This document shows positions 1 through 64,000 of a stretch of DNA of 64,000 nt, one piece after another; position 1 is the stretch's first letter; the number at the start of each line of letters is the position of its first letter. The notes beneath the pieces are model-generated. The model saw only the letters and a list, made by a program, of their open reading frames with translations, made no database searches and had not been told where the DNA came from. The position numbers and the translations under genes are program-made. Source of the stretch: Actinosynnema sp. ALI-1.44 (lineage in GTDB: Bacteria > Actinomycetota > Actinomycetes > Mycobacteriales > Pseudonocardiaceae). The stretch is taken from the NCBI RefSeq assembly GCF_001984155.1, contig NZ_MTQO01000046.1, positions 186,001-250,000 on the forward strand, given 5' to 3'.

Positions 1-125
1 CCGTTCGGGCTTAGCAGGTACTGGATCCAGGAGTTGAGTTCCGCTGCGGCGGTGGCCAGTTCCGGGTCCACGGCGGGATCGATGCCGGCCACGGCCACCG
101 GCCCGTGACCTGGGGGCAGTGTCAT
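1..125 (-). CDS. 5' end of an unidentified protein, cut by window edge
   Basis: An open frame on the minus strand starts with ATG at 123-125 and runs off the left edge after about 41 codons (MTLPPGHGPVAVAGI...). Its start overlaps the TGA stop of the upstream gene as ATGA, which is typical of translational coupling, so it is probably the second gene of a two-gene operon. The visible part has no recognisable domain. A small secreted-substrate or immunity partner of the upstream ESX/WXG-like protein is possible but only a guess from context. Confidence 0.55.
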   Translation of the reverse strand, partial: MTLPPGHGPVAVAGIDPAVDPELATAAAELNSWIQYLLSPN

Positions 126-532
126 CGTTCAGTGCCCATTCCGTCGATCTGATTCTCGATCGACCGGAACCGGTTCGCGATCACCCGGTCGGTCTCCACA
201 GCGTGGTCAATGATCTGGAGCAACGCCGTCTGGTAGCCCAGCAACGAACTCGCGAGCTCAGCCTGGTCCGACGCCAACTGGCGCAGTTGCCATTCCACCG
301 TGTTGAGGAACGAACTGCTCGCCGAGCGGACATCGCCGTTGCCGACCCCGCCGAACCACCCCGCCGACTGGCTCGCGTGCGCGGCCTGGATTTCGTCGTG
401 CGCCGCCGTGTACTTGCCGTTGAGCCCGTCCAGTTTCTGCACGACCGGCGCCAGCAGAAAGGTGATCTTGCGTCGCATGCCGTCCGGGTCGATCGCGAAG
501 TCCGGTGGCCTGCCAGTATCCGGTGTGGTCAT
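122..532 (-). CDS. small WXG100/ESX-like helical protein
   Basis: This 136-residue protein has no signal peptide or membrane segment. It is mostly alpha-helical, with a Trp-Phe-Gly-Gly turn near residues 59-62 between two long helices, the layout of WXG100/ESX secretion substrates and related DUF2580-type actinobacterial proteins. ESX substrates are small helical hairpins exported by type VII secretion. The start ATG at 532 has a strong GAGGAGG-type ribosome site about 7 nt upstream. The stop overlaps the next start (ATGA), so both genes are probably co-expressed. Family assignment rests on fold-like features, not a clear signature, and no secretion machinery is visible in the window. Confidence 0.6.
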   Translation of the reverse strand: MTTPDTGRPPDFAIDPDGMRRKITFLLAPVVQKLDGLNGKYTAAHDEIQAAHASQSAGWFGGVGNGDVRSASSSFLNTVEWQLRQLASDQAELASSLLGYQTALLQIIDHAVETDRVIANRFRSIENQIDGMGTER

Positions 533-709
533 CGTGACTCCCCTCCTCGTGTGCGTCCGTCACGGGCGCGTCGCACATCGTGACAGAAACCCATCGCGGG
601 CCGTAGCGGATTCACTACCAATGGACACGACCGGCCCAACAGAGTCGCGCTACGCATCCCCACCACCCACCTGACAGCACATGCCGGGTATCACCCGCAG
701 GATGGCGGC

Positions 710-1096
710 ATGCACATCACGGCGAAGTTCGAGATCACCGGCTGGGACCAGGTCACCTACGACGAACCCACCGACGGCCCGCCGCTCGGCGAGGCCACCA
801 TCACCAAGGCCTACACCGGCGCGCTGGACGGCACCGGGCACGTGCGGATGCTGGCCTGCCAGACCGGCGACGGCCCCACCGACGGCGCCGGGTACATGGC
901 CCAGGAACGCGTCATCGGGTCACTCGAGGGGAAAACCGGTACGTTCGTGCTGCAGCACGGCGCGTGCGGCGGTCCGGACGGCACCGAGCAGTACGGGTTC
1001 ATCGTGCCCAACACCGGCACGGGGGAGTTGACCGCGCTCACCGGCACCTGCCGGGTCCAGCACGGCGAGATCACCTTGGACTACCGGCTGGGCTGA
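710..1096 (+). CDS. DUF3224 family protein
   Basis: The 128-residue product matches the DUF3224 pattern: an N-terminal segment ending in an acid-rich turn, a central stretch with LEGKTGTFVLQHGA, then the GTGELTALTGT segment and a final beta strand. DUF3224 proteins are small beta-barrels related to allene-oxide-cyclase-like folds, and their biochemical role is unknown. It stands alone; the next gene downstream has its own operator region. Nothing links it functionally to the neighbours. Confidence 0.8.
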   Translation: MHITAKFEITGWDQVTYDEPTDGPPLGEATITKAYTGALDGTGHVRMLACQTGDGPTDGAGYMAQERVIGSLEGKTGTFVLQHGACGGPDGTEQYGFIVPNTGTGELTALTGTCRVQHGEITLDYRLG

Positions 1097-1125
1097 GCAC
1101 ACCGGGCGACGCCGACCACCCCCGG

Positions 1126-1177
1126 ATTGGTATTTCTATACCGCCCAGTGCTACTGTGCCGGTATAGAAATACCAAT
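1126..1177. promoter_or_regulatory. paired palindromic operator upstream of map
   Basis: A perfect 17-bp inverted repeat (1126-1142 and 1161-1177) flanks an 18-bp spacer. Each arm contains its own palindrome of the form GGTAT-N4-ATACC (1129-1142 and 1161-1174), centres 32 bp apart, i.e. about three helical turns. This is the appearance of two TetR-type operator sites, 14 bp before the methionine aminopeptidase start. No regulator gene lies next to it, so the regulator probably acts in trans. Confidence 0.7.
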
Positions 1178-1191
1178 GCTGAGGGGTCGTC

Positions 1192-2007
1192 GTGATCGAA
1201 CTGAAGACGCCTGCGGAGATCGGCCGCATGCACGTCGCCGGGCGTTTCGTCGCCGAGGTGCTCACCGAGGTCGCCGACCTCGCCGACGTGGGCGTCAACC
1301 TCCTCGACCTCGAACGCCACGCGCGGGACATGATCACCCGGCGCGGCGCGGACTCCTGCTATTGGGACTACGCGCCGTCCTTCGGGCGGGGCCCGTTCCG
1401 CAACGTCATCTGCCTGTCGGTCAACGACGCCGTCCTGCACGGCTTGCCGCACGACTACACGCTGCGTGACGGCGACGTGCTCACCGCGGACCTCGCGGTC
1501 GGTATCGACGGCTGGGTCGCGGACTCCGCGCGGACCGTCGTGGTGGGCGCCGCCGCCGAGGAGGACCTGCGGATCATCCGCGCCACCGAAGAGGCGCTGG
1601 AGGCGGCGATCGCGGCCGCGCGGCCCGGCAACCGCCTGGGTGACATCTCCGCGGCGATCTCGGCGGTCGCCCGCGACCACGGCTACCCGGTCAACGACGA
1701 GTTCGGCGGCCACGGCATCGGCCGCACCATGCACGAGGCGCCGCACGTGTCCAACGTCGGCCGGGCCGGGCGCGGCCTGACACTCCGGCCGGGCCTGACC
1801 CTCGCGCTCGAACCCTGGTTCGCCCGCACGACCGACCGGATCGTCTACGACGACGACGGCTGGACCATCCGGTCGGCCGACGGCTCCCGCACCGCCCACT
1901 CCGAACACACCGTCGCCATCACCGAGGACGCCGCCCTGGTGCTCACCCGCCGCGAGTCCGAGGTCCCGGCCACGCGAGCGGTGACCCCGCTCAGCTGGCC
2001 GGGGTGA
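1192..2007 (+). CDS. map: type I methionine aminopeptidase
   Basis: Methionine aminopeptidase removes the initiator Met from nascent proteins in the cytosol using two metal ions. The 271-residue pita-bread protein shows the five metal ligands as D100, D111, H174 (in FGGHGIG), E207 (in LALEPWF) and E238 (in SEHT), plus substrate-binding H83. The start is GTG at 1192 with GAGGGG about 5 nt upstream. Actinobacteria commonly carry two or three map genes. This one sits alone, away from the secY-adk-map cluster, behind a paired palindromic operator, so it is probably a conditionally expressed accessory copy. Its 3' end overlaps the convergent NmrA-like gene by 17 bp. Confidence 0.9.
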   Translation: MIELKTPAEIGRMHVAGRFVAEVLTEVADLADVGVNLLDLERHARDMITRRGADSCYWDYAPSFGRGPFRNVICLSVNDAVLHGLPHDYTLRDGDVLTADLAVGIDGWVADSARTVVVGAAAEEDLRIIRATEEALEAAIAAARPGNRLGDISAAISAVARDHGYPVNDEFGGHGIGRTMHEAPHVSNVGRAGRGLTLRPGLTLALEPWFARTTDRIVYDDDGWTIRSADGSRTAHSEHTVAITEDAALVLTRRESEVPATRAVTPLSWPG

Positions 2008-2842
2008 AGTCGGCGGCGTGGTCGAGCGCCCACCGCGCGAACGTGCGGTACGGCCTGCCGGTGACCGCTTCGAAGTCCGGTGAGACGGTGAACTGGTAGT
2101 CGGAGAAGTCGTCGGCCTCAGCGCCTTCGTAGCCGCCGAGGCCGACCAGGTAGCGGGCCGACTCCTCCGGCCACCCCACGCTCACGTAATACTCGAGCGC
2201 CTCCTGTCGCGACACCGTCGTGAACGTCAGCTCACGGCCGATCGCCGCACCGATGTCGGCGGCCATCGCGCGCTGGGTCAGCTGCGCGGGCCCGGTCAGC
2301 GTGTACGCCCGGCCCGCGTGGCCGTCTTGCAGCAACGCCGCCACCGCCACCTCGGCGATGTCCCGCTCGTGAATCGGCTGGCCGTACTCGTCCGGCTCCG
2401 GGTGCACGATCGTGCCGTCCGCGCGGATCGACGGCCCCCACAGGTCGATCTTGTTCGTCGCGAACTCACCCGGCCGCACGTGCGTCCACTCCACCCCGGA
2501 CGCCTCGACCGCCTGCTCGACCGGCAGGTGATAGGTGGTGTCGTAACCATGGGTCACCGCGCCCGAGGACAACACCACGATCCGCCGCACCCCGGCCTTC
2601 GCCGCGACGTCCACGACGTCACGCACATCCGGGGAGGGCACGAACAGGAACAGCTTCTCCACCCCGTCGAACGGGATGTCATCCGGCGCGCCGAGATCAC
2701 CGCGCGCCACCTCCACGCCTTCGCCGAACACCGCCGCAGCCGGATCGCGCGTCATCGCCCGCACCCGCGCACCGGCCTCGGCCAGTCCGCGCACCACGTG
2801 CCGCCCGACGTTGCCCGTCGCCCCGGTCACCAGGATTGTCAT
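1991..2842 (-). CDS. NmrA-like NAD(P)-binding oxidoreductase
   Basis: The 283-residue protein starts MTILVTGATGNVGRHVV, a Rossmann GxxGxxG dinucleotide motif at its extreme N-terminus, and continues as an NmrA/atypical SDR with strand-helix repeats (VVLSSGAV around residue 90). The family contains NADPH-dependent quinone or azo reductases and redox sensors; the substrate here cannot be read. The start at 2842 is chosen because it puts the Rossmann motif at the N-terminus; longer upstream translation is only readthrough of the preceding gene's other frame. The ATG overlaps the TetR stop as TGATG, so the pair is a translationally coupled operon, and the TetR protein probably controls this enzyme. 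Confidence 0.88.
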   Translation of the reverse strand: MTILVTGATGNVGRHVVRGLAEAGARVRAMTRDPAAAVFGEGVEVARGDLGAPDDIPFDGVEKLFLFVPSPDVRDVVDVAAKAGVRRIVVLSSGAVTHGYDTTYHLPVEQAVEASGVEWTHVRPGEFATNKIDLWGPSIRADGTIVHPEPDEYGQPIHERDIAEVAVAALLQDGHAGRAYTLTGPAQLTQRAMAADIGAAIGRELTFTTVSRQEALEYYVSVGWPEESARYLVGLGGYEGAEADDFSDYQFTVSPDFEAVTGRPYRTFARWALDHAADFTPAS

Positions 2843-3600
2843 CACAAGCCCCCTTCGATCCCGTCCAGCATCCTGTCCAGCCCGTAGTCGAACGCCGTGC
2901 GCGCGGCGTCGGCGAGCGTGCCCTGCACCTCGTAGGCCCCGGCGTGCCACAGGCTCGTCATCACCGGGTACCGCTCCGGGTCGAAGTAGTCGTCCCAGAA
3001 CGTCTGCCGCGCGCGCCACCAGGAATCACTGGACTCGCCGGTGGCCGCCGCCAGCCGCTGGTCGTCCACTTCGGACGCGGCGGCGCCGTGCACGAACTCC
3101 TCGATGGCCCTGTGTGCCATCGGGATTTGGTGCGGTCGCAGTCCGGCGGCGGTGAGCGCGGCGAGCACGAACTCCTCCCCGGCCATCAACCCCGGCCCGA
3201 GCGGCGGGCGTGCCATCGAGACGTCCCGCATCCACGGGTGCGCGTGGTAGACCGCGCGAGTGCGGTCCGCGTAGTGCTTGATCCGCTCCCGCCAGGTCCC
3301 CGCCGCCACGAGATCGCGTTCGCGCAGCACCCAGTCGGCCATCAGGTCGACCAGTTCCGACTTGCCGGGCACGTGCGTGTACAGCGACATCGTGCCCACG
3401 TCCAGTTCGTGGGCCACGCGGGCCATCGACATGGCGCCCAGGCCCTCGCGGTCGGCCACCGCGACCGCCGCCGTGACGATCTGGTCGACGGTCACCTTCG
3501 GCTTGCGGCCGAGCTTCGGCGACGGCGGCGTGCGCCACAACAACGCGAGGGTCCTGGCGGCGTCCGCGCCGCCGCTGCGTTCGACGGCCACCCTGCCCAC
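2842..3600 (-). CDS. TetR family regulator with TetR_C-type ligand domain
   Basis: The helix-turn-helix lies at about residues 34-80 (VTVDQIVTAAVAVADREG...ARVAHELDVGTMSLYTHVPGKSEL), followed by a TetR/AcrR C-terminal ligand domain, total about 252 residues. Such proteins repress nearby genes until a small ligand binds. A GTG at 3600 gives the full frame; a second GTG three codons in (3591) has a better ribosome site, so the start is uncertain. Two copies of a CCGTA-N5-TACGG palindrome lie immediately upstream, which suggests autoregulation of this TetR-oxidoreductase operon. Confidence 0.88.
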   Translation of the reverse strand: MGRVAVERSGGADAARTLALLWRTPPSPKLGRKPKVTVDQIVTAAVAVADREGLGAMSMARVAHELDVGTMSLYTHVPGKSELVDLMADWVLRERDLVAAGTWRERIKHYADRTRAVYHAHPWMRDVSMARPPLGPGLMAGEEFVLAALTAAGLRPHQIPMAHRAIEEFVHGAAASEVDDQRLAAATGESSDSWWRARQTFWDDYFDPERYPVMTSLWHAGAYEVQGTLADAARTAFDYGLDRMLDGIEGGL

Positions 3601-3604
3601 CCCA

Positions 3605-3645
3605 TTTCCGTATCTCGTACGGAAACAATACCGTACGTACTACGG
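3605..3645. promoter_or_regulatory. two TetR-type operator palindromes
   Basis: The first site, 3605-3625, is TTTCCGTA, five bases, TACGGAAA, a perfect palindrome. The second, 3631-3645, is CCGTA, five bases, TACGG. The centres are 23 bp apart. Both share the core CCGTA-N5-TACGG and sit just upstream of the TetR gene start at 3600, so they are the likely binding sites of that repressor. They also lie beyond the 3' end of the SDR gene, which has its own operator. Confidence 0.75.
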
Positions 3646-3655
3646 AAATGAGAAA

Positions 3656-4483
3656 TCAGGCTACGTCGACGACTTCGTGCAGCTGCAGCCTGCGGTTGAA
3701 CCCGCGCGTGATCCGCGCGACGGCGGGCCGGGGCAGCAGCCGCGCGGGCCACGTCAGCGCCCGGTACAGCCACCGGCCGGGGTAGGACACCGCGCGGCGC
3801 CGGGCGTAGTCATCGAGGGTTCGGGCGGCGATCATCTCCGGGGTGTCGGCCCGGCGGGGATCGATCTCGGCCGAGATGCCGTCGAAGAACCCGGTCGCGA
3901 TCGGCCCGGGATGCGCGGCCATCACGTGCACGCCGGTTCCGCGCAGTTCCTCGGCCAGCGCCTCGGTGAACGACAGCACGAACGCCTTGGTCGCGGCGTA
4001 GCTGGCCTGGTACGGCAGCGGCTGGAACGCCGCGGTGGACGAGACGTTGATGATCCCGCCCCGGCCGCGGGCGACCAGGCCGGCCCCGAGCGCGTGGGTC
4101 AGCGCGAGCAGGCCGTCGACGTTCAGCGCGACCGACCGCAGCTGCGGGTCGAGCGGACGGGTGAGAAACGGGCCCGCGTCGCCCGCGCCCGCGTTGTTGA
4201 CCAGCAGGTCGACCTCCAGACCGCGCTCGCGCAGCTCCCGCACGATCCGCCCCGGGCCCTCCGGTGTGGCCAGGTCGCCGACGAGCACCTCGGGGTCCGC
4301 CGCGGCGTCCCCCTGGCGGATCTGCGCCGCGAGGTGCCGCAGGGCCGTCTCCGAGCGGGCCAGCAGGATCACCCGGGCTCCCCGCCGGGCCAGCTCCAGC
4401 GCGTACGCCCGGCCCAGGCCCTTGGACGCGCCGGTGACCAGCGCGGTCACCCTGTCATAGCCGTGGTCCACCACAACCTCCAT
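3656..4483 (-). CDS. short-chain dehydrogenase/reductase
   Basis: A 275-residue classical SDR. The Rossmann cofactor motif TGASKGLGRA is near residue 16, the NNAGAG motif near 95, the catalytic Ser in NVSSTAAF and the YxxxK motif as YAATK (residues about 155-159). The C-terminal tail is longer and basic. It is probably a membrane-associated acyl or steroid-like ketoreductase, but the substrate is unknown. ATG at 4483 was chosen; translation from further upstream would pass through the MarR operator. It is divergent from the MarR gene with two palindromic sites between them, so it is probably the MarR target. Confidence 0.9.
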   Translation of the reverse strand: MEVVVDHGYDRVTALVTGASKGLGRAYALELARRGARVILLARSETALRHLAAQIRQGDAAADPEVLVGDLATPEGPGRIVRELRERGLEVDLLVNNAGAGDAGPFLTRPLDPQLRSVALNVDGLLALTHALGAGLVARGRGGIINVSSTAAFQPLPYQASYAATKAFVLSFTEALAEELRGTGVHVMAAHPGPIATGFFDGISAEIDPRRADTPEMIAARTLDDYARRRAVSYPGRWLYRALTWPARLLPRPAVARITRGFNRRLQLHEVVDVA

Positions 4484-4487
4484 ACGC

Positions 4488-4535
4488 TTCGAGTCTCGAA
4501 CTACCTCGACGGTAGCAGATAGTTCGAGACTCGAA
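4488..4535. promoter_or_regulatory. paired MarR operator between divergent genes
   Basis: A perfect 16-bp inverted repeat (4488-4503 and 4520-4535) whose arms each contain the palindrome TTCGAG-N-CTCGAA (4488-4500 and 4523-4535), centres 35 bp apart. It fills the gap between the divergent SDR and MarR starts. The paired 13-bp palindromes are consistent with two MarR dimer sites controlling both promoters. Confidence 0.8.
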
Positions 4536-4555
4536 ACACCAGTAGGATGGGGGGC

Positions 4556-5041
4556 ATGGCCGAACCCCCGGCGGCATCCACAGCGACATCTACAGCGACA
4601 TCCACAGCGACATCCACAGGGGCATCCCTGGCGGCGCTCACCGGCGCACTCGCGGCGACCCACGACATCTGGATGCGGACCACCGACCAGCTCGGTCCCG
4701 CGCTGGCCCGGCACCAGCTGACCCCGGCGACGTTCCAGGCGCTGTGGGTGATCGACCCGGCCGAACCGCCGCCGTCGATGAAGGTGATGACCGAGCGGCT
4801 GTACTGCAACGCCCCGAACCTCACGTTCCTCACCAACCAGCTGGCCGACCGGGGCCTGGTGCAACGCGGCGTCGACCCGGCCGACCGCCGCGCACGCGTG
4901 CTGGTCCTGACCGACAAAGGGCGCGACGTCCGCGCGGACCTCGTCCGCGTCGCGGTGGAGAACACACCACTGGCGGCGCTGAGCGCCGAGGAACTGCGGC
5001 AGCTGACCGCTCTGCTGACCCGCGCCGTCCGATCGGCCTGA
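4556..5041 (+). CDS. MarR family transcriptional regulator
   Basis: About 161 residues with a winged helix at residues about 55-120: MKVMTERLYCNAPNLTFLTNQLADRGLVQR, then the wing DPADRRARVLVLTDKGRDV, the typical MarR signature. MarR proteins are dimeric repressors that respond to phenolic or oxidant ligands. ATG at 4556 has a purine-rich ribosome site; ATG at 4547 is an alternative three codons earlier. The N-terminal tail is an unusual Ser-Thr-Ala repeat (STATSTATSTATST) encoded by 12-bp tandem DNA repeats, probably disordered. It is divergent from the SDR gene, with paired operators between. Confidence 0.9.
   Translation: MAEPPAASTATSTATSTATSTGASLAALTGALAATHDIWMRTTDQLGPALARHQLTPATFQALWVIDPAEPPPSMKVMTERLYCNAPNLTFLTNQLADRGLVQRGVDPADRRARVLVLTDKGRDVRADLVRVAVENTPLAALSAEELRQLTALLTRAVRSA
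4575..4622 (+). repeat. four 12-bp tandem repeats in the marR 5' end
   Basis: Four near-identical units of CATCCACAGCGA run head to tail at 4575, 4587, 4599 and 4611; unit two has one T change and unit four ends in GGGG. They stay in frame and encode the Ser-Thr-Ala tail. Length variation between strains would change the tail without breaking the protein. Confidence 0.85.
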
Positions 5042-5059
5042 CCGCCCGGTCAGCCGATC
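5031..5059. terminator. hairpin between convergent marR and LD-carboxypeptidase genes
   Basis: GATCGG, one unpaired C, then CTGACCG can pair with CGGTCAG followed by CCGATC across a two-base loop, giving a 13-bp stem with a single bulge. It overlaps the marR stop codon and lies between two convergent genes, so a bidirectional terminator is likely, although there is no T-tract. A 13-bp direct repeat (CCGGTCAGGTCAC-like) follows. Confidence 0.55.
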
Positions 5060-5074
5060 GGTCAGGTCACCCGG

Positions 5075-5983
5075 TCAGGTCACGGGGCCGAGCGCGGGCT
5101 CCAGGATCGTCAACGTCCCGTTGTCGGCGTCCAACTCGGCCTGCACCCCCAGCGGCACGGTCAGCTGCGCCGGGCAGTGCCCGAACCCCAGCTCCCACAC
5201 CGTGGGGATCCCCAGCGACCCCACCAGGTCGTGCAGGATCGCCTCCACCACCTCCGCGGAACCGCAGTCGGTCCACGACCCGAGCGCGATCCCGTTCACC
5301 CCGGTGAACCAGCCCGCGCGCAGCAGCGCCGTGAGGATCCGGTCCAGCCGGTAGGTGTCCTCGGTGACGTCCTCCAGCAGCAGGATCGCCTCCCGCGGCG
5401 GCGGGGAGAACCCCAGCAGGCTCGCGTTGCCGCCGACCACCACGCCCCGGGCGACGCCGTGCACCATGGTCGCGCTGTCCGGGCCGGTCAGCACCCGCAC
5501 CGATTCCGGCTCGAACAGCGTCCGCCGGAAATGCTCCCGCGCGGCGGTGTCGTTGACGAACGCGTCGGTGCCCACCATCGGCGCGAACAGCGTCGCCACG
5601 TTCAGGTGCTGGGCGAACGCCTCGTGCAGCACGGTGATGTCGCTCGACCCGGCGAACACCTTCGGCCGCGCCGCGGCCATCGCGTCCCAGTCCAGCAGAT
5701 CGGTCATGCGCAGCGTGCCGTAGCCGCCGCGCACGCAGAACACCGCGTCCACCTGCGGGTCACACCACGCTTGCTGCAGGTCCGCGGCCCGGTCGGAGTC
5801 CGTCCCGGCCAGGTAGGGCAGCCGCGGGTGCCGGTCGGTGACGTGCTTGGCGACCTCGACCGCCAGCCCCCACGACTCCAGGTGCTTGATCCCCGCCGCC
5901 AGCAACGCCGGGGAGACCGGGCCCGAGGGGGCGACCAGGACGACACGAGAGCCCGGCCGCAGCCGGGCGGGGTGGATCTTCAC
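5075..5983 (-). CDS. LD-carboxypeptidase (peptidase S66)
   Basis: S66 peptidases cut the L-D bond in murein tetrapeptides during peptidoglycan recycling; some members process peptide antibiotics such as microcin C7. The 302-residue protein has the S66 catalytic triad: Ser114 in AGSSDIT, Glu204 in LLLEDVTEDTYRLDR and His269 in FGHCP. Length is normal for the family. The GTG start at 5983 overlaps the stop of the S9 peptidase gene as GTGA, so the two are translationally coupled. Pairing with a prolyl-oligopeptidase-type enzyme suggests joint peptide or muropeptide breakdown. There is no signal peptide, so it is probably cytosolic. Confidence 0.92.
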   Translation of the reverse strand: MKIHPARLRPGSRVVLVAPSGPVSPALLAAGIKHLESWGLAVEVAKHVTDRHPRLPYLAGTDSDRAADLQQAWCDPQVDAVFCVRGGYGTLRMTDLLDWDAMAAARPKVFAGSSDITVLHEAFAQHLNVATLFAPMVGTDAFVNDTAAREHFRRTLFEPESVRVLTGPDSATMVHGVARGVVVGGNASLLGFSPPPREAILLLEDVTEDTYRLDRILTALLRAGWFTGVNGIALGSWTDCGSAEVVEAILHDLVGSLGIPTVWELGFGHCPAQLTVPLGVQAELDADNGTLTILEPALGPVT

Positions 5984-7890
5984 ACGCGCAACTCTAGGGC
6001 GGGCACGTCGGGCGGCGTGAACCCGAACACCTGGCCGTAGAACGACACCTGCGCCTCCAGGGCCGTGCGCTGGGTCTCGGCCTTGCGGAACCCGTGCTGC
6101 TCACCGGCGAAGGTCAGGTACGCGTGCGGGATGCCGCCGCCCGACAGCGACGCCACGAACCGGTCCGCCTGCTCCGGCGGGCAGATCCGGTCCTCCAGGC
6201 CCTGCATCAGCAGCACCGGCCCGGCCAGCTGGTCGACCCGGTGGATCGGCGACCGCTCGGCGTAGCGCTGCCGCTGCTGCGGCCACGGCCCCACCAGGCC
6301 TTCCAGGTACCGCGACTCGAAGTCGTGCACCTCGCCGCCCTCGGCGGTCCAGCCCGCCAGGTCCAGGATCGGGTAGAGGATCGTGGCGCACGCGTACACG
6401 CGGGTGCTGGTGATCGACGCCGCCGAGGTCCAGCCGCCCGCGCTGCCGCCCATGATCGCCAGCCGCGCCGGGTCGGCGACGCCTTCCTCGGCCAGTGCCA
6501 GCGCGACCGTGGCGCAGTCGTCCACGTCGACCACGCCCCACTGCTCGTTGAGCGACTCGCGAAACGCCCGCCCGTAGCCGGTCGACCCGCCGTAGTTCAC
6601 CGCGACCACACCGATGCCGCGGCTGGTCAGGTAGGCGACGTCCAGGTTCACCGTCGGCGTGTACTTGCCGGTCGGGCCGCCGTGCACGTACACCACGAAC
6701 GGCGGCTTTTCCCCGTCGGGCGCCGTGTAGCCGGGATTGGTCGGCGGGTACACGTACGCCGGGACCTTGCCGAACACGCGTTCCCGCGGCTGCGGCAGCA
6801 GTGCCGGGTCGAACGGCGGGACCTGCGGCGAATACGTGGTCACCTCGCCCCGCGACAGGTCCAGGCCGACCACCGCCACCGGCAGGGACGCGCTGCCCGC
6901 CGCCGAGTACAGCACACCGTCGGCCGCGACCAGGTCCGGGCGCCACGCCGTGAGGTCGGTGTCGACGTCGGTGACGGTGCGGCTGCGTTCGTCCAGGATC
7001 GCCAACTGCCCGCCGGAGCGCAGCACCGCGAACCGGCCCGACCCGAGCGGGGTGAACCAGCGGCATCCCATCCGCCACAACGGGCCGCCCAGTTCCAGGT
7101 CGGCCGGGGCGAGGTTGCGGGAGGTGCCGTCGATGCCGATCCGGTGCAGGTTCCACCAGCCGTCCGGGTCGGTCAGCGCCAGCAGCGACGCGCTGTCCTC
7201 CCACTCGAACTGGCACACCGCCTCCCTCGGCCCGCCCGCCACGACCCGGTGCGGCCCGAACGTGCCGTCGGGCCGGATCGGCGCGACGCACAACTCGGCC
7301 GCGTCCCACGGCATCGCCGGGTGGTCCCAGCCGATCCACGCCGCGTGCCGCCCGTCCGGGCTGTGTTTCGGGCCGGACAGGAAGTGGTGGCTCGCACCCA
7401 GCACCCGCACCTGCCCGCCCGCCAGGGCGACGAGGTCGCGGCGGATGTCGGTCGGCGCGTCGCCGGTCACGGTCTCCCGCACACACCACACCTGCCCGTC
7501 GCGGCCCGCCAGCAGGTCGCCGTAGCGCCAGCCGTGCTCCCGCTCGGGTGCGGGGGTGATCGGCTCGGGGTCGGCGCCGTCCCACCCGGCCTGGTAGACG
7601 CGCTGGTCGGCCCAGTTGGTGAACACGACCCGGTCGGGCAGCACCAGCCACGAGCGGCTGCCGTACTCGTGCAGCCGGTTGCGCACGCTCCACCGCGCGT
7701 CGAGCACCTCGTGGGCGTCGCCGTCGGCGGGCTTGCGCATCAACGCGACCCGGCCGCTCTCGGCCGGTCTGCTCTCGGTCCACCACACGTCGGTGCCGTA
7801 CAGGTCCACCCAGTCCGGGCCTCCGCCCGCTGCCGCGGCCGCCGCCGCGGTGATCGGCGATACCCAGGTCCCGTAGGAAGCGATCTCCAC
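5980..7890 (-). CDS. S9 family (prolyl oligopeptidase-like) peptidase
   Basis: About 636 residues: an N-terminal beta-propeller with repeated WD-like strands (residues about 1-380) followed by an alpha/beta-hydrolase domain. The nucleophile is Ser in MGGSAGGWTS, the acid is Asp in QGLEDRICPP and the base is His in GEQHGF. S9 enzymes cleave short peptides or acylpeptides; it is probably cytosolic as no signal peptide is seen. The start at GTG 7890 is preferred because a GTAGGG ribosome site lies 8 nt upstream and the homologous N-terminus begins VEIASYGTWVSPITA. It is first in an operon with the LD-carboxypeptidase. Confidence 0.9.
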   Translation of the reverse strand: MEIASYGTWVSPITAAAAAAAGGGPDWVDLYGTDVWWTESRPAESGRVALMRKPADGDAHEVLDARWSVRNRLHEYGSRSWLVLPDRVVFTNWADQRVYQAGWDGADPEPITPAPEREHGWRYGDLLAGRDGQVWCVRETVTGDAPTDIRRDLVALAGGQVRVLGASHHFLSGPKHSPDGRHAAWIGWDHPAMPWDAAELCVAPIRPDGTFGPHRVVAGGPREAVCQFEWEDSASLLALTDPDGWWNLHRIGIDGTSRNLAPADLELGGPLWRMGCRWFTPLGSGRFAVLRSGGQLAILDERSRTVTDVDTDLTAWRPDLVAADGVLYSAAGSASLPVAVVGLDLSRGEVTTYSPQVPPFDPALLPQPRERVFGKVPAYVYPPTNPGYTAPDGEKPPFVVYVHGGPTGKYTPTVNLDVAYLTSRGIGVVAVNYGGSTGYGRAFRESLNEQWGVVDVDDCATVALALAEEGVADPARLAIMGGSAGGWTSAASITSTRVYACATILYPILDLAGWTAEGGEVHDFESRYLEGLVGPWPQQRQRYAERSPIHRVDQLAGPVLLMQGLEDRICPPEQADRFVASLSGGGIPHAYLTFAGEQHGFRKAETQRTALEAQVSFYGQVFGFTPPDVPALELRV

Positions 7891-8009
7891 CAGCACGACC
7901 CTACTGGTCGCGCCCCGGCCGGGGCATCGACCGTGAGTCGGATTCACCTCTGACCGGATCCCGCAGGTCGGTGCCTACCGGGGCACGGGCCCGCTCGCTC
8001 GGCCGGGGG

Positions 8010-8627
8010 TCACCCGGAGCGGGTGTCGAGCAGGGCGGTGGCCAGGCGCAGCATGGCGGCGTGGCTGGCGTCCCGGTCCCGGCCGGGGTTGTGCTGGTAC
8101 TGGTAGCAGCCCACCTGCAGGCCGCCGATCAGCAGGTCCAGTGCCTGCGGGCTCGGCGCGGGCCGTCCGCTGCCGGTGACGGCCTGGCGCAGCAGGTCCC
8201 GCAGCCCCTCGGTGGCCTGCGCGCGCAACCGGCCCGCGGGGGAGGCGGGGTCGTACTGCTCGGCGTGGAACACCCGCAGCCCGTCCCCGACCTGGTCGGC
8301 CCAGTCCAGGTAGGCCGTGATGCCCGCGGCCAGACCCGCCCGGAAGTCCGTGGCGTGGGCGGCGATCGGGCGCAGGTGCTCGACCAGGCGGGCGCCCGCG
8401 TCGGCGACGACCGCCTCCAGCGCGGCCTCCACGCTGGGGAAACAGGTGTAGAAGGTCGGTTTCGACACCCCGGCGCGTGCGGCGATCCGGGCCACGGTGG
8501 CGGCGCGGAACCCGAACTCGGCGTAGGTGGCGGCGGTGGCGCGCAGGACACGGCGCCGCAGCCGCTCGTGCTGGTCGCTGGTCTTGGGCGGTCTGCCCCG
8601 GCGGGGTGAGGACGGGTTGACAGGCAT
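8010..8627 (-). CDS. TetR family regulator
   Basis: A TetR helix-turn-helix at residues about 20-65 (RVLRATAATYAEFGFRAATVARIAARAGVSKPTFYTCFPSVEAAL) followed by a C-terminal domain of about 130 residues, total about 205. It begins with a basic GRPPK-type leader. ATG at 8627 was chosen; a GTG at 8636 is an alternative. It is divergent from a methyltransferase gene with about 60 bp between, so the methyltransferase is its probable target. Confidence 0.88.
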   Translation of the reverse strand: MPVNPSSPRRGRPPKTSDQHERLRRRVLRATAATYAEFGFRAATVARIAARAGVSKPTFYTCFPSVEAALEAVVADAGARLVEHLRPIAAHATDFRAGLAAGITAYLDWADQVGDGLRVFHAEQYDPASPAGRLRAQATEGLRDLLRQAVTGSGRPAPSPQALDLLIGGLQVGCYQYQHNPGRDRDASHAAMLRLATALLDTRSG

Positions 8628-8645
8628 GACGGCCACGACTTTATC

Positions 8646-8667
8646 TTTACAGCTACGGAAACGTAAA
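8646..8667. promoter_or_regulatory. possible TetR operator between divergent genes
   Basis: TTTAC at 8646-8650 and GTAAA at 8663-8667 form a 5-bp inverted repeat around 12 bases in the short gap between a TetR gene and its divergent methyltransferase neighbour. Position fits an operator. The repeat is short, so this is tentative. Confidence 0.4.
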
Positions 8668-8690
8668 TGTCGTCGGGGAGTGGATCGCGG

Positions 8691-9617
8691 ATGACCGACC
8701 GACCACCACAGTCCGGCCTGGCCCGCGCGCGGGGCACCCTCGTGGCCGGATCCACCGCCGAGGCCGCCGCCCTGCTGCGGGCCGCGGGCGCCCTGCTGAC
8801 CGACCCGGGGTTACGCGGCCCGGACACACTGGCCGCCGCGATGATCCCGTGGGCGCCGAGGATCAGCGCACTGGTCAAGGTGCCGGTGCTGCGGCGGCTG
8901 GTGCCGTGGGGGATCGAACGCGTGCTGCCCGGCGCGTTGTGGTTCGAGGTCGTGCGCACCAAGTACATGGACGACGTCGTGTGCGAGGAGATCGCGGCGG
9001 GCGCCCGGCAGGTGGTGATCCTCGGCGCCGGGTTCGACACCCGCGCCTACCGGATGACCGACACCCTCGGCGACATCCCCGTGTACGAGGTCGACCACCC
9101 GGTCACCGCCGCCCGCAAACAAGCTCGGCTGCGTGCGGTGACCGCGGGCGTGGTGCGGTACGTGACGATCGACTTCAACCACGAGGACCTGGCCACCCGC
9201 CTGGCCGGGCACGGCTACGACCCGCACGCGCGGTCGGTGGTGGTCTGGTCGGGCGTCGCGCCCTACCTGGCCCCGCCCGCCGTGGACGCGACGCTACGGT
9301 GGATGGCCTGGCAAGCCGCGGACAGCTGCCTGGTGTTCGACTACTGCTGGCAGGAAGTCGTCGACGGCACCGCCACCTCCGCGCGGTCGCGCGCGCTGGC
9401 GCGGACCCTGGCCAGGCAGGGTGAACCGCTGCGGTGGGGCATCCCCCGCGGGCAGGCGACCGCGTACCTGGCCGCCCGGGGCCTGCGGGTGCAGGACGAC
9501 CACGGCGTGGACGAGGCCGCCCGGTACCTCACCCGCCGTGACGGCTCGGTCGCCGGACCGATGTGGGAGTTCGGCGGGTTCGTCCGCTGCCGCGTCCCCG
9601 CACCGGGCTCTGCCTAG
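8691..9617 (+). CDS. class I SAM-dependent methyltransferase, leucine carboxyl methyltransferase-like
   Basis: About 308 residues of the PF04072-type family common in actinobacteria. Motif I is QVVILGAGFDTRAYR, followed by the acidic VYEVDHP strand end and the WSGVAPYL segment typical of the group. These enzymes methylate small molecules or carboxyl groups; the natural substrate is unknown here. ATG at 8691 has a GGGGAG ribosome site about 8-10 nt upstream; an earlier ATG at 8667 falls inside the putative operator. It is probably controlled by the divergent TetR. Confidence 0.87.
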   Translation: MTDRPPQSGLARARGTLVAGSTAEAAALLRAAGALLTDPGLRGPDTLAAAMIPWAPRISALVKVPVLRRLVPWGIERVLPGALWFEVVRTKYMDDVVCEEIAAGARQVVILGAGFDTRAYRMTDTLGDIPVYEVDHPVTAARKQARLRAVTAGVVRYVTIDFNHEDLATRLAGHGYDPHARSVVVWSGVAPYLAPPAVDATLRWMAWQAADSCLVFDYCWQEVVDGTATSARSRALARTLARQGEPLRWGIPRGQATAYLAARGLRVQDDHGVDEAARYLTRRDGSVAGPMWEFGGFVRCRVPAPGSA

Positions 9618-9806
9618 AACCCCGCGCGTGCAGGGGTTCGTCGGCGCCGGGGAGATCACGGCCGCCATCGTGGAAGGCCTCAGCGCGGCGGGCGCTGGGC
9701 AGGATCCTGGCCCGGTTGCGCGGATGAGCGGATAGTCGTCAGTCAATGTCAACTGGGTGAGCCGGGCTGCTCGTTGCCGGGCGCGTGCCCTAGGGTCGAA
9801 GGTGCC

Positions 9807-10373
9807 ATGGCTCGTGTCATTCATGTCTTCCGTCAGCCCGACCGGTTCATCGCCGGGACAGTCGGGCAGCCCGGTGATCGCACGTTCTTCCTGCAGGCCT
9901 CCCAGGATGCCCGCACGATCAGCGTCGCACTGGAGAAACAACAGGTCGCGGTGCTCGCCGAGCGGATCGGGTCACTGCTGGACGAGGTGGGCCGCCGCTT
10001 CGGCGCCGAGGTCCCCCCGGACACCCCCGACGACCTCGTCGACTCCGAACCGCTGACCGTCCCGGTCGAGGAGGAGTTCAAGGTCGGCACGATGGGGCTG
10101 GGCTGGGACGCCGAGACCCGCGCGGTGGTGATCGAACTGCTCGCGGTCAGCGAGGCCGAGGTGGACGAAGCGGTCGTCCTGGACGACACCGAGGAAGGCC
10201 CGGACGCGGTCCGCGTGTTCCTCACCCCCGCGCACGCCAAGGCCTTCGCCGACCGCGCCGACCGGGTGGTGCGCGCCGGCCGCAAACCCTGCCCGCTGTG
10301 CGGGGAACCCCTGGAACCCAGCGGTCACGTCTGCCCACGCCAGAACGGCTACCGCAGAAACGAAGAAGGCTGA
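9807..10373 (+). CDS. DUF3090 family protein
   Basis: The 188-residue protein starts MARVIHVFRQPDRFIAGTVGQPGDRTFFLQA, the DUF3090 hallmark, and ends with a zinc-ribbon-like CPLCGEPLEPSGHVCPRQNGYRR motif (two Cys pairs plus a conserved basic tail). Function is not established. In many actinobacteria it sits between a histidine phosphatase gene and a SCO1664-family gene, often near mshC of mycothiol synthesis. Here it is followed 2 nt later by the SCO1664-family gene, so they form one operon. No mshC or cysQ follows. Confidence 0.9.
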   Translation: MARVIHVFRQPDRFIAGTVGQPGDRTFFLQASQDARTISVALEKQQVAVLAERIGSLLDEVGRRFGAEVPPDTPDDLVDSEPLTVPVEEEFKVGTMGLGWDAETRAVVIELLAVSEAEVDEAVVLDDTEEGPDAVRVFLTPAHAKAFADRADRVVRAGRKPCPLCGEPLEPSGHVCPRQNGYRRNEEG

Positions 10374-10375
10374 CC

Positions 10376-11170
10376 GTGCACCCGGGTGACCCAGCCGCAC
10401 TCGAACTGATCACCCACGGTGAGATCGACGTGGAAGGACGCATGGTCGACGCGTCCAACGCCACCCTCTACGGAGCGATCAGCCACAACGGGATCTCCGC
10501 GCACTGCGTGTACAAGCCGATCAACGGCGAACGCGCGCTGTGGGACTTCCCCGACGGGACCCTCGCGGGCCGGGAAGTCGCCTCCTACCTGGTGTCCGAG
10601 GCGGCCGGGCTGGGCCTGATCCCGCCGACGGTGCTGCGCGCGGGCCCGTTCGGCCGCGGCATGGTCCAGCTGTGGATCGACACCAAGGACGGCGACGACC
10701 TGGTCGACGTGCTGGCGCCCGGGGACGTCCCCGACGGGTGGCGGATGGTGCTGCGCGCCCATGACCGGCACGGCGATCCCGCTGTGCTGACGCACGCCGA
10801 CCACCCGAGCGTGCAGCTGCTGGCGGCGCTCGACGTGGTGATCAACAACGCCGACCGCAAGGGCGGTCACGTCCTGCACGGCACCGACGGCAACGTCTAC
10901 GGCGTCGACCACGGCATCTGCCTGCACACCGACCCGAAGCTGCGGACCGTGCTGTGGGGCTTCCTCGGCGAACCGATACCGGAGCAAGCCGTCGAGGCGG
11001 TGTCCCGGCTGCGGGGACAACTCGACGGGGACTTGGAACGGCAGTTGCGGCCGCACCTGACGCGCCGGGAGATCCAGGCGCTGCGGGACCGGGCCGACGC
11101 GCTGCTGCGGGTGCCGCGGTTCCCCGAGCCGAACCCGGACGGCCGCCCGATCCCGTGGCCCGCGTTCTAG
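10376..11170 (+). CDS. SCO1664 family protein
   Basis: A 264-residue member of the actinobacterial SCO1664 family (TIGR03843 type), which resembles phosphatidylinositol/HipA-like kinase folds. It has NGISAHCVYKPINGERALWDFPDG near the N-terminus, then a catalytic-loop-like DVVINNADRKGGHVL and a metal-loop-like GVDHGICLH. Kinase activity is inferred from these motifs and not proven for the family. GTG at 10376 follows the DUF3090 stop by 2 nt, with a GAAGAAGG ribosome site inside the upstream gene, so the two are co-translated. Confidence 0.9.
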   Translation: MHPGDPAALELITHGEIDVEGRMVDASNATLYGAISHNGISAHCVYKPINGERALWDFPDGTLAGREVASYLVSEAAGLGLIPPTVLRAGPFGRGMVQLWIDTKDGDDLVDVLAPGDVPDGWRMVLRAHDRHGDPAVLTHADHPSVQLLAALDVVINNADRKGGHVLHGTDGNVYGVDHGICLHTDPKLRTVLWGFLGEPIPEQAVEAVSRLRGQLDGDLERQLRPHLTRREIQALRDRADALLRVPRFPEPNPDGRPIPWPAF

Positions 11171-11328
11171 GCCACCCCCGACCAGCGGAGGGTCGCCGCC
11201 GCGGCACTTGACCTCAACCAAAGGTGACGTTCTACGGTGGTGATCGACCGCCAGGAAAGCCGTCCCCCGGCTGATTCCTGGAGGTCTTCGACGCCCGACG
11301 GCCGCAACCAGGGGAGAGTGATCCCGGC

Positions 11329-11670
11329 ATGTCTGTCCCGCCCGCACGGGCCCGCCGGTTCAGCTCGGCCATCGGCGACGACGCCGTCCGCTTCGGTGAC
11401 CGGATCCTCATCGCGCCCGCGTTCGGCGCGGAGTCCGGCGAGTCGATGAGCGCCTACACGTCGTTCTTCCACGCGGGGGCACGTGCCGACCTGCCCGCCC
11501 CCTACGCGGAGGTCTGGGTGGTGCTCAGCGGAGCGCTGCGAGTGGGCGTCGGCAGCGACGCCGTGACGGTGCGCGCGGGCGACTTCGTGCACGTTCCGCA
11601 CCAGGCGCCCGGGATCGTGGAGGCCCTCGAGGACACCACGATGGTCTGCGTGTCGGTGCCCGCCCACTGA
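11329..11670 (+). CDS. small cupin protein
   Basis: A 113-residue single-domain cupin. The barrel strands run through YAEVWVVLSGALRVGVG and AVTVRAGDFVHVPHQAPGIVEAL, with His and Glu at typical cupin metal-ligand positions. Small cupins bind metals, sugars or small acids; no specific role can be assigned. The start ATG at 11329 has a GGGGAGAG ribosome site. It lies alone, 158 bp after the SCO1664 gene; nothing else is seen in that gap. Confidence 0.8.
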   Translation: MSVPPARARRFSSAIGDDAVRFGDRILIAPAFGAESGESMSAYTSFFHAGARADLPAPYAEVWVVLSGALRVGVGSDAVTVRAGDFVHVPHQAPGIVEALEDTTMVCVSVPAH

Positions 11671-11744
11671 CAGCGGCGCCGTGACCGGCGAACCTCACGA
11701 ATTCCGCTCGTGCGTACCGGGAATGTGCGATTCCATGGGTCGTT

Positions 11745-12375
11745 ATGTCGATCATTTCCCGGGCACGCACCATCCACGTCGTCACCCACCCCGAGGCCAC
11801 CCATCACGTCGACCGGGTGGTGGGCGGCTGGCACGACTCCGAACTCACCCCCGCCGGGCACACCGCCGCGGCCGCGATCGCCCGGGCCCTGCGCGCCCGC
11901 ATCCCCGGTGCGGCCCCGGTGTTCACGTCGGACTTGACCCGCGCCGCGCAGACCGCCGCCGCGATCGGCCACGCGCTCGGCACGACACCGACCCGGGACG
12001 AGCGGCTGCGGGAGATCTCCTACGGCGAGGCCGAGGGACGCCCGCAGCGGTGGCTCGACGACCGGTTCGTGCCGCCGCCCGCGACCGGGGACCGGCTGCG
12101 GCACGACTTCGGCATCCCCGGCGCCGAGACGCGGGAGTCCTGCGCGCGGCGCGTCTACGCCGCCATGGACGCGACCCTGGCCGCACCGGGCGAGCACCTG
12201 GTGATCGTGACGCACGGGTTCGCGCTGACCTTCGTGGTCGCGGCGTGGATCGGGATGCCCGTCGACGCCGCCGGGCGGGTGGCGTTCCCGGTCACCTCCG
12301 GCAGCATCACCGTGCTGCGCGAGGACGGTTTCTTCCACAACCGCGCCCTGGTCAGCCTCGGCGACACCACGCATC

Positions 12376-12386
<11 letters not shown>
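11745..12386 (+). CDS. histidine phosphatase family protein with variant active-site motif
   Basis: 213 residues with the phosphoglycerate-mutase-like fold: ELTPAGHTAAAAIARAL, the SDLTRAAQTA motif with the second catalytic Arg, the acid in LREISYGEAEG and the late catalytic His in IVTHGFALT. The N-terminal signature reads VVTHPEATHH where the usual motif is RHGxT: the phospho-accepting His is present but the Arg is replaced by Thr and Gly by Pro. Some actinobacterial members have this T-H-P-E form, so it may be active with altered specificity. Its 3' end overlaps the convergent HTH gene by 11 bp. Confidence 0.82.
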
Positions 12387-16074
<3,688 letters not shown>

Positions 16075-16083
16075 GCACGGCCT

Positions 16084-16109
16084 GTCGTGCGGTCCTGGGA
16101 CCGCACGAC
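16084..16109. terminator. perfect 12-bp hairpin after the peptidase operon
   Basis: GTCGTGCGGTCC (16084-16095) and GGACCGCACGAC (16098-16109) form a perfect 12-bp stem with a two-base TG loop, 10 bp after the S9 stop. The stem is very GC-rich and has no T-tract. It is most likely a factor-assisted terminator between the peptidase operon and the DUF3097 gene, or possibly an operator for the latter. Confidence 0.6.
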
Positions 16110-16127
16110 CCGCTAGCGTGGCCAGCC

Positions 16128-16928
16128 GTGCGATCCCAGGACTACGGCGACATCCTCGCCGGCAAACCGAAACGCCGGATCCCGCGGCTGCCCGCCGAGC
16201 CAGGCCTGGTGGTCGAAGATCCGGCCAGCGGGTTCTGCGGCGCGGTCGTGCGGATCGAGCAGGGCAACGTCGTCCTGGAGGACCGGCACGGCCGCCACCG
16301 CGTGTTCCCGATGACCGACGCGGGGTTCCTCGTCGACGGCGCCCCGGTGACCCTGGTCAAACCGGTCGGGGCGCCGAAGAAACCGGTGATGTCGGCGTCC
16401 GGGTCGGTGAAGGTCGACCACGTCCCCGCCAAGGTGGCCAAGGCCAGCCGGATCTGGGTGGAGGGCATCCACGACGCCGAGCTGGTCGAACGCGTCTGGG
16501 GCCACGACCTGCGGGTGGAAGGCATCGTGGTCGAACCGCTCGACGGCATCGACGACCTCGCCGCCCGGGTGCGGCAGTTCCGGCCCGGCCCGCGGCGGCG
16601 GCTGGGTGTGCTGGTCGACCACCTGGTCGAGGGCAGCAAGGAAACCCGGATCGTCGCCGCGGTCACCCACCCCGAGGTCCTGGTGCTGGGTCACCCGTAC
16701 GTGGACGTCTGGCAGGCGGTGAAACCCGCCGCCGTCGGCATCCCGGCGTGGCCGGACGTGCCCCGTGGCGAGTCGTGGAAGGACGGCATCTGCGCGCGGC
16801 TGGGGTGGGGTGAACCGGCCGACGGGTGGCGGCGGGTGCTGGCCGGAGTGCGCGGTTTCCGTGACCTGGAGACACCATTGATCTCCTCGGTCGAGCGACT
16901 GATCGACTTCGTGGGTCACTTCGGGTGA
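16128..16928 (+). CDS. DUF3097 family protein
   Basis: A 266-residue actinobacterial protein of unknown function with DUF3097 features: RSQDYGDILAGKPKRRIPRLPAEPGLVVED at the N-terminus and IWVEGIHDAELVERVWGHDLRVEGIVVEPLDGIDDL in the middle, the latter resembling a TOPRIM-type fold with acidic residues. TOPRIM similarity is an inference from the strand-acid pattern. GTG at 16128 fits the family N-terminus; no ribosome site is seen and a TAGCGT -10-like box lies just upstream, so a leaderless transcript is plausible. Confidence 0.88.
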   Translation: MRSQDYGDILAGKPKRRIPRLPAEPGLVVEDPASGFCGAVVRIEQGNVVLEDRHGRHRVFPMTDAGFLVDGAPVTLVKPVGAPKKPVMSASGSVKVDHVPAKVAKASRIWVEGIHDAELVERVWGHDLRVEGIVVEPLDGIDDLAARVRQFRPGPRRRLGVLVDHLVEGSKETRIVAAVTHPEVLVLGHPYVDVWQAVKPAAVGIPAWPDVPRGESWKDGICARLGWGEPADGWRRVLAGVRGFRDLETPLISSVERLIDFVGHFG

Positions 16929-16970
16929 CATCAGCGTGGTCGCGCCCGCTTTGTCTGACAGGATGTGACC

Positions 16971-17405
16971 ATGGCGGCCTGGCTGGTGTGGTTGATCGCA
17001 GGGTTCATCCTGATCTCCGCCGAAGTGATGTCCGGCGACCTGTGGCTGTTGATGATCGGGCTGGGCGCGCTCGGGGGCGCCGCCGCGGCCGCGCTGGGCG
17101 CGGGCCTGGTGATCTCCACGATCGTGTTCGCCCTGGCCACCATCGCCCTGGTCGCCGGAGTGCGGCCGGTGCTGAAACGCAAGATGCTCACCGGCCCCGA
17201 CCACAAGACCAACACGCAGGCCCTGATCGGTGCGCGGGCGCTGACCGTGACACTCGTGGACTCCCACCAGGGCCAGGTCAAGATCGGTGGCGAGATCTGG
17301 TCGGCCCGCTCGCACAGCCCCGACGACACCATCCCGGAACCGGGCACACCGGTGATCGTGATGGCCATTTCCGGCGCCACCGCCATCGTCGCACCCGAAC
17401 CGTGA
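16971..17405 (+). CDS. NfeD-like membrane protein
   Basis: 144 residues: two or three membrane helices in residues 1-75 (WLVWLIAGFILISAEVM, ALGGAAAAALGAGLVISTIVFALATIALVAG), then a C-terminal OB-fold domain with the NfeD signature ALIGARALTV...GQVKIGGEIWSARS. NfeD proteins partner with SPFH/stomatin proteins in membrane microdomains. ATG at 16971 has AGGA 8 nt upstream. The SPFH gene follows 89 bp downstream on the same strand, the classical pairing. Confidence 0.93.
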   Translation: MAAWLVWLIAGFILISAEVMSGDLWLLMIGLGALGGAAAAALGAGLVISTIVFALATIALVAGVRPVLKRKMLTGPDHKTNTQALIGARALTVTLVDSHQGQVKIGGEIWSARSHSPDDTIPEPGTPVIVMAISGATAIVAPEP

Positions 17406-17494
17406 CCCGACATCCGCCGATTTCACGGACGCGGTCGCGCGGCAGCGAGTAGAACCAACATCAATCAGCGCGCGCAAGGGTGGAGGTACCCGCT

Positions 17495-18733
17495 TTGGAC
17501 GCCGTCACGATCATTATCGTCGCGGTCATCGTGATCTTCGTGCTCACCATCGTGGCCAAGTCGATCCTGGTGATCCCGCAGGCGCAGTCCGCGGTGATCG
17601 AACGGCTCGGCCGGTTCACGAAGGTCGCCGAACCCGGGCTGAACTTCCTCGCCCCGTTCGTCGACCGGGTCCGCGCCCGCATCGACCTGCGCGAGCAGGT
17701 CGTGTCCTTCCCGCCGCAGCCGGTGATCACCCAGGACAACCTGACGGTGTCCATCGACACCGTCGTGTACTTCCAGGTCACCGACTCCCGCGCGGCGGTG
17801 TACGAGATCTCCAACTACATCGTCGGTGTCGAGCAGCTGGCGACGACCACGCTGCGCAACCTGGTCGGCGGGATGAGCCTGGAGGAGACCCTGACCTCCC
17901 GCGACGAGATCAACAACCAGCTGCGGGGTGTGCTGGACGAGGCGACCGGCCGGTGGGGGATCCGGGTGGCGCGGGTGGAGCTCAAGGCGATCGACCCGCC
18001 GCCGTCGATCCAGGACTCGATGGAGAAGCAGATGCGCGCCGACCGGGAGAAGCGCGCGATGATCCTCACCGCCGAGGGGCAGCGGGAAGCGGCGATCAAG
18101 ACCGCGGAAGGCCAGAAGCAGTCGCAGATCCTGTCCGCGGAAGGCGCCAAGCAGGCCGCGATCCTGGCCGCGGAGGCCGAACGGCAGTCGCGGATCCTGC
18201 GCGCGCAGGGTGAACGCGCCGCCCGCTACCTGCAGGCGCAGGGGCAGGCGAAGGCGATCGAGAAGGTGTTCACCGCGATCAAGGCGGGCAAGCCCACGCC
18301 GGAGGTGCTCGCCTACCAGTACCTGCAGACCCTGCCGCAGATGGCGCAGGGCGACGCGAACAAGGTGTGGATGATCCCCACCGACTTCGGCAAAGCCCTC
18401 GAGGGGTTCGCCAAGATGCTCGGCGCACCCGGCGACGACGGGGTGTTCCGCTACGAGCCGCCCAAGGAAGACATCCCGGTGTCCAAGCCCGAACAGGACG
18501 ACGAGGAGATCAAGGACTGGTTCGACACCGCGCCCGACCCGCACGTGGCCGAGGCGGTGCGCGCCGCGGAAGCGGTAGCCCGCAAGGAGGTCCCCAGCCC
18601 CCTGCAGGTGCGGCCCGCCACCCCGGGACTGCGTCAGCCACTGGAGGCGCCGCAAGCACCGCCGCAACTGCCCGGCCCGGGCGTCGACCTGACCGACTCG
18701 CCCGAACTGTCAGACGACCCGCGCACCCCGTGA
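17495..18733 (+). CDS. SPFH/Band 7 (stomatin-like) membrane protein
   Basis: A 412-residue protein with one N-terminal membrane helix (VTIIIVAVIVIFVLTIVA), the Band 7 domain with IPQAQSAVIERLGRF and NLTVSIDTVVYFQV, a long helical Ala-Glu-Gln-rich stalk (AEGQREAAIKTAEGQKQSQIL) and a Pro-rich, acidic C-terminal tail. Members scaffold membrane microdomains and protect membrane-protein quality control. TTG at 17495 is favoured because GGTGGAGG sits exactly 8 nt upstream; the GTG at 17480 would overlap that ribosome site. It forms the NfeD-SPFH operon with the preceding gene. Its end overlaps the convergent CGNR gene by 24 bp. Confidence 0.93.
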   Translation: MDAVTIIIVAVIVIFVLTIVAKSILVIPQAQSAVIERLGRFTKVAEPGLNFLAPFVDRVRARIDLREQVVSFPPQPVITQDNLTVSIDTVVYFQVTDSRAAVYEISNYIVGVEQLATTTLRNLVGGMSLEETLTSRDEINNQLRGVLDEATGRWGIRVARVELKAIDPPPSIQDSMEKQMRADREKRAMILTAEGQREAAIKTAEGQKQSQILSAEGAKQAAILAAEAERQSRILRAQGERAARYLQAQGQAKAIEKVFTAIKAGKPTPEVLAYQYLQTLPQMAQGDANKVWMIPTDFGKALEGFAKMLGAPGDDGVFRYEPPKEDIPVSKPEQDDEEIKDWFDTAPDPHVAEAVRAAEAVARKEVPSPLQVRPATPGLRQPLEAPQAPPQLPGPGVDLTDSPELSDDPRTP

Positions 18734-19237
18734 CCGGTGGTCGGCGACGTGCACACGCGTAGCGCAACGGGCGGAGCAGAACCGGCGCCGCCCGTTGCGT
18801 GAGGTGTCCACGTACACCACGTCGCACCCCTCGTTGTCACAGCGCCCCAGCCGCGCCGGGTCCTGGCACACCACGTGCGCCAGGCCGGCGGCGGTGAACG
18901 CCCGCACCCGCGTCACGATGCCGTCGCGCTCGTGCGCGTAGTGGATATGCGGCTCCAACCCGTCGTGGCGGGAGACGTAGGGCCGTGACGCCGAATCGGC
19001 CAGCAACGCGTTGACCGTGTCGACCTGCCGGTCCAGGTCCCGCTCCCCGAACGCCCCCGACAGGCGCGCCGCCCACGCCAGGATCAGCGGCGCCGCGGCC
19101 GCGGTGATCGGTTCCGGGCTGCGGTGATACAGCGGCACGATCCGCCGCACCTCGTCCGGCCCGCCCTGTGCCGGGTCGATGTTCACCAGCGCGGCGGCGA
19201 GCTCCGCCGCCGGCCCGCCGTAAGGGTTGAAATGCAT
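18710..19237 (-). CDS. CGNR zinc finger protein
   Basis: 175 residues with an N-terminal ABATE-like stress domain (FNPYGGPAAELAAALVNI) and a C-terminal CGNR zinc finger: GRCDNEGCDVVYVDTSRNGRRRFC followed by SARC, giving four Cys ligands. These proteins are widespread in actinobacteria and are presumed transcription regulators. ATG at 19237 was chosen. It is divergent from a small zinc-ribbon-like ORF. Confidence 0.88.
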   Translation of the reverse strand: MHFNPYGGPAAELAAALVNIDPAQGGPDEVRRIVPLYHRSPEPITAAAAPLILAWAARLSGAFGERDLDRQVDTVNALLADSASRPYVSRHDGLEPHIHYAHERDGIVTRVRAFTAAGLAHVVCQDPARLGRCDNEGCDVVYVDTSRNGRRRFCSARCATRVHVADHRSRGARVV

Positions 19238-19262
19238 TGACTCATTACAGCAGGGTGGGGGT

Positions 19263-19457
19263 GTGACTTCCACCTGCGACACGTGCGGCTGGCCCGCCCG
19301 TGACCTGCCCACCGTGTCGACCCACTACACCTCCCAAGGCGTGCTGCGCTACCGGCGCTGCGTCTGCGGGGCCTGGCTCGTGCTGCTCAACGGACAACCC
19401 GTGCGGGCCGCGCCGGTCGTGTCCGAGCGGCACGGCGAATGCCCAGCAGACGCATGA
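19263..19457 (+). CDS. small Cys-rich zinc-ribbon-like protein
   Basis: A 64-residue product starting at GTG 19263, just after a GGTGGGG purine stretch. It has C-x2-C (CDTCG) and C-x-C (RRCVCG) pairs separated by about 25 residues, a spacing that could bind one zinc ion. It is not recognised as a named family. It is divergent from the CGNR gene. Codon third positions are mainly G/C, which supports coding. Confidence 0.55.
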   Translation: MTSTCDTCGWPARDLPTVSTHYTSQGVLRYRRCVCGAWLVLLNGQPVRAAPVVSERHGECPADA

Positions 19458-19484
19458 CGGCGGCGACCACGACCCACGACCTGG

Positions 19485-19889
19485 TCAGCCATCCCCGGCA
19501 GGCCCGAGCAGATCCCAGCGGTTACCCGCGACATCCCGGAACACCACCACCCGCCCATAAGGCTCGCAGCGCGGGTCGGTGACGAACTCGACCCCGGCAT
19601 CACACATCCGCCGGTAGCTGACATCGAAATCCTCCACACGCAGGAAAAACCCGACCCGGCCCGCGTGCTGGTTACCGACCACAGCAGCCTGACGTTCCCC
19701 GTCGGCCCGAGCCAGCAGCAGACCGGTCTGCGCGCCGGGCGGACGCACAACCACCCACCGCTTGACACGGCCATCATTGGTGAGCGACGGCGAATCCTCC
19801 GCCAACTCGAACCCCAACGCCCCGGTGAAGAACGCGATCGCCTCGTCATAGTCCTCGACGACGATCGCGGTCAGCTGCAGAAACGCCAT
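19485..19889 (-). CDS. VOC (glyoxalase/bleomycin-resistance fold) protein
   Basis: About 134 residues with two beta-alpha-beta-beta-beta modules: LQLTAIVVEDYDEAIAFFTGALGFELAED and GRVGFFLRVEDFDVSYRRM...VVFRDVAGNRWDLLGP. The C-terminal Gly-Asn-x-Trp-Asp-Leu segment is typical of the family. VOC proteins are metal-dependent lyases, dioxygenases or drug-binding proteins; the specific activity is unknown. ATG at 19889 was chosen from several nearby Met codons (19898, 19901). It is divergent from nudC with a gap of only about 34 bp. Confidence 0.82.
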   Translation of the reverse strand: MAFLQLTAIVVEDYDEAIAFFTGALGFELAEDSPSLTNDGRVKRWVVVRPPGAQTGLLLARADGERQAAVVGNQHAGRVGFFLRVEDFDVSYRRMCDAGVEFVTDPRCEPYGRVVVFRDVAGNRWDLLGPAGDG

Positions 19890-19923
19890 AAAAGCCATCA
19901 TGACAGCGGGTAGCGTGCCCACC

Positions 19924-20730
19924 ATGCTCGCCTACAACGGCCTGGCCCTCGACCGAGCACCCGACCGGCGCGCCGACACCGACTGGATCACCGCCCGGCG
20001 AGCACACCCCGCCACCCGCGTGATCGCCTTCTGGCACGACAAATTCCTCCCCGACGCCCACCCCACCGCCACCGCCGACGCGGTGTTCCTCGGCCTCGAC
20101 GGCGACACCGCGGTGTTCGCCGCCGACCTGCCCGACCCCACCGGCGAACCCCACGACGTACGGGCCCTGGTGTCCAGCCTCGCCCCGGCCGAGGCCGCCA
20201 CCCTCGCCTACGCCCGCGGCATCCTGCACTGGCACCGCAACCAACGCCACTGCGGCGCCTGCGGCGGCCCGACCGACGCCCGCGACGGCGGCCACACCCG
20301 GCAGTGCCGCACCTGCGGGAAACTGCTGTTCCCCCGGATCGAACCCGCCGTGATCGCCCTCGTCACCTGGCAGGAACGCTGCCTGCTGGCCCGCCACCGC
20401 GGCGCGGCGCCCACCGCCTGGTCCACCCTCGCCGGGTTCGTGGAAGTGGGGGAGAACCTCGAAACCGCCGTGCACCGCGAAGTCCACGAGGAAGCCGGAG
20501 TCCGCCTCGCGGACCTACGGTACGAGGCATCACAGGCGTGGCCGTTCCCCGCCGGGCTGATGATCGGCTACCGCGCACAGGCCGCCGGCCCGCGGATCGC
20601 CGTCGACCACCGTGAACTCGACGACGCCCGCTGGTTCACCCGCGACGAGGTCTGGTCATTGCTCGCCACGCACCAACGCACCGACTCGATCGAACAGTTC
20701 CTCGTCGGGACGTGGCTCGCCGAAGAGTGA
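19924..20730 (+). CDS. nudC: NAD(+) diphosphatase / NADH pyrophosphatase
   Basis: NudC hydrolyses NAD(H) to NMN(H) and AMP and can decap NAD-capped RNA. The 268-residue protein has the zinc ribbon CGACGG...CRTCGK (residues about 118-140), the Nudix box GFVEVGENLETAVHREVHEEAGV, and the NudC-specific SQAWPFPAGLM motif. Length is normal. ATG at 19924 has no clear ribosome site, and a TAGCGT box lies about 8 nt upstream, so leaderless translation is plausible. It ends directly against the convergent GNAT gene stop with no gap. Confidence 0.94.
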   Translation: MLAYNGLALDRAPDRRADTDWITARRAHPATRVIAFWHDKFLPDAHPTATADAVFLGLDGDTAVFAADLPDPTGEPHDVRALVSSLAPAEAATLAYARGILHWHRNQRHCGACGGPTDARDGGHTRQCRTCGKLLFPRIEPAVIALVTWQERCLLARHRGAAPTAWSTLAGFVEVGENLETAVHREVHEEAGVRLADLRYEASQAWPFPAGLMIGYRAQAAGPRIAVDHRELDDARWFTRDEVWSLLATHQRTDSIEQFLVGTWLAEE

Positions 20731-21246
20731 TCAGAGATCGTCGAACGGCGCCGCGTACCGGAACCCACCGCGGATGCCCGCGTCATAACCGGCCAGCGCA
20801 CGGACCTGGAAGTGCGGCGCCCACTGCGCCACCGGCGGCACGACCCCGACCGAGTCGGCGAGCACGAACCCGAACCGCTGGTAGAACCCCGGATCACCGA
20901 GCAGCCCCACCAGCGGCTCACCCAACGCGTCCGCCGCACCCAGCACCGTGTGCATCAGCGCACTACCGACACCCTTGTGATGCAAGCCCGGCGCCACCCC
21001 GATCGGCCCCAACGCCACCACCGGCGTGTCGGCCACATGCGCCCGCGTGCACACCACATGCCCGACAACCTCGTCGCAGTCACCGGTCCGCGCCACGAAC
21101 GACAACTGCGGCAGCCACGCGTCGCACTCCCGCAACGCGTCCAGCAGCGACGCCTCCAGCTCACGCCCGAACGCCGCCACCTGCACCGCCCGAGCCCCAG
21201 CCACATCCCGCGACCGTTCCCGGCTCACCACCACCGGAACAGACAC
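20731..21246 (-). CDS. GNAT family N-acetyltransferase
   Basis: 171 residues of the YhbS-like GNAT type. The acetyl-CoA motif is LGPIGVAPGLHHKGVGSALMHTVL and motif B includes LLGDPGFYQRFGF. It acetylates an unknown small molecule or protein. It is last in a minus-strand run with the STAS gene (4-nt gap) and the quinone-oxidoreductase gene, starting at GTG 21246. Confidence 0.88.
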   Translation of the reverse strand: MSVPVVVSRERSRDVAGARAVQVAAFGRELEASLLDALRECDAWLPQLSFVARTGDCDEVVGHVVCTRAHVADTPVVALGPIGVAPGLHHKGVGSALMHTVLGAADALGEPLVGLLGDPGFYQRFGFVLADSVGVVPPVAQWAPHFQVRALAGYDAGIRGGFRYAAPFDDL

Positions 21247-21250
21247 CGGC

Positions 21251-21601
21251 TCAGGCCTCCCGAGCCGCGTCAGGCGAATCGAACAACCGCAACGTCTCGG
21301 TCAACCCAGTCAGCTGGAACACCCGCGCCGTGCTCGAGTTGGTCACGATCCGCACCTCACACCCGGCTTCCTCGGCCCGCTGGTGCGCCTGCACCAGCAC
21401 CGACAGCCCAGCCGAGCTCAGGAACGTCACACCACTCAAATCCACCACGAGCACCTGCCCGGCCCCGGGCATGGCCTGCTCCACCCCAGCCTGCAACTCC
21501 GGCGCGGTCACCGTGTCGACCTCACCCCGCACGGACAACACCGGCCCCGACGGGCCCTGCCCGACCTCGATCGACAACGACTGAAACTCAGCGGAAGACA
21601 T
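21251..21601 (-). CDS. STAS domain anti-sigma factor antagonist
   Basis: 116 residues forming one STAS domain: LSVRGEVDTVTAPELQAGVEQAM and VLVVDLSGVTFLSSAGLSVLVQAHQRA. The DLSGVTFLSSAGL motif places the phosphorylatable Ser where SpoIIAA/RsbV-type antagonists have it. Such proteins bind anti-sigma kinases and free a stress sigma factor. ATG codons at 21610 and 21613 are alternative starts. No anti-sigma kinase is next to it. It lies between the oxidoreductase (16-nt gap) and the GNAT gene (4-nt gap). Confidence 0.9.
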   Translation of the reverse strand: MSSAEFQSLSIEVGQGPSGPVLSVRGEVDTVTAPELQAGVEQAMPGAGQVLVVDLSGVTFLSSAGLSVLVQAHQRAEEAGCEVRIVTNSSTARVFQLTGLTETLRLFDSPDAAREA

Positions 21602-21617
21602 GCGCGACATCATCCCA

Positions 21618-22604
21618 TCACGACACCAACACCACCTTGCCCACCGTGCCGCGTGTCTCCAACGCCCGGTGCGCGGCCGCCGCCTGCGCCAACGGGAAGG
21701 TCTGCGTGAACGGCACCAGCTCACCCTTGGCCAACGCCGCCAACGACTCCGTCTCCAGCCCACGCAACCCACCCGGCCGGTTGAGGATCCGCGCCCGGAA
21801 CGCCGCCGAAACCGTCAACCCACGGCCGATCACCTCCGCCGCGGCGAACCGGGTCGGCTCACCCGCGGAGTACCCGAACATCATCATCCGGCCACCCAGC
21901 CCCAGCAGATCGAACCCCGCCCGGCCGGTCTCACCACCCACACTGTCGAAGAACACCGTCAACTCCCGACCGGCCAACGCCTCCGTCAACCGGCCCACCC
22001 ACCCCTCAACCCGGTAATCCAGCACCACATCCGCACCCAGATCCCGCACCCGCGCGACCTTCTCCGCACCACCAGCCAACGCCGCCACGAACGCCCCCGC
22101 GTTCCGCGCCGCCTGCACCAGCAACGCACCCATCCCACCCGCCGCCGCAGGCACCAACACCACGTCACGCTCGGTCAGATCCGCCAACTCCAGCACCGCC
22201 AACGTCGTACGGCCAGTGCCGATCATCGCCACCGCCTTGTCGAACTCCACCTCACCAGGCAGCTCATGCAACGACTCCGCGTTGACCAACACCAACTCCG
22301 CGTACCCACCGCTGGTCATCCCCAGATGCGCCACCACCCGCTTGCCCAACCACCCCGCATCGACACCGTCGCCCACCGCGTCCACCACACCGGCCACCTC
22401 CCGGCCAGGCGTCACCGGCAGCCGCGGCAACGGCATCGGCCCACCGGACTGCCCACTGCGGATGGACGTGTCCAGCAGGTGCACACCCGCCGCCGCCACC
22501 CGCACCCGCACCTGACCCCGGCCGGCGACCGGGGCAGGCACCTCCTCGAACCGCAACACCTCTGCCGGGCCGAACTCGTACTGCCGAATCGCGTGTGTCC
22601 TCAT
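21618..22604 (-). CDS. quinone oxidoreductase-like zinc-independent MDR dehydrogenase
   Basis: 328 residues of the medium-chain dehydrogenase/reductase superfamily: a GroES-like N-domain (PVTPGREVAGVVDAVGDGVDAGWLGKRV) and a Rossmann domain with PAAAGGMGALLVQAARNAGA, then VFFDSVGGETG. The catalytic zinc ligands of alcohol dehydrogenases are absent, which fits the NADPH:quinone reductase group. It heads a run with the STAS and GNAT genes. The + strand here is markedly C-rich, like the rest of 19.5-26 kb. Confidence 0.9.
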   Translation of the reverse strand: MRTHAIRQYEFGPAEVLRFEEVPAPVAGRGQVRVRVAAAGVHLLDTSIRSGQSGGPMPLPRLPVTPGREVAGVVDAVGDGVDAGWLGKRVVAHLGMTSGGYAELVLVNAESLHELPGEVEFDKAVAMIGTGRTTLAVLELADLTERDVVLVPAAAGGMGALLVQAARNAGAFVAALAGGAEKVARVRDLGADVVLDYRVEGWVGRLTEALAGRELTVFFDSVGGETGRAGFDLLGLGGRMMMFGYSAGEPTRFAAAEVIGRGLTVSAAFRARILNRPGGLRGLETESLAALAKGELVPFTQTFPLAQAAAAHRALETRGTVGKVVLVS

Positions 22605-22648
22605 ACCGCCCAGCGTGCAACCTCAACCCAGCTCGAGGTCAATTCCGC

Positions 22649-23935
22649 TCAACTCGCGTACGGCGCCTTCGCCGCCTTCGCCGCAGTCAGGAACGCACCC
22701 TTGTTGCGCGGCCAGAACAAACTGTCCACACAGGAGTACTGCGGGAAGAACCCGCCACAGCTGCCGCTGCCCGTCCCCAACTCGAACGTGTAACTCGCGA
22801 TACCCAGATTGCCGTAGGTGAAGTCGTCGGTCGTCCCGGTCGTGTCACCCTCAGCGACAACCGTGTACCCGTTGAACGCCGCCATCTTCTGCCCCAACGC
22901 CCTCAACCCCGCCGCGTTCGGGTTCGCGTTCCACGTCCACCCCCACGGCGGCATGATCAGGTTGCCGTAGCTGTGCACCGTGATCATCACACCCTTGGTC
23001 GTCACCGGCGCCGGATCCGTGTCACCCGGGCCACGCTGATCCGGGAACAACTGCCTGAACCACGCCTCCAACGCCCGCGTCTCCGGCTCCGACCCCGCCG
23101 ACGGACCCTGATAGGTCTCCCCGCAGCGGCTCGTACCCGCCTTGCCCCACTTGAACGTCGAGTTCCGGTTCAGGTCCACGCCACCCGTCGCACCCGAACA
23201 CCCCGTCGGGTTGTTGGCGTTCTTGCGCTGCATCAACGGCGAGTTCCCACCCGAAGCGACGATGTCGACCCCGTCAGGGTTGGCGATCGGCACCACCCAC
23301 AACTCCGTCGTGTCCAAAATGGACGTCACCTCGGCGTCCGAGCCGTACCCCTTGGTCAAGTGGTCGATCCACCGCCACGCCACCTCACCCGTGGCCAACT
23401 CCCGCGCGTGCAACTGCGCGATCATCGCGAACCGCGGCTTGGCCGAATTCGGGCTCAACGCGCAATCCCCGGCCTGCTTCTTGGTGATGCAGATCGCCCG
23501 GATGTCGTGCCCACCCTGGCCCTTGGTCTTACGCCAACTGTCACCGATGTCATACACCTGCGTCAACGCCGGATACGCCGCCGCCACATCCGTCACGTGC
23601 TTGGCGTGCTCCGCGGAGGTGTGATACCCGCCGTAGAACGACTGCACCCCCACACCCTGCGTACGGGGCAGGACCTCCTTGTACACCGTGTCGAACTTCG
23701 ACGGCCGGTAACCCATGCCACGCAGCCGCGCCGCGATCCGCTCGTCACCCACCACCTGAACCGCGCCACCCACACCGTGCTCGACGTCGAAACCCAAATC
23801 CGCCAGCACACGCTCGTCGGCGTCGGGCACCTGCCAGTAGTACGGCGTGCGGTCGGGTTGAGCCGCCGACGTCGTGCCGGACACCACCAACGGTGCCACC
23901 AGCACAGCGGCGACGAAACCGATCCGGAGCTTCAT
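22649..23935 (-). CDS. secreted M14 zinc carboxypeptidase
   Basis: 428 residues with a Sec signal peptide (MKLRIGFVAAVLVAPLVVSG, cleavage after TTSAA). The M14 domain follows an N-terminal prodomain-like segment of about 90 residues. Zinc ligands are in QLHARELATGE (HxxE) and HSYGN; the substrate-binding motif is DLNRNS and the general base is Glu in YTFELGTG. It removes C-terminal residues from peptides outside the cell. ATG at 23935 has a strong GGAGG site 7 nt upstream. Confidence 0.93.
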   Translation of the reverse strand: MKLRIGFVAAVLVAPLVVSGTTSAAQPDRTPYYWQVPDADERVLADLGFDVEHGVGGAVQVVGDERIAARLRGMGYRPSKFDTVYKEVLPRTQGVGVQSFYGGYHTSAEHAKHVTDVAAAYPALTQVYDIGDSWRKTKGQGGHDIRAICITKKQAGDCALSPNSAKPRFAMIAQLHARELATGEVAWRWIDHLTKGYGSDAEVTSILDTTELWVVPIANPDGVDIVASGGNSPLMQRKNANNPTGCSGATGGVDLNRNSTFKWGKAGTSRCGETYQGPSAGSEPETRALEAWFRQLFPDQRGPGDTDPAPVTTKGVMITVHSYGNLIMPPWGWTWNANPNAAGLRALGQKMAAFNGYTVVAEGDTTGTTDDFTYGNLGIASYTFELGTGSGSCGGFFPQYSCVDSLFWPRNKGAFLTAAKAAKAPYAS

Positions 23936-24086
23936 CGACACACCTCCACAGGGGGCCGACGGCCTGGGCAGGGAGGAAGATCGCGGCCGCCGCACCGAAC
24001 GCGAGTATGGAGTGACATGCCTGTGATTAGAACCTACGAACGGTGGTCACATGTAAACGGACAGTATCGCCTGAAAGGATGATCAT

Positions 24087-24626
24087 GTGCGACTCCTGAC
24101 CACCCTCACGGCCCTGCTCACCCTCACCGCCTGCACGACACCCCAGCCCCAACCGCTGCCGCCCCTCCCACCCAGCACCACACCCACCCCGCCCCCTCCC
24201 GGCCTGGTCATCACCCTCGGAGCCACCGACGCCGCCATGGGCCTGCGCAGTCTCGACATCCAACTGACCAACAACACCGGCGCCCCCGCCCAGATCAACG
24301 GCTACCCCGACATCCGCCGCGTCCTGGACACCAACCTCGCCCCGATCGAGACCACCATCGGCCACGGCACCAACGGCGTCGCAGTCGTCGACAGCTTCGA
24401 CACCCCACCCCACCCGGTCACCCTCCAGCCCGGCGGCACCGCCCACGCCGCACTGCTGTGGCGCAACCGCGTCACCGAAACCGACCGCAAAGCCACCCTC
24501 GGCGCCTACCTCGTCATCGCGCCCACCCCAGACGCCGCCCCGCAAACCGTCGAACCCCACGGCGGCGTCGACCTCGGCAACACCACCACCCTCGGCGTCA
24601 GCGCCTGGAAAACCCGCACACCCTGA
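24087..24626 (+). CDS. DUF4232-like lipoprotein
   Basis: 179 residues with a lipoprotein signal sequence (LLTTLTALLTLTAC; the lipobox Cys is residue 16), a Pro/Thr-rich linker (residues about 18-38) and a beta-rich DUF4232-like domain containing LDIQLTNNTGAPAQINGYPDIRRV. It is predicted to be anchored to the outer face of the membrane; function unknown. GTG at 24087 has AAAGGA about 7 nt upstream. It is divergent from the M14 carboxypeptidase with a 151-bp intergenic region. Confidence 0.82.
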   Translation: MRLLTTLTALLTLTACTTPQPQPLPPLPPSTTPTPPPPGLVITLGATDAAMGLRSLDIQLTNNTGAPAQINGYPDIRRVLDTNLAPIETTIGHGTNGVAVVDSFDTPPHPVTLQPGGTAHAALLWRNRVTETDRKATLGAYLVIAPTPDAAPQTVEPHGGVDLGNTTTLGVSAWKTRTP

Positions 24627-24661
24627 CCCGTACACAGGGTGCGCGCCACCCCGGCGGGCGA

Positions 24662-25525
24662 CTACACCGCGCCGGAAGACCCCGCATCCGCGGTCCGCTG
24701 AATGATGTCCGCCAACACCTCCGGCACCTCCTCCGGCACCCAGTGACTCACCCCGCCCAACACCTCCAGCCGATACGCCCCACGCACATAATCCCCAGCC
24801 AACTCCGCACTCCGCCGCGACAACGCCAGATCCCCATCACTCCACACATGCGTCGTCGGCGCCTGCACCCGGGCACCCACATACCTCGGGCTCTGCACCA
24901 TCATCGCCCGATACCAGTTGAACGCACCCGTCAACGCCCCACCACGCACAACCTCCGCCACCACCCGCTCCACCTGCGCCGCCGTCATCCCCGTCCTGCC
25001 CAACGACCGCGCCAACACCCCCGGAAACGTCCGCATACACCACTCAGGCACCCACGGAACCTGGAACAACACCATGTAATACGACCGCAGCAACTGATCA
25101 CTCGACACCATCGCCCGCACGAACGCCAACCCATGCGGCACCGACACCGACGTCAACGACCGCACCAACTCCGGCCGCCGCGCCGCCGTCGACCACGCCA
25201 CCGCCGCACCCCAGTCATGCCCGACCAGATGCACCGGCCCCGCACCCACCGCCCGCACCAACGCCGCCGTGTCACCCACCAGACGACTCATCCGATACGC
25301 GAACCTGCCCCGCGGACGCGCGCCAGGGGAGTAGCCCCGCTGATCGGGCACCACCGTGCGGAAACCCCGCTGGTTCAGCAACGCCGCCGTCGCCGCCCAC
25401 GACGTCCCGGTCTGCGGAAACCCATGCAGCAAAACGACCACAGCACCATCCGCCGGGCCCGTGTCCCGCACATCGAACGTGAGCCCGTCATGACTGAAGG
25501 AGTCGACACGGCGAACCAGGGTCAT
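24662..25525 (-). CDS. epoxide hydrolase-like alpha/beta hydrolase
   Basis: About 287 residues. The oxyanion motif is LLHGFPQT, and the nucleophile elbow is GHDWG, with Asp as nucleophile as in epoxide hydrolases and haloalkane dehalogenases. The acid is probably Asp in VWSDGDLAL and the base His in GVSHWVPEE. Tyr residues in the cap (ALTGAFNWYRAMM) fit an epoxide hydrolase. ATG at 25525 has GAGGAGGG upstream. A TTAC-N5-GTAA palindrome lies about 17 bp upstream. Confidence 0.87.
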   Translation of the reverse strand: MTLVRRVDSFSHDGLTFDVRDTGPADGAVVVLLHGFPQTGTSWAATAALLNQRGFRTVVPDQRGYSPGARPRGRFAYRMSRLVGDTAALVRAVGAGPVHLVGHDWGAAVAWSTAARRPELVRSLTSVSVPHGLAFVRAMVSSDQLLRSYYMVLFQVPWVPEWCMRTFPGVLARSLGRTGMTAAQVERVVAEVVRGGALTGAFNWYRAMMVQSPRYVGARVQAPTTHVWSDGDLALSRRSAELAGDYVRGAYRLEVLGGVSHWVPEEVPEVLADIIQRTADAGSSGAV

Positions 25526-25541
25526 CACACCCTCCTCAACG

Positions 25542-25554
25542 TTACCGCCAGTAA
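25542..25554. promoter_or_regulatory. possible TetR-type operator
   Basis: TTAC, five bases, GTAA (25542-25554) lies 17 bp upstream of the epoxide-hydrolase-like gene on its promoter side. The core resembles common TetR-family operators but is short. No regulator gene is adjacent. Confidence 0.4.
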
Positions 25555-25634
25555 GTTACCACGGAGTAGACTCACCGGCGCCCATATGGCCCCAACACCA
25601 GGTCCCCGCCCCCAACACATGCGATGCTGTCCCC

Positions 25635-26000
25635 GTGATCAGCAGGACCGAAGCGATGCAAGCCGGAGTCGGCATCCTGACCGTCGCACACGGAGCCGCC
25701 CACGGCACCGCCATCGCCGACATCAAAGAAGCCCTCACCGTCCTCCGTCAAGGAGTACTCGACCTCCACATCGACATCAGCGACGTCCCCGGCGAATGCG
25801 ACACCGTCGTCCGCCAAGTCGCCCAGGAAGTCGCCGAAGAACTCAGCCGACGCGCCCAGCAGATGGTCAACGGATGCGTCAAAGCCTTCGTCGAAGTCGC
25901 CACCGCCTACGAACGAGACTGCCCCGACGCCGACATCCCCGCCCTCCTGCAAAAAGCCTCACTCGACCTCGCCACCGAACAACTCGACGACGACGCCTGA
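25635..26000 (+). CDS. hypothetical helical protein
   Basis: A 121-residue product starting at GTG 25635, with no signal peptide or membrane segment. It is predicted to be largely alpha-helical, with amphipathic stretches (IADIKEALTVLRQGVLDLHIDISDV, VRQVAQEVAEELSRRAQQMVNGCVKAFVEVA) and an acidic tail ending DDDA. It is not recognised. Codon third positions are almost all C or G, which supports real coding. It is the last intact gene before the dif site. Confidence 0.65.
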   Translation: MISRTEAMQAGVGILTVAHGAAHGTAIADIKEALTVLRQGVLDLHIDISDVPGECDTVVRQVAQEVAEELSRRAQQMVNGCVKAFVEVATAYERDCPDADIPALLQKASLDLATEQLDDDA

Positions 26001-26070
26001 CCAGCAGTGGGGAAGTGGCCTCACAACCGAACGACACGCACCACACCGGTCAACAACGGAAGCGTGAACT

Positions 26071-26220
26071 CAACTTGCCCGTCCCAGCACCAAGATCCCG
26101 CACTCGCACGCCCGGCGCGCGCTCCAGCGCCCACCCGCACCGCGTCCTGCGCGTAATCCGGACGGTGCTCGGCGTACGCGGCTGCCGCCGTACCGAACCA
26201 GGAGCCGCGACCCTCGCCAT
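26071..26220 (-). pseudogene. remnant of a class I SAM methyltransferase
   Basis: Read on the minus strand, one frame gives WFGTAAAAYAEHRPDYAQD..., and after a one-base shift in a GCGGG run the next frame gives WALERAP...VRDLGAGTGKL. Joined, these match the N-terminus and SAM-binding motif I of common actinobacterial methyltransferases (typically AAxAYAxxRPxY...VLDLGAGTGKLT). The sequence stops matching right after motif I, so at least three quarters of the gene is gone. It ends about 115 bp from the dif site, consistent with loss of the rest during rearrangement near the terminus. The 26001-26070 stretch holds nothing else recognisable. Confidence 0.75.
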
Positions 26221-26334
26221 GACAACAAGCGAACTGTCAGCGGCGGCACACCCCGACACGACGTGGCGCGCGAAGAACAGGTGCCCGCAAGCTTGCAGGA
26301 CTGAGGCGTCCGGGAGAGCGACCCCAAACCCGTT

Positions 26335-26362
26335 ACTTGACATAATGTAGATTATCGAACTT
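26335..26362 (-). other. dif: dif: chromosome dimer resolution (Xer recombination) site
   Basis: Read on the minus strand, the 28 bp consist of an 11-bp XerC-side arm AAGTTCGATAA, a 6-bp centre TCTACA and an 11-bp XerD-side arm TTATGTCAAGT. The inner half-sites and spacing match the E. coli dif pattern (CATAA, six bases, TTATG, then TTAAAT); from position 8 onward 17 of 21 bases agree with E. coli dif. This is an AT-rich island in very GC-rich DNA. XerC and XerD recombine dif to separate dimeric chromosomes at the replication terminus. Confidence 0.85.
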
Positions 26363-26397
26363 GGCGATATCGAGGTGAAGATCGCCGAGAGAGGTCG

Positions 26398-26691
26398 TCA
26401 GGCGTCGTTTTCAGCTGTATCGGCGTGGTCGTCGACCTGTCCGCCAACCGGGTTGTCGTCTCGGTGACACTCGGTGCGAAGCTCATCATCTGACAGTCGG
26501 TCATCATGGCTCGCTGGGTTCAGGTGACGTCCGGGCGTCAGCCAATCAGCCAGCCAGTCAGCCAGGTGGCCCTGAGGCGGTCTTCGCCCCTGACTCGAAC
26601 GGCTCACCTGTTCACCGTTAAACGTCACCGTGACGTTTCTAGGCAAGGTCGCCGGGCGTTCCTGAGCGGGGTTCTGTCCGGTTTCATGCAT
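26398..26691 (-). CDS. possible small hypothetical protein near dif
   Basis: An open frame of 97 residues starting at ATG 26691 (MHETGQNPAQERPATLPRN...) with a hydrophilic, Asp/His-rich C-terminus (SHDDRLSDDELRTECHRDD). The start lies inside the symmetric Xer-like site and the frame contains a 19-bp palindrome, so a regulatory role for this stretch competes with coding. No homology is recognised. It is divergent from the recombinase gene; a small accessory (directionality or regulatory) protein is possible but unproven. Confidence 0.3.
   Translation of the reverse strand: MHETGQNPAQERPATLPRNVTVTFNGEQVSRSSQGRRPPQGHLADWLADWLTPGRHLNPASHDDRLSDDELRTECHRDDNPVGGQVDDHADTAENDA
26620..26638. promoter_or_regulatory. 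19-bp palindrome upstream of the recombinase gene
   Basis: AAACGTCAC (26620-26628), one base, GTGACGTTT (26630-26638): a perfect 9-bp dyad about 70 bp before the recombinase start. It could bind a dimeric repressor. Short CAGCC-type direct repeats lie at about 26541-26568. The rest of 26363-26682 shows nothing recognisable. Confidence 0.5.
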
Positions 26692-26710
26692 AATGACTGT
26701 TATGCATGAA
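26683..26710. other. symmetric 28-bp Xer-like site at the recombinase start
   Basis: TTCATGCATAA (26683-26693), six bases TGACTG, then TTATGCATGAA (26700-26710): a perfect 11-6-11 inverted repeat. The inner arms CATAA-N6-TTATG are identical to those of E. coli dif. Tyrosine recombinases act on exactly this geometry. Because both arms are the same, it could be bound by a single recombinase, as in one-protein Xer systems. It overlaps the first codon of the adjacent recombinase gene, so it may be the recombinase's own core site, an autoregulatory operator, or both. Confidence 0.65.
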
Positions 26711-27749
26711 TTCAACGTGTGTAGAAATGCGGATTGTCGGTGGTTACCGGTATCAAGATCACGTGCAGCTGTTGCTCGACGCCCAGACCGCGTTCTTCCT
26801 CGCCCGCAAACCCCGTAAGGACTCCCCGCACACCACTGCCGCCTACCGCCGCGACCTGACCGGCATCACTACCCTGCTGTCCGACACCACCGGCAGGGCC
26901 GTCGAACAGCTCACCGTCGAGGACCTGACCGTGCAGGCGCTCCGAACAGCGTTCGGTGAGTTCGCCGATGGACACGCCAAGAGTTCCGTGGCCCGCGCGT
27001 GGTCGACGTGGAACCAGTTCCTCAACTTCTGCGTGGCCGACGGTCTGCTGGAGGGCAATCCGATGGGCGCGGTCGTCCGGCCGAAGGCGCCACTTCCCTC
27101 CCCCAAGCCGCTGCGCGGCGAGGACACCCCGGAGAAGCTCATCGCCGCGGCCGCCGCCGGGGCTCGCAAGGCACGCGATCCGTGGCCGGAACGGGATGTC
27201 CTGGTGATCGCGCTGGGGTTGGTCGCCGGGCTGCGCTCGGCGGAAGTCCGTGCGCTGCAACGGTGTTCGATCGTCGGCAGGCCTGGTGAGCAGCGGCTGC
27301 ACGTGCAGGGCAAGGGAAGCAGGGAGCGGTCCATCCCGATCGAGGCGCCGCTGGAACGGGTGATCGACGCGTACCTCGGCTCCTGCGCGGTGCGGTTCCC
27401 GCATCAGCGGTTCGGCTCGACTTCGGCTCTGCTGCTGGACTACCGGGGCAAGCCGATCGGCCGGGGCGCCTTGGACTACTTGGTGAAGACCAGTTACCGG
27501 TGGGCGGGGATCCGTGACCAGGTGCCGACGGGTGCGAATCTGCACGCGCTGCGGCACACGTTCGCGACGCGGCTGGCTGAGGACGGCGCGAACGCCGCGG
27601 AGATCATGGCGTTGCTGGGCCATGCGAATCTGAACACGAGTCAGAACTACATCGAGGCGACCGGGCGGGAGCGGCGGGCGGCCGCGGCGGGCAATCGCAC
27701 CTACCGGGCGTTGTCGGGGTTGGATCCGGAGACGGCCCGCGATTCCTGA
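26706..27749 (+). CDS. Xer-like tyrosine recombinase next to dif
   Basis: 347 residues with an N-terminal SAM-like core-binding domain (residues about 15-115, HTTAAYRRDLTGITTLL) and a C-terminal catalytic domain. All active-site residues are visible: Arg in AGLRSAEVRAL, Lys in GKGSRER, HALRH (His-x-x-Arg), His in LLGHANL and the nucleophile Tyr in TSQNYIEATG. ATG at 26727 is an alternative start; neither has a good ribosome site. It lies 343 bp from dif, and its 5' end carries a symmetric Xer-like site. It could be a dedicated terminus recombinase or the integrase of a small dif-using element. The following 49 bp to the convergent response regulator hold no clear terminator. Confidence 0.9.
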   Translation: MNSTCVEMRIVGGYRYQDHVQLLLDAQTAFFLARKPRKDSPHTTAAYRRDLTGITTLLSDTTGRAVEQLTVEDLTVQALRTAFGEFADGHAKSSVARAWSTWNQFLNFCVADGLLEGNPMGAVVRPKAPLPSPKPLRGEDTPEKLIAAAAAGARKARDPWPERDVLVIALGLVAGLRSAEVRALQRCSIVGRPGEQRLHVQGKGSRERSIPIEAPLERVIDAYLGSCAVRFPHQRFGSTSALLLDYRGKPIGRGALDYLVKTSYRWAGIRDQVPTGANLHALRHTFATRLAEDGANAAEIMALLGHANLNTSQNYIEATGRERRAAAAGNRTYRALSGLDPETARDS

Positions 27750-27798
27750 GTCTGGTGCCCGGCGCGAGGTCGCCCTCTGCGGCTGTCGGTTTGCGGAG

Positions 27799-28455
27799 TT
27801 ATGAGCCGGGGACGACGAGTCCGGATTCGTAGCCGGCGATCACCAGGTGCACGCGGTCGCGGGCGTTGAGTTTCGTCAGGATCCGGCTGACGTGTGTCTT
27901 GACCGTGAGTGGGCTCAGCACGAGTGCTTCGGCGATTTCGTGGTTGGACAGCCCTTGGGCGATGAGGGTGAGGACTTCGCGTTCGCGGCTGGTCAGCACC
28001 TGGAGGTGTTTCGTCACGGGTGCGCGGTCGGGTGCGCGGAGGAAGCGGGCGATCAGGGTGGCGGTGGGGCCTGGTGAGAGCAGCTGCTCCCCCGCTGCGA
28101 CTGTGCGGATGGCGTCGAGCAGGTCGGCGGGGCGGATGTCTTTGACGACGAAACCGCTGGCGCCGGCGCGGAGGGCGGCGGCGACGTTTTCGTCGGTGTC
28201 GTAGGTGGTGAGGACGAGGACGCGGGTGTCGGGGTGGTGTCTGGTGATGTGGCGGGTGGCGTCGATGCCGTCGAGGTCGGGCATGCGGAGGTCCATCAGG
28301 ACGACGTCGGGTGTGGTGGTGGCGGTGGCGGTGATGGCTTGGTGTCCGGTGGCGGCTTCGGCGACGACGTCGATGTCGGGTGCGGAGGCGATGAGCAGGG
28401 CGAAGGCGCTGCGGACGAGTGTCTGGTCGTCGGCGAGGACGATGCGGGTGGTCAT
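27799..28455 (-). CDS. NarL/FixJ-type response regulator
   Basis: 218 residues: a receiver domain with phospho-acceptor Asp55 (VVLMDLRMPD), Asp9-Asp10, Thr in VLTTYD and Lys in GFVVKDI, then a LuxR-type helix-turn-helix (LTSREREVLTLIAQGLSNHEIAEALVLSPLTVKTHVSRIL). It is controlled by phosphorylation from the adjacent kinase. ATG at 28455 overlaps the kinase stop (ATGA), so the two are translationally coupled. Confidence 0.95.
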   Translation of the reverse strand: MTTRIVLADDQTLVRSAFALLIASAPDIDVVAEAATGHQAITATATTTPDVVLMDLRMPDLDGIDATRHITRHHPDTRVLVLTTYDTDENVAAALRAGASGFVVKDIRPADLLDAIRTVAAGEQLLSPGPTATLIARFLRAPDRAPVTKHLQVLTSREREVLTLIAQGLSNHEIAEALVLSPLTVKTHVSRILTKLNARDRVHLVIAGYESGLVVPGS

Positions 28456-29561
28456 GGTGTTCCTGTGGGTAGGTGGGCGGTGACGGTGAAGCCGTTGTCG
28501 GTCTGGATGTGGAGGTGTCCGCCGACGCCGTGGGCGCGTTCGGTCATGCCGGGAATGCCGTGTCCGCCGGTGGTTGTGCCTGTGTTCGTGCCGTTGTCGG
28601 TGATGGTGACGGTGAGGGCGGTGGGTGTGTGGTCGATGCGGACGGCTGCGGTGGTGGCGTTGGAGTGTTTGACGATGTTGGTGAGGCTTTCCTGGACGAT
28701 GCGGTAGGCGGCGACTTCGACGTCGGGTGGGAGTGGGTGTGGGGTGCCGTGGTGTTCGAAGGTGATGTCGATGCCGGTGGCGCGGACGACGGTGCCGAGG
28801 TCGGTGATGTTGGGCAGGACGGGCATGGGGTCGCGGAGGACTTCGACGGTGGCGCGGAGTTCGGCGCGGGCGGTGTCGCAGGCGTGGGTGATGGTGTCGA
28901 GTGTGGTGGCGATGGTGGTGCGGTCGAGGGGTTGGGTGGTGTCGGTGACGAGGTGTGCGGCGACTCCGGCTTGGACGCGGATGGTGGTGATGGTGTGGGC
29001 GAGCAGGTCGTGGAGGTCGCGGGCGATGCGGAGCCGTTCGTCGGTCACTTGTTGGCGGGTTTCTTTGGCGTGGGTGGTGTTGCGTTGGCGTGTGGTTTCG
29101 CCGAGGACGATGGCGGTGGTGAGCCAGCCGAGGGTGCCGAGTGCGTCGATGCCGAGTCCGTTGTCGTCGATGGCGCGGACGCAGAGGATGAGGGTGCAGG
29201 TGAGTCCGTTGGCGATGAGGGCGTGGAGGCGGTGGTGGGTGGTGGCGACGGTGTAGAGGGCGACGAGTGCCGGTGGCATGAGTGCGTCGTGGGGGTAGTC
29301 GAGGGTGTGGTAGGAGATGGACAGGGTGGCGTGGGTGGCGAGGATGGTGATGGGCCAGCGTCGGCGGGCGATGATGGGGAGGGTGGCGGCGGTGGCGAGG
29401 AGTGCGCCTTGGGTGTCGAGGGGGCGGTCGTCGGGTGTGAGGTAGCCCCAGGTGAGGACGAGTGCGAGCAGGCCGAGGCCGAGCAGTGTGTCTCGGGGTC
29501 GGATGGTGTGGTTATGCACGGGTGTCCATGGTTGGCTCGCGGTGGGTGGTGTCGCGAACAT
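28452..29561 (-). CDS. NarL-family sensor histidine kinase
   Basis: 369 residues. Four to five N-terminal membrane helices (residues about 25-165), then the HisKA_3 dimerisation domain with the phospho-His in RIARDLHDLLAHTI, the N box VQESLTNIVKHS and the G box DNGTNTGTTTGGHGIPGM. It phosphorylates the co-encoded response regulator; the signal is unknown. The protein is unusually rich in Thr and His (for example DTITHACDTARAELRATVEVL) because the coding strand here is very C/A-rich. A candidate operator for the pair lies about 106 bp upstream. Confidence 0.93.
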   Translation of the reverse strand: MFATPPTASQPWTPVHNHTIRPRDTLLGLGLLALVLTWGYLTPDDRPLDTQGALLATAATLPIIARRRWPITILATHATLSISYHTLDYPHDALMPPALVALYTVATTHHRLHALIANGLTCTLILCVRAIDDNGLGIDALGTLGWLTTAIVLGETTRQRNTTHAKETRQQVTDERLRIARDLHDLLAHTITTIRVQAGVAAHLVTDTTQPLDRTTIATTLDTITHACDTARAELRATVEVLRDPMPVLPNITDLGTVVRATGIDITFEHHGTPHPLPPDVEVAAYRIVQESLTNIVKHSNATTAAVRIDHTPTALTVTITDNGTNTGTTTGGHGIPGMTERAHGVGGHLHIQTDNGFTVTAHLPTGTP

Positions 29562-29666
29562 AGCTGGGTTGGGGGTGGTGTTTGGCCGGAATGGTGGAGG
29601 TGGTCATGGGGTCACTGTGGTGGTTCGGGGTGGGTGTTCGCGTCTGGCTGTGGGTGGTAGTTGTGG

Positions 29667-29684
29667 GTACTCCCCCGGGAGTAC
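29667..29684. promoter_or_regulatory. 18-bp palindrome upstream of the two-component operon
   Basis: GTACTCCC, two bases, GGGAGTAC (29667-29684), a perfect 8-bp dyad 106 bp upstream of the kinase start and 101 bp before the divergent coiled-coil gene. NarL-type regulators often bind such sites upstream of their own operon. On the + strand it is followed by GTTTTT, so a terminator is an alternative reading. Confidence 0.55.
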
Positions 29685-29784
29685 GTTTTTCCGGATTACC
29701 GCAGGTCAACACGGTCGTGTGGTCCTTGGCGGGACTGCCGCCTGAAACGTTTCAGCGGGCTGCTGTTGCGATAGGCTCGCCGCC

Positions 29785-30318
29785 ATGTCCTCACCTGAGA
29801 TACAAGAGCCTCGTTTCGGTCAGATGCGCGCTGATCTCGACGGCTGCTACCACCTGTTGACCACGACGAACAAGAATGTCCTGGACGTCCGGAGTTACAT
29901 CAACACGGTAGCGGCGACGCAAATGCGTCACACGAACCGTTTGGACGAGATTCAGACCGCGCAGGACCTCGCAGTGGGTCGCCTGAACCGATTGGAGGAA
30001 GGCCAGCAGGAGCACACGAACCGGTTGGTGCGCGTGGAGAAGGTGCAGGAGCAACAGACTGCCAAGCTGATCTCGCTGGAAGAGGGTCAGCGCGAGCACA
30101 CTGAGAAGCTGGTCTCGCTGGCAGAAGGTCAGCGCCAACACACCGAAAAGCTGGTGCGACTCGAAGGCGGTCAGCGCCAACACACCGAAAAGCTGGTGCG
30201 ACTCGAAGGCGGTCAGCGCCAACACACCGAGAAGCTGGTTCAGCTGGACGGCAAGTTCGATCACCTCGACGCGAAGGTGGACAAGGTGCTGGCGTTGCTG
30301 ACCGGCAAGCCGGAGTAG
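29785..30318 (+). CDS. coiled-coil protein built from 14-residue repeats
   Basis: 177 residues with no signal peptide or membrane segment. Residues about 59-156 are seven units of 14 residues (such as GQRQHTEKLVRLEG), i.e. two heptads per unit with Leu/Val at core positions, predicting a long parallel coiled coil. It ends with LDAKVDKVLALLTGKPE. Similar actinobacterial proteins are of unknown function. The ATG at 29785 follows the divergent two-component promoter region. The gene ends 7 bp before the convergent HD-Pnk-like gene. Confidence 0.8.
   Translation: MSSPEIQEPRFGQMRADLDGCYHLLTTTNKNVLDVRSYINTVAATQMRHTNRLDEIQTAQDLAVGRLNRLEEGQQEHTNRLVRVEKVQEQQTAKLISLEEGQREHTEKLVSLAEGQRQHTEKLVRLEGGQRQHTEKLVRLEGGQRQHTEKLVQLDGKFDHLDAKVDKVLALLTGKPE
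29959..30252 (+). repeat. seven 42-bp in-frame tandem repeats
   Basis: Units begin at 29959, 30001, 30043, 30085, 30127, 30169 and 30211. Units at 30127 and 30169 are identical over all 42 bp, which indicates recent duplication, while outer units have diverged. Each encodes 14 residues of the coiled coil, so gain or loss of a unit keeps the reading frame. Confidence 0.9.
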
Positions 30319-30325
30319 GTCTCCC

Positions 30326-31450
30326 CTACTGCGTGCTCAGCCAGTGCACGGTGTGTGCTTCGGTTGGGTCGGGGGCTTCCCATTTGTTCACGAGGCGGTC
30401 GATGACCGCGGTGGGCACGGGTTGTGGGCGGGCCGCGTTGCGGTTTTTGATCACTGTGAGCGGTGCCTCCAGTGCGATCACTTCCACCCGTGCTTTGTAG
30501 GCTGCGGCGAGTCCGATGGATTGTTGCCGGATCTGCCTGGACACGTTTGTTCCGTTCCACACGAACGATTCCCCGGCGCGGAGGTGTCTGCGTGCCTGTT
30601 CTTGGGCTGCGCTGATGACGGGCCGTTGGTTGTCGGTGGGTTTGACGCGCATGGTGGTGCGGAGGGCGTCCAGGCTGATCACGGGCAGGTTGGGGCGGTG
30701 GGTGGTGATCCAGGTGTCTTTGCCGACGCCGGGGAGGCCGGACATGACGGTGACGGTGAGGCGGGTGTCGTCGTAGGCGTTGTAGTCCGGGTCGCGGTGG
30801 GGTGTGCGGAAGTAGAGGAACCGGGCGTGGTCGGAGGGGAACGCGCGGGATGTGTCGAGGCACGCGGTTTCGGCGCAGTAGTCGCGGTAGAGGGCGATGT
30901 TGTCGAGGATGTCGTCGGTGTCGTGGCAGACGCGGCCGGTGATGTCGGCGGTGGCGAGCGTGGCGAGGTCGGTGTTGCGGGCGAGCAGGCTGACGCGGAA
31001 CGCGATGTGTTGCAGGTCGGGGCGTTCCAGTGCCCAGAACGGGATTTGGTGGTGGCGGACGAGTGCGGCGACGTGTTCGCGCCATGCGGGTGGGGTGTCG
31101 AGTTCCCAGAGGATGCGGCGGGTGAGCAGGTCGCCGCGGCGGGAGTGGCCGTGTGCGGTGATGTGGCCGTCGTCGGTGTGGTGGGTGCAGTCGGGTTTGG
31201 CGACGTCGTGCAGCAGGACGGTGGCGAAGAGGCGGGTTTGGTCGTGGCGTGGGAGGGCGCGCCAGTCGGGGTTGTCGACCATGGCTTGGCAGGCCATGTG
31301 GGTGTGGGTTTCGACGTCGCCTTCGGCGTGGTGCTGGGGGTCTTGGGGGACGCCGGTCATGCGGCGGATCCACCAGAAGGTGTCGCGGATGGCGGGCCAG
31401 TCGAGGGTCCAGGTGGGTGCGGCCGGGCAGAGCCGGTCAAAGGGTTCCAT
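30326..31450 (-). CDS. HD-Pnk-like RNA end-healing enzyme (HD phosphohydrolase + P-loop kinase)
   Basis: 374 residues. The N-terminal HD domain has His residues at about 40-51 and the HD pair at 81-82 (VLLHDVAKPD). The C-terminal P-loop kinase has the Walker A motif GLPGVGKDT at about 238-246, with a Pnk-like lid (NGTNVSRQIRQQS). In characterised HD-Pnk enzymes the HD domain removes 2',3'-cyclic or 3'-phosphates and the kinase phosphorylates 5'-OH ends, leaving RNA ends ready for ligation. Its start overlaps the end of the RNA ligase gene by 14 bp, so it is coupled to it. Confidence 0.87.
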   Translation of the reverse strand: MEPFDRLCPAAPTWTLDWPAIRDTFWWIRRMTGVPQDPQHHAEGDVETHTHMACQAMVDNPDWRALPRHDQTRLFATVLLHDVAKPDCTHHTDDGHITAHGHSRRGDLLTRRILWELDTPPAWREHVAALVRHHQIPFWALERPDLQHIAFRVSLLARNTDLATLATADITGRVCHDTDDILDNIALYRDYCAETACLDTSRAFPSDHARFLYFRTPHRDPDYNAYDDTRLTVTVMSGLPGVGKDTWITTHRPNLPVISLDALRTTMRVKPTDNQRPVISAAQEQARRHLRAGESFVWNGTNVSRQIRQQSIGLAAAYKARVEVIALEAPLTVIKNRNAARPQPVPTAVIDRLVNKWEAPDPTEAHTVHWLSTQ

Positions 31451-32204
31451 ACATCACCGCCGGGTCGCGCAGTTGGTTGGGCAGGATGGGCCGGTTCATC
31501 CAGTGGGTGCCGGAGTCGAGGACGGCGGTGAGGAAGGTGGGCCGGACCCATTTGTAGCGTTCGGTGACGGTGCCGTGTTCTTCGGCTTTGATGTAGAGGC
31601 CTTCCATGTGTTCGTGGGTGTCGGTTTCGGCGATGGCGGTGTCACTCCCGTGGGCTTCGAGGGTGTCGCGCCAGTGGGGTGTGCGGCAGGTGGAGGGGCC
31701 GACGAGGGCGAGCAGGTCGGTGCGGGTGTCGAGTGGGCCGGTGTGTAGGACGGGCACGGAGTGGATGGGCAGGCCGTCGAGGAGTTCCGCGCGTCGTGGG
31801 GTGGACAGGAAGTGTCCGGTGTGGGTGTCGAGGATGTCGAATTCGCAGAAATAGTGCGGGAGGGCGTCGTAGAAGACGGTGTGTTTGGCGTAGAGCCATT
31901 CGCCGTAGACGACGTATCGGGTTCCTATTCGGTTGTGCAGGGCGTGGTGGATGGTGGGTGCCCAGGCTTTGAGTGGGGTGAACTGTCGTTCTCGGGGGCC
32001 GCCGGTGAGGTAGTGGCCTCGGCTTTGCAGCAGGAGGTCGCCGTCGGGGCTGAAGCTGATGGCGGTGTTGGCTCCGTCGAGTTTTTCCTCCACGACGAGG
32101 TGCCGGCCGCGGATGTGGGTGAAGGCGACGGCTTTCATGTCTTCGTCGCCTGGTTGCAGCCGGGATGATTCGAGGTGGTGGGTTCGGGGGTATTTGCGGA
32201 GCAC
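31437..32204 (-). CDS. ATP-dependent RNA ligase
   Basis: 255 residues of the nucleotidyl-transferase ligase superfamily. The adenylation Lys is K41 in VEEKLDGAN (motif KxDG); later motifs are YVVYGEWLYAKHTV (III/IIIa), MEGLYIKAE (IV) and YKWVRPTF (V). It joins 5'-phosphate and 3'-OH RNA ends. GTG at 32204 is chosen because the family N-terminus reads KYPRTxHLExSRLQPGDED; a TATAAC -10-like box sits 7 nt before it, so the mRNA may be leaderless. It is the first gene of the RNA-repair pair. Confidence 0.88.
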   Translation of the reverse strand: MLRKYPRTHHLESSRLQPGDEDMKAVAFTHIRGRHLVVEEKLDGANTAISFSPDGDLLLQSRGHYLTGGPRERQFTPLKAWAPTIHHALHNRIGTRYVVYGEWLYAKHTVFYDALPHYFCEFDILDTHTGHFLSTPRRAELLDGLPIHSVPVLHTGPLDTRTDLLALVGPSTCRTPHWRDTLEAHGSDTAIAETDTHEHMEGLYIKAEEHGTVTERYKWVRPTFLTAVLDSGTHWMNRPILPNQLRDPAVMYGTL

Positions 32205-32309
32205 GGGTTGGTTATAGCCCGGTGGTGTGTGGTGGTCGACTCGTTTTGTTGCGGGGGTGTGCACTCCCCTGTGTCGTGGGTGGTGGGTGGGGCGCATAGG
32301 GTGGTGGTG

Positions 32310-32828
32310 ATGGATACGTCAGCTTCCCGTCCGTTCGTGGCGCGTGTGCCGGTGGTGTTCGCCGTGGCCGTGTTGGTGGTCGCGTTGGACCAGGGGTCGA
32401 AGTTCTGGGCCGAGTCGGCGTTGCGTGGTCGTGCGCCGGTGCCGGTGTTGGGTGAGTTGCTGCAGTTGCGGTTGTTGTACAACTCGGGTGCGGCGTTCTC
32501 GATCGGTGCGGGGTCGACGTGGATTTTCACGATCATCACGGCGGTCGCGGTGGTGGTGTTGGTGCGGTTCGCGTTGAAGCCGGCGTCGGTGGTGCAGGCG
32601 GTGGCGTTGTCGTTGTTGTTGGGTGGGGCGGTCACGCATCTGTTGGATCGGTTGTTTCGTGCGCCGGGGTTCGCGCGGGGGCATGTGGTGGACTTCATCG
32701 ACTACAACGGGTGGTTCGTGGGGAATGTCGCGGACATCGCGTTGTTCTGCGGTGCGGTGTTGTTGTTGATTCCGGCGTTGTTCGGTCGCGACGGGACCGT
32801 CGATGGCGACAAGCACGGTGGACCTTGA
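32310..32828 (+). CDS. lspA: lipoprotein signal peptidase II
   Basis: LspA cleaves prolipoprotein signal peptides in the membrane. 172 residues with four membrane helices. The catalytic Asp pair lies in HLLDRLFR and NVADIALF, with LLYNSGAAFSIG and GHVVDFIDY also conserved. In the first motif the usual Asn before the Asp segment is His (GGAVTHLLDRL). ATG at 32310 was chosen. It is divergent from the RNA ligase gene and single. Confidence 0.93.
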   Translation: MDTSASRPFVARVPVVFAVAVLVVALDQGSKFWAESALRGRAPVPVLGELLQLRLLYNSGAAFSIGAGSTWIFTIITAVAVVVLVRFALKPASVVQAVALSLLLGGAVTHLLDRLFRAPGFARGHVVDFIDYNGWFVGNVADIALFCGAVLLLIPALFGRDGTVDGDKHGGP

Positions 32829-32894
32829 GCATCAGACTGCCTGGCTGGCGACGTGGTAAAGGCCGGTCATCGGGTGGTGTGAGTCGACGATCTG

Positions 32895-34516
32895 GTGCGG
32901 GACACGGCCGAGATGCTGACACCTCGTTCTGCGCCCGCCGCTATGGACGCCGGTCGGCGAAGAACCGTGCGCGCAAGGCGTTGGCGGCCGCTGAGGATGG
33001 CTGACACCCGCGGGCAGCCGCTGCGGCGGATCGCCCGTCCGTTCGTCGCTGATGGGCCGTCAGGCGTGTCGATCCGTGACCGGCTCAAGGGGTTGACACT
33101 TCGGGACGAGAAGGTTCTGCGGCTGGTGGGTGGGCATCTGGGACGATTGGCGTCCGGTGACTTGGCCCGTAGGTGCCGGGATGGCCTGGAGCACTCCGCG
33201 GAGACGTGGGCCGAGCGTAAACGGGGGCTGACCGCCGAGGCATCGTCTCGCTGGGCCGGGTCGATCACCTCCAACACCCACGACCAGTGGGGGCTGTCGC
33301 GCCGTGCGCAATGGCGGCATCTGCAGTCGCTGGACGCTGGTATCCGCACGATTCGTCACCGCCTGTCGCTGCCCATCGGGCAGAAAGGTACCCGGAGCGA
33401 GCCCGGCGGATACCGCTGTGAACGAGAGTGGTTCCACAAGACGCGGCGACTGGCGATTCTTGAGACCGATTACGAACACGTATCGGCGCAACGTGATGCG
33501 GGCCAGGTCTCTGTCGTGCGGGGTGGCCGTCGGCTGCTCAACCAGCGGCACAACCTGGCTGCCGCGAACCGGACTGAGGCTGCGTGGCGGGCCGAGTGGG
33601 AAGCGGCGCGCTGGTTCTTGACCGCGGATGGCGAGTCTGGCAAGCGGTACGGCAACGAGACGGTCCGCGTCACTCTCGACGGTGAGGTCAGTATCAAGCT
33701 GCCTGGACGCGTCCTGGACACGCAAAGACCTGCCAGTCATCCCCTTGGACGTGCTGCAGGCTGGGGGCGTGATCGGCGTGGACACCAACGCCGACCACCT
33801 GGCCGCGTGGCTGCTGGACGAGCACGGTAACCCCAATGGGCGCCCCGCGCCGCTTCGACTACGCGCTGACCGGCACCGCCAACCATCGTGACGCCCAACT
33901 CCGCCACGCCCTGACCAGGCTTCTGCACTGGGCCAAGAACACCAACATGCGGGCCATCGCGATCGAAGACCTCGACTTCACCGACTCCACAACCCGTGAG
34001 AAACACGGCCGGAAGAAGAAAATCAGGCAGCTCATCTCGGGCATTCCCACCGGCCGACTCCGCGCACGACTGGTCAGCATGTGCGCGGAGGCCGGTATCG
34101 GCGTGATCGCCGTTGATCCCGCCTACACCTCGATATGGGGTGCCGAGCACTGGCGAAAGCCCCTCACCACTCGTCATCGCCACGTAAGCCGCCATCACGC
34201 GGCCTCGGTGGCGATCGGCAGGCGCGCCCTCGGCCATCGGATCAGGCGACGGACGGCACCGCCCCGCCAGCACCAGAGCGATGCTGGCGGGCATCGGATC
34301 GCCCAGGCCCGACCCGATGGCCACGGGCACGAGGAACACCGCCCCCGCGTACCCGGACCACGGACACGATCCGTCGGCGCTGAACGCGGCAGGAACGCGG
34401 CCGACCAGAACGCCCAAGACCGTTCGGGGCGTTCGGCTGAGCATGGGTCCCGACACCAGGACTCATTCCCGCTCAGTCCCTTTGGAACGGTTAGAACACG
34501 GGGCGTTCGTGGGTGA
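32895..34516 (+). pseudogene. decayed TnpB-like (IS200/IS605 accessory) gene
   Basis: Three reading frames together give one TnpB-related protein. Frame one (32895 to about 33712) carries the N-terminal half up to VTLDGEVSIKLP. The next frame carries WTRKDLPVIPLDVL and the RuvC Asp in GVIGVDTNADHLAAW. A one-base insertion near 33835 moves to the third frame: APRRFDYALTGTANHRDAQ, the catalytic Glu in AIEDLDF and the final Asp in AVDPAYTS. An internal segment is missing at 33702-33721, where CCTGGACGC and CCTGGACAC repeats flank the joint, suggesting a slippage deletion. No zinc ribbon is present. The catalytic Asp-Glu-Asp set survives but no intact protein can be made. Confidence 0.85.
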
Positions 34517-34778
34517 CGGTGTATTCGCGGACGTGTTCGGCGTTGATGGGGATGCCGGTGGTGGGTGCGTCGCAGGTGTCGCGCCAGGTGGTGAGGTGTT
34601 CGCGGGTTTCCCAGCGTTCGTGGATGTAGATGCGGGTGGGGTCGGTCGGGTCTGGGGTGATGGCGGCGTCGAGGCAGCCGGGTGCGTGGCGGGCGCGGCG
34701 GATGAGGTCGTGGTGTGCGGTGATCTGGGTGTCGCGTCGGGTGGGGTCGATGGTGACGTATCCGGTGATGATGAGCAT
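34491..34778 (-). CDS. antibiotic biosynthesis monooxygenase-like (ABM) protein
   Basis: 95 residues forming one ferredoxin-like ABM domain: LIITGYVTIDPTRRDTQITAHHDLIRRAR, then IYIHERWETREHLTTW. Such small dimeric proteins include quinol monooxygenases and heme-degrading enzymes. The Trp in HERWETREHL is typical of the family. ATG at 34778. Its 3' end overlaps the TnpB remnant by 26 bp. Confidence 0.85.
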   Translation of the reverse strand: MLIITGYVTIDPTRRDTQITAHHDLIRRARHAPGCLDAAITPDPTDPTRIYIHERWETREHLTTWRDTCDAPTTGIPINAEHVREYTVTHERPVF

Positions 34779-34872
34779 GTGACTCGTGACGTGTCGGCGC
34801 GGGGGAACTCATCGGTCCGGACTCGTCGATCGGTGCTCGACGTGGTGTGGTGGGGTGGGGCAGGCTGGCGGG

Positions 34873-36057
34873 ATGATCGTCCGTCGGGGCGTCACGGTCG
34901 CGTTGATCGTGGTGTGTCAGAGTTCGCAGGCGTTGGTGACGGGTGGTATCGCGTTGTTCCTGCCGTTGATCCGGCAGGATGTGGGGTTGAGTTTCGCGCA
35001 GGGTGGGGCGGTGGCGGCGGCGTCGACGTTCACGTACGCGTTGATGCAGATCCCGGTGGGGGTGTTGGCGGATCGGGTTGATCCGCGGGTGTTGTTCCTG
35101 ACGGGGTTGTTGGGTGTGAACGTGTTGGCGTGTGGGTTCGCGGTGATTGATTCGTTCGGGTGGTTGGTGGTGAATCAGGCGGTGTCGGGGGTGTTGCGGT
35201 CGTTGGCGTTCGCGCCGGGTTTGATTTTGGTCAGTCGTGAGTTTTCGTCGGGCAAGCAGGCGACGGCGATGGGGTTGTATGTGGCGGGCGGGTTTTCGTC
35301 GAGCATTGTGTTGAATGTGGTGGGTCCGTTGTTGGTGGGTCCGTTGGGGTGGCGGGGTGTGTTCGCGGTGTGCGCGGGGTTGGGTGTGGTGGCGTTGGTG
35401 GGGTATTGGCTGGTGGGTGGTGCGGGGCGGGCGCGGGATGTGGGGCGTCGGTTGCCGTTGCGGGAGTTGCCGCGGTTGTGGCGGCATCCGGTGGTGGTGG
35501 TGACGTCGGTGATCCAGTTCGTGCGGTTGGCGGCCACGCATGGGGTGGTGATGTGGCTGCCGAGCTTCGTGGTGGTGGAGAAGGGTTATTCGATCCAGAC
35601 CGCGGGGGTGTTGGTGGCTGTGGCGGCGGCGTTGACGGCGCCGTCGAACATCATCGGCGGGTATGTCGCCGATCGGACCGGGCGGCCGCTGGCGGTGGTG
35701 GGGGTGTCGTTGACGGTGGTGGCCGCGTCGTTGGCGGGGTTGATGCTGGCCGAGTCGTTGCCGGTGATCGTGGCGATGGTGGCGGTGAACGCGGTGGTCA
35801 TCCAGGTGTATTTCGGGCCGTTGTTCGCGATCCCGATCCAGCATCTGGGGCGGGAGGTGGCGGGTGCGGTGAGCGGGTTCGGGAATTTCTGGGCCAATCT
35901 GGGTGGGTTCGCGGCGGTGTGGACGTTGGGGGCGCTCAGGGACGCGACGGGCACGTTCGACGCGGGTTTCCTGGTGTTGATCGGGTTGTGTGCGGTGCTG
36001 GTGGTGCGGCGGATTCCGGTGCCCGCCGAGTCGGGGGTTTCCGGGCGGTCGAGGTAG
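34873..36057 (+). CDS. MFS transporter
   Basis: 394 residues with 12 predicted membrane helices. The loop after helix 2 carries the MFS motif A variant GVLADRVDPRVLF, repeated in the second half as GGYVADRTGRPLAV. The exporter or importer role and substrate are unknown. ATG at 34873 lies in GGCGGGATG. The + strand coding sequence is extremely G/T-rich (35401-35460: 35 G, 9 C, 14 T, 2 A), giving many Val, Leu and Gly codons. Confidence 0.9.
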   Translation: MIVRRGVTVALIVVCQSSQALVTGGIALFLPLIRQDVGLSFAQGGAVAAASTFTYALMQIPVGVLADRVDPRVLFLTGLLGVNVLACGFAVIDSFGWLVVNQAVSGVLRSLAFAPGLILVSREFSSGKQATAMGLYVAGGFSSSIVLNVVGPLLVGPLGWRGVFAVCAGLGVVALVGYWLVGGAGRARDVGRRLPLRELPRLWRHPVVVVTSVIQFVRLAATHGVVMWLPSFVVVEKGYSIQTAGVLVAVAAALTAPSNIIGGYVADRTGRPLAVVGVSLTVVAASLAGLMLAESLPVIVAMVAVNAVVIQVYFGPLFAIPIQHLGREVAGAVSGFGNFWANLGGFAAVWTLGALRDATGTFDAGFLVLIGLCAVLVVRRIPVPAESGVSGRSR

Positions 36058-36069
36058 GGCTGTCCCTAC
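36054..36069. terminator. short hairpin at the MFS gene stop
   Basis: GTAGGG (36054-36059) pairs with CCCTAC (36064-36069) across a four-base loop, overlapping the TAG stop of the MFS gene. The stem is short and lacks a T-tract, so it is at best a weak terminator. Confidence 0.35.
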
Positions 36070-36157
36070 GGTCAAGTGCCCTGCGCGTACCAGTGATCTT
36101 GGTGTGGGGACGCGACAGGCTCGTGGTCACACGTTGTTGATCACGAGGAGCGGGACC

Positions 36158-38314
36158 ATGACGTCACCACCGTTGACCGTGCGGGCTGCGCGGTGGAGCG
36201 CACGCCACCCTTGGCGGGCGATCACCGGGTGGGTGGTTTTCGTCGCGTTGTGTCTCGGGGTGAGTGCGTGGGTCGGTGGCAGGGCGCCGGACAATCGGGA
36301 TTTCCTCGTCGGGGAGGCCGGGCGGGCCGAGGCGATGGCGATGGACGCGGGCATGTTGCCGTCGCCGGTGGAACGTGTCCTGATCAGCCCGGCGGAGCAG
36401 CCCGCGGCGCGGGTGGCGGCGGCGGAGGTCACCGGCCGGGTGCGGGCCTTGCCCGGGGTGGCCGAGGTGGCGTCGCCGCGGCGTTCGGCGGACGGCAGCA
36501 CGCTGTTGGTGGCGATCACCATGGCCGGGGACATCACGCGGGCCAAGGTCGACCTCCCGGCGATCGAGAGCGAGGTCCAGGCGGTCGCGGCGGCTCACCC
36601 GGGGTTGCGGGTGGAGCAGACGGGTAACGCGTCGAACTCGCGTGGGGTGAACAAGCAGTTGGCGGACGGGCTGCTGCACGCGGAGATGATCACGCTGCCG
36701 GTGACGTTGCTGATCTTGTTCGTCGTGTTCGGGTCGATCGTGGCCGCCGGGGTTCCGTTGTTGCTGGCGTTGTCGTCGGTCGGGGCGTCGATGGGGTTGT
36801 ACACGGTGGCGTCGCACGTGTTCCCGGACGCTGGTGGCGCGGTGGCCAACGTGATCCTGATGATCGGGCTGGCGGTGGGTGTGGACTACTCGTTGTTCTA
36901 CCTCAAGCGTGCCCGGGAGGAACGGGCGCGTGCGGGTGGCGAGTTGACGCATCGGGCCGCGGTCGAGTTGGCGGCGGCGACGGCGGGCCGCACGGTGGTG
37001 GTGTCGGGTGTGGCGGTGTTGGTGGCGGTGGCCGGGTTGTATCTCGCTGGGGACATCGTGTTCTCGTCCATTGCGACGGGGTCGATCATCGTGGTGCTGG
37101 TGTCGGTGGCCAGTTCGCTGACGGTGTTGCCCGCGTTGCTGGCGGTGTTCGGGCGGCGGGCGGATCCTGGGCGGCTGGCGCGGCGGTGGGCTCGGCCGGG
37201 TGCGGGTCGGGTGTGGCCGAGGATGATCCGGGCGGTCGTGCGGCGGCCTGCGGTGACGTTGCTGGTCGGGGTGACGGGGTTGGTGCTGATGGCGTTGCCG
37301 GCGGCCGGGTTGCGGCTGAAGGTGGAGGGCAACGAGACGTTTTCCCGTGCCATTCCGCAGATGCAGGCCTATGACCGGCTGGTGGCGCGGTTCCCGGCGG
37401 AGGGTGTGGCGCATCTGGTCGTGGTGCGTGCGCCGGCGGCGCAGGCCGGTGCGGTGCGGGAGGCGTTGGTGTCGCTGGCCGACCGGGCGCGCGGGGATCT
37501 CGCCGGTGCGGCGCGGCCTCGGGTTTCCGCGGATGGCGCGGTAGCCACGCTGGAGTTGCCGATCGCCGCGGCGGCCAGTTCGCAGGAGGGTGCGGCGTCG
37601 TTGCGGCGGTTGCGGAGCGGGTTGTTGGCGGACACGGTCGGGCGGGTGCCGGGGGCCGAGTACGCGGTGTCGGGTGGGGTGGCGCGCAACGTCGACTATG
37701 TCGGCAACCAGTCCGAGCAGTTGCCGTGGGTGCTGGGTTTCGTGCTGCTGCTGACGTTCCTGACGCTCCTGGTGGCGTTCGGGTCGGTGGTGCTGGCGGT
37801 GGTCGGCACCGGGTTGAACATCCTGTCGGCCGGTGCCGCGTTCGGGGTCATCGTGGCGGTGTTCCAGAACACGTGGGCCGAGGGGCTGCTCGGGTTCACC
37901 TCGGCCGGGTTCGTCGGCGCGCACCTGCCGTTGATCTTCTTCGTGATCCTGTTCGGTTTGTCCATGGATTACCAGGTGTTCGTGCTCAGCCGGATCAAGG
38001 AGGCCCGGGACCGTGGTCTGTCCACGCGGGAGGCGGTGGTCGACGGGATCACCGGTTCGGCGGGCATGGTGACCAGTGCGGCGGTGGTGATGGTGTCGGT
38101 GTTCGCCAGTTTCGTGTTCATCGACCAGTTGGAGATGAAGCAGATCGGGTTCGGGCTGGCCTTCGCGGTGCTGCTGGACGCGGCGGTGGTCCGGATCCTG
38201 ATCCTGCCCGCGTTGCTGGCGTTGCTGGGTGACCGGGCGTGGTGGCCGTCGCGGCGGCGGGCGGTCGCTGCCGGGGATCCGGGGCTGCTTCGATCCAGCG
38301 AAACTCACGCGTGA
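36158..38314 (+). CDS. MMPL/RND-type membrane transporter
   Basis: 718 residues with the MMPL layout: TM1 (ITGWVVFVALCLGVSAWV), a periplasmic-type loop of about 140 residues, TM2-6 including the proton-relay-like GLAVGVDYSLFYLKRAREE, a second loop, and TM7-12 with LFGLSMDYQVFVLSRIKE. MMPL proteins export lipids, siderophores or drugs using the proton gradient. ATG at 36158 has GAGGAG 8 nt upstream. It stands alone after the MFS gene. Confidence 0.93.
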   Translation: MTSPPLTVRAARWSARHPWRAITGWVVFVALCLGVSAWVGGRAPDNRDFLVGEAGRAEAMAMDAGMLPSPVERVLISPAEQPAARVAAAEVTGRVRALPGVAEVASPRRSADGSTLLVAITMAGDITRAKVDLPAIESEVQAVAAAHPGLRVEQTGNASNSRGVNKQLADGLLHAEMITLPVTLLILFVVFGSIVAAGVPLLLALSSVGASMGLYTVASHVFPDAGGAVANVILMIGLAVGVDYSLFYLKRAREERARAGGELTHRAAVELAAATAGRTVVVSGVAVLVAVAGLYLAGDIVFSSIATGSIIVVLVSVASSLTVLPALLAVFGRRADPGRLARRWARPGAGRVWPRMIRAVVRRPAVTLLVGVTGLVLMALPAAGLRLKVEGNETFSRAIPQMQAYDRLVARFPAEGVAHLVVVRAPAAQAGAVREALVSLADRARGDLAGAARPRVSADGAVATLELPIAAAASSQEGAASLRRLRSGLLADTVGRVPGAEYAVSGGVARNVDYVGNQSEQLPWVLGFVLLLTFLTLLVAFGSVVLAVVGTGLNILSAGAAFGVIVAVFQNTWAEGLLGFTSAGFVGAHLPLIFFVILFGLSMDYQVFVLSRIKEARDRGLSTREAVVDGITGSAGMVTSAAVVMVSVFASFVFIDQLEMKQIGFGLAFAVLLDAAVVRILILPALLALLGDRAWWPSRRRAVAAGDPGLLRSSETHA

Positions 38315-38440
38315 GCCGCCAGCTCGACACCCGCCTCGCTCCCCTGGCCGGGGCGGCTGTGTCCGGGCGTTCGGTCGGCGTGGTCGCGTTGGGCGCGGAC
38401 GGGTACCGGGTGCTGGTCTCCCCTACGGCGAGGTCACCGG

Positions 38441-39424
38441 CTACCCCCGGGCGCCCTCAGCGGTGTGCGCGGGGGTGTAGCGCTCGCCCGTCACCTGGTC
38501 GCTCAGCGGGTCCAGGGCGGCCAGCGCCTCGGCGTCCAGGGTGAGCTCCAGCGCGGCCGCGTTCTGCTCCAGCCGGGCCGGGCTGCGGGTGCCCGGAATG
38601 CTCGCCACCGCCACCCCGAGCTGCTCGGCTTGGGCGTACACCCAGGCCAGCGCCACCTGGGCCGGGGTGGCGCCCAGCCGGTCGGCCACCTCGCGCACGG
38701 TCCGCGCGATCTTCTCGTTGGCCTCGCCGGCGAAGCGGGGGTTGGTGCGCCGGAAGTCCTTCTCGCCCAGCGTGGAGCGGTCCAGGGTGCCGGTCAGGAA
38801 CCCCCGCCCCAGCGGCGAGTACGGCACCAGCCCGACCTCCAGCTCGGCCATCACCGGGGTGAGAGTCTCGACGTCACGGGTCCACAGCGAGTACTCGCTC
38901 TGCACCGCGGTGATCGGGTGCACCGCGTGCGCCCGGCGCAGCAGTCCGCCGTCGACCTCGGACAGGCCCAGATGACGGACCTTGCCCGCCTCGACCAGTT
39001 CGGCCATCGCCCCGACGGTCTCCTCGATCTCCACGTCCTGGGGCGGGCGGTGGGCGTAGTACAGGTCGATCACCTCGACGCCCAGCCGCAACAGCGAGGC
39101 GTCGCAGGCGCGCAGCACGTAGTCCCGGGCACCGCGGATGCGGCGTGCCCGGTCACCGGCGCTGCGGTCAATGCCGAACTTGGTGGCCAGCTGCACCTGG
39201 TCCCGGCGGCCGTGGATGGCTCGGCCCACCAGCACTTCGTTGTGCCCGGTGCCGTAGGCGTCGGCGGTGTCCAGGAACGTGACGCCCAGCTCCAGAGCCC
39301 GGTCGATGGTGGCCAGGCCGCCGTCCCAGTCGGCGGGGCCGTAGCTCTCGCTCATCCCCATGCACCCCAGGCCCATCGCGCTGACGGTGAGTCCGGGCGA
39401 GCCGAGCGTGGTTCGGGTGATCAT
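38441..39424 (-). CDS. aldo/keto reductase
   Basis: 327 residues of the AKR superfamily (YakC-like). Catalytic residues: Asp in FLDTADAYGTGHNE, Tyr in the same motif, Lys in LATKFG and His in YYAHRPP. NADPH-binding elements include VPYSPLGRGFLTG and the late SIPGTRSPARLEQN. It reduces aldehydes or ketones. ATG at 39424 is chosen; upstream sequence holds the divergent stress promoter. The 38315-38440 gap holds nothing recognisable. Confidence 0.93.
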   Translation of the reverse strand: MITRTTLGSPGLTVSAMGLGCMGMSESYGPADWDGGLATIDRALELGVTFLDTADAYGTGHNEVLVGRAIHGRRDQVQLATKFGIDRSAGDRARRIRGARDYVLRACDASLLRLGVEVIDLYYAHRPPQDVEIEETVGAMAELVEAGKVRHLGLSEVDGGLLRRAHAVHPITAVQSEYSLWTRDVETLTPVMAELEVGLVPYSPLGRGFLTGTLDRSTLGEKDFRRTNPRFAGEANEKIARTVREVADRLGATPAQVALAWVYAQAEQLGVAVASIPGTRSPARLEQNAAALELTLDAEALAALDPLSDQVTGERYTPAHTAEGARG

Positions 39425-39504
39425 GCAGTCCCGTCCAGTACCGCCTTCACTGTTCCTCGAAGGCCGATGAGCGGCCGTTGAGCGAAATCCAGCGGGGATG
39501 AATC

Positions 39505-39529
39505 GTTTTGTCATCGATTCTCGGGGTAT
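39505..39529 (+). promoter_or_regulatory. SigF/SigB-type stress promoter
   Basis: GTTT at 39505-39508 and GGGTAT at 39524-39529 are separated by 15 bp, matching the actinobacterial SigF/SigB consensus (GTTT, 15-17 bp, GGGTAT/A). It lies 80 bp upstream of the DUF4383 gene, on the same strand, and suggests general-stress control of the DUF4383-SRPBCC pair. Confidence 0.7.
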
Positions 39530-39608
39530 CGCTGAGCTACGCGACCCGGCGTCCAGCCAGGGCCCGTCACCTTTTGTCTTTCTGGAGCATCGATCGGGAG
39601 GCACGACC

Positions 39609-40070
39609 ATGACTCGCTCACCGACACCCACCATCACCCGCAGCCCCGGGCAGGTGACCGCCGCCGTGGTCGGAGTGGTGTTCCTGCTGGTCGGGATCGC
39701 CGGGTTCATCCCCGGCCTGACCACCGGCATCGACCAGCTCTCCTTCGCCGGGCACCACTCGGGCGCGATGCTGCTCGGCGTGTTCGCGGTGTCGATCCTG
39801 CACAACATCGTGCACCTGCTGTTCGGCATCGCCGGTCTCGTACTGGCCCGCACACCTCGCGGCGCCCGCGCCTTCCTGGTCGGCGGTGGCGTGGTCTACC
39901 TCGTGCTCTGGCTCTACGGGCTGGTCATCGACCACGACTCGGCCGCGAACTTCGTGCCGGTCAACACCGCCGACAACTGGCTGCATCTCGGCCTGGCCGT
40001 CGGCATGATCGCGCTGGGCCTGATCACCGGCGGCCTGGCCGCGACCCGCCGCACACCCACTCGCGCCTGA
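39609..40070 (+). CDS. DUF4383 membrane protein
   Basis: 153 residues with four membrane helices: VTAAVVGVVFLLVGIAGFIPG, then the family motif GVFAVSILHNIVHLLFGIAGLVLA, a third helix VVYLVLWLYGLVI and a fourth LHLGLAVGMIALGLITGG. Function is unknown. ATG at 39609 has GGGAGG upstream. It is followed 40 bp later by the SRPBCC gene, and a SigF/SigB-type promoter precedes it, so a stress-linked membrane role is likely. Confidence 0.9.
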   Translation: MTRSPTPTITRSPGQVTAAVVGVVFLLVGIAGFIPGLTTGIDQLSFAGHHSGAMLLGVFAVSILHNIVHLLFGIAGLVLARTPRGARAFLVGGGVVYLVLWLYGLVIDHDSAANFVPVNTADNWLHLGLAVGMIALGLITGGLAATRRTPTRA

Positions 40071-40110
40071 CCCGCCAGTTCCCTCCGCACAGGAAAGGCA
40101 ACAACCCACG

Positions 40111-40575
40111 ATGAGCACGATCACCGAGTCCGTCGACGTGGACGTCGACGTCACCACCGCCTACAACCAGTGGACCCAGTTCGCCGAGTTCCCGCGCTTC
40201 ATGGACGGCGTGGACGAGATCAGGCAGCTCGACGACACCCACACCCACTGGAAGATCACGGTCGCCGGCGCGACCCGCGAGTTCGACGCGACCATCACCG
40301 AACAACTGCCCGATGAGCGCGTCGCGTGGCGCTCCGACGACGGCCCCACCCACGCCGGTGTGGTCACCTTCCACCGCCTTGACGCGAACAAGACCCGGGT
40401 GACCGCGCAGATGGACATCGACCCCGACGGGTTCGTGGAGAACGTCGCCGACAAGCTCGGCATTCTCGACCGCCGCGTCAAGGGCGACATGAAGCGGTTC
40501 AAGGACTTCATCGAAAACCGCGACGGCGCCGAGACCGGCGGCTGGCGCGGTCAGGTCGACCGCCCCGACGCCTGA
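40111..40575 (+). CDS. SRPBCC (START-like) family protein
   Basis: 154 residues of the polyketide-cyclase/dehydrase-like SRPBCC fold: TESVDVDVDVTTAYNQWTQFAEFPRFMDGVDEIRQLD at the N-terminus and VAWRSDDGPTHAGVVTFHRLD in the central sheet. This subgroup is often found near stress-response genes in actinobacteria; the ligand is unknown. GGAAAGG about 12 nt upstream of ATG 40111. It is in an operon with the DUF4383 gene. Confidence 0.88.
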   Translation: MSTITESVDVDVDVTTAYNQWTQFAEFPRFMDGVDEIRQLDDTHTHWKITVAGATREFDATITEQLPDERVAWRSDDGPTHAGVVTFHRLDANKTRVTAQMDIDPDGFVENVADKLGILDRRVKGDMKRFKDFIENRDGAETGGWRGQVDRPDA

Positions 40576-40657
40576 CCGAGCCTCCGGGCGCGGCATCGCG
40601 ACCTCGTCGCCGACGGTGTGAGCACCGCCTCGGCCGCGCGACTGGCCTTCCTCCCCG

Positions 40658-40687
40658 CCAGTACCGGCACACCAGTGCCGGTGCTGG
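40658..40687. terminator. hairpin between convergent SRPBCC and aldolase genes
   Basis: CCAGTACCGGCAC (40658-40670) pairs with GTGCCGGTGCTGG (40675-40687) over a four-base loop: 13 pairs including one G-U in RNA. It lies between two convergent genes and has no T-tract. A bidirectional terminator is likely. Confidence 0.55.
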
Positions 40688-40765
40688 CGGACCCGGCCGG
40701 TCTGTGGGAGGGCGACATCTGACCTCGTGGTTCGCCTGACCTCGATGGGTAAGGCGGCGTGGGCC

Positions 40766-41593
40766 TCAGTCGCCGGCGAGGACGCCGAGCAGGTGCGCGA
40801 CGGTGTGCGCGATCGCGTCCCGGGCGGGCGCGAGGTATTTGCGGGGATCGGAGGAGCGCAGGTCGGCGTCGCGGATGGTGCCGGTGAAGGCGACGTTCAA
40901 CGCGGTGCCGATGTTGATTTTCACCATGCCGTGCCGCACGGCGGCGCGGAGTTGGTCGTCGGGGACGCCGGAGGAGCCGTGCAGCACCAGCGGCACGGGC
41001 ACGGCGCCGCGCAGCCGGGCGATCAGGTCCAGGTCGAGTGCGGCGGTGCGGGTGGTCATGGCGTGAGAGCTGCCGACGGCGACGGCGAGAGCGTCGACGC
41101 CGGTGTCGGCGACGAATGTGGCGGCGTCGTGGGGGTCGGTGCGCACACCGGGGGCGTGGGCGCCGTCTTTGCCGCCGACTTCGCCGAGTTCGGCCTCGAC
41201 CCACAGTCCGGCGCGGTGGGCCCACGCGACGGCGTGGCGGGTGGCGTCGACGTTCTCGGCGTAGGGCAGTGTGGAGGCGTCGACCATGACGGAGGCGAAT
41301 CCGGCGTCGGCGGCTTGCCGCAGCAGCAGTTCGTCCTCGATGTGGTCCAGGTGCAGTGCGACGGGCACGGACGACTCGGCGGCGACCGCGGCGGCGGCGC
41401 GGGCGATGGGCAGCAGCCTGCCGCCGTGGAAGCGGACGCAGTTCTGGCTGATCTGCAGCAGGACGGGTTTGCCCGCGGTTTCCGCACCGGTGACGATGCC
41501 TTCGGCGTGTTCGAGGGTGATGACGTTGAACGCGCCGACACCTGTCCCGGTGCGGATCGCCTCTTCGACGATCGCGGATGTCGGTACCAGCAT
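40766..41593 (-). CDS. class II ketose-bisphosphate aldolase (tagatose/fructose type)
   Basis: 275 residues of the KbaY/GatY/FbaA type: metal-binding LHLDHIEDE, FASVMVDASTLPY, a further metal-binding stretch, and the phosphate-binding LHGSSGVPDDQL followed by KINIGTAL. It splits a ketose bisphosphate into DHAP and glyceraldehyde-3-phosphate. ATG at 41593 overlaps the kinase stop (TGATG). As last gene of the amino-sugar cluster, its natural substrate is probably tagatose-1,6-bisphosphate. Confidence 0.9.
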   Translation of the reverse strand: MLVPTSAIVEEAIRTGTGVGAFNVITLEHAEGIVTGAETAGKPVLLQISQNCVRFHGGRLLPIARAAAAVAAESSVPVALHLDHIEDELLLRQAADAGFASVMVDASTLPYAENVDATRHAVAWAHRAGLWVEAELGEVGGKDGAHAPGVRTDPHDAATFVADTGVDALAVAVGSSHAMTTRTAALDLDLIARLRGAVPVPLVLHGSSGVPDDQLRAAVRHGMVKINIGTALNVAFTGTIRDADLRSSDPRKYLAPARDAIAHTVAHLLGVLAGD

Positions 41594-42462
41594 CAGCTCT
41601 CCTCCACGGTCACTGCTGTGGTGAATCGGTGGTAGGCCGCCGGGTCGTAGGAGCCGGCGGCGGGGCTCAGGACGGCGGCCGCGGACAGGGCGACCGCGTC
41701 GGCCAGGACGGCGGGCCACGGGCGGTGGTGGGCCATGCCGCGGGCCAGCGCGGCGGTGAACGCGTCGCCGGCGCCGGTGGCGTTGCCGGTCAGCGGCCCG
41801 GGTGGGCGGGCGCGCCAGGTGCCCTCGGGGGTGGCCAGCACAGCGCCGTCGGCGCCGAGGGTGGCGGCGACCGCGACGCCCAGTGTCGTGCAGTCGGACG
41901 GCAGGTCGGGTGCGCGGCCCAGCAGCCGGGTCAGTTCGTCGAGGTTGGGTTTGACCAGCGCGGGACGCGCGGCCAGGCCGTGGCGCAGCGGGTCGCCGTC
42001 GGTGTCGAGGATGACCGGCGCGGGGCTGCGGGTGATCAGCTGCGCGTAGGCGTCGCTTGCCAGGCCAGGCGGGAGGCTGCCGGACAGCACCACCACGCGG
42101 GCGTGCGCGGCGAGGTGGTCGAAGCGGGTGAGCAACGCCTGCCACTCCCCTGGGCTGATCACCGGCCCGGGTTCGTTGAGCAGGGTCGCGCCGGTGTCGG
42201 GGGCGACGATGGTGACGGTGCGGCGGCTCTGGCCGGTGACCGGCACGAACCCGGGCAGTTCGGCGGCGAGGCCGGGTCCGGCGAACCCGGTGGCGGTGAC
42301 GGGTTCGCCGAGCTGCGTGAGCACGTCGGCGACGTTGACGCCTTTGCCGCCGGGGCGGGTGTGCACGTCGTGCACGCGGTGGGCGTGGCCGGGACGCAGG
42401 GCCTCGACGCGGTAGGTGACGTCGAGGGCGGCGTTGAGGGTCACGGTCAGGATGCCGGTCAC
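41593..42462 (-). CDS. PfkB family 1-phosphofructokinase/tagatose-6-phosphate kinase
   Basis: 289 residues of the LacC/FruK branch of PfkB kinases: RPGGKGVNVADVL near the N-terminus, KPNLDEL in the middle and the catalytic NATGAGDAFTAAL near the C-terminus. It phosphorylates a sugar phosphate at C1. GTG at 42462 overlaps the ROK gene stop (GTGA). With the aldolase it would convert tagatose-6-phosphate or fructose-1-phosphate to trioses. Confidence 0.92.
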   Translation of the reverse strand: MTGILTVTLNAALDVTYRVEALRPGHAHRVHDVHTRPGGKGVNVADVLTQLGEPVTATGFAGPGLAAELPGFVPVTGQSRRTVTIVAPDTGATLLNEPGPVISPGEWQALLTRFDHLAAHARVVVLSGSLPPGLASDAYAQLITRSPAPVILDTDGDPLRHGLAARPALVKPNLDELTRLLGRAPDLPSDCTTLGVAVAATLGADGAVLATPEGTWRARPPGPLTGNATGAGDAFTAALARGMAHHRPWPAVLADAVALSAAAVLSPAAGSYDPAAYHRFTTAVTVEES

Positions 42463-43343
42463 AGCAGGCTCCACGCGCGGATGGCGGCGCCGAGGCGGCC
42501 GGCGGCGGCGCCGAGCTGGGCGGGGGCCAGGTGCGGCGCCGTGCGCCAGGTGAGCCGGTCAGTCAGGTGGGTGCGCAGCGGGCCGAGGAGGGTTTCGCCC
42601 GCTTGGGCCAGTCCGCCGCCGAGCACGATCAGGGTGGGGTCGAGCAGCATCGTGTATGTGGTGAGCGCGTGGCCCAGTGCGGTGATCGCGTCGGTGAGGA
42701 CCCGCTGGGCGTGCGGGTCGGTGGCGGCGCGGGCGACGACGTCGGCGGCGGTGAGGGCGGGGTCGCCGTAGCGGCGGGCGATCGCGGCGGCGGAGGCGTA
42801 GGTCTCCAGGCAGCCGCGTTGCCCGCACGCGCAGGGTTCGTCGCCGACCGGGACGGGCGCGTGGCCGATCTCGCCGGCCATGCCGCCGGCGCCGCGGTAG
42901 GGCGTGCCGCCGGTGAACACGGTTCCGGCGATGCCGGTGCCGATCGGCAGGAACAGGAAGTCGTCCACGCCGCGCGCGGCGCCGTACTCGTGTTCGGCGA
43001 TGGCGCCCGCGCGCACGTCGTGGGTGACCGCGACGGGCAGGCCGAGGCGGTCGGTGGCGATGTCGCGCAACGGCAGGTCGCGCCAGCCGAGGTTGGTGGA
43101 GTAGCGGGCCACGCCGTGCTCGTCGTCGACGATGCCCGGCACGGCCAGGCCGACCGCGTCGGGGCGGCCCGCGGCGGTGGCCAGGTCGGCGGCGAACGCC
43201 AGGATCCCGTCGACAGTGCCGGGCGGGCGCGGGGTGGGGCGTTGCTCGACGCAGCGGGTGTCGAAACCGCGGGTGCTGCCGTCGCGGTCGACGACAGCGC
43301 CTTTCATCAGGGTGCCGCCGACGTCCAGCGCGACGACACTCAC
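42459..43343 (-). CDS. ROK family sugar kinase
   Basis: 294 residues without a DNA-binding domain, so a kinase rather than a repressor. ATP motif ALDVGGTLMKG at the N-terminus, catalytic Asp in VTHDVRAGA, EIGHAPV with the sugar-binding Glu and His, and the ROK zinc motif CACGQRGCLE. GTG at 43343 overlaps the SIS gene stop (GTGA). In this cluster it probably phosphorylates an amino sugar such as GalNAc or GlcNAc. Confidence 0.93.
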   Translation of the reverse strand: MSVVALDVGGTLMKGAVVDRDGSTRGFDTRCVEQRPTPRPPGTVDGILAFAADLATAAGRPDAVGLAVPGIVDDEHGVARYSTNLGWRDLPLRDIATDRLGLPVAVTHDVRAGAIAEHEYGAARGVDDFLFLPIGTGIAGTVFTGGTPYRGAGGMAGEIGHAPVPVGDEPCACGQRGCLETYASAAAIARRYGDPALTAADVVARAATDPHAQRVLTDAITALGHALTTYTMLLDPTLIVLGGGLAQAGETLLGPLRTHLTDRLTWRTAPHLAPAQLGAAAGRLGAAIRAWSLL

Positions 43344-44218
43344 GTGAGGATGACCGAGCGGGTCAGGTTGCGGGGCGTGTCGATGTCCAGGCCGCGGCGC
43401 GCGGCCAGGTCCAGTGCCAGCCGGTGGGCGCGCACGAGTTCGGCGAGCGGGTCCAGCAGGGACACCTCCACGTGCGCGCCGGTGGCGCGGACCTCGTCGA
43501 GCAGGCCGTGCGGGGCGTCGCCGAACACCCACACCAGGGAGGCGATGTCGGCGATGGCGATCGGGCCGTGCCGGTACTCCATGCCGGAGTAGGACTCCGA
43601 CCACGCCTGGGCGGCTTCGCGGACTTTCAGCGCGGCCTCGTTGGCCAGGCCGACGGTCCAGCCCGCGCCGAGGAACGTGAACTGGCGGAATCCGTCGATG
43701 TCGTCGGGCAGCGGCACCGTCAGCGCGCGTTCGGCGTGTGCGGGCAGCGCGGACACGTCCTCGCCGAGGTGTGCGCGAAGCAGCGTGAGCAATGTCGTCG
43801 GGAACCGGGTTTGGACAACCGACTGCTCATCGGCGAACTCGAGGGTGATCACGTCGTCGGCCAGATCGCGCAGCGGGCTGCCGGGCACCGCGGTGATGGC
43901 CGAGGTCGCCGAGACGCGGCCGATCTGCGACAGGGCGCGCAGGATCTCAGTGGTCGTGCCGGAGCGGGAGATCGCCAGGACCCGGTCGTAGCGGCGGGTG
44001 AGCGGGAACTCGGACGCGGTGAACGCGTCGGTTTCGCCCTGGCCTGCGCTTTCCCGCAGCACCGCATAGGACTGGGCGACGAACCACGATGTGCCGCAGC
44101 CGATCACGGCGATCCGTTCGCCCGGCTGGGGCAGGCCCGCGGGTTTGCCCGCGGCCACCTCGATGGCCGTGCGCCAGCACGCGGGCTGGCTGGCGATCTC
44201 CTCCGACGCGTGACTCAT
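43340..44218 (-). CDS. SIS domain sugar-phosphate isomerase/deaminase (AgaS/GlmS-like)
   Basis: 292 residues with two SIS domains and no glutamine amidotransferase domain. Sugar-phosphate binding motifs are CGTSWFVAQSYA, AISRSGTTTEILRAL and the C-terminal LKVREAAQAWSESYSGMEYRHGPIA. Such proteins deaminate and isomerise galactosamine-6-phosphate to tagatose-6-phosphate (AgaS) or act on fructosamine phosphates. It is the first gene of the minus-strand operon, divergent from the DeoR regulator. Confidence 0.9.
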   Translation of the reverse strand: MSHASEEIASQPACWRTAIEVAAGKPAGLPQPGERIAVIGCGTSWFVAQSYAVLRESAGQGETDAFTASEFPLTRRYDRVLAISRSGTTTEILRALSQIGRVSATSAITAVPGSPLRDLADDVITLEFADEQSVVQTRFPTTLLTLLRAHLGEDVSALPAHAERALTVPLPDDIDGFRQFTFLGAGWTVGLANEAALKVREAAQAWSESYSGMEYRHGPIAIADIASLVWVFGDAPHGLLDEVRATGAHVEVSLLDPLAELVRAHRLALDLAARRGLDIDTPRNLTRSVILT

Positions 44219-44376
44219 GAGACCTCGATACCCGTAGCGATGACCAATGATGAGCGTTTCTGCTTCATAGTAGGTCAGAGCATGCAGTTTTACGCAACAC
44301 TGGGCGTGGTTGTTGGCGTTCAGCGCTGTTTACTGTGACGATCTGCACCGATTCGGGTCCAGAAAGTGGAGGAACG
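44219..44376. promoter_or_regulatory. divergent promoter region of the amino-sugar cluster
   Basis: The 158 bp between the SIS and DeoR starts are more AT-rich than their surroundings. They contain several GTTT-centred boxes flanked by GC (GCGTTTCTGC near 44252, GCAGTTTTACGC near 44284, GCTGTTTACTG near 44326), possible DeoR half-sites. The exact operator is not resolved. Confidence 0.4.
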
Positions 44377-45162
44377 ATGGCGTCGCACGAGCGATGGAAC
44401 GCCCTGCTGGAGATCATCGCTCGCGACGGGCGCCTGGAAGTCGACGCGGCCGCGCAGGAACTGGACGTGTCCACCGCGACCATCCGCCGCGACCTCGACC
44501 GGCTCGCCCAACAGCAGATGGTCACCCGCACCCGCGGCGGCGCCACCGCCAACAACGTCTCCTACGACCTGCCGCTGCGCTACAAGACCGCGCGGAACGC
44601 CACCGAGAAGGACCGCATCGCCCGCGCGGCGTCCGCGCTCATCCGCCCCGGCGGCGTCGTCGGCCTCAACGGCGGCACGACCACCACCGAGGTCGCCCGC
44701 TCCCTGGCCACCCGCGCGGACCTGCACGCCGCGGGCGGCGAAGCGGCGCTCACCGTGGTCACCAACGCGCTCAACATCGCCAACGAACTCACCGTCCGCC
44801 AGCACGTCAAGATCGTCGTCACCGGCGGCGTCGTGCGGCCCCAGTCCTATGAGCTGACCGGCCCGCTGGGCACCCTCGTGCTGGAACAACTCACCCTCGA
44901 CCACCTCTTCCTCGGCGTCGACGCCATCAGCGCCACCGCCGGGGCCACCGCGTACAACGAGGGCGAGGCCAGCATCAACAAACTCATGGTCGCCCGCGCC
45001 CGCCAGGTCGTCGTGGTCGCCGACTCGTCCAAACTCGGCAGGCACGCCTTCGCCCGCATCTGCGAGATCCGCCAGGTCGACGTGCTCATCACCGACTCCG
45101 GCGCCGCCACCGGCGTGGTCGCCGAGTTCGCCGACGCGGGCGTCCAGGTCATCCGTGCCTGA
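44377..45162 (+). CDS. DeoR family repressor of sugar catabolism
   Basis: 261 residues: a DeoR helix-turn-helix at residues 3-58 (RWNALLEIIARDGRLEVDAAAQELDVSTATIRRDLDRL) and a DeoRC sugar-phosphate sensor domain (VVGLNGGTTTTEVARSL, DHLFLGVDAISAT, NKLMVARARQVVVVADSSKLG). It is typically released from DNA by a phosphorylated sugar of the pathway it controls. ATG at 44377 has GTGGAGG 5 nt upstream. It is divergent from the catabolic operon. Confidence 0.94.
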   Translation: MASHERWNALLEIIARDGRLEVDAAAQELDVSTATIRRDLDRLAQQQMVTRTRGGATANNVSYDLPLRYKTARNATEKDRIARAASALIRPGGVVGLNGGTTTTEVARSLATRADLHAAGGEAALTVVTNALNIANELTVRQHVKIVVTGGVVRPQSYELTGPLGTLVLEQLTLDHLFLGVDAISATAGATAYNEGEASINKLMVARARQVVVVADSSKLGRHAFARICEIRQVDVLITDSGAATGVVAEFADAGVQVIRA

Positions 45163-45174
45163 GACGAGCGCCCG

Positions 45175-45990
45175 ATGACCCGTGCCAGGCTGGTCCGTGT
45201 GCTGATCGCGATCGTGGCCGTGGTCGTGGTGCTGCTCGCACTGGTCTGGCTGCTGCAACGCGAGCTGATCTACCTGCCCGACAGCGACCCCGTCCCGCCC
45301 GCCGCCGACGCGCTGCCCGGCGCGCTCGACGTGCGGCTGCGCACCAGCGACGGGCTGGAGCTGGGTGCGTGGCTCGTCCCGCCCGCCCAACCCGGGCCCT
45401 ACGCCGTCGTGCTCGTCGCCCCCGGCAACGCCGGCAACCGCGCCGGCCGCGTGCCCCTGGCGGCCGCGTTGTCCGCGCGCGGCATGGCGGTCCTGCTCGT
45501 GGACTACCGCGGCTACGGCGGCAACCCCGGCAGCCCCAGCGAAGAAGGCCTCGCCCGCGACATCCGCGCCGCCCACCGGTTCCTCACCGACGACCTCGGC
45601 GTCCCACCGCACCAGCTGATCTACTACGGCGAAAGCCTCGGCAGCGCCGTGGTCACCGACCTGGCCGCCGACCACCCGCCCGCCGCGCTCGTGCTGCGCT
45701 CGCCGTTCACCGACCTCGCCGCCGCGGGCCACGAGCACTACCCGTTCCTGCCCGTACGGCTGCTGCTGCGCGACCGGTTCCCCGTCGCCGAGACCATCCC
45801 GCGCGTCCGCGCCCCCGTCACCGTCGTGCTCGGCACCGCCGACACCGTCATCCCGCCCGAGCAGAGCCGTCAAGTCGCCGCCGCGGGCCACGCGCGGGTC
45901 GTGGAGATCCCCGGTGCCGACCACAACGACCGCGTCCTGCTCGACGGCCCCGCCCTGCTGGACGCGATCACCCGGCCGAACGAAATGTAG
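45175..45990 (+). CDS. membrane-anchored alpha/beta hydrolase
   Basis: 271 residues with an N-terminal membrane helix (VLIAIVAVVVVLLALVWLLQ) and a BEM46-like hydrolase domain. Oxyanion region APGNAGNR, nucleophile Ser in YYGESLGSAV, acid Asp in GTADTVIP and base His in GADHND. Its substrate is unknown; probable location is the outer face of the membrane. It starts 12 bp after the DeoR stop, so it may be co-transcribed with it. Confidence 0.88.
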   Translation: MTRARLVRVLIAIVAVVVVLLALVWLLQRELIYLPDSDPVPPAADALPGALDVRLRTSDGLELGAWLVPPAQPGPYAVVLVAPGNAGNRAGRVPLAAALSARGMAVLLVDYRGYGGNPGSPSEEGLARDIRAAHRFLTDDLGVPPHQLIYYGESLGSAVVTDLAADHPPAALVLRSPFTDLAAAGHEHYPFLPVRLLLRDRFPVAETIPRVRAPVTVVLGTADTVIPPEQSRQVAAAGHARVVEIPGADHNDRVLLDGPALLDAITRPNEM

Positions 45991-46073
45991 GGACCGCGGG
46001 ATCGGTCCAGAGACGGGGGTCGTGGCGCGGCAGGTACCCACCCACGGGTCCGTCCCGGGGGACACGCCGACGC

Positions 46074-47294
46074 TCAGAACGGGATCGTGGCGTCCTGCGT
46101 CGCGGTCGGCGTGGACAGCACCGCGTCGAACGCCTCCGCCACCGGCAGCACCGTCCGCGCGCTCTGCGCCCACATACTGTCCACACCGGACACGCCACGC
46201 AGGTCGGTCAGCGTGACCCGGTCAGCCAGACCGGCGTCGACCAGCAGCCGCTCCACACTGCCCGGCGACGGCTCCGGCAGGTCCACCATGGACACCGTGA
46301 ACCCGACCGGGGACGACGCGTCCGGGTAGTGCATCTCCGGCACCCGGGCCGCGGTGTGCGTCACGGCGACCGCACGGTAGTCCGCGCCCAGTTCACGCCC
46401 CGCGAAGAACCCCATCGGCAGCGCCGCGACCGTGCCGTCGTAGCTGACCGGCGCCTTCTGGATGTGACTGTTGTGCGCCACCAGCACGAACCGCTCGTGC
46501 GGCGCCGCGCGCTCCAGGTGCCAGCGCAGCGAGTCCGCCATGAACCGGTCCCGCACCGACGTGTCCCCGGGCAGGCCCGTGCCGGTGAACAGGCCGTGCA
46601 ACGCCTGGAACATGTGATCCATGTGCCGCACACCGCGCAACGTCCACGACACCCGCTGCACCGCGGCCTGATCCGACCGCTCGGCATACAGCGACTCCAA
46701 CGCGCGCATCCGCAACTCCAGCCGCGACAACGCCGTGGTCAACGTGTCCTGCTCGGCCCGCGGCAGCCGCGCCCACCGTTGCGCCGACACCGCCACCGAC
46801 CCGCCCGTGAACCGGCGGCCGACCTCCTGCGCGGCCGTCACCCACGGCAGCGCCTCCGGATCGACCTGCCGCAGCAGCCGCGCGACCGGTTCGAGATCGC
46901 GGTGCACCTCGGTACTGGTCGGGATGTCCACCCCGGCGAACCGCAGCGCCGCGGACCCCGTGTTGTACCGGCGCAGCCAGCGCAGGTACTCGCCGGCCAC
47001 ACCCACCCCGAGCAGTCCACAGTGGTCGGCCAGCTCGCCCGGCGCGCCGCGCAGCCACTCGTCCATCCCGAACCCGTCGCCGAACCCGAACTCCATCGCC
47101 AGCACCCGGAACCCGCACCGCTCAGCCAGAAACCGCGTCACCCGCGCCCGCGCCAACGTGAACTCGGCGACAAAATGCGCGCCCTCACCCACCGCGACCA
47201 CCCGCGCGTCGCCGACGATGTCGGCCAGCGGTTCCAGGTCGTCCAGCGGGCCGTCCGGATCCAGTGTGGCCAGTACCGAATGCGTGATCACCAC
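46074..47294 (-). CDS. erythromycin esterase family protein
   Basis: 406 residues of the EreA/EreB-like family. The active-site residues known for the family appear in VGEGAHFVAEF (general base His), LAMEFGFGDG and LVAHNSHIQK. Ere enzymes open the macrolide lactone ring; many family members in soil actinomycetes have unproven substrates. It begins with GTG GTG at 47294. A short GGACCG/CGGTCC hairpin (about 45991-46010) separates it from the convergent hydrolase gene. Resistance is inferred from family only. Confidence 0.87.
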   Translation of the reverse strand: MVITHSVLATLDPDGPLDDLEPLADIVGDARVVAVGEGAHFVAEFTLARARVTRFLAERCGFRVLAMEFGFGDGFGMDEWLRGAPGELADHCGLLGVGVAGEYLRWLRRYNTGSAALRFAGVDIPTSTEVHRDLEPVARLLRQVDPEALPWVTAAQEVGRRFTGGSVAVSAQRWARLPRAEQDTLTTALSRLELRMRALESLYAERSDQAAVQRVSWTLRGVRHMDHMFQALHGLFTGTGLPGDTSVRDRFMADSLRWHLERAAPHERFVLVAHNSHIQKAPVSYDGTVAALPMGFFAGRELGADYRAVAVTHTAARVPEMHYPDASSPVGFTVSMVDLPEPSPGSVERLLVDAGLADRVTLTDLRGVSGVDSMWAQSARTVLPVAEAFDAVLSTPTATQDATIPF

Positions 47295-47375
47295 TCCAAC
47301 CTAGAGTACGGCCAGGAGCTGTTGTTTCAGAGCCGTTTCAGGGCGGTATCAGGTGCCGGATCCACAGTGCGGGCC

Positions 47376-47963
47376 ATGAAGAAACGAATTGTCGCTGTCA
47401 CCGCACTGCTGGCCGTGGCCGCCCTGTCGGGGGTCTCGGTGTCCGCCTCGATCCCCAACTCCGTCACCGGCGAGATCACCGGCTGCGTCAAGAACCAGGG
47501 TGGCGCTGTCCGCATAGTCGACGCCCAAGCCGGCGTCAACTGCGCCACCGACGAACGCGCGGTCCGCTGGCCAGGCCGCGGCGGCGCAGCAACCCAGTAC
47601 TTCCAGGGCAACCACGTCAACCTGTCCCACGACGCGAACCAGGAGACCATCGTGCTCGTCGGACCGGTGCTCCCAGCCGGAATCTGGGAGGCCACCATGA
47701 TCGTCACCGTGGGGAACAACACCGGCCAGCAGGACAACTTCCGCTGCGGCCTGTTCACCGGCTCGGGCGCGCCGATCAACGGAGGGGTCGAGGGCGTCCC
47801 CGGCACGTTCGGTGTCGCCAGCCTCTCCGTGCCCGGGCTGGTGACGCTCACCAGCCCGGAAAGGATCAACATCCAATGCCGGCACGACCACGCTCTGCCC
47901 GCCGGGCAACTGGTCGCCGCGGACTCATCTGTCCGCGTCGAGCAGGTGACGTCACGCTTCTGA
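47376..47963 (+). CDS. secreted hypothetical protein
   Basis: 195 residues with a clear Sec signal peptide (KKRIVAVTALLAVAALSGVSVSA). The mature part starts with a motif common in secreted actinobacterial proteins, GEITGCVKNQGGAVRIVDAQ...C...ERAVRWP, containing two Cys that could form a disulfide, followed by a beta-rich domain with two further Cys. Function is unknown. ATG at 47376 lacks a strong ribosome site. It is followed by a strong hairpin. Confidence 0.8.
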   Translation: MKKRIVAVTALLAVAALSGVSVSASIPNSVTGEITGCVKNQGGAVRIVDAQAGVNCATDERAVRWPGRGGAATQYFQGNHVNLSHDANQETIVLVGPVLPAGIWEATMIVTVGNNTGQQDNFRCGLFTGSGAPINGGVEGVPGTFGVASLSVPGLVTLTSPERINIQCRHDHALPAGQLVAADSSVRVEQVTSRF

Positions 47964-47984
47964 GCTACTGACACAAACCACACA

Positions 47985-48016
47985 GGTGCCCGGCTGGAGA
48001 ACTCCAGCCGGGCACC
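47985..48016. terminator. strong bidirectional terminator hairpin
   Basis: GGTGCCCGGCTGGAG (47985-47999) and CTCCAGCCGGGCACC (48002-48016) form a perfect 15-bp GC-rich stem with a two-base loop, between the convergent secreted-protein and SARP-hydrolase genes. It has no T-tract, as is common in high-GC actinobacteria. Confidence 0.75.
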
Positions 48017-48050
48017 CGCGGCCCGGGATGTCGCCGACCAGGGTCATCGA

Positions 48051-49631
48051 TCAACCCGGCCGGTAAGTGCCGAGGAACGATGTGAGCACGGATGCCGCGT
48101 GGTCCACGTTCCCGACGTAGATCGGCTGCATGCGACCTGCGAGCGTGACGAGTTGGGCGTCGGGGATCAACGCCGCCAACTCCCGGCCAAGCTCGAACCG
48201 GACAGCTCGGCTGTCCCGGCGGTTCACCACGAGCGTGGGCACCTGAATCGCGGGAAGCAGATCGGTGACGTCGGAGCGGTAGAACATCTCCAGCAGGGAC
48301 GCCGCCACCTCGACGGTCGCCGAGGCCCGCTGCGTCCTGGCGAATACCTCGACCAGGTCCGCCGGCGCGCCGGGAAGCCAGATGTCCGCGAGCACGCGTG
48401 AACCAAGCCCCCAATGTGCTCGGACCAAGGCCAGCACAGACTGCTGGACCTCGTCGCGGGCAAGATCGCGACCGCGGGCGCACGTGCCGTACACGATCAA
48501 CGACGACAGCGCGTCCGGGCGGGTGGCGGCGTACGCCGCAGCGACCTGCCCGCTCTCACATGTGCCGAACAACGCGAACCGGTCGAGCCCGACGTGCTCC
48601 ACCAGGGCGTCCAGCACTCCCAGTTCGAACTCGATGGTGAAGTCCGTGCGGGCGCGGTCGGACAGGCCACAGCCGATCTTGTCGTACAGGATGACGGTGT
48701 GCTCCCGCGCCAGCAGTTCGACGAACCGGCGAGGGTCCCCGTGGTCCCACAGCAGGCCCAGATGTGAGACCCACCCGAGCAGGCACAGCAGCGGCGGCCC
48801 GTCCCCCACCACCGTGTACGCCACGCGGCCCGCGGGCGTCTCGACGAACCGCACTCCCCGCCCCGTCCGGCTGGAGAGGTCAACCGCGGCCACCACCTGG
48901 CCAGGCGGATCCAGCTCGGGGTCCTGACGCAACACGGCCGCTTCGAGGTCACGCAGCGCCGGGCTCGGGTCCATGCCCAGTCCGTCACCGAGTGACTGCC
49001 GCATCCGCTGATACACAGCCAACGCGTCCACCTGGCGGCCTGTGCGGTACAACGCGAGCATCAGTTGCCGGTGAATGTGCTCGCGGAACGGGTGTTGCTC
49101 GCTCAACTGCTCCAGTTCCATCACCAGCTGCGCGTGCTCGCCGAGCGCCAGGCGCGCCTCGGTGAGCGCCTCCACCGCTTCCAGCCGGATCATCGCCAGG
49201 CGTTCGGCCTGCCCGCCCAGCCCGGTGACATCGGCCAGCGGCTGATCGCGCCAGAGCATGAGCGCCGCCCGCAGGCACGATGCGCTCACAGCAGGGTCCG
49301 CCGACTGCTTGCCCTGCTGGATGAGGCGTTGGGCCACCCGCAGATCCGTGGCCTCGGTACCGATATCGAGCACGTACCCGGGCGGACGTGCCTTGATCGC
49401 GGCTCGGTCACCGAGCACCCCACGCAGGTACGACACGTGACGCTGCAGCGTGTTCGCCGCAGTGGTGGGCGGACGGTCACCCCACACGACGTCGATGAGC
49501 CGACCAGCACTCACGATCTCGGCCGCGTGCAACGCCAGGACAGCGAGCACCGTTTTGCGGCGGAGACCACGAACCTCCCGCGGTACGCCGTCGACCACGA
49601 CGTCGACCGACCCAAGAACCCTTACCTGCAT
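48051..49631 (-). CDS. BTAD/SARP-type regulator fused to a degenerate alpha/beta-hydrolase domain
   Basis: 526 residues. Residues about 1-95 are an OmpR-type winged helix (LRRKTVLAVLALHAAEIVSAGRLIDVVWGDRPPTTAANTLQRHVSYLRG), followed by a bacterial transcriptional activation domain to about 245. Residues about 260-525 form an alpha/beta-hydrolase. Its nucleophile elbow reads FGTCESGQ where related fusions have G-I-S-E-G-G: the Ser is Cys and the following Gly is Ser. The usual catalytic His near the C-terminus is Gln (AGRMQPIYVGN). The hydrolase part is therefore probably a ligand sensor. SARP proteins often activate secondary-metabolite or local genes; no biosynthetic cluster is visible here. 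Confidence 0.9.
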   Translation of the reverse strand: MQVRVLGSVDVVVDGVPREVRGLRRKTVLAVLALHAAEIVSAGRLIDVVWGDRPPTTAANTLQRHVSYLRGVLGDRAAIKARPPGYVLDIGTEATDLRVAQRLIQQGKQSADPAVSASCLRAALMLWRDQPLADVTGLGGQAERLAMIRLEAVEALTEARLALGEHAQLVMELEQLSEQHPFREHIHRQLMLALYRTGRQVDALAVYQRMRQSLGDGLGMDPSPALRDLEAAVLRQDPELDPPGQVVAAVDLSSRTGRGVRFVETPAGRVAYTVVGDGPPLLCLLGWVSHLGLLWDHGDPRRFVELLAREHTVILYDKIGCGLSDRARTDFTIEFELGVLDALVEHVGLDRFALFGTCESGQVAAAYAATRPDALSSLIVYGTCARGRDLARDEVQQSVLALVRAHWGLGSRVLADIWLPGAPADLVEVFARTQRASATVEVAASLLEMFYRSDVTDLLPAIQVPTLVVNRRDSRAVRFELGRELAALIPDAQLVTLAGRMQPIYVGNVDHAASVLTSFLGTYRPG

Positions 49632-49752
49632 GAAACCCCCTCATGCAGGTAATCGTTCGCCGGGCCGGTGGCGTGACCTCACGGCACCCGGCGCGAGGTG
49701 GCTCGCCACACAACCAGATCACGGCAAACGGAGCCCGAACGTGTCACTCGAC

Positions 49753-50139
49753 CTACAACGCGGCGAACAGGTCCACGCCGTTGCCGTCCGGGTCCAGCAC
49801 CATCGCGTACCGCTGACCCCAGAACGCGTCCCACGGCTCCAACTCGCCGTGGTACCCCGCGTCGACCAACTGCGCGTACACCTTGTCCACGTCGGCCGGG
49901 CTGTCCGCCTCGAACGCCATCGCCATGCCGTCGCTGCCGCGCCGCGACCAGTCCGGGTGGAACGAGCGGATGGTCTCCTCGGAGTCCCACAACAGGCGCA
50001 ACCCACCCGGCAACGTCACCTCCACATGCCCCTCGGAGTCCGCCGACGCCGGGATGTCCAGGCCCAGCAGCCGGTAGAACGCCAGGGAACGGCCCATGTC
50101 CGCGGTGACGATCGAAAACGCGTTCAGTCGAACAGTCAT
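49753..50139 (-). CDS. VOC family protein
   Basis: 128 residues with two VOC modules: VRLNAFSIVTADMGRSLAFYRLLGLDIP and MAMAFEADSPADVDKVYAQLVDAGYHGE...YAMVLDPDGNGVDLFAAL. The DPDGNGVDLF ending carries the typical metal-ligand region. It may be a glyoxalase-like enzyme or drug-binding protein. ATG at 50139. It lies between the SARP gene and glmS; the 121-bp gap to the SARP gene shows nothing recognisable. Confidence 0.87.
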   Translation of the reverse strand: MTVRLNAFSIVTADMGRSLAFYRLLGLDIPASADSEGHVEVTLPGGLRLLWDSEETIRSFHPDWSRRGSDGMAMAFEADSPADVDKVYAQLVDAGYHGELEPWDAFWGQRYAMVLDPDGNGVDLFAAL

Positions 50140-50196
50140 GGGCCGAACCCTACGGGCACGACATCAAGCCAAGCTTGAACGAAACGGACCCGGCCG

Positions 50197-51993
<1,797 letters not shown>

Positions 51994-52008
51994 GGATAAA
52001 GGTCCCTT

Positions 52009-52287
52009 TCAGCCGTAGACGATCCGTCGCAGCTGACGCTCGGACAGCTCCGGGGCCGCGACCCGCCGCTCGGTCAGCTCCGCCGCGATCACCGGCCAGA
52101 TGCCGGCGTTGCCGTAGTGCCGCCGCCGCAGTTCCGCGTGCCTGCGCCGGACGAACTGCTCGGTGGTCTCCGCGTAGTACGCGACCACGTCCGCGATCAC
52201 CCGTGCCGCCGTCTCCGGAGCCAGACCGGTCGTGGCGACCACGTGCCGCACCAGCTCCGTCTGCGTCATGGCGTCCGAGCCTGACAC
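52009..52287 (-). CDS. small conserved-looking protein upstream of glmS
   Basis: 92 residues from GTG 52287 or 86 from ATG 52269. The N-terminus (TELVRHVVATTGLAPETAARVIADVVAYYAE) recalls the helical start of HU-type proteins, and the C-terminus is basic and ends LSERQLRRIVYG. GTG 52287 has a GGGGGTGG ribosome site; ATG 52269 does not. I do not recognise a named family. Its position 15 bp before glmS suggests co-transcription. Confidence 0.65.
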   Translation of the reverse strand: MSGSDAMTQTELVRHVVATTGLAPETAARVIADVVAYYAETTEQFVRRRHAELRRRHYGNAGIWPVIAAELTERRVAAPELSERQLRRIVYG

Positions 52288-52376
52288 CAGCCACCCCCGA
52301 ACTCAACTTCTGTGCCCGAAATCGGGCACAGCTGCGAGGATACTCACGACCGAGTGAACTTGCCCCGCCCCGCTGG

Positions 52377-53207
52377 ATGTCGATCGATCGGGTGCGGACC
52401 ATCGATCGGATGGACAGGCAGACCGACTCCGGCGCCAGCAACCTGCTCTACCGCCACCCCGAGCTCTACGAAGTGGTCTACGACGGAGCCAACCACGCCG
52501 TGGCCAGACTGGCCGAAACGATCATGCGCGACGAACTCGGCCACCCGCCGGCCAGCCTGCTCGACCTCGGCTGCGGCACCGGCCGTGACCTGGAGTACCT
52601 CGCTTCCCTCATCCCCGACGTCGTCGGCGTCGACCACCAGCAGGCCATGCTCGACTACGCCCGCCACCGCCGCCCCGACATCGACTTCCGCCTCGGCGAC
52701 ATGCGCACCCTCCGGCTGGAGCGCACCTTCGAGGTCATCACCAGCTTCGGGTACGCGCTGGCCGACATCCACGCCAACCGCGACATCGACCGCGTGATGG
52801 CCACCTACGCCGCGCACAGCCAACGCGGCACCCTGCTCATCCTCGAAGTCATCGACCCGCTGCGCACCCACGAACTGCCCCGCAACCTCACCATCGACAT
52901 CCCCGACCTGCGCGCCGACGCCATCACCGAATACCGCCACCACCACGCCCAGCAACTGCTCGAACAACACCGCACCTGGCGCCGCGCCCACGGACTCGTG
53001 CACGACCTGGCCCACCTGCGGCTGCTGCACCCCAAAGAACTCGAGTACTACCTCGACAACCACGGCTTCGAAGTCCTCGGTGCCTACGAACTGCCCGAGA
53101 AACACACCGCGGCCAGCGCGTTCGTCACCGCCCGCTACCGCGGCGAACCCACACGGCCCGACGATCCCCGGCGGAGCGTGCAACCCGACGCGTTCCCACG
53201 AGCGTGA
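52377..53207 (+). CDS. class I SAM-dependent methyltransferase
   Basis: 276 residues (265 from the alternative ATG at 52410). SAM-binding motif I is SLLDLGCGTGRDLEYL, motif II VVGVDHQQAMLDYAR, then FRLGDMRTLRLERTFEVITSFGYALADI. Substrate unknown. Its promoter side faces the small glmS-linked gene. The stop lies about 47 bp before the sigma-factor start, so readthrough into that operon is possible. Confidence 0.88.
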   Translation: MSIDRVRTIDRMDRQTDSGASNLLYRHPELYEVVYDGANHAVARLAETIMRDELGHPPASLLDLGCGTGRDLEYLASLIPDVVGVDHQQAMLDYARHRRPDIDFRLGDMRTLRLERTFEVITSFGYALADIHANRDIDRVMATYAAHSQRGTLLILEVIDPLRTHELPRNLTIDIPDLRADAITEYRHHHAQQLLEQHRTWRRAHGLVHDLAHLRLLHPKELEYYLDNHGFEVLGAYELPEKHTAASAFVTARYRGEPTRPDDPRRSVQPDAFPRA

Positions 53208-53254
53208 CTAGTGCAGTAACCACGGCACACGACATGACCACCCCCGGGGGATCG

Positions 53255-53782
53255 ATGACCGATCGGGACACCGCGTTCGCGGACTACTTCGCGGCGCGGT
53301 CGGATGCCATGCGCCGCACGGCATACCTGCTGTGCGGGGACTGGCACCGCGCCGAAGACCTGGTGCAGGTGGCGTTCACCAAGCTGTACCTCGCGTGGAA
53401 GCGGATCGCGCAACGCGAGGCGATGGACGCCTACGCACGCCAGACACTCGTGCGGACGTTCCTGTCCGAACGACGCCTCGGCTGGTTCCGCAAGGAGAAC
53501 GTGGCAGGCGAACACGCCGACACCGTGCTCAACACCGCGATCCCCGGGCACGGCCCCGAAGACCGGATGGTCCTGCAAGAAGCGCTCAAGCGGGTACCAC
53601 CCGGCCAGCGGGCCGTCCTCGTGCTGCGGTACTGGGAGGACATGTCGGTCGACCAGACCGCACAGGTCCTCAAATGCTCGACAGGGACGGTGAAAAGCCA
53701 GGCCGCGCGGGGGCTGCAGACGCTGCGCGACCTGCTCACCGACCAGATGACCCCGACCTTTGACCGAAAGAGGACCAGGTAG
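53255..53782 (+). CDS. SigE-family ECF sigma factor
   Basis: 175 residues of the SigE-family ECF group: region 2 with FADYFAARSDAMRRTAYLLCGDWHRAEDLVQVAFTKLYLAW, and region 4 with EALKRVPPGQRAVLVLRYWEDMSVDQTAQVLKCSTGTVKSQAARGLQTLRDLL. It directs RNA polymerase to a small regulon, usually under an anti-sigma factor. ATG at 53255 has GGGGGA about 6 nt upstream. The next gene starts immediately after its TAG. Confidence 0.93.
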   Translation: MTDRDTAFADYFAARSDAMRRTAYLLCGDWHRAEDLVQVAFTKLYLAWKRIAQREAMDAYARQTLVRTFLSERRLGWFRKENVAGEHADTVLNTAIPGHGPEDRMVLQEALKRVPPGQRAVLVLRYWEDMSVDQTAQVLKCSTGTVKSQAARGLQTLRDLLTDQMTPTFDRKRTR

Positions 53783-54649
53783 ATGAACGAGCAGGAACTG
53801 CGCGACGGCCTGCGGGACACGATGGCGGCCAGCAGCCCACCGCCCTCCATGAACCCCACCGAGGCGCTCGACACCGCCAAACGCGCCCACAAACGCCGCC
53901 GCGCCACCTGGGCCGGTCTCGGCGCGGGCGCCACCGTCGTCGCGCTCGCCGCGGGCACCGTGTTCGCCCTCACCCCCAGCGGCGAGTCACTGCCGATCGA
54001 CGCCGCCACCGGCGGCGTTCCCACCCACGGCAACGGCCCCGTCGACACCACCAAGACGACGTGGCCCAACAACCAGCCCGACCGCACGCAACACAACGGA
54101 CCCCAGGCCGACAAGGCCGCCGGTGTGCTGGCCACCCTCAAGGCGGCGTTGCCAGACACCCTCAAGGTCGACGAGAACCTCACCCACCAGGGCAGCGGCA
54201 ACAAGGTCACGATGTCCCAGGCCCAGTTCGCGAACTACTACGGACCAGGCAACCAGCAGCAGGCCTGGGAGTACGCGGCCGTCGTCTCGCTCACCCGGGC
54301 GGCAGCGCCCAACGGCGGCCACGGACACGTGATCGTCCAGGTGAACCCGCCCGGCAACGAGGGCTCCTCCAGCACCGACGTGTGCACGCTCGCCAGCGCC
54401 TTCTGGAGCAGCGAAGGCCCGTGCCAAACCCGTGTCGTGCAGGGCAAAACCGTCGGGGTGACCACCAAGGGTGAGAGGGCCAGCCTCGACAACGTCGCCG
54501 CCTACCGCTACGAGGACGGCACCGTGGTCTGGGTCGCCCAGTCCAAGGACGCCTCCTCCAGCCAGTCGACCGGCTCGATGAGCCAGCCGCCGCTGACCGC
54601 CGACCAACTCGCCCAGCTGGCGCTCAACCCCGCCTTCAAGGTCAAGTAG
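53783..54649 (+). CDS. membrane anti-sigma-like protein
   Basis: 288 residues: a short cytosolic segment (residues 1-42, MNEQELRDGLRDTMAASSPPPSMNPTEALDTAKRAH), a membrane helix at about 43-63 (WAGLGAGATVVALAAGTVFAL) and an extracytoplasmic domain with two Cys. This layout and its immediate position after an ECF sigma gene (stop and start adjacent) suggest an anti-sigma factor or an associated sensor. It lacks a clear zinc-binding anti-sigma motif, so the role is inferred. Confidence 0.75.
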   Translation: MNEQELRDGLRDTMAASSPPPSMNPTEALDTAKRAHKRRRATWAGLGAGATVVALAAGTVFALTPSGESLPIDAATGGVPTHGNGPVDTTKTTWPNNQPDRTQHNGPQADKAAGVLATLKAALPDTLKVDENLTHQGSGNKVTMSQAQFANYYGPGNQQQAWEYAAVVSLTRAAAPNGGHGHVIVQVNPPGNEGSSSTDVCTLASAFWSSEGPCQTRVVQGKTVGVTTKGERASLDNVAAYRYEDGTVVWVAQSKDASSSQSTGSMSQPPLTADQLAQLALNPAFKVK

Positions 54650-54671
54650 AGGGTCACCCTCAAGCGGAGCT

Positions 54672-56060
54672 TCACACCGCGGCGGTCACGACGGCGGGGA
54701 CGACCTCACCCCGGGCACACCCGATGTTCCCGAGGTAGGCGTCCACCGTCGCCCGGTCCCGCGTCACCACACCGAGGTAACCGTCCGGCCGGACCAGCAC
54801 CCACGTGCCCGGCCGGACGTCGTAGGCCCCCACGGGTCCGGTGAACTCCAGCAGGGTCCAGTGCGGGCCGCGGAACAGGTCGAACAGCGTCTTGCCCGCC
54901 CACGGGCCGTCCGGTGCCCGGTCCCCGGCCCGCAACGACCCCGGGCGCGGCCGGTCGTCCACCGCCAGCGGGCCCTGCCGGTAGGTCAGCCCCAACTGCC
55001 GCTCCTCGTGGCCGCGGGCCATCGTGCGCTCGTCGAGCAGCCGCTCACTGAGCCCCAGCACGTGCGCCGCGATCGGCAGCCGCTCCCGCTCATAGGTCTC
55101 CAGCAGCGACACCGGCGCACCACCCAGCACCGCCGCCAGCTTCCACCCCAGGTTGTAGGCGTCCTGCACACCGGTGTTCAGGCCCTGGCCACCGGTGGGC
55201 GGGTGCACGTGCGCGGCGTCCCCGGCCAGCACCACCCGGCCGACCTGGAACCTCGTCGCCATCCGGATGTTCGGCCGCCACTCGGTCAACCAGGTCAGGC
55301 CGTCCAGCCGGAAATCCGTCCGGCCGGTCTTCTCCCCGACGTACACCACCAGATCCTCGAGCGTCGCCAGTTCCCGGTCCGGGTCGGCGATCGTCAGCTG
55401 GAACGAGTCCGTCCCGCCCAGCGGGCACAACCCGATCATCGGCTCCCGCCACAGGTGCCAGTGGTCCCGGTCCAGGCCCGTCACGTGCACGTCGGCGACC
55501 AGCACCCGGACGTCGTCGCGGGTCACGCCCTCGAACGGCACACCCAGCAGCCGCCGCGTCGGGCCCTTGCCGCCGTCCGCGCCCACCACGTACGCGAACC
55601 GCGCCCGCCCGCTCCGCCCGCCCTGGCTCAGCGTCACGGTCACCCCGTCGGCGTCCTGCTCCAGGCCGACCAGTTCCGTGCCCAGCTCCACCCGACCGCC
55701 GAACTGCGCGAGCCGGTCGCGCAGCAACGCCGCCGTCCGCCACTGCGGGATCATCCACGCGTTGGGATACGGCACGTCCGGTGCCGGGTCGGCCCGTTCG
55801 CCCAACGCGCCCTGCCACACGATCTCGCCACCCTGGTAGGCGCGCATCGGGGGATAGTCCGAACCGTGCGCGAACACCGCGTCGACCAGGCCGAGGTCGT
55901 CGAACACCTCCAGGGTTCGCGGCTGCACCCCGCGGCCACGCGACCCCGCCGCGAACCGCGGCTCCTTGTCCACGATCCGGTAGGTGACCCCGCGCCGGGC
56001 CAGGTCCACCGCCAGCGTCAACCCCGTCGGACCCGCGCCGACGATCAGGACGTCCGCCAC
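54672..56060 (-). CDS. FAD-dependent aromatic monooxygenase (PHBH fold)
   Basis: 462 residues: FAD Rossmann motif VLIVGAGPTGLTLAVDLARRGV at the N-terminus, the DG motif YVVGADGGKGPTRRLLG, and GD motif RVVLAGDAAHVHPPTGGQGLNTGVQDAYNLGWKLAAVL. Such enzymes hydroxylate phenols, polyketides or antibiotics such as rifamycins and tetracyclines. GTG at 56060 is chosen because AAGGAG sits about 7 nt upstream; the GTG at 56066 would lie within it. It is divergent from a TetR gene with a palindromic operator between, so it is probably induced by its substrate. Confidence 0.92.
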   Translation of the reverse strand: MADVLIVGAGPTGLTLAVDLARRGVTYRIVDKEPRFAAGSRGRGVQPRTLEVFDDLGLVDAVFAHGSDYPPMRAYQGGEIVWQGALGERADPAPDVPYPNAWMIPQWRTAALLRDRLAQFGGRVELGTELVGLEQDADGVTVTLSQGGRSGRARFAYVVGADGGKGPTRRLLGVPFEGVTRDDVRVLVADVHVTGLDRDHWHLWREPMIGLCPLGGTDSFQLTIADPDRELATLEDLVVYVGEKTGRTDFRLDGLTWLTEWRPNIRMATRFQVGRVVLAGDAAHVHPPTGGQGLNTGVQDAYNLGWKLAAVLGGAPVSLLETYERERLPIAAHVLGLSERLLDERTMARGHEERQLGLTYRQGPLAVDDRPRPGSLRAGDRAPDGPWAGKTLFDLFRGPHWTLLEFTGPVGAYDVRPGTWVLVRPDGYLGVVTRDRATVDAYLGNIGCARGEVVPAVVTAAV

Positions 56061-56069
56061 GACCACTCT

Positions 56070-56101
56070 CCTTAATACCGTTCAATTTAACGTAATTAAG
56101 G
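56070..56101. promoter_or_regulatory. TetR operator between divergent monooxygenase and TetR genes
   Basis: CCTTAAT (56070-56076) and ATTAAGG (56095-56101) share one dyad centre with an inner CGTT (56079-56082) and AACG (56089-56092). The nested palindrome is AT-rich in GC-rich DNA and fills the gap between the divergent genes. It is the likely site for the TetR protein. Confidence 0.7.
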
Positions 56102-56130
56102 ATGGCTTAATGCTGTTAAAGTGTCAACCC

Positions 56131-56757
56131 GTGGCCCTTGACCGCGCTGTGATCGTCCGCACCGGCCTGCGCGTCCTCGACGACGTCGGCCTGGAGGCAC
56201 TCACCCTGCGCAAGATCGCTTCCGAACTCAGCGTCCAGCCACCCGCCCTGTACTGGCACTTCAAGAGCAAGCAGGACCTGATCGACGAGATGGCCAGCAC
56301 CCTGCTGACCGACTTCGCCCAGCCCGTCGGCGAGGACATCGGGTGGGAGCAGTTCGCGCTCACCTTCGGCGAAGGCCTGCGGCGGATGCTGCTGCGCTAC
56401 CGCGACGGCGCGAAGATGTTCGCCGGCACCCACCTCACCGACCCCGGCGCCTACCGCCACCAGGACGACGCGCTGCGGCTGCTCACCGGCGCCGGGTTCA
56501 GCCTGGAGGACGCCGGGCACGCCTTCTGGACCATCTACAGCTACACGATCGGCTTCGTCATCGAGGAACAAGCCGTCTACCCACGCCCCGGCCAACGCGA
56601 CGAGCGCTACGACATCGACCGCCGCACCGAACGTGTGGCCCAGCAGAACGCGCCCCTCGCCGCCGCCGCGAGCCCCGTCCTGTTCGGCGACTTCGACCGC
56701 GGCTACACCCGCGGCCTACAGGCGATCATCACCGGCGTCGCCGGTTGGCGCGGCTGA
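56131..56757 (+). CDS. TetR family regulator of the monooxygenase
   Basis: 208 residues. Helix-turn-helix at residues about 5-50 (RAVIVRTGLRVLDDVGLEALTLRKIASELSVQPPALYWHFKSKQDLIDEM), then a TetR_C-type ligand domain. GTG at 56131 gives the usual compact N-terminus; an ATG at 56110 adds seven residues. It is divergent from the FAD monooxygenase with a palindromic operator between, the arrangement of a drug- or phenol-induced resistance or catabolic pair. Confidence 0.9.
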   Translation: MALDRAVIVRTGLRVLDDVGLEALTLRKIASELSVQPPALYWHFKSKQDLIDEMASTLLTDFAQPVGEDIGWEQFALTFGEGLRRMLLRYRDGAKMFAGTHLTDPGAYRHQDDALRLLTGAGFSLEDAGHAFWTIYSYTIGFVIEEQAVYPRPGQRDERYDIDRRTERVAQQNAPLAAAASPVLFGDFDRGYTRGLQAIITGVAGWRG

Positions 56758-56797
56758 CGCGTCAAACACGTACCCGCCGCTCTGCTCACGACACGAC

Positions 56798-57796
56798 TCA
56801 GGTGAACACCGGTACCAACGCCACCGCGAACAACGCGTAGAACGCGGCGGCCACCGACAACCGGCGCACACTCAACCGCCCGGACCGCAACGTGACCAGC
56901 AGGTACACCACCGCCAGCAACGTCACCCCGCCCGCGATCAACAGCGGCGCGTCCAGCCGCCACGGCGTGAACAACAGACCGAACCCGCTGGGCACCGTCG
57001 CCTGGATCATCATCGACCCCGACACGTTCGCCAGCGCCAGCTTCGTCTTGCCCTGCCGCACCCAGATCACCGCGTTCATGATCTCCGGCAACTCGGTCGC
57101 GATCGGCGCCAGCAGCAACGCCGTCAACGTCGCCGACAGCCCCAGCATCGGGCCGACCGTGTCCAGCTGCACCACGAACAGCTTCGACGCCGCGAAGATC
57201 ACCGCCAACGCGCCCAGCGTCTGCGCCACCACCGCCCACGTCGCCGGAGTCGCACGGCGGCGCTGCAGCTTCAACGGCTCCAGTTCGTCCTCGGCGTCGT
57301 CGGCGTCCTTCTGGCGCATCTCGCGCACGGCGTACACCGCGTACACGGCGAAGAACAGCAACCCCAGCCACGGCTTGATCGCGAACGCCACCAGCCCGAG
57401 CGCGACCTTCACCACGAACACCGCGACGAACCAGGTCTGGTCCTTGGCGAGCTTGTCCAAGTCACCCCAGTCCTGGGTGCCACCGGGCTGCCGGGCGCGG
57501 CGGCTGGCCAGCAGGCTCCAGCCGATCACCCCGTAGGCGACCGTGGCCAACGCCAGCGGGCCGCCCATCGCCGCGCCGACACCGATGTCGCGCTGCTCGG
57601 GCGTGTCACCGAACGCCACGGCAACGAACGTCACGACGCTCTCCGGCAGGGCGGTACCCACCGCCGCCAGCACGGTGCCGACCGCGACCGTGCCGACCTT
57701 CATCCGACGACCGAGCCACTCGACCGCGTTGACGAACCACTCACAAGACAGGTAGATCGCGACCGCACACGCGATCAGCAACACGAAGTGAATCAC
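56798..57796 (-). CDS. CaCA-type cation/proton (or sodium/calcium) antiporter
   Basis: 332 residues with 10-11 membrane helices and both alpha repeats of the CaCA superfamily: alpha-1 GTALPESVVTFVAVAFG and alpha-2 ATELPEIMNAVIWVRQG, each with the ion-binding Glu. A cytosolic loop (residues about 170-190, KDADDAEDELEPLKLQRRR) separates the halves. It exports calcium or another cation. GTG at 57796 has GGGAGG 5 nt upstream. The 41-bp gap to the convergent TetR gene has no clear hairpin. Confidence 0.93.
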   Translation of the reverse strand: MIHFVLLIACAVAIYLSCEWFVNAVEWLGRRMKVGTVAVGTVLAAVGTALPESVVTFVAVAFGDTPEQRDIGVGAAMGGPLALATVAYGVIGWSLLASRRARQPGGTQDWGDLDKLAKDQTWFVAVFVVKVALGLVAFAIKPWLGLLFFAVYAVYAVREMRQKDADDAEDELEPLKLQRRRATPATWAVVAQTLGALAVIFAASKLFVVQLDTVGPMLGLSATLTALLLAPIATELPEIMNAVIWVRQGKTKLALANVSGSMMIQATVPSGFGLLFTPWRLDAPLLIAGGVTLLAVVYLLVTLRSGRLSVRRLSVAAAFYALFAVALVPVFT

Positions 57797-58087
57797 GGGA
57801 TCCTCCCGCGCCGCGGGACGACCTCCCCGGAAAAAGCGCACCCCGGCGACCTCGACCCCCGGCGCGCATCCAAGTCATGCGTCCGTCATGGGTCGAAGGT
57901 CTCGCCCGCCTCCCGGCACGGGAAGGCCGCCCGGCCGGGCCCGTGAGAGCCAGTATGTCGACCAAGGCGTTGGGGGCTACTCCCCTTCGTTCGAGGACAA
58001 CCCTGCCCGACGCGACCCCGATTGTCAATCAATTGCGCAAGCGTCAGACTGTGGCGCGGGCCTCCTTCCGGAACAATCTCCCTTGAG

Positions 58088-58453
58088 ATGAGTGAACCCA
58101 CACCGACCGACGAGCCGACTCGGCCGCAGTTGCAGTCCGCGGCGGGCACGTTCGCACTGCTGTCCGCCCCGACCCGGCTGCACGTGGTCTGGCTGCTCGC
58201 CCGCCACGAGTACGACGTCGGCACGCTGGCCGAACGCATCGGCACCACCGTCGCCGCGGTCAGCCAGCACCTGGCCAAACTCCGCCTCGCCGGTCTCGTC
58301 GCCGCCCGCCGCGAAGGCCGCCGCCAGATCTACGCCGTGGAAGACCCACACGTGCTGACCCTGGTCGAGCAGATCTTCGAACACATCGCCCCGGACGGCA
58401 CCCTCGCGCCCGACCCGCCGATGCCCCGCCACCCCACCCGACCCGCGCCCTAG
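58088..58453 (+). CDS. ArsR/SmtB-like transcriptional regulator
   Basis: 121 residues with a winged helix: LLSAPTRLHVVWLLARHEYDVGTLAERIGTTVAAVSQHLAKLRLAGLVAARREGRRQIYAV. No Cys metal site (ELCVCDL type) is present, though C-terminal His residues (EDPHVL, FEHIAPD) could bind zinc. ATG at 58088. Upstream at 58033-58040 is the palindrome TTGCGCAA, a possible operator half. The 57797-58087 region holds no other recognisable feature. Its neighbour is the CaCA antiporter, so metal-linked control is conceivable. Confidence 0.85.
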   Translation: MSEPTPTDEPTRPQLQSAAGTFALLSAPTRLHVVWLLARHEYDVGTLAERIGTTVAAVSQHLAKLRLAGLVAARREGRRQIYAVEDPHVLTLVEQIFEHIAPDGTLAPDPPMPRHPTRPAP

Positions 58454-58509
58454 CAGGGCGGGCCTTCACGGCACAGGCGCCGTGGAGGTCCGGCACGACA
58501 GCGGTGGTT

Positions 58510-58839
58510 TCAGCCTCGGCCCGTGGGCGGCTTACCTCGCTGTCCGCCGAGATCCGCACTGAGATCCGCACTGAGATCACGGCGGGCCAGCGGGCTGGAG
58601 TACGCCACGCTTGTGGTCACCGGTCCCAGGCCGCTGATCCGCCCGGCCGTCTGCTCCAGGTCCCGCATCGACCGGGCGATCACCTTCAGCACGAAACAGT
58701 CGTCGCCGGTCACGTGGTGCGCCTCGATGATCTCCGGCGTACTGGCCAGCAACTCGTGGAACGGCCTGTAGTCGCCGGTCGGGTACCGCAACCGCACCAG
58801 AGACACGATCCCGCTCACCGCCCCGCCGCACGCCGTCAC
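58510..58839 (-). CDS. stand-alone Lrp/AsnC ligand-binding (RAM) domain protein
   Basis: 109 residues that match only the C-terminal RAM domain of Lrp/AsnC regulators: VSLVRLRYPTGDYRPFHELLASTPEIIEAHHVTGDDCFVLKVIARSMRDLEQTAGRISGLGPVTTSVAYSSPL. The DNA-binding helix-turn-helix is absent. GTG at 58839 overlaps the TGA stop of the hydrolase gene (GTGA), with CAGG upstream, so it appears translationally coupled and not simply a broken gene. Such RAM-only proteins may modulate full-length Lrp partners. The C-terminal tail is encoded by a 12-bp tandem repeat (58549-58572). Confidence 0.75.
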   Translation of the reverse strand: MTACGGAVSGIVSLVRLRYPTGDYRPFHELLASTPEIIEAHHVTGDDCFVLKVIARSMRDLEQTAGRISGLGPVTTSVAYSSPLARRDLSADLSADLGGQRGKPPTGRG

Positions 58840-59714
58840 GTGCACCTGCTGACCGCGCGTTTCGCGGTGCGGTCGACGCCGTCCACCAGCGTCGGCCACA
58901 CCCCGCGCGGCAGGTCGTGCCCCATCCCCGGCACCAGGACCAACTCGGCATCCGGGATCGCCCGTGCGGTCGCCGTACCACCCGACACGTGCACCAGCGG
59001 ATCAGCCTTGCCGTGGATGACCAGCGCCGGGCAGCGCACCGCGCGCAACTGCGGCGCCCGGTCGGCCGCCGCGGTGATCGCGGCCAGTTGCCGCAGCGTC
59101 CCGGCCCGGTTGAGGCCCCGGTCGTAGGTGCGGCGGGCACGCACCCGCATGCGCTCCTCGTCCAGGTCGAATCCCGGCGAGCCGATCAGTTTGAACGTCG
59201 CCAGCACCGCGCGCACATAGCCCTCACGGTCCCGCGGCGCCTTGCCCAGCAACGACGGCAGCACCCTCGGATGCGGCCAGCCGACCAGCTTGCCGCCGGT
59301 CGTGGACATCACCGACACCAGCGACAGGACCCGTGCCGGATGCCGGATCGCCAGCGTCTGCGCGATCATCCCGCCCAGCGACACCCCCGTCACATGCGCG
59401 GCGGAAATACCCAGGTGGTCCAGCAACCCGGCGGCGTCGTCGGCCATGTCGGCGATCGTGTACGGCGGTGGCTGCCGCAGCAACGACCCCACCAGCGACA
59501 CCCGGCCGGTCATCGACTGCGACCGGCCGCAGTCGCGGTTGTCGAACCGGATCACCCGGAAACCGCGGTCGGCCAGCAACGCGCAGAGCTCGTCGTCCCA
59601 CCAGATCATCGGCCCGCCCAGGCCCATCACCAACAGCAACGGCCGCGCGCCCGCGTCGCCGATGGTCTCGTAGCAGATCCGCACCCCGTTGATGTCCACG
59701 CTCGACTCCGCCAT
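58836..59714 (-). CDS. alpha/beta hydrolase
   Basis: 292 residues related to RdmC/aclacinomycin methylesterase-type hydrolases. Oxyanion VMGLGGP, nucleophile Ser in VTGVSLGGMIA, acid Asp in IHGKADPLV and base His in GMGHDLP. Substrate unknown. ATG at 59714 has AGGGA immediately before it; GTG at 59732 would give better spacing to no visible site, so the start is uncertain. It is the first gene of a pair with the RAM-only protein (GTGA overlap). Confidence 0.88.
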   Translation of the reverse strand: MAESSVDINGVRICYETIGDAGARPLLLVMGLGGPMIWWDDELCALLADRGFRVIRFDNRDCGRSQSMTGRVSLVGSLLRQPPPYTIADMADDAAGLLDHLGISAAHVTGVSLGGMIAQTLAIRHPARVLSLVSVMSTTGGKLVGWPHPRVLPSLLGKAPRDREGYVRAVLATFKLIGSPGFDLDEERMRVRARRTYDRGLNRAGTLRQLAAITAAADRAPQLRAVRCPALVIHGKADPLVHVSGGTATARAIPDAELVLVPGMGHDLPRGVWPTLVDGVDRTAKRAVSRCT

Positions 59715-59766
59715 TCCCTGATTCTGCGACACCGCGAGCCGATCACACCCGGTATGGTCACGCTTG

Positions 59767-60420
59767 ATGATCACGCGCGCGCGTCCCGCCCCGCTGTTCA
59801 CCGGCCTGACCGGCCGGAAAGTCCGCCTGCGGGAGGTCGGCGCGGGCGACCGGCGCACCCTGATCGGCTTCGACCGTGACATCACCGGCACAGCCGACCG
59901 GGCAGGGCACCCGCGCGACGCGCACTACCGGCACTGGGCCGCCCACCGCACCGCGGACTCCCGCGACGACCTCCAGTTCGCGATCGAGACCCTGCGCGGC
60001 GGGGTGCTGGTCGGCTCCATGACCGTCCAGGCCGATCCGGCGGGCGCCCGCTTCGGCTACGGCATCGGGATCGGGCCGCGGCACCGGCGATGCGGGTACG
60101 CCGCCGACGCCATCGCCGTCCTGCTGGCGTTCATGTTCGGCCAGCGCGCGTACCTGGCCTGCGACGTCGGCATCCACGGCAGCAACTTCGCCTCGCTGAC
60201 CCTGCACGCGGGCCTCGGATTCCGCGAGCGCGGCCGGGTGCTCGACCCCGACCTGACCCCCGGCACGTTCACGTTCATGGTCGAGATGAGCGTCACCGCC
60301 GACACCTTCACCGCACCCCCGCTCACCGGCCGTCCCGGCCGCGGCCGCCACTGGCGCAACCCGCGCGGGCGTCACTGGGTCGACACATCCGGGGCCGATT
60401 CACCCACCCCAGTACTTTAG
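59767..60420 (+). CDS. GNAT family N-acetyltransferase
   Basis: 217 residues of the RimJ/RimL-like GNAT type: VRLREVGAGDRRTLIGFDRDI at the N-terminus, acetyl-CoA motif YGIGIGPRHRRCGYAADAIAVLLAFMF, then DVGIHGSNFASLTLHAGLGFRERG. The C-terminal 40 residues are basic. A TATGGT -10-like box lies about 9 nt before ATG 59767, suggesting a leaderless message. Confidence 0.87.
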   Translation: MITRARPAPLFTGLTGRKVRLREVGAGDRRTLIGFDRDITGTADRAGHPRDAHYRHWAAHRTADSRDDLQFAIETLRGGVLVGSMTVQADPAGARFGYGIGIGPRHRRCGYAADAIAVLLAFMFGQRAYLACDVGIHGSNFASLTLHAGLGFRERGRVLDPDLTPGTFTFMVEMSVTADTFTAPPLTGRPGRGRHWRNPRGRHWVDTSGADSPTPVL

Positions 60421-60450
60421 GTTCAGCTTATATAAGTGCATACTGGCGCC

Positions 60451-60837
60451 ATGAAAATTGTAGTCACCAGTGTGTTCGTCGAAGACCAGTACAAAGCCCT
60501 GGCCTTCTACACCGACGTGCTCGGCTTCGAGAAGAAGACCGACGAGCCCGCGGGCGCGGCCCGCTGGCTGACCGTGACCTCGCCCGGCGACTCCAACGGT
60601 GTCGAACTGCTCCTGGAACCCAACGGCACGGACATCGCCAAGGACTACCAGACCCGCCTGCGCGAGGCCGGGATCCCGGCGACCATGTTCGGCACCGACG
60701 ACATCCAGGCCGAGCACGACCGGCTGACGGGGCTGGGCGTGACTTTCACCCAGGCCCCGACCAGCACGGGACCGGTCACCTCCGCCGTGTTCGACGACAC
60801 CTGCGGCAACCTGATCATGATCAGCCAGATGAACTGA
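60451..60837 (+). CDS. VOC family protein
   Basis: 128 residues: KIVVTSVFVEDQYKALAFYTDVLGFEKKTDE and PATMFGTDDIQAEHDRLTGLGVTFTQAP...FDDTCGNLIMISQM, a two-module glyoxalase-like fold. Upstream lie the last codons of the GNAT gene and CCAGTA (60409-60414) and TACTGG (60441-60446) arms around a TATATAAG box, a possible operator. Its 3' end overlaps the convergent hydrolase-like gene by 17 bp. Confidence 0.88.
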   Translation: MKIVVTSVFVEDQYKALAFYTDVLGFEKKTDEPAGAARWLTVTSPGDSNGVELLLEPNGTDIAKDYQTRLREAGIPATMFGTDDIQAEHDRLTGLGVTFTQAPTSTGPVTSAVFDDTCGNLIMISQMN

Positions 60838-61666
60838 CCAGCCACGGCCGCAGGATGGGCAGCACGGCCGACGGCTGCATCGCCGTGGTGTGGTCCAGTC
60901 CGTCCAGCAGGTGCACGTCCCATCCGGCGGCCGTCAGTTCGGCACGGTTGACGGCGAGCGGCCCGGCGATGTCCACAGTCACCCCGCCCCACCGCTCGTC
61001 GTAGACGATGGTGTCCTTCGTCCCGGCGAAACACAGTCGCGGACAGCTCAGCCGCGCCTGCGCGGCGCGGTCGTCGAAGTCCCGCAGCGCCTGGTACAGG
61101 GTCATGAACTGCCGGGTCTGCGGTTCGCTCATGGTCATCTCCGCGCTCGACCAGTCGAACTCGCCCTCCGGTGCGCCCTGGGACGGCGGTGTGCTCGGGG
61201 CGCCGGTCGCCATCGCGTGCGTGGCCGTGGTGACCGCGAGCATCTGCTCGTACGGGCCGTCCACCGGCGGGTACCCGCCCATGGCCAGCCCGGTCAGCCG
61301 GTCGGTGCGGATCGCCAGTTGCAGGCCCGTCAGCGCCAGCCACGAATAGCCGTAGTAGGCGAACCGGTCGGCGCCGACCGCGTCCGCCACCGCCAGGACA
61401 TCCGCCGCGATGGTGTCCGGCGTCAACGTGTCCGGTTTCGGATGCGCCAGCACGTCACCCTCGTAGTCGAAGGCGACCACCCGGAACCGGTCGTTCAATC
61501 CCTCGATGAGCGACCGGCCCAGCGCCGGATCCATGCCCCAGTCGCGCAGCTCCCGCGCGCGCTCACCGCTCGCGGGCACCGGGTTGACCGCCAGCAGCAC
61601 CGTCGGTCCGTCCCCGCGGACCTCCACGTCGATGCGCCGACCGTCGTGCAGCGTCGCCTGAACCAC
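60821..61666 (-). CDS. alpha/beta hydrolase-like protein with altered nucleophile elbow
   Basis: 281 residues of the alpha/beta-hydrolase fold (VDVEVRGDGPTVLLAVNPVP, VVAFDYEGDVLA, LCFAGTKDTIVYDERWGG, LLDGLDHTTAMQP). The elbow reads YYGYSWLALTG, so the Ser is present but the final Gly of GxSxG is Leu. GTG at 61666 has GGGAGG upstream. It is divergent from a DUF899 gene with a paired operator between, suggesting TetR control. Confidence 0.8.
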   Translation of the reverse strand: MVQATLHDGRRIDVEVRGDGPTVLLAVNPVPASGERARELRDWGMDPALGRSLIEGLNDRFRVVAFDYEGDVLAHPKPDTLTPDTIAADVLAVADAVGADRFAYYGYSWLALTGLQLAIRTDRLTGLAMGGYPPVDGPYEQMLAVTTATHAMATGAPSTPPSQGAPEGEFDWSSAEMTMSEPQTRQFMTLYQALRDFDDRAAQARLSCPRLCFAGTKDTIVYDERWGGVTVDIAGPLAVNRAELTAAGWDVHLLDGLDHTTAMQPSAVLPILRPWLVSSSG

Positions 61667-61681
61667 AGCTGACCTCCCATG

Positions 61682-61728
61682 ACTCTTTACCGTGTAAAGC
61701 GATACTGACACTTTACACGGTAAAGAGT
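61682..61728. promoter_or_regulatory. paired TetR-type operators
   Basis: A perfect 18-bp inverted repeat (61682-61699 and 61711-61728). Each arm contains CTTTAC-N3-GTAAAG (61685-61699 and 61711-61725), centres 26 bp apart. It lies 16 bp upstream of the hydrolase-like start and 216 bp upstream of the DUF899 start. The regulator may be the partial TetR at the right edge, or another protein. Confidence 0.8.
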
Positions 61729-61944
61729 TACTCGGTTGAGAACAGGTTGACGGCTACCACCTGGCATGACCCAGCGGTGCCAAAGTCGTGGTCGGGGTCA
61801 CCGGCCTCGTGCGCCAGGCCCACGACCGGCTCGGCACCCGCCCCTGACTCCCCGGTGTCCGGCGATGAGTTTCGACCGGTCCAGCCGTCTGTTCTGTGTC
61901 GACCCGGGGACGTCCCGGACGACCGCGCCCTTGACGGAGGACAC

Positions 61945-62703
61945 ATGACGACCACCTCATCCGCCCACCCGCCCGTCGTCGACCTGGCCACCTGGCAGGC
62001 CGCCCGCGACGACCTGCTGGTCCGCGAGAAAGCCCACACCCGCGAGGGCGACGCGATCGCCGCCGCCCGCCGACGACTGCCGATGGTGGAGTTCGACGGG
62101 AAAGCGGAGGTGGTCGGTCCCGACGGCCCGGTCGCGTTCCTGGACCTGTTCCAAGGCCGCGACGAACTCGTGGTCTACAAGCACATGTGGCACGACGGCG
62201 CCCCGCACCAAGGACAGTGCGAGGGGTGCACCACCGTCGCCTGGCACCTCCAGGACGCCGCCTACCTCAACGCCCGCGGCGTGTCGCTGGCCATCCTGAC
62301 CACGGGCCGGTGGGACGAAGTGGCCGCGTACGTCGAGTTCATGGGCTACACCCAGCCCTGGTACTCGGTACGCGACGTGGACGGCCCCGCGGGCGGGGAC
62401 ATGGGGTACGTCACCTGCTACCTGCGCGAAGGTGACCGCGTGTTCCTCACGTACTCCACCACGGGCCGCGGCAACGAAGCGGTCGCCGGATCCTTCGCCC
62501 TGCTCGACATGACCCTGTACGGCCGCGGCGAGGCATGGGAGGACAAGCCCGACGGCTGGCCCGCGGGCAACCACGCCTGCTGGTACTGGCGCACCGACGC
62601 GGACGGCAACTCCCACTGGGGACCCACCAGCCGTCCCGTCCCGCAGTGGACCCGCCCCGGCGTGACCGCCGAGCTGACCCTGGGCCGGCACGGCGGCCAC
62701 TGA
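61945..62703 (+). CDS. DUF899 (thioredoxin-like) family protein
   Basis: 252 residues: LVREKAHTREGDAIAAARRRLPMVEFDGKAEVVGPDG is the DUF899 N-terminal signature, followed by the thioredoxin-like core VVYKHMWHDGAPHQGQCEGCTTVAWHLQDAAYL with a CxxC (CEGC). ATG at 61945 has ACGGAGG about 6 nt upstream. The preceding 61747-61944 contains a short out-of-context reading PSGAKVVVGVTGLVRQAHDRLGTRP ending in a stop, which may be a gene remnant. It may share the paired operator with the divergent hydrolase-like gene. Confidence 0.88.
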   Translation: MTTTSSAHPPVVDLATWQAARDDLLVREKAHTREGDAIAAARRRLPMVEFDGKAEVVGPDGPVAFLDLFQGRDELVVYKHMWHDGAPHQGQCEGCTTVAWHLQDAAYLNARGVSLAILTTGRWDEVAAYVEFMGYTQPWYSVRDVDGPAGGDMGYVTCYLREGDRVFLTYSTTGRGNEAVAGSFALLDMTLYGRGEAWEDKPDGWPAGNHACWYWRTDADGNSHWGPTSRPVPQWTRPGVTAELTLGRHGGH

Positions 62704-62707
62704 GCGG

Positions 62708-63556
62708 TCAGTTCGACGCGATCTGGTGACCGTCGGGGTGGTCGGTGGAGCGCGACAGCTCCGCCCAGTCGCGCAGATCCTGCTCGACCGCCGAGCGGCC
62801 CGCCGCGACCAGCCGGAGCGCGTCCGAACCCAGCACCAGATGCACCGGCGGCTTGTCCGCCCCGACGACCTTCAGCACGGCCTCGGCTGCTTTGGCCGGG
62901 TCGCCCAACTGGTTGCCGCTGGCCGCTTGCCTGGCCGCACGGATCGGCTCGAACAAGGCGTCGTAATCCTGGATCGAGCGGTCCGTGCGGACCATCGACC
63001 GGCCCGCCCAGTCCGTGCGGAACGAGCCGGGCTCGATGATCGTGACGTGCACGCCGAAGGAGGCGACCTCCTTCGCGACGGTCTCGAGGATGCCCTCCAC
63101 GGCGTATTTGCTGCCGCAGTAATAGGCCAACCCGGGCACTGTCATCAGCCCACCCATGGAACTGACCGCGAACACGTGTCCCGCGCGGCGCTCACGCATG
63201 TACGGCAGAACCGCCTGCACGGTCGCGGCCACCGCGAACACGTTGACGGCGAACTGCGCGCGCAACTCCGACAGCGGTGACTCCTCGAACACGCCCTCGT
63301 GGCCGTAACCGGCGTTGGCGATGAGCACGTCGATCGGCCCGACGTTCGCCTCGATGTCGGCCACGACGGAGAACACCGCGTTGTCGTCGGTGACATCCAA
63401 CTGCCGCGCGTGCGCACGTCCCGGCGCGAGCGCTTCGAACGCGGCGAGGTCGTCGGTCCGGCGGACCGTGCCGACCACGGTGTGCCCGGCGTCGAGCGCG
63501 CCGCGGGCGAACGCCCGGCCAAGACCGCTGCTGACACCGGTGATCAGAAAAAGCAT
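62708..63556 (-). CDS. short-chain dehydrogenase/reductase
   Basis: 282 residues of the classical SDR family: MLFLITGVSSGLGRAFA at the N-terminus, LIANAGYG, catalytic Ser in AVSSMGG and YCGSK for YxxxK (Tyr about 155, Lys about 159). The C-terminus is extended, as in 17-beta-hydroxysteroid dehydrogenase-like enzymes. ATG at 63556 lies 2 bp after the TetR stop, so it is in an operon with that regulator. It converges on the DUF899 gene with a 4-bp gap. Confidence 0.92.
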   Translation of the reverse strand: MLFLITGVSSGLGRAFARGALDAGHTVVGTVRRTDDLAAFEALAPGRAHARQLDVTDDNAVFSVVADIEANVGPIDVLIANAGYGHEGVFEESPLSELRAQFAVNVFAVAATVQAVLPYMRERRAGHVFAVSSMGGLMTVPGLAYYCGSKYAVEGILETVAKEVASFGVHVTIIEPGSFRTDWAGRSMVRTDRSIQDYDALFEPIRAARQAASGNQLGDPAKAAEAVLKVVGADKPPVHLVLGSDALRLVAAGRSAVEQDLRDWAELSRSTDHPDGHQIASN

Positions 63557-63558
63557 GG

Positions 63559-64000
63559 CTACTCTCCAGACAGGACGCGGCACCAGATCTCGACCAGGGT
63601 CTCGGTCGTCTGCTCCAGGCCGCCGGGTCGGGTCGACGCGCGGTAGAAGGCGCGTTCGGTCATCCAGCACAGGGCCTCGGCGAGCGCGGCCGCGCCGGTG
63701 GGACCGTCCACATCGGGCAGTCCGGCCGCGGCAAGGACGCGAGCCATGACCGTGGTGTTGTTGGCGATCGTGGCGTGCCACAAGGCGGCGATCTCGGGCA
63801 CCTCGGGACCGAACTCGACAGCCGCCCGCATCACGGTCCCGTGTTCGCGCCACGCGCGGGCCGTGTTCAGCACGGCCCGGCGGACGATGTCGCGCCCCGG
63901 CGAGTCGAGCCCGGTGGCCTGTTCGTCCATGTGCAACTGGGCGACGGTGCGCGCCACCAGTGCCGCGAGCACTTCCTGCTTGGACCCGAAGTAGAAGTAC
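63559..64000 (-). CDS. TetR family regulator, 5' end outside window
   Basis: 147 visible codons reading YFYFGSKQEVLAALVARTV at the window edge, the last part of a TetR helix-turn-helix, followed by a complete C-terminal domain ending VEIWCRVLSGE. The DNA-binding N-terminus lies beyond position 64000. It is upstream of the SDR by 2 bp, so it probably represses that operon, and it is a candidate regulator of the CTTTAC-N3-GTAAAG sites at 61682-61728. Confidence 0.88.
   Translation of the reverse strand, partial: YFYFGSKQEVLAALVARTVAQLHMDEQATGLDSPGRDIVRRAVLNTARAWREHGTVMRAAVEFGPEVPEIAALWHATIANNTTVMARVLAAAGLPDVDGPTGAAALAEALCWMTERAFYRASTRPGGLEQTTETLVEIWCRVLSGE

Follow-up and report, generated by a model that had tools for sequence, protein, structure and literature searches.

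A symmetric 11-6-11 site near dif and its association with a third Xer-type tyrosine recombinase in Actinosynnema and related actinobacteria

The dif locus of Actinosynnema sp. ALI-1.44

The window analysed here, a stretch of 64,000 nucleotides of the Actinosynnema sp. ALI-1.44 genome, harbours the dif site of the XerCD system, a second and symmetric site hereafter named S2, the gene of a third Xer-type tyrosine recombinase, and a short palindrome lying between the two sites (Table 1). The initial annotation had described S2 as a perfect 11-6-11 dyad separated from dif by 320 bp, and both the dyad and the spacing were recovered exactly. It had also equated the inner arms of S2 with those of dif, which is a little generous, the identity being restricted to 5 bp on one side (CATAA) and 4 bp on the other (TTAT). 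The overlap that it reported with the beginning of the recombinase gene holds for the predicted open reading frame, the ATG of which is covered by the right arm of S2; this start codon is uncertain, and many relatives of the protein align only from about residue 20 onward. With up to three mismatches allowed, S2 was matched once in the window and never in 100 dinucleotide-preserving shuffles of it, and it occupies a single place in the whole genome (11,712,314 bases).

Table 1. Position and composition of the features of the dif-S2 locus, in window coordinates
Feature	Position	Strand	Description
dif (XerCD site)	26335..26362	+	ACTTGACATAA TGTAGA TTATCGAACTT; near the skew switch
Dif-associated palindrome	26624..26634	.	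GTCACCGTGAC (consensus GTCACNGTGAC); inside a 19-bp palindrome, 26620-26638
S2, symmetric 11-6-11 site	26683..26710	.	Arms TTCATGCATAA / TTATGCATGAA, core TGACTG
Third Xer-type tyrosine recombinase, 347 aa	26706..27749	+	Pfam Phage_integrase, SAM_1; start codon uncertain

The locus lies in a replication terminus setting. The GC skew switches within the window, with a cumulative minimum at 27158, and S2 is separated from dnaA by 0.41-0.50 of the chromosome in 39 out of 48 genomes, a value based for 33 of them on lengths rounded to 0.1 Mb (the nine others comprise four genomes without the recombinase and five without an S2 position to hand). The 28-mer of dif is identical in seven other loci of the genus group. 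Provided that the dif of F. alni is written with its XerC arm first, a convention that we assume here, the XerD arm of the window dif corresponds to 26335-26345 and the XerC arm, facing S2, to 26352-26362. The published F. alni site, as given in the accessible part of its source, was the basis for this assignment (PMC3025954).

The XerCD system has not been replaced in these organisms, dif being found in the recombinase-positive genomes checked. Two proteins encoded outside the locus match the XerD model in the genome of Actinosynnema sp. ALI-1.44, at 346 and 259 bits, and correspond to XerD and a probable XerC. Among 16 genomes, XerD scored above the cut-off in 12 and slightly below it in G030 and G064, and was absent from G029 and G090. 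Two other features of the window were recorded: a 121-aa open reading frame to the left of dif (25635-26000), without Pfam match and with similar DNA on the same side of dif at several loci within the genus, and an RNA ligase gene adjoining a gene with an AAA_33 domain (30326-32297), which could form an RNA repair pair.

Joint occurrence of the recombinase and S2, and placement of S2 at dif

The recombinase reached only 147 bits against the XerC model (cut-off 335) and 125 bits against the XerD model (cut-off 330), and it belongs to a clade apart from the eight Xer rows of the tree (support 100/100), so that its assignment to XerC or XerD was rejected. Among solved structures, XerD is nevertheless its best relative by sequence. 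Its predicted model (mean pLDDT 79, pTM 0.57) is least certain around the catalytic tyrosine (pLDDT <50) and has XerH with difH as best fold match, at a TM of about 0.4, with Cre structures also among the matches. Residues R177, K203, H280, R283, H306 and Y315, which we take to be the catalytic set, are invariant in an alignment of 22 sequences.

Xer relatives are present in all of 60 genomes, including that of Actinosynnema sp. ALI-1.44, and in 26 of these genomes a relative reaches at least 39% identity along most of its length. A broader search of 297 genomes of the family, at E <= 1e-40, recovered one relative each in 166 genomes spread over 23 of 46 genera, its presence being stable across whole genera. 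The same 297 genomes were searched with the core pattern of S2 (TGSATAA-N6-TTATSCA), which was found in 167 of them, the reversed control being found in none. Recombinase and core pattern were both present in 164 genomes and both missing in 128 (Fisher p 4e-78, for genomes that are related to one another), which supports the one-protein recombination system envisaged in the initial annotation. Relatives that keep the recombinase without the palindrome were looked for in this set and none was found, the two genomes with the recombinase only (G005 and G018) having near the gene a site that differs by one letter. The three genomes with the core pattern only have DnaA-box-like palindromes, such as CCTGTGGATAA...TTATCCACAGG; these were rejected as counter-examples since they lie away from dif and contain what we take to be a DnaA box. 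Palindromes of this kind in G249, G257 and G280 mimic the core pattern and resemble paired DnaA boxes.

Gene and site have also been lost together. Two genera have a mixed membership, and in both of them S2 is absent where the gene is absent. G290 and G318 have lost the gene and S2 and kept dif. In G029 and G090, from genus g23, neither a dif at up to three mismatches nor S2 nor the third recombinase was found, and their best scores with the XerD model (144 and 115 bits) reveal no protein of XerC/XerD grade. These two genomes possibly have linear chromosomes, with which the near-central position of dnaA on the single 11.79-Mb contig of G029 would fit. A dif match at up to three mismatches is also missing in G062, which does not belong to the genera with joint loss.

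The association extends to the place of S2 in the chromosome. When dif loci were made from individual genomes, S2 occurred within 1.5 kb of dif in all 22 recombinase-positive genomes, which are part of the 166 mentioned above, and in none of 31 recombinase-negative ones; three of the 31 negative dif sites carry two mismatches to the pattern, and this count covers neither G016, G034, G067 and G100, negative genomes with a dif match for which no locus was made, nor G042, which has no S2 at dif and whose single relative is carried by a probable plasmid. In 159 distinct loci, for which the search for S2 extended no further than 6 kb from a dif, the two sites are 252 to 4216 bp apart, with a median of 479 bp and less than 1 kb in 156, S2 being on the XerC side of dif in 151 and on the opposite side in 8. 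This set leaves out ten loci with extra core matches (L283, L284, L288-L290, L295, L297-L299 and L323) and keeps the second pair of G182 as L296. The record titles of L077, L115 and L124 (Rhodococcus rhodnii, Candidatus Melainabacteria and Streptomyces sp., respectively) clash with their dif/S2 context.

The gene of the recombinase generally follows S2, the order dif, S2, gene being observed in 77 of 80 named loci. The exceptions are L142, cut by a contig end, L082, with a site one letter off, and L149, which has neither site within 10 kb; the latter belongs to Actinoalloteichus caeruleus (G030), where dif and S2 are 535 bp apart and the gene is 531 kb away. S2 likewise remains at dif in 13 genomes where the gene is at least 123 kb and up to 1.57 Mb off on the same contig, and, unless the contig of G098 is circular, gene and S2 are 3.8 Mb apart in that genome. 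Since S2 stays at dif when the gene is this remote, it is neither an operator nor the attachment site of an integrase encoded nearby.

The site itself has symmetric arms and a free core. Perfect sites represent 74 of the 159 loci, the 85 imperfect ones having 7-10 of the 11 arm positions matched. The two arms covary, as illustrated by the pairs TTCATGCATAA/TTATGCATGAA, TTGATGGATAA/TTATCCATCAA, TTCGTGCATAA/TTATGCACGAA and TTGGTGGATAA/TTATCCACCAA, and the symmetry of 52 distinct arm pairs (9.23 of 11 positions) exceeds that of all 10,000 permutations (mean 8.71). Almost all of this covariation comes from position 7, matched in 88% of the pairs against 51% expected, and matching at positions 1-4 is barely above expectation. 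The core exists in 53 kinds among the 159 loci. Among 239 pairs of sites whose flanks share at least 70% identity, the cores differ at two or more places in 37, and in 27 of these 37 they are exact reverse complements of each other. The pairs are not independent, and the majority of the inverted ones differ at two places only, which is weak by itself; the pairs differing at four and at six places are both exact reverse complements. In the control on dif cores, TGTATC (three loci) also has its reverse complement GATACA (one locus). Inversion of the S2 core could have its source in strand exchange or in cruciform extrusion.

A single copy of a second palindrome, GTCACNGTGAC, lies between S2 and dif in 84 of the 159 loci, and the remaining 1.70 Mb of these loci contain six copies. 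In the window, GTCACCGTGAC occurs once in its exact form and seven times with one mismatch allowed, against 6.1 expected, which represents no enrichment. Among the 31 recombinase-negative genomes, nine have GTCACNGTGAC on the XerC side of dif, 243-274 bp away, two have it at 70-71 bp and one at 1223 bp; as it is also near dif without the third recombinase, this element belongs to dif and not to the recombinase. It was not found in the f31, f15 and Kribbella loci of the set, and a variant differing by two letters occurs in many Lentzea loci.

Plasmid relatives and distribution in other families

Relatives of the recombinase were retrieved at E <= 1e-20 from 60 plasmid records, all of Mycobacterium, Mycolicibacterium, Rhodococcus, Dietzia, Prescottella and Corynebacterium. 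A symmetric TAA-N6-TTA site lies upstream of the gene in 10 of 14 plasmid loci, two of the ten being near copies (L249 and L254) and L050 being taken as a plasmid from the length of its contig, equal to that of NZ_CP092363.2; no site was found in the about 2.5 kb fetched for the four others. The sites of the Rhodococcus plasmids have their own arms, TTGCTAGATAA/TTATCTAGCAA. A tree of 59 rows separates 13 plasmid sequences (96/96) and 38 chromosomal sequences (84/90) into two groups, both apart from eight XerC/XerD rows. An ancestral position of the plasmid family is not supported by this tree, in which both are sister groups, the chromosomal side reaches only 84/90 and a long-branch warning applies. 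Like its plasmid relatives, which are candidate resolution modules, the recombinase of the window lies beside a symmetric TAA-N6-TTA site, but it is itself chromosomal and located opposite dnaA.

In the same tree, Kribbella, which belongs to another order, nests beside Amycolatopsis, and the unit was found at dif in five records titled Kribbella and one titled Streptomyces. The unit therefore seems to have moved between orders while keeping its position, and the tree suggests that Kribbella probably acquired it by transfer of the dif-side unit. At the scale of the class, 34 of 394 genomes have a relative at E <= 1e-30, distributed over the own family (2), f8 (3), f15 (2), f31 (26) and f32 (1). 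In both f15 genomes S2 is on the opposite side of dif, at 459 and 774 bp. In 19 of the 26 f31 genomes, dif and S2 are 300-951 bp apart and no more than 7.5 kb separates dif from the gene. The seven other f31 genomes (G373, G468, G532, G575, G623, G639 and G684) have the site within 7.4 kb of the gene, poor in G623, and no dif in the 35-100 kb fetched around the gene, which speaks against a strict rule tying S2 to dif.

Viral contigs provided three relatives at 54% identity, all near contig ends and with dif and S2 adjoining, and three weak ones at 25-26% identity; none of the 49 matches in phage records reaches 60% identity. A contig of G182 (C55) displays a second S2, whose core is TGAGCA, at 1.3 kb from a dif-like site (L323, 6710-8060; also L296), together with a large serine recombinase at 1884-3443 and no relative of the tyrosine recombinase in 20 kb. 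This contig is perhaps an element or a replicon bearing both sites of the host.

Proposed function, alternative explanations and known systems

Taken together, these comparisons of sequences make it likely that S2 is the crossover site of the third Xer-type recombinase and that both form a one-recombinase system of the terminus beside XerCD/dif. These soil bacteria would then probably possess a second system for untangling chromosomes alongside the first. Two subunits of the same recombinase would occupy the two symmetric arms of S2, the S2 copies of sister chromosomes would synapse and strands would be exchanged across the 6-bp core, leading to one crossover at the replication terminus. Chromosome dimers could be resolved in this way, or sister chromosomes unlinked, by a second path next to XerCD/dif. 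We infer binding, strand exchange and dimer resolution at S2.

The coexistence of both systems would have a consequence for their use, as a dimer that underwent one crossover at each site would still be a dimer. Because crossovers at both sites would cancel each other, the dif and S2 systems should be separated by time, cell type or trigger. A tentative and rather doubtful extension considers the terminus as a built exchange cassette, made of dif with XerCD, S2 with its dedicated recombinase and, in many genera, GTCACNGTGAC near the midpoint, in which crossovers would be switched according to stage or cell type and the spacing of a few hundred base pairs would be part of the switch. The alternation could be between growing hypha and sporulation septum, or between FtsK-dependent and FtsK-independent conditions.

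A structural role at the terminus, where the recombinase and S2 would bridge dif and S2 or hold sister chromosomes with little or no strand exchange, appears unlikely. It would account for S2 lying close to dif, usually on the same side, and for GTCACNGTGAC near the midpoint in many genera, but it fits poorly with the invariance of the catalytic residues in the 22 sequences and with the existence of plasmid sisters, as well as with the cores inverted in place, even if cruciform extrusion could do likewise.

Very unlikely is that S2 marks an IMEX-like mobile element integrating at dif, with the recombinase as its integrase. The probable transfer of the unit indicated by the nesting of Kribbella and the second S2 and dif-like site of G182, near a serine recombinase, would be in its favour; on the other hand, the presence of the gene is stable over genera, gene and site can be separated by at least 123 kb, and 77 of the 80 named loci have a single dif and a single S2 over 10 kb on either side where the contig allows, with no second flanking att or dif copy, on which ground this candidate was rejected. 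The related proposal of the initial annotation, an autoregulated integrase exploiting dif, finds no support, given that S2 tracks dif and not the gene, that the 80 named loci lack a second flanking dif or S2 and that the presence of the recombinase is stable over whole genera. In the genus of the window, the recombinase could still regulate itself, as a secondary effect, through the S2 arm that overlaps its start codon.

An equally improbable explanation makes S2 a second dif for XerC and XerD, unrelated to the third recombinase. The inner arms of S2 do resemble those of dif, and the genome has the XerC and XerD candidates that this would involve; yet S2 is at none of the 31 recombinase-negative dif loci, although the XerD model has matches in those of these genomes that were checked, and this absence led to its rejection, together with the co-occurrence of gene and site and the plasmid sisters that bear both. 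Finally, S2 is hardly to be regarded as an operator through which the recombinase or another regulator controls the recombinase promoter, despite its overlap with the start codon in the window and its location 11-34 bp ahead of the inferred start in many loci of Kibdelosporangium, Amycolatopsis and Lentzea, since it tracks dif rather than the gene, as in the 13 genomes with a remote gene, is 0.2-7 kb upstream of the gene in other genomes, and has a TAA-N6-TTA geometry and a free core that suit a crossover site.

To our knowledge, a bacterium has one chromosome-dimer resolution system. If S2 is the crossover site of the third recombinase, a second system is maintained next to dif in half of the sampled genera of one family, as well as in members of further families, which raises the questions of why one crossover is insufficient and how crossovers that cancel each other are kept apart. 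The natural losses (G290, G318, G029 and G090) and the genes that have moved make this question of two systems directly testable.

S2 shares with XerCD/dif its 11-6-11 geometry, inner arms, place at the terminus and the fold of its recombinase, but XerCD/dif involves a pair of proteins and arms that are not symmetric, and the third recombinase falls outside the XerC/XerD clade. The Cre/lox system of P1 combines one protein and symmetric arms with an asymmetric core, all three of which recur here, and plasmid resolution is a probable parallel in the sister family; it differs from the S2 system in the Xer-like sequence, the 6-bp core and the chromosomal place beside dif of the latter. Extra dif-like sites are described on Acinetobacter chromosomes, which likewise have more than one per chromosome; according to the accessible text, these are XerCD sites of mobile modules, whereas S2 has its own recombinase (PMC12907356). 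Neither a second system beside XerCD/dif nor the family of the third recombinase is described among the open-licence literature matches listed. Prediction of dif sites and the classification of tyrosine recombinases are treated in print (PMC3025954 and PMC8138268, respectively).

Single-recombinase systems are known with XerS, XerH and XerA, and those found in print serve, in the accessible parts of these sources, hosts without XerCD (PMC5357621, PMC2731167). XerS/difSL and XerH/difH resemble the S2 system by their unique recombinase and their site at the terminus, often adjoining the gene, but they replace XerCD where S2 hosts keep both, and their relation in sequence to the protein of the window is remote. 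The nearest system in print is XerL/dif of Legionellales, in which a single tyrosine recombinase constitutes the only Xer system of the host. As far as the accessible part of its description goes, it has in common with S2 one recombinase, long uninterrupted inverted repeats in the site, a gene far from the site in L. pneumophila and a plasmid-borne version in Coxiella (PMC9765430). It differs in that S2 hosts also have XerCD/dif, with S2 only a few hundred base pairs from dif.
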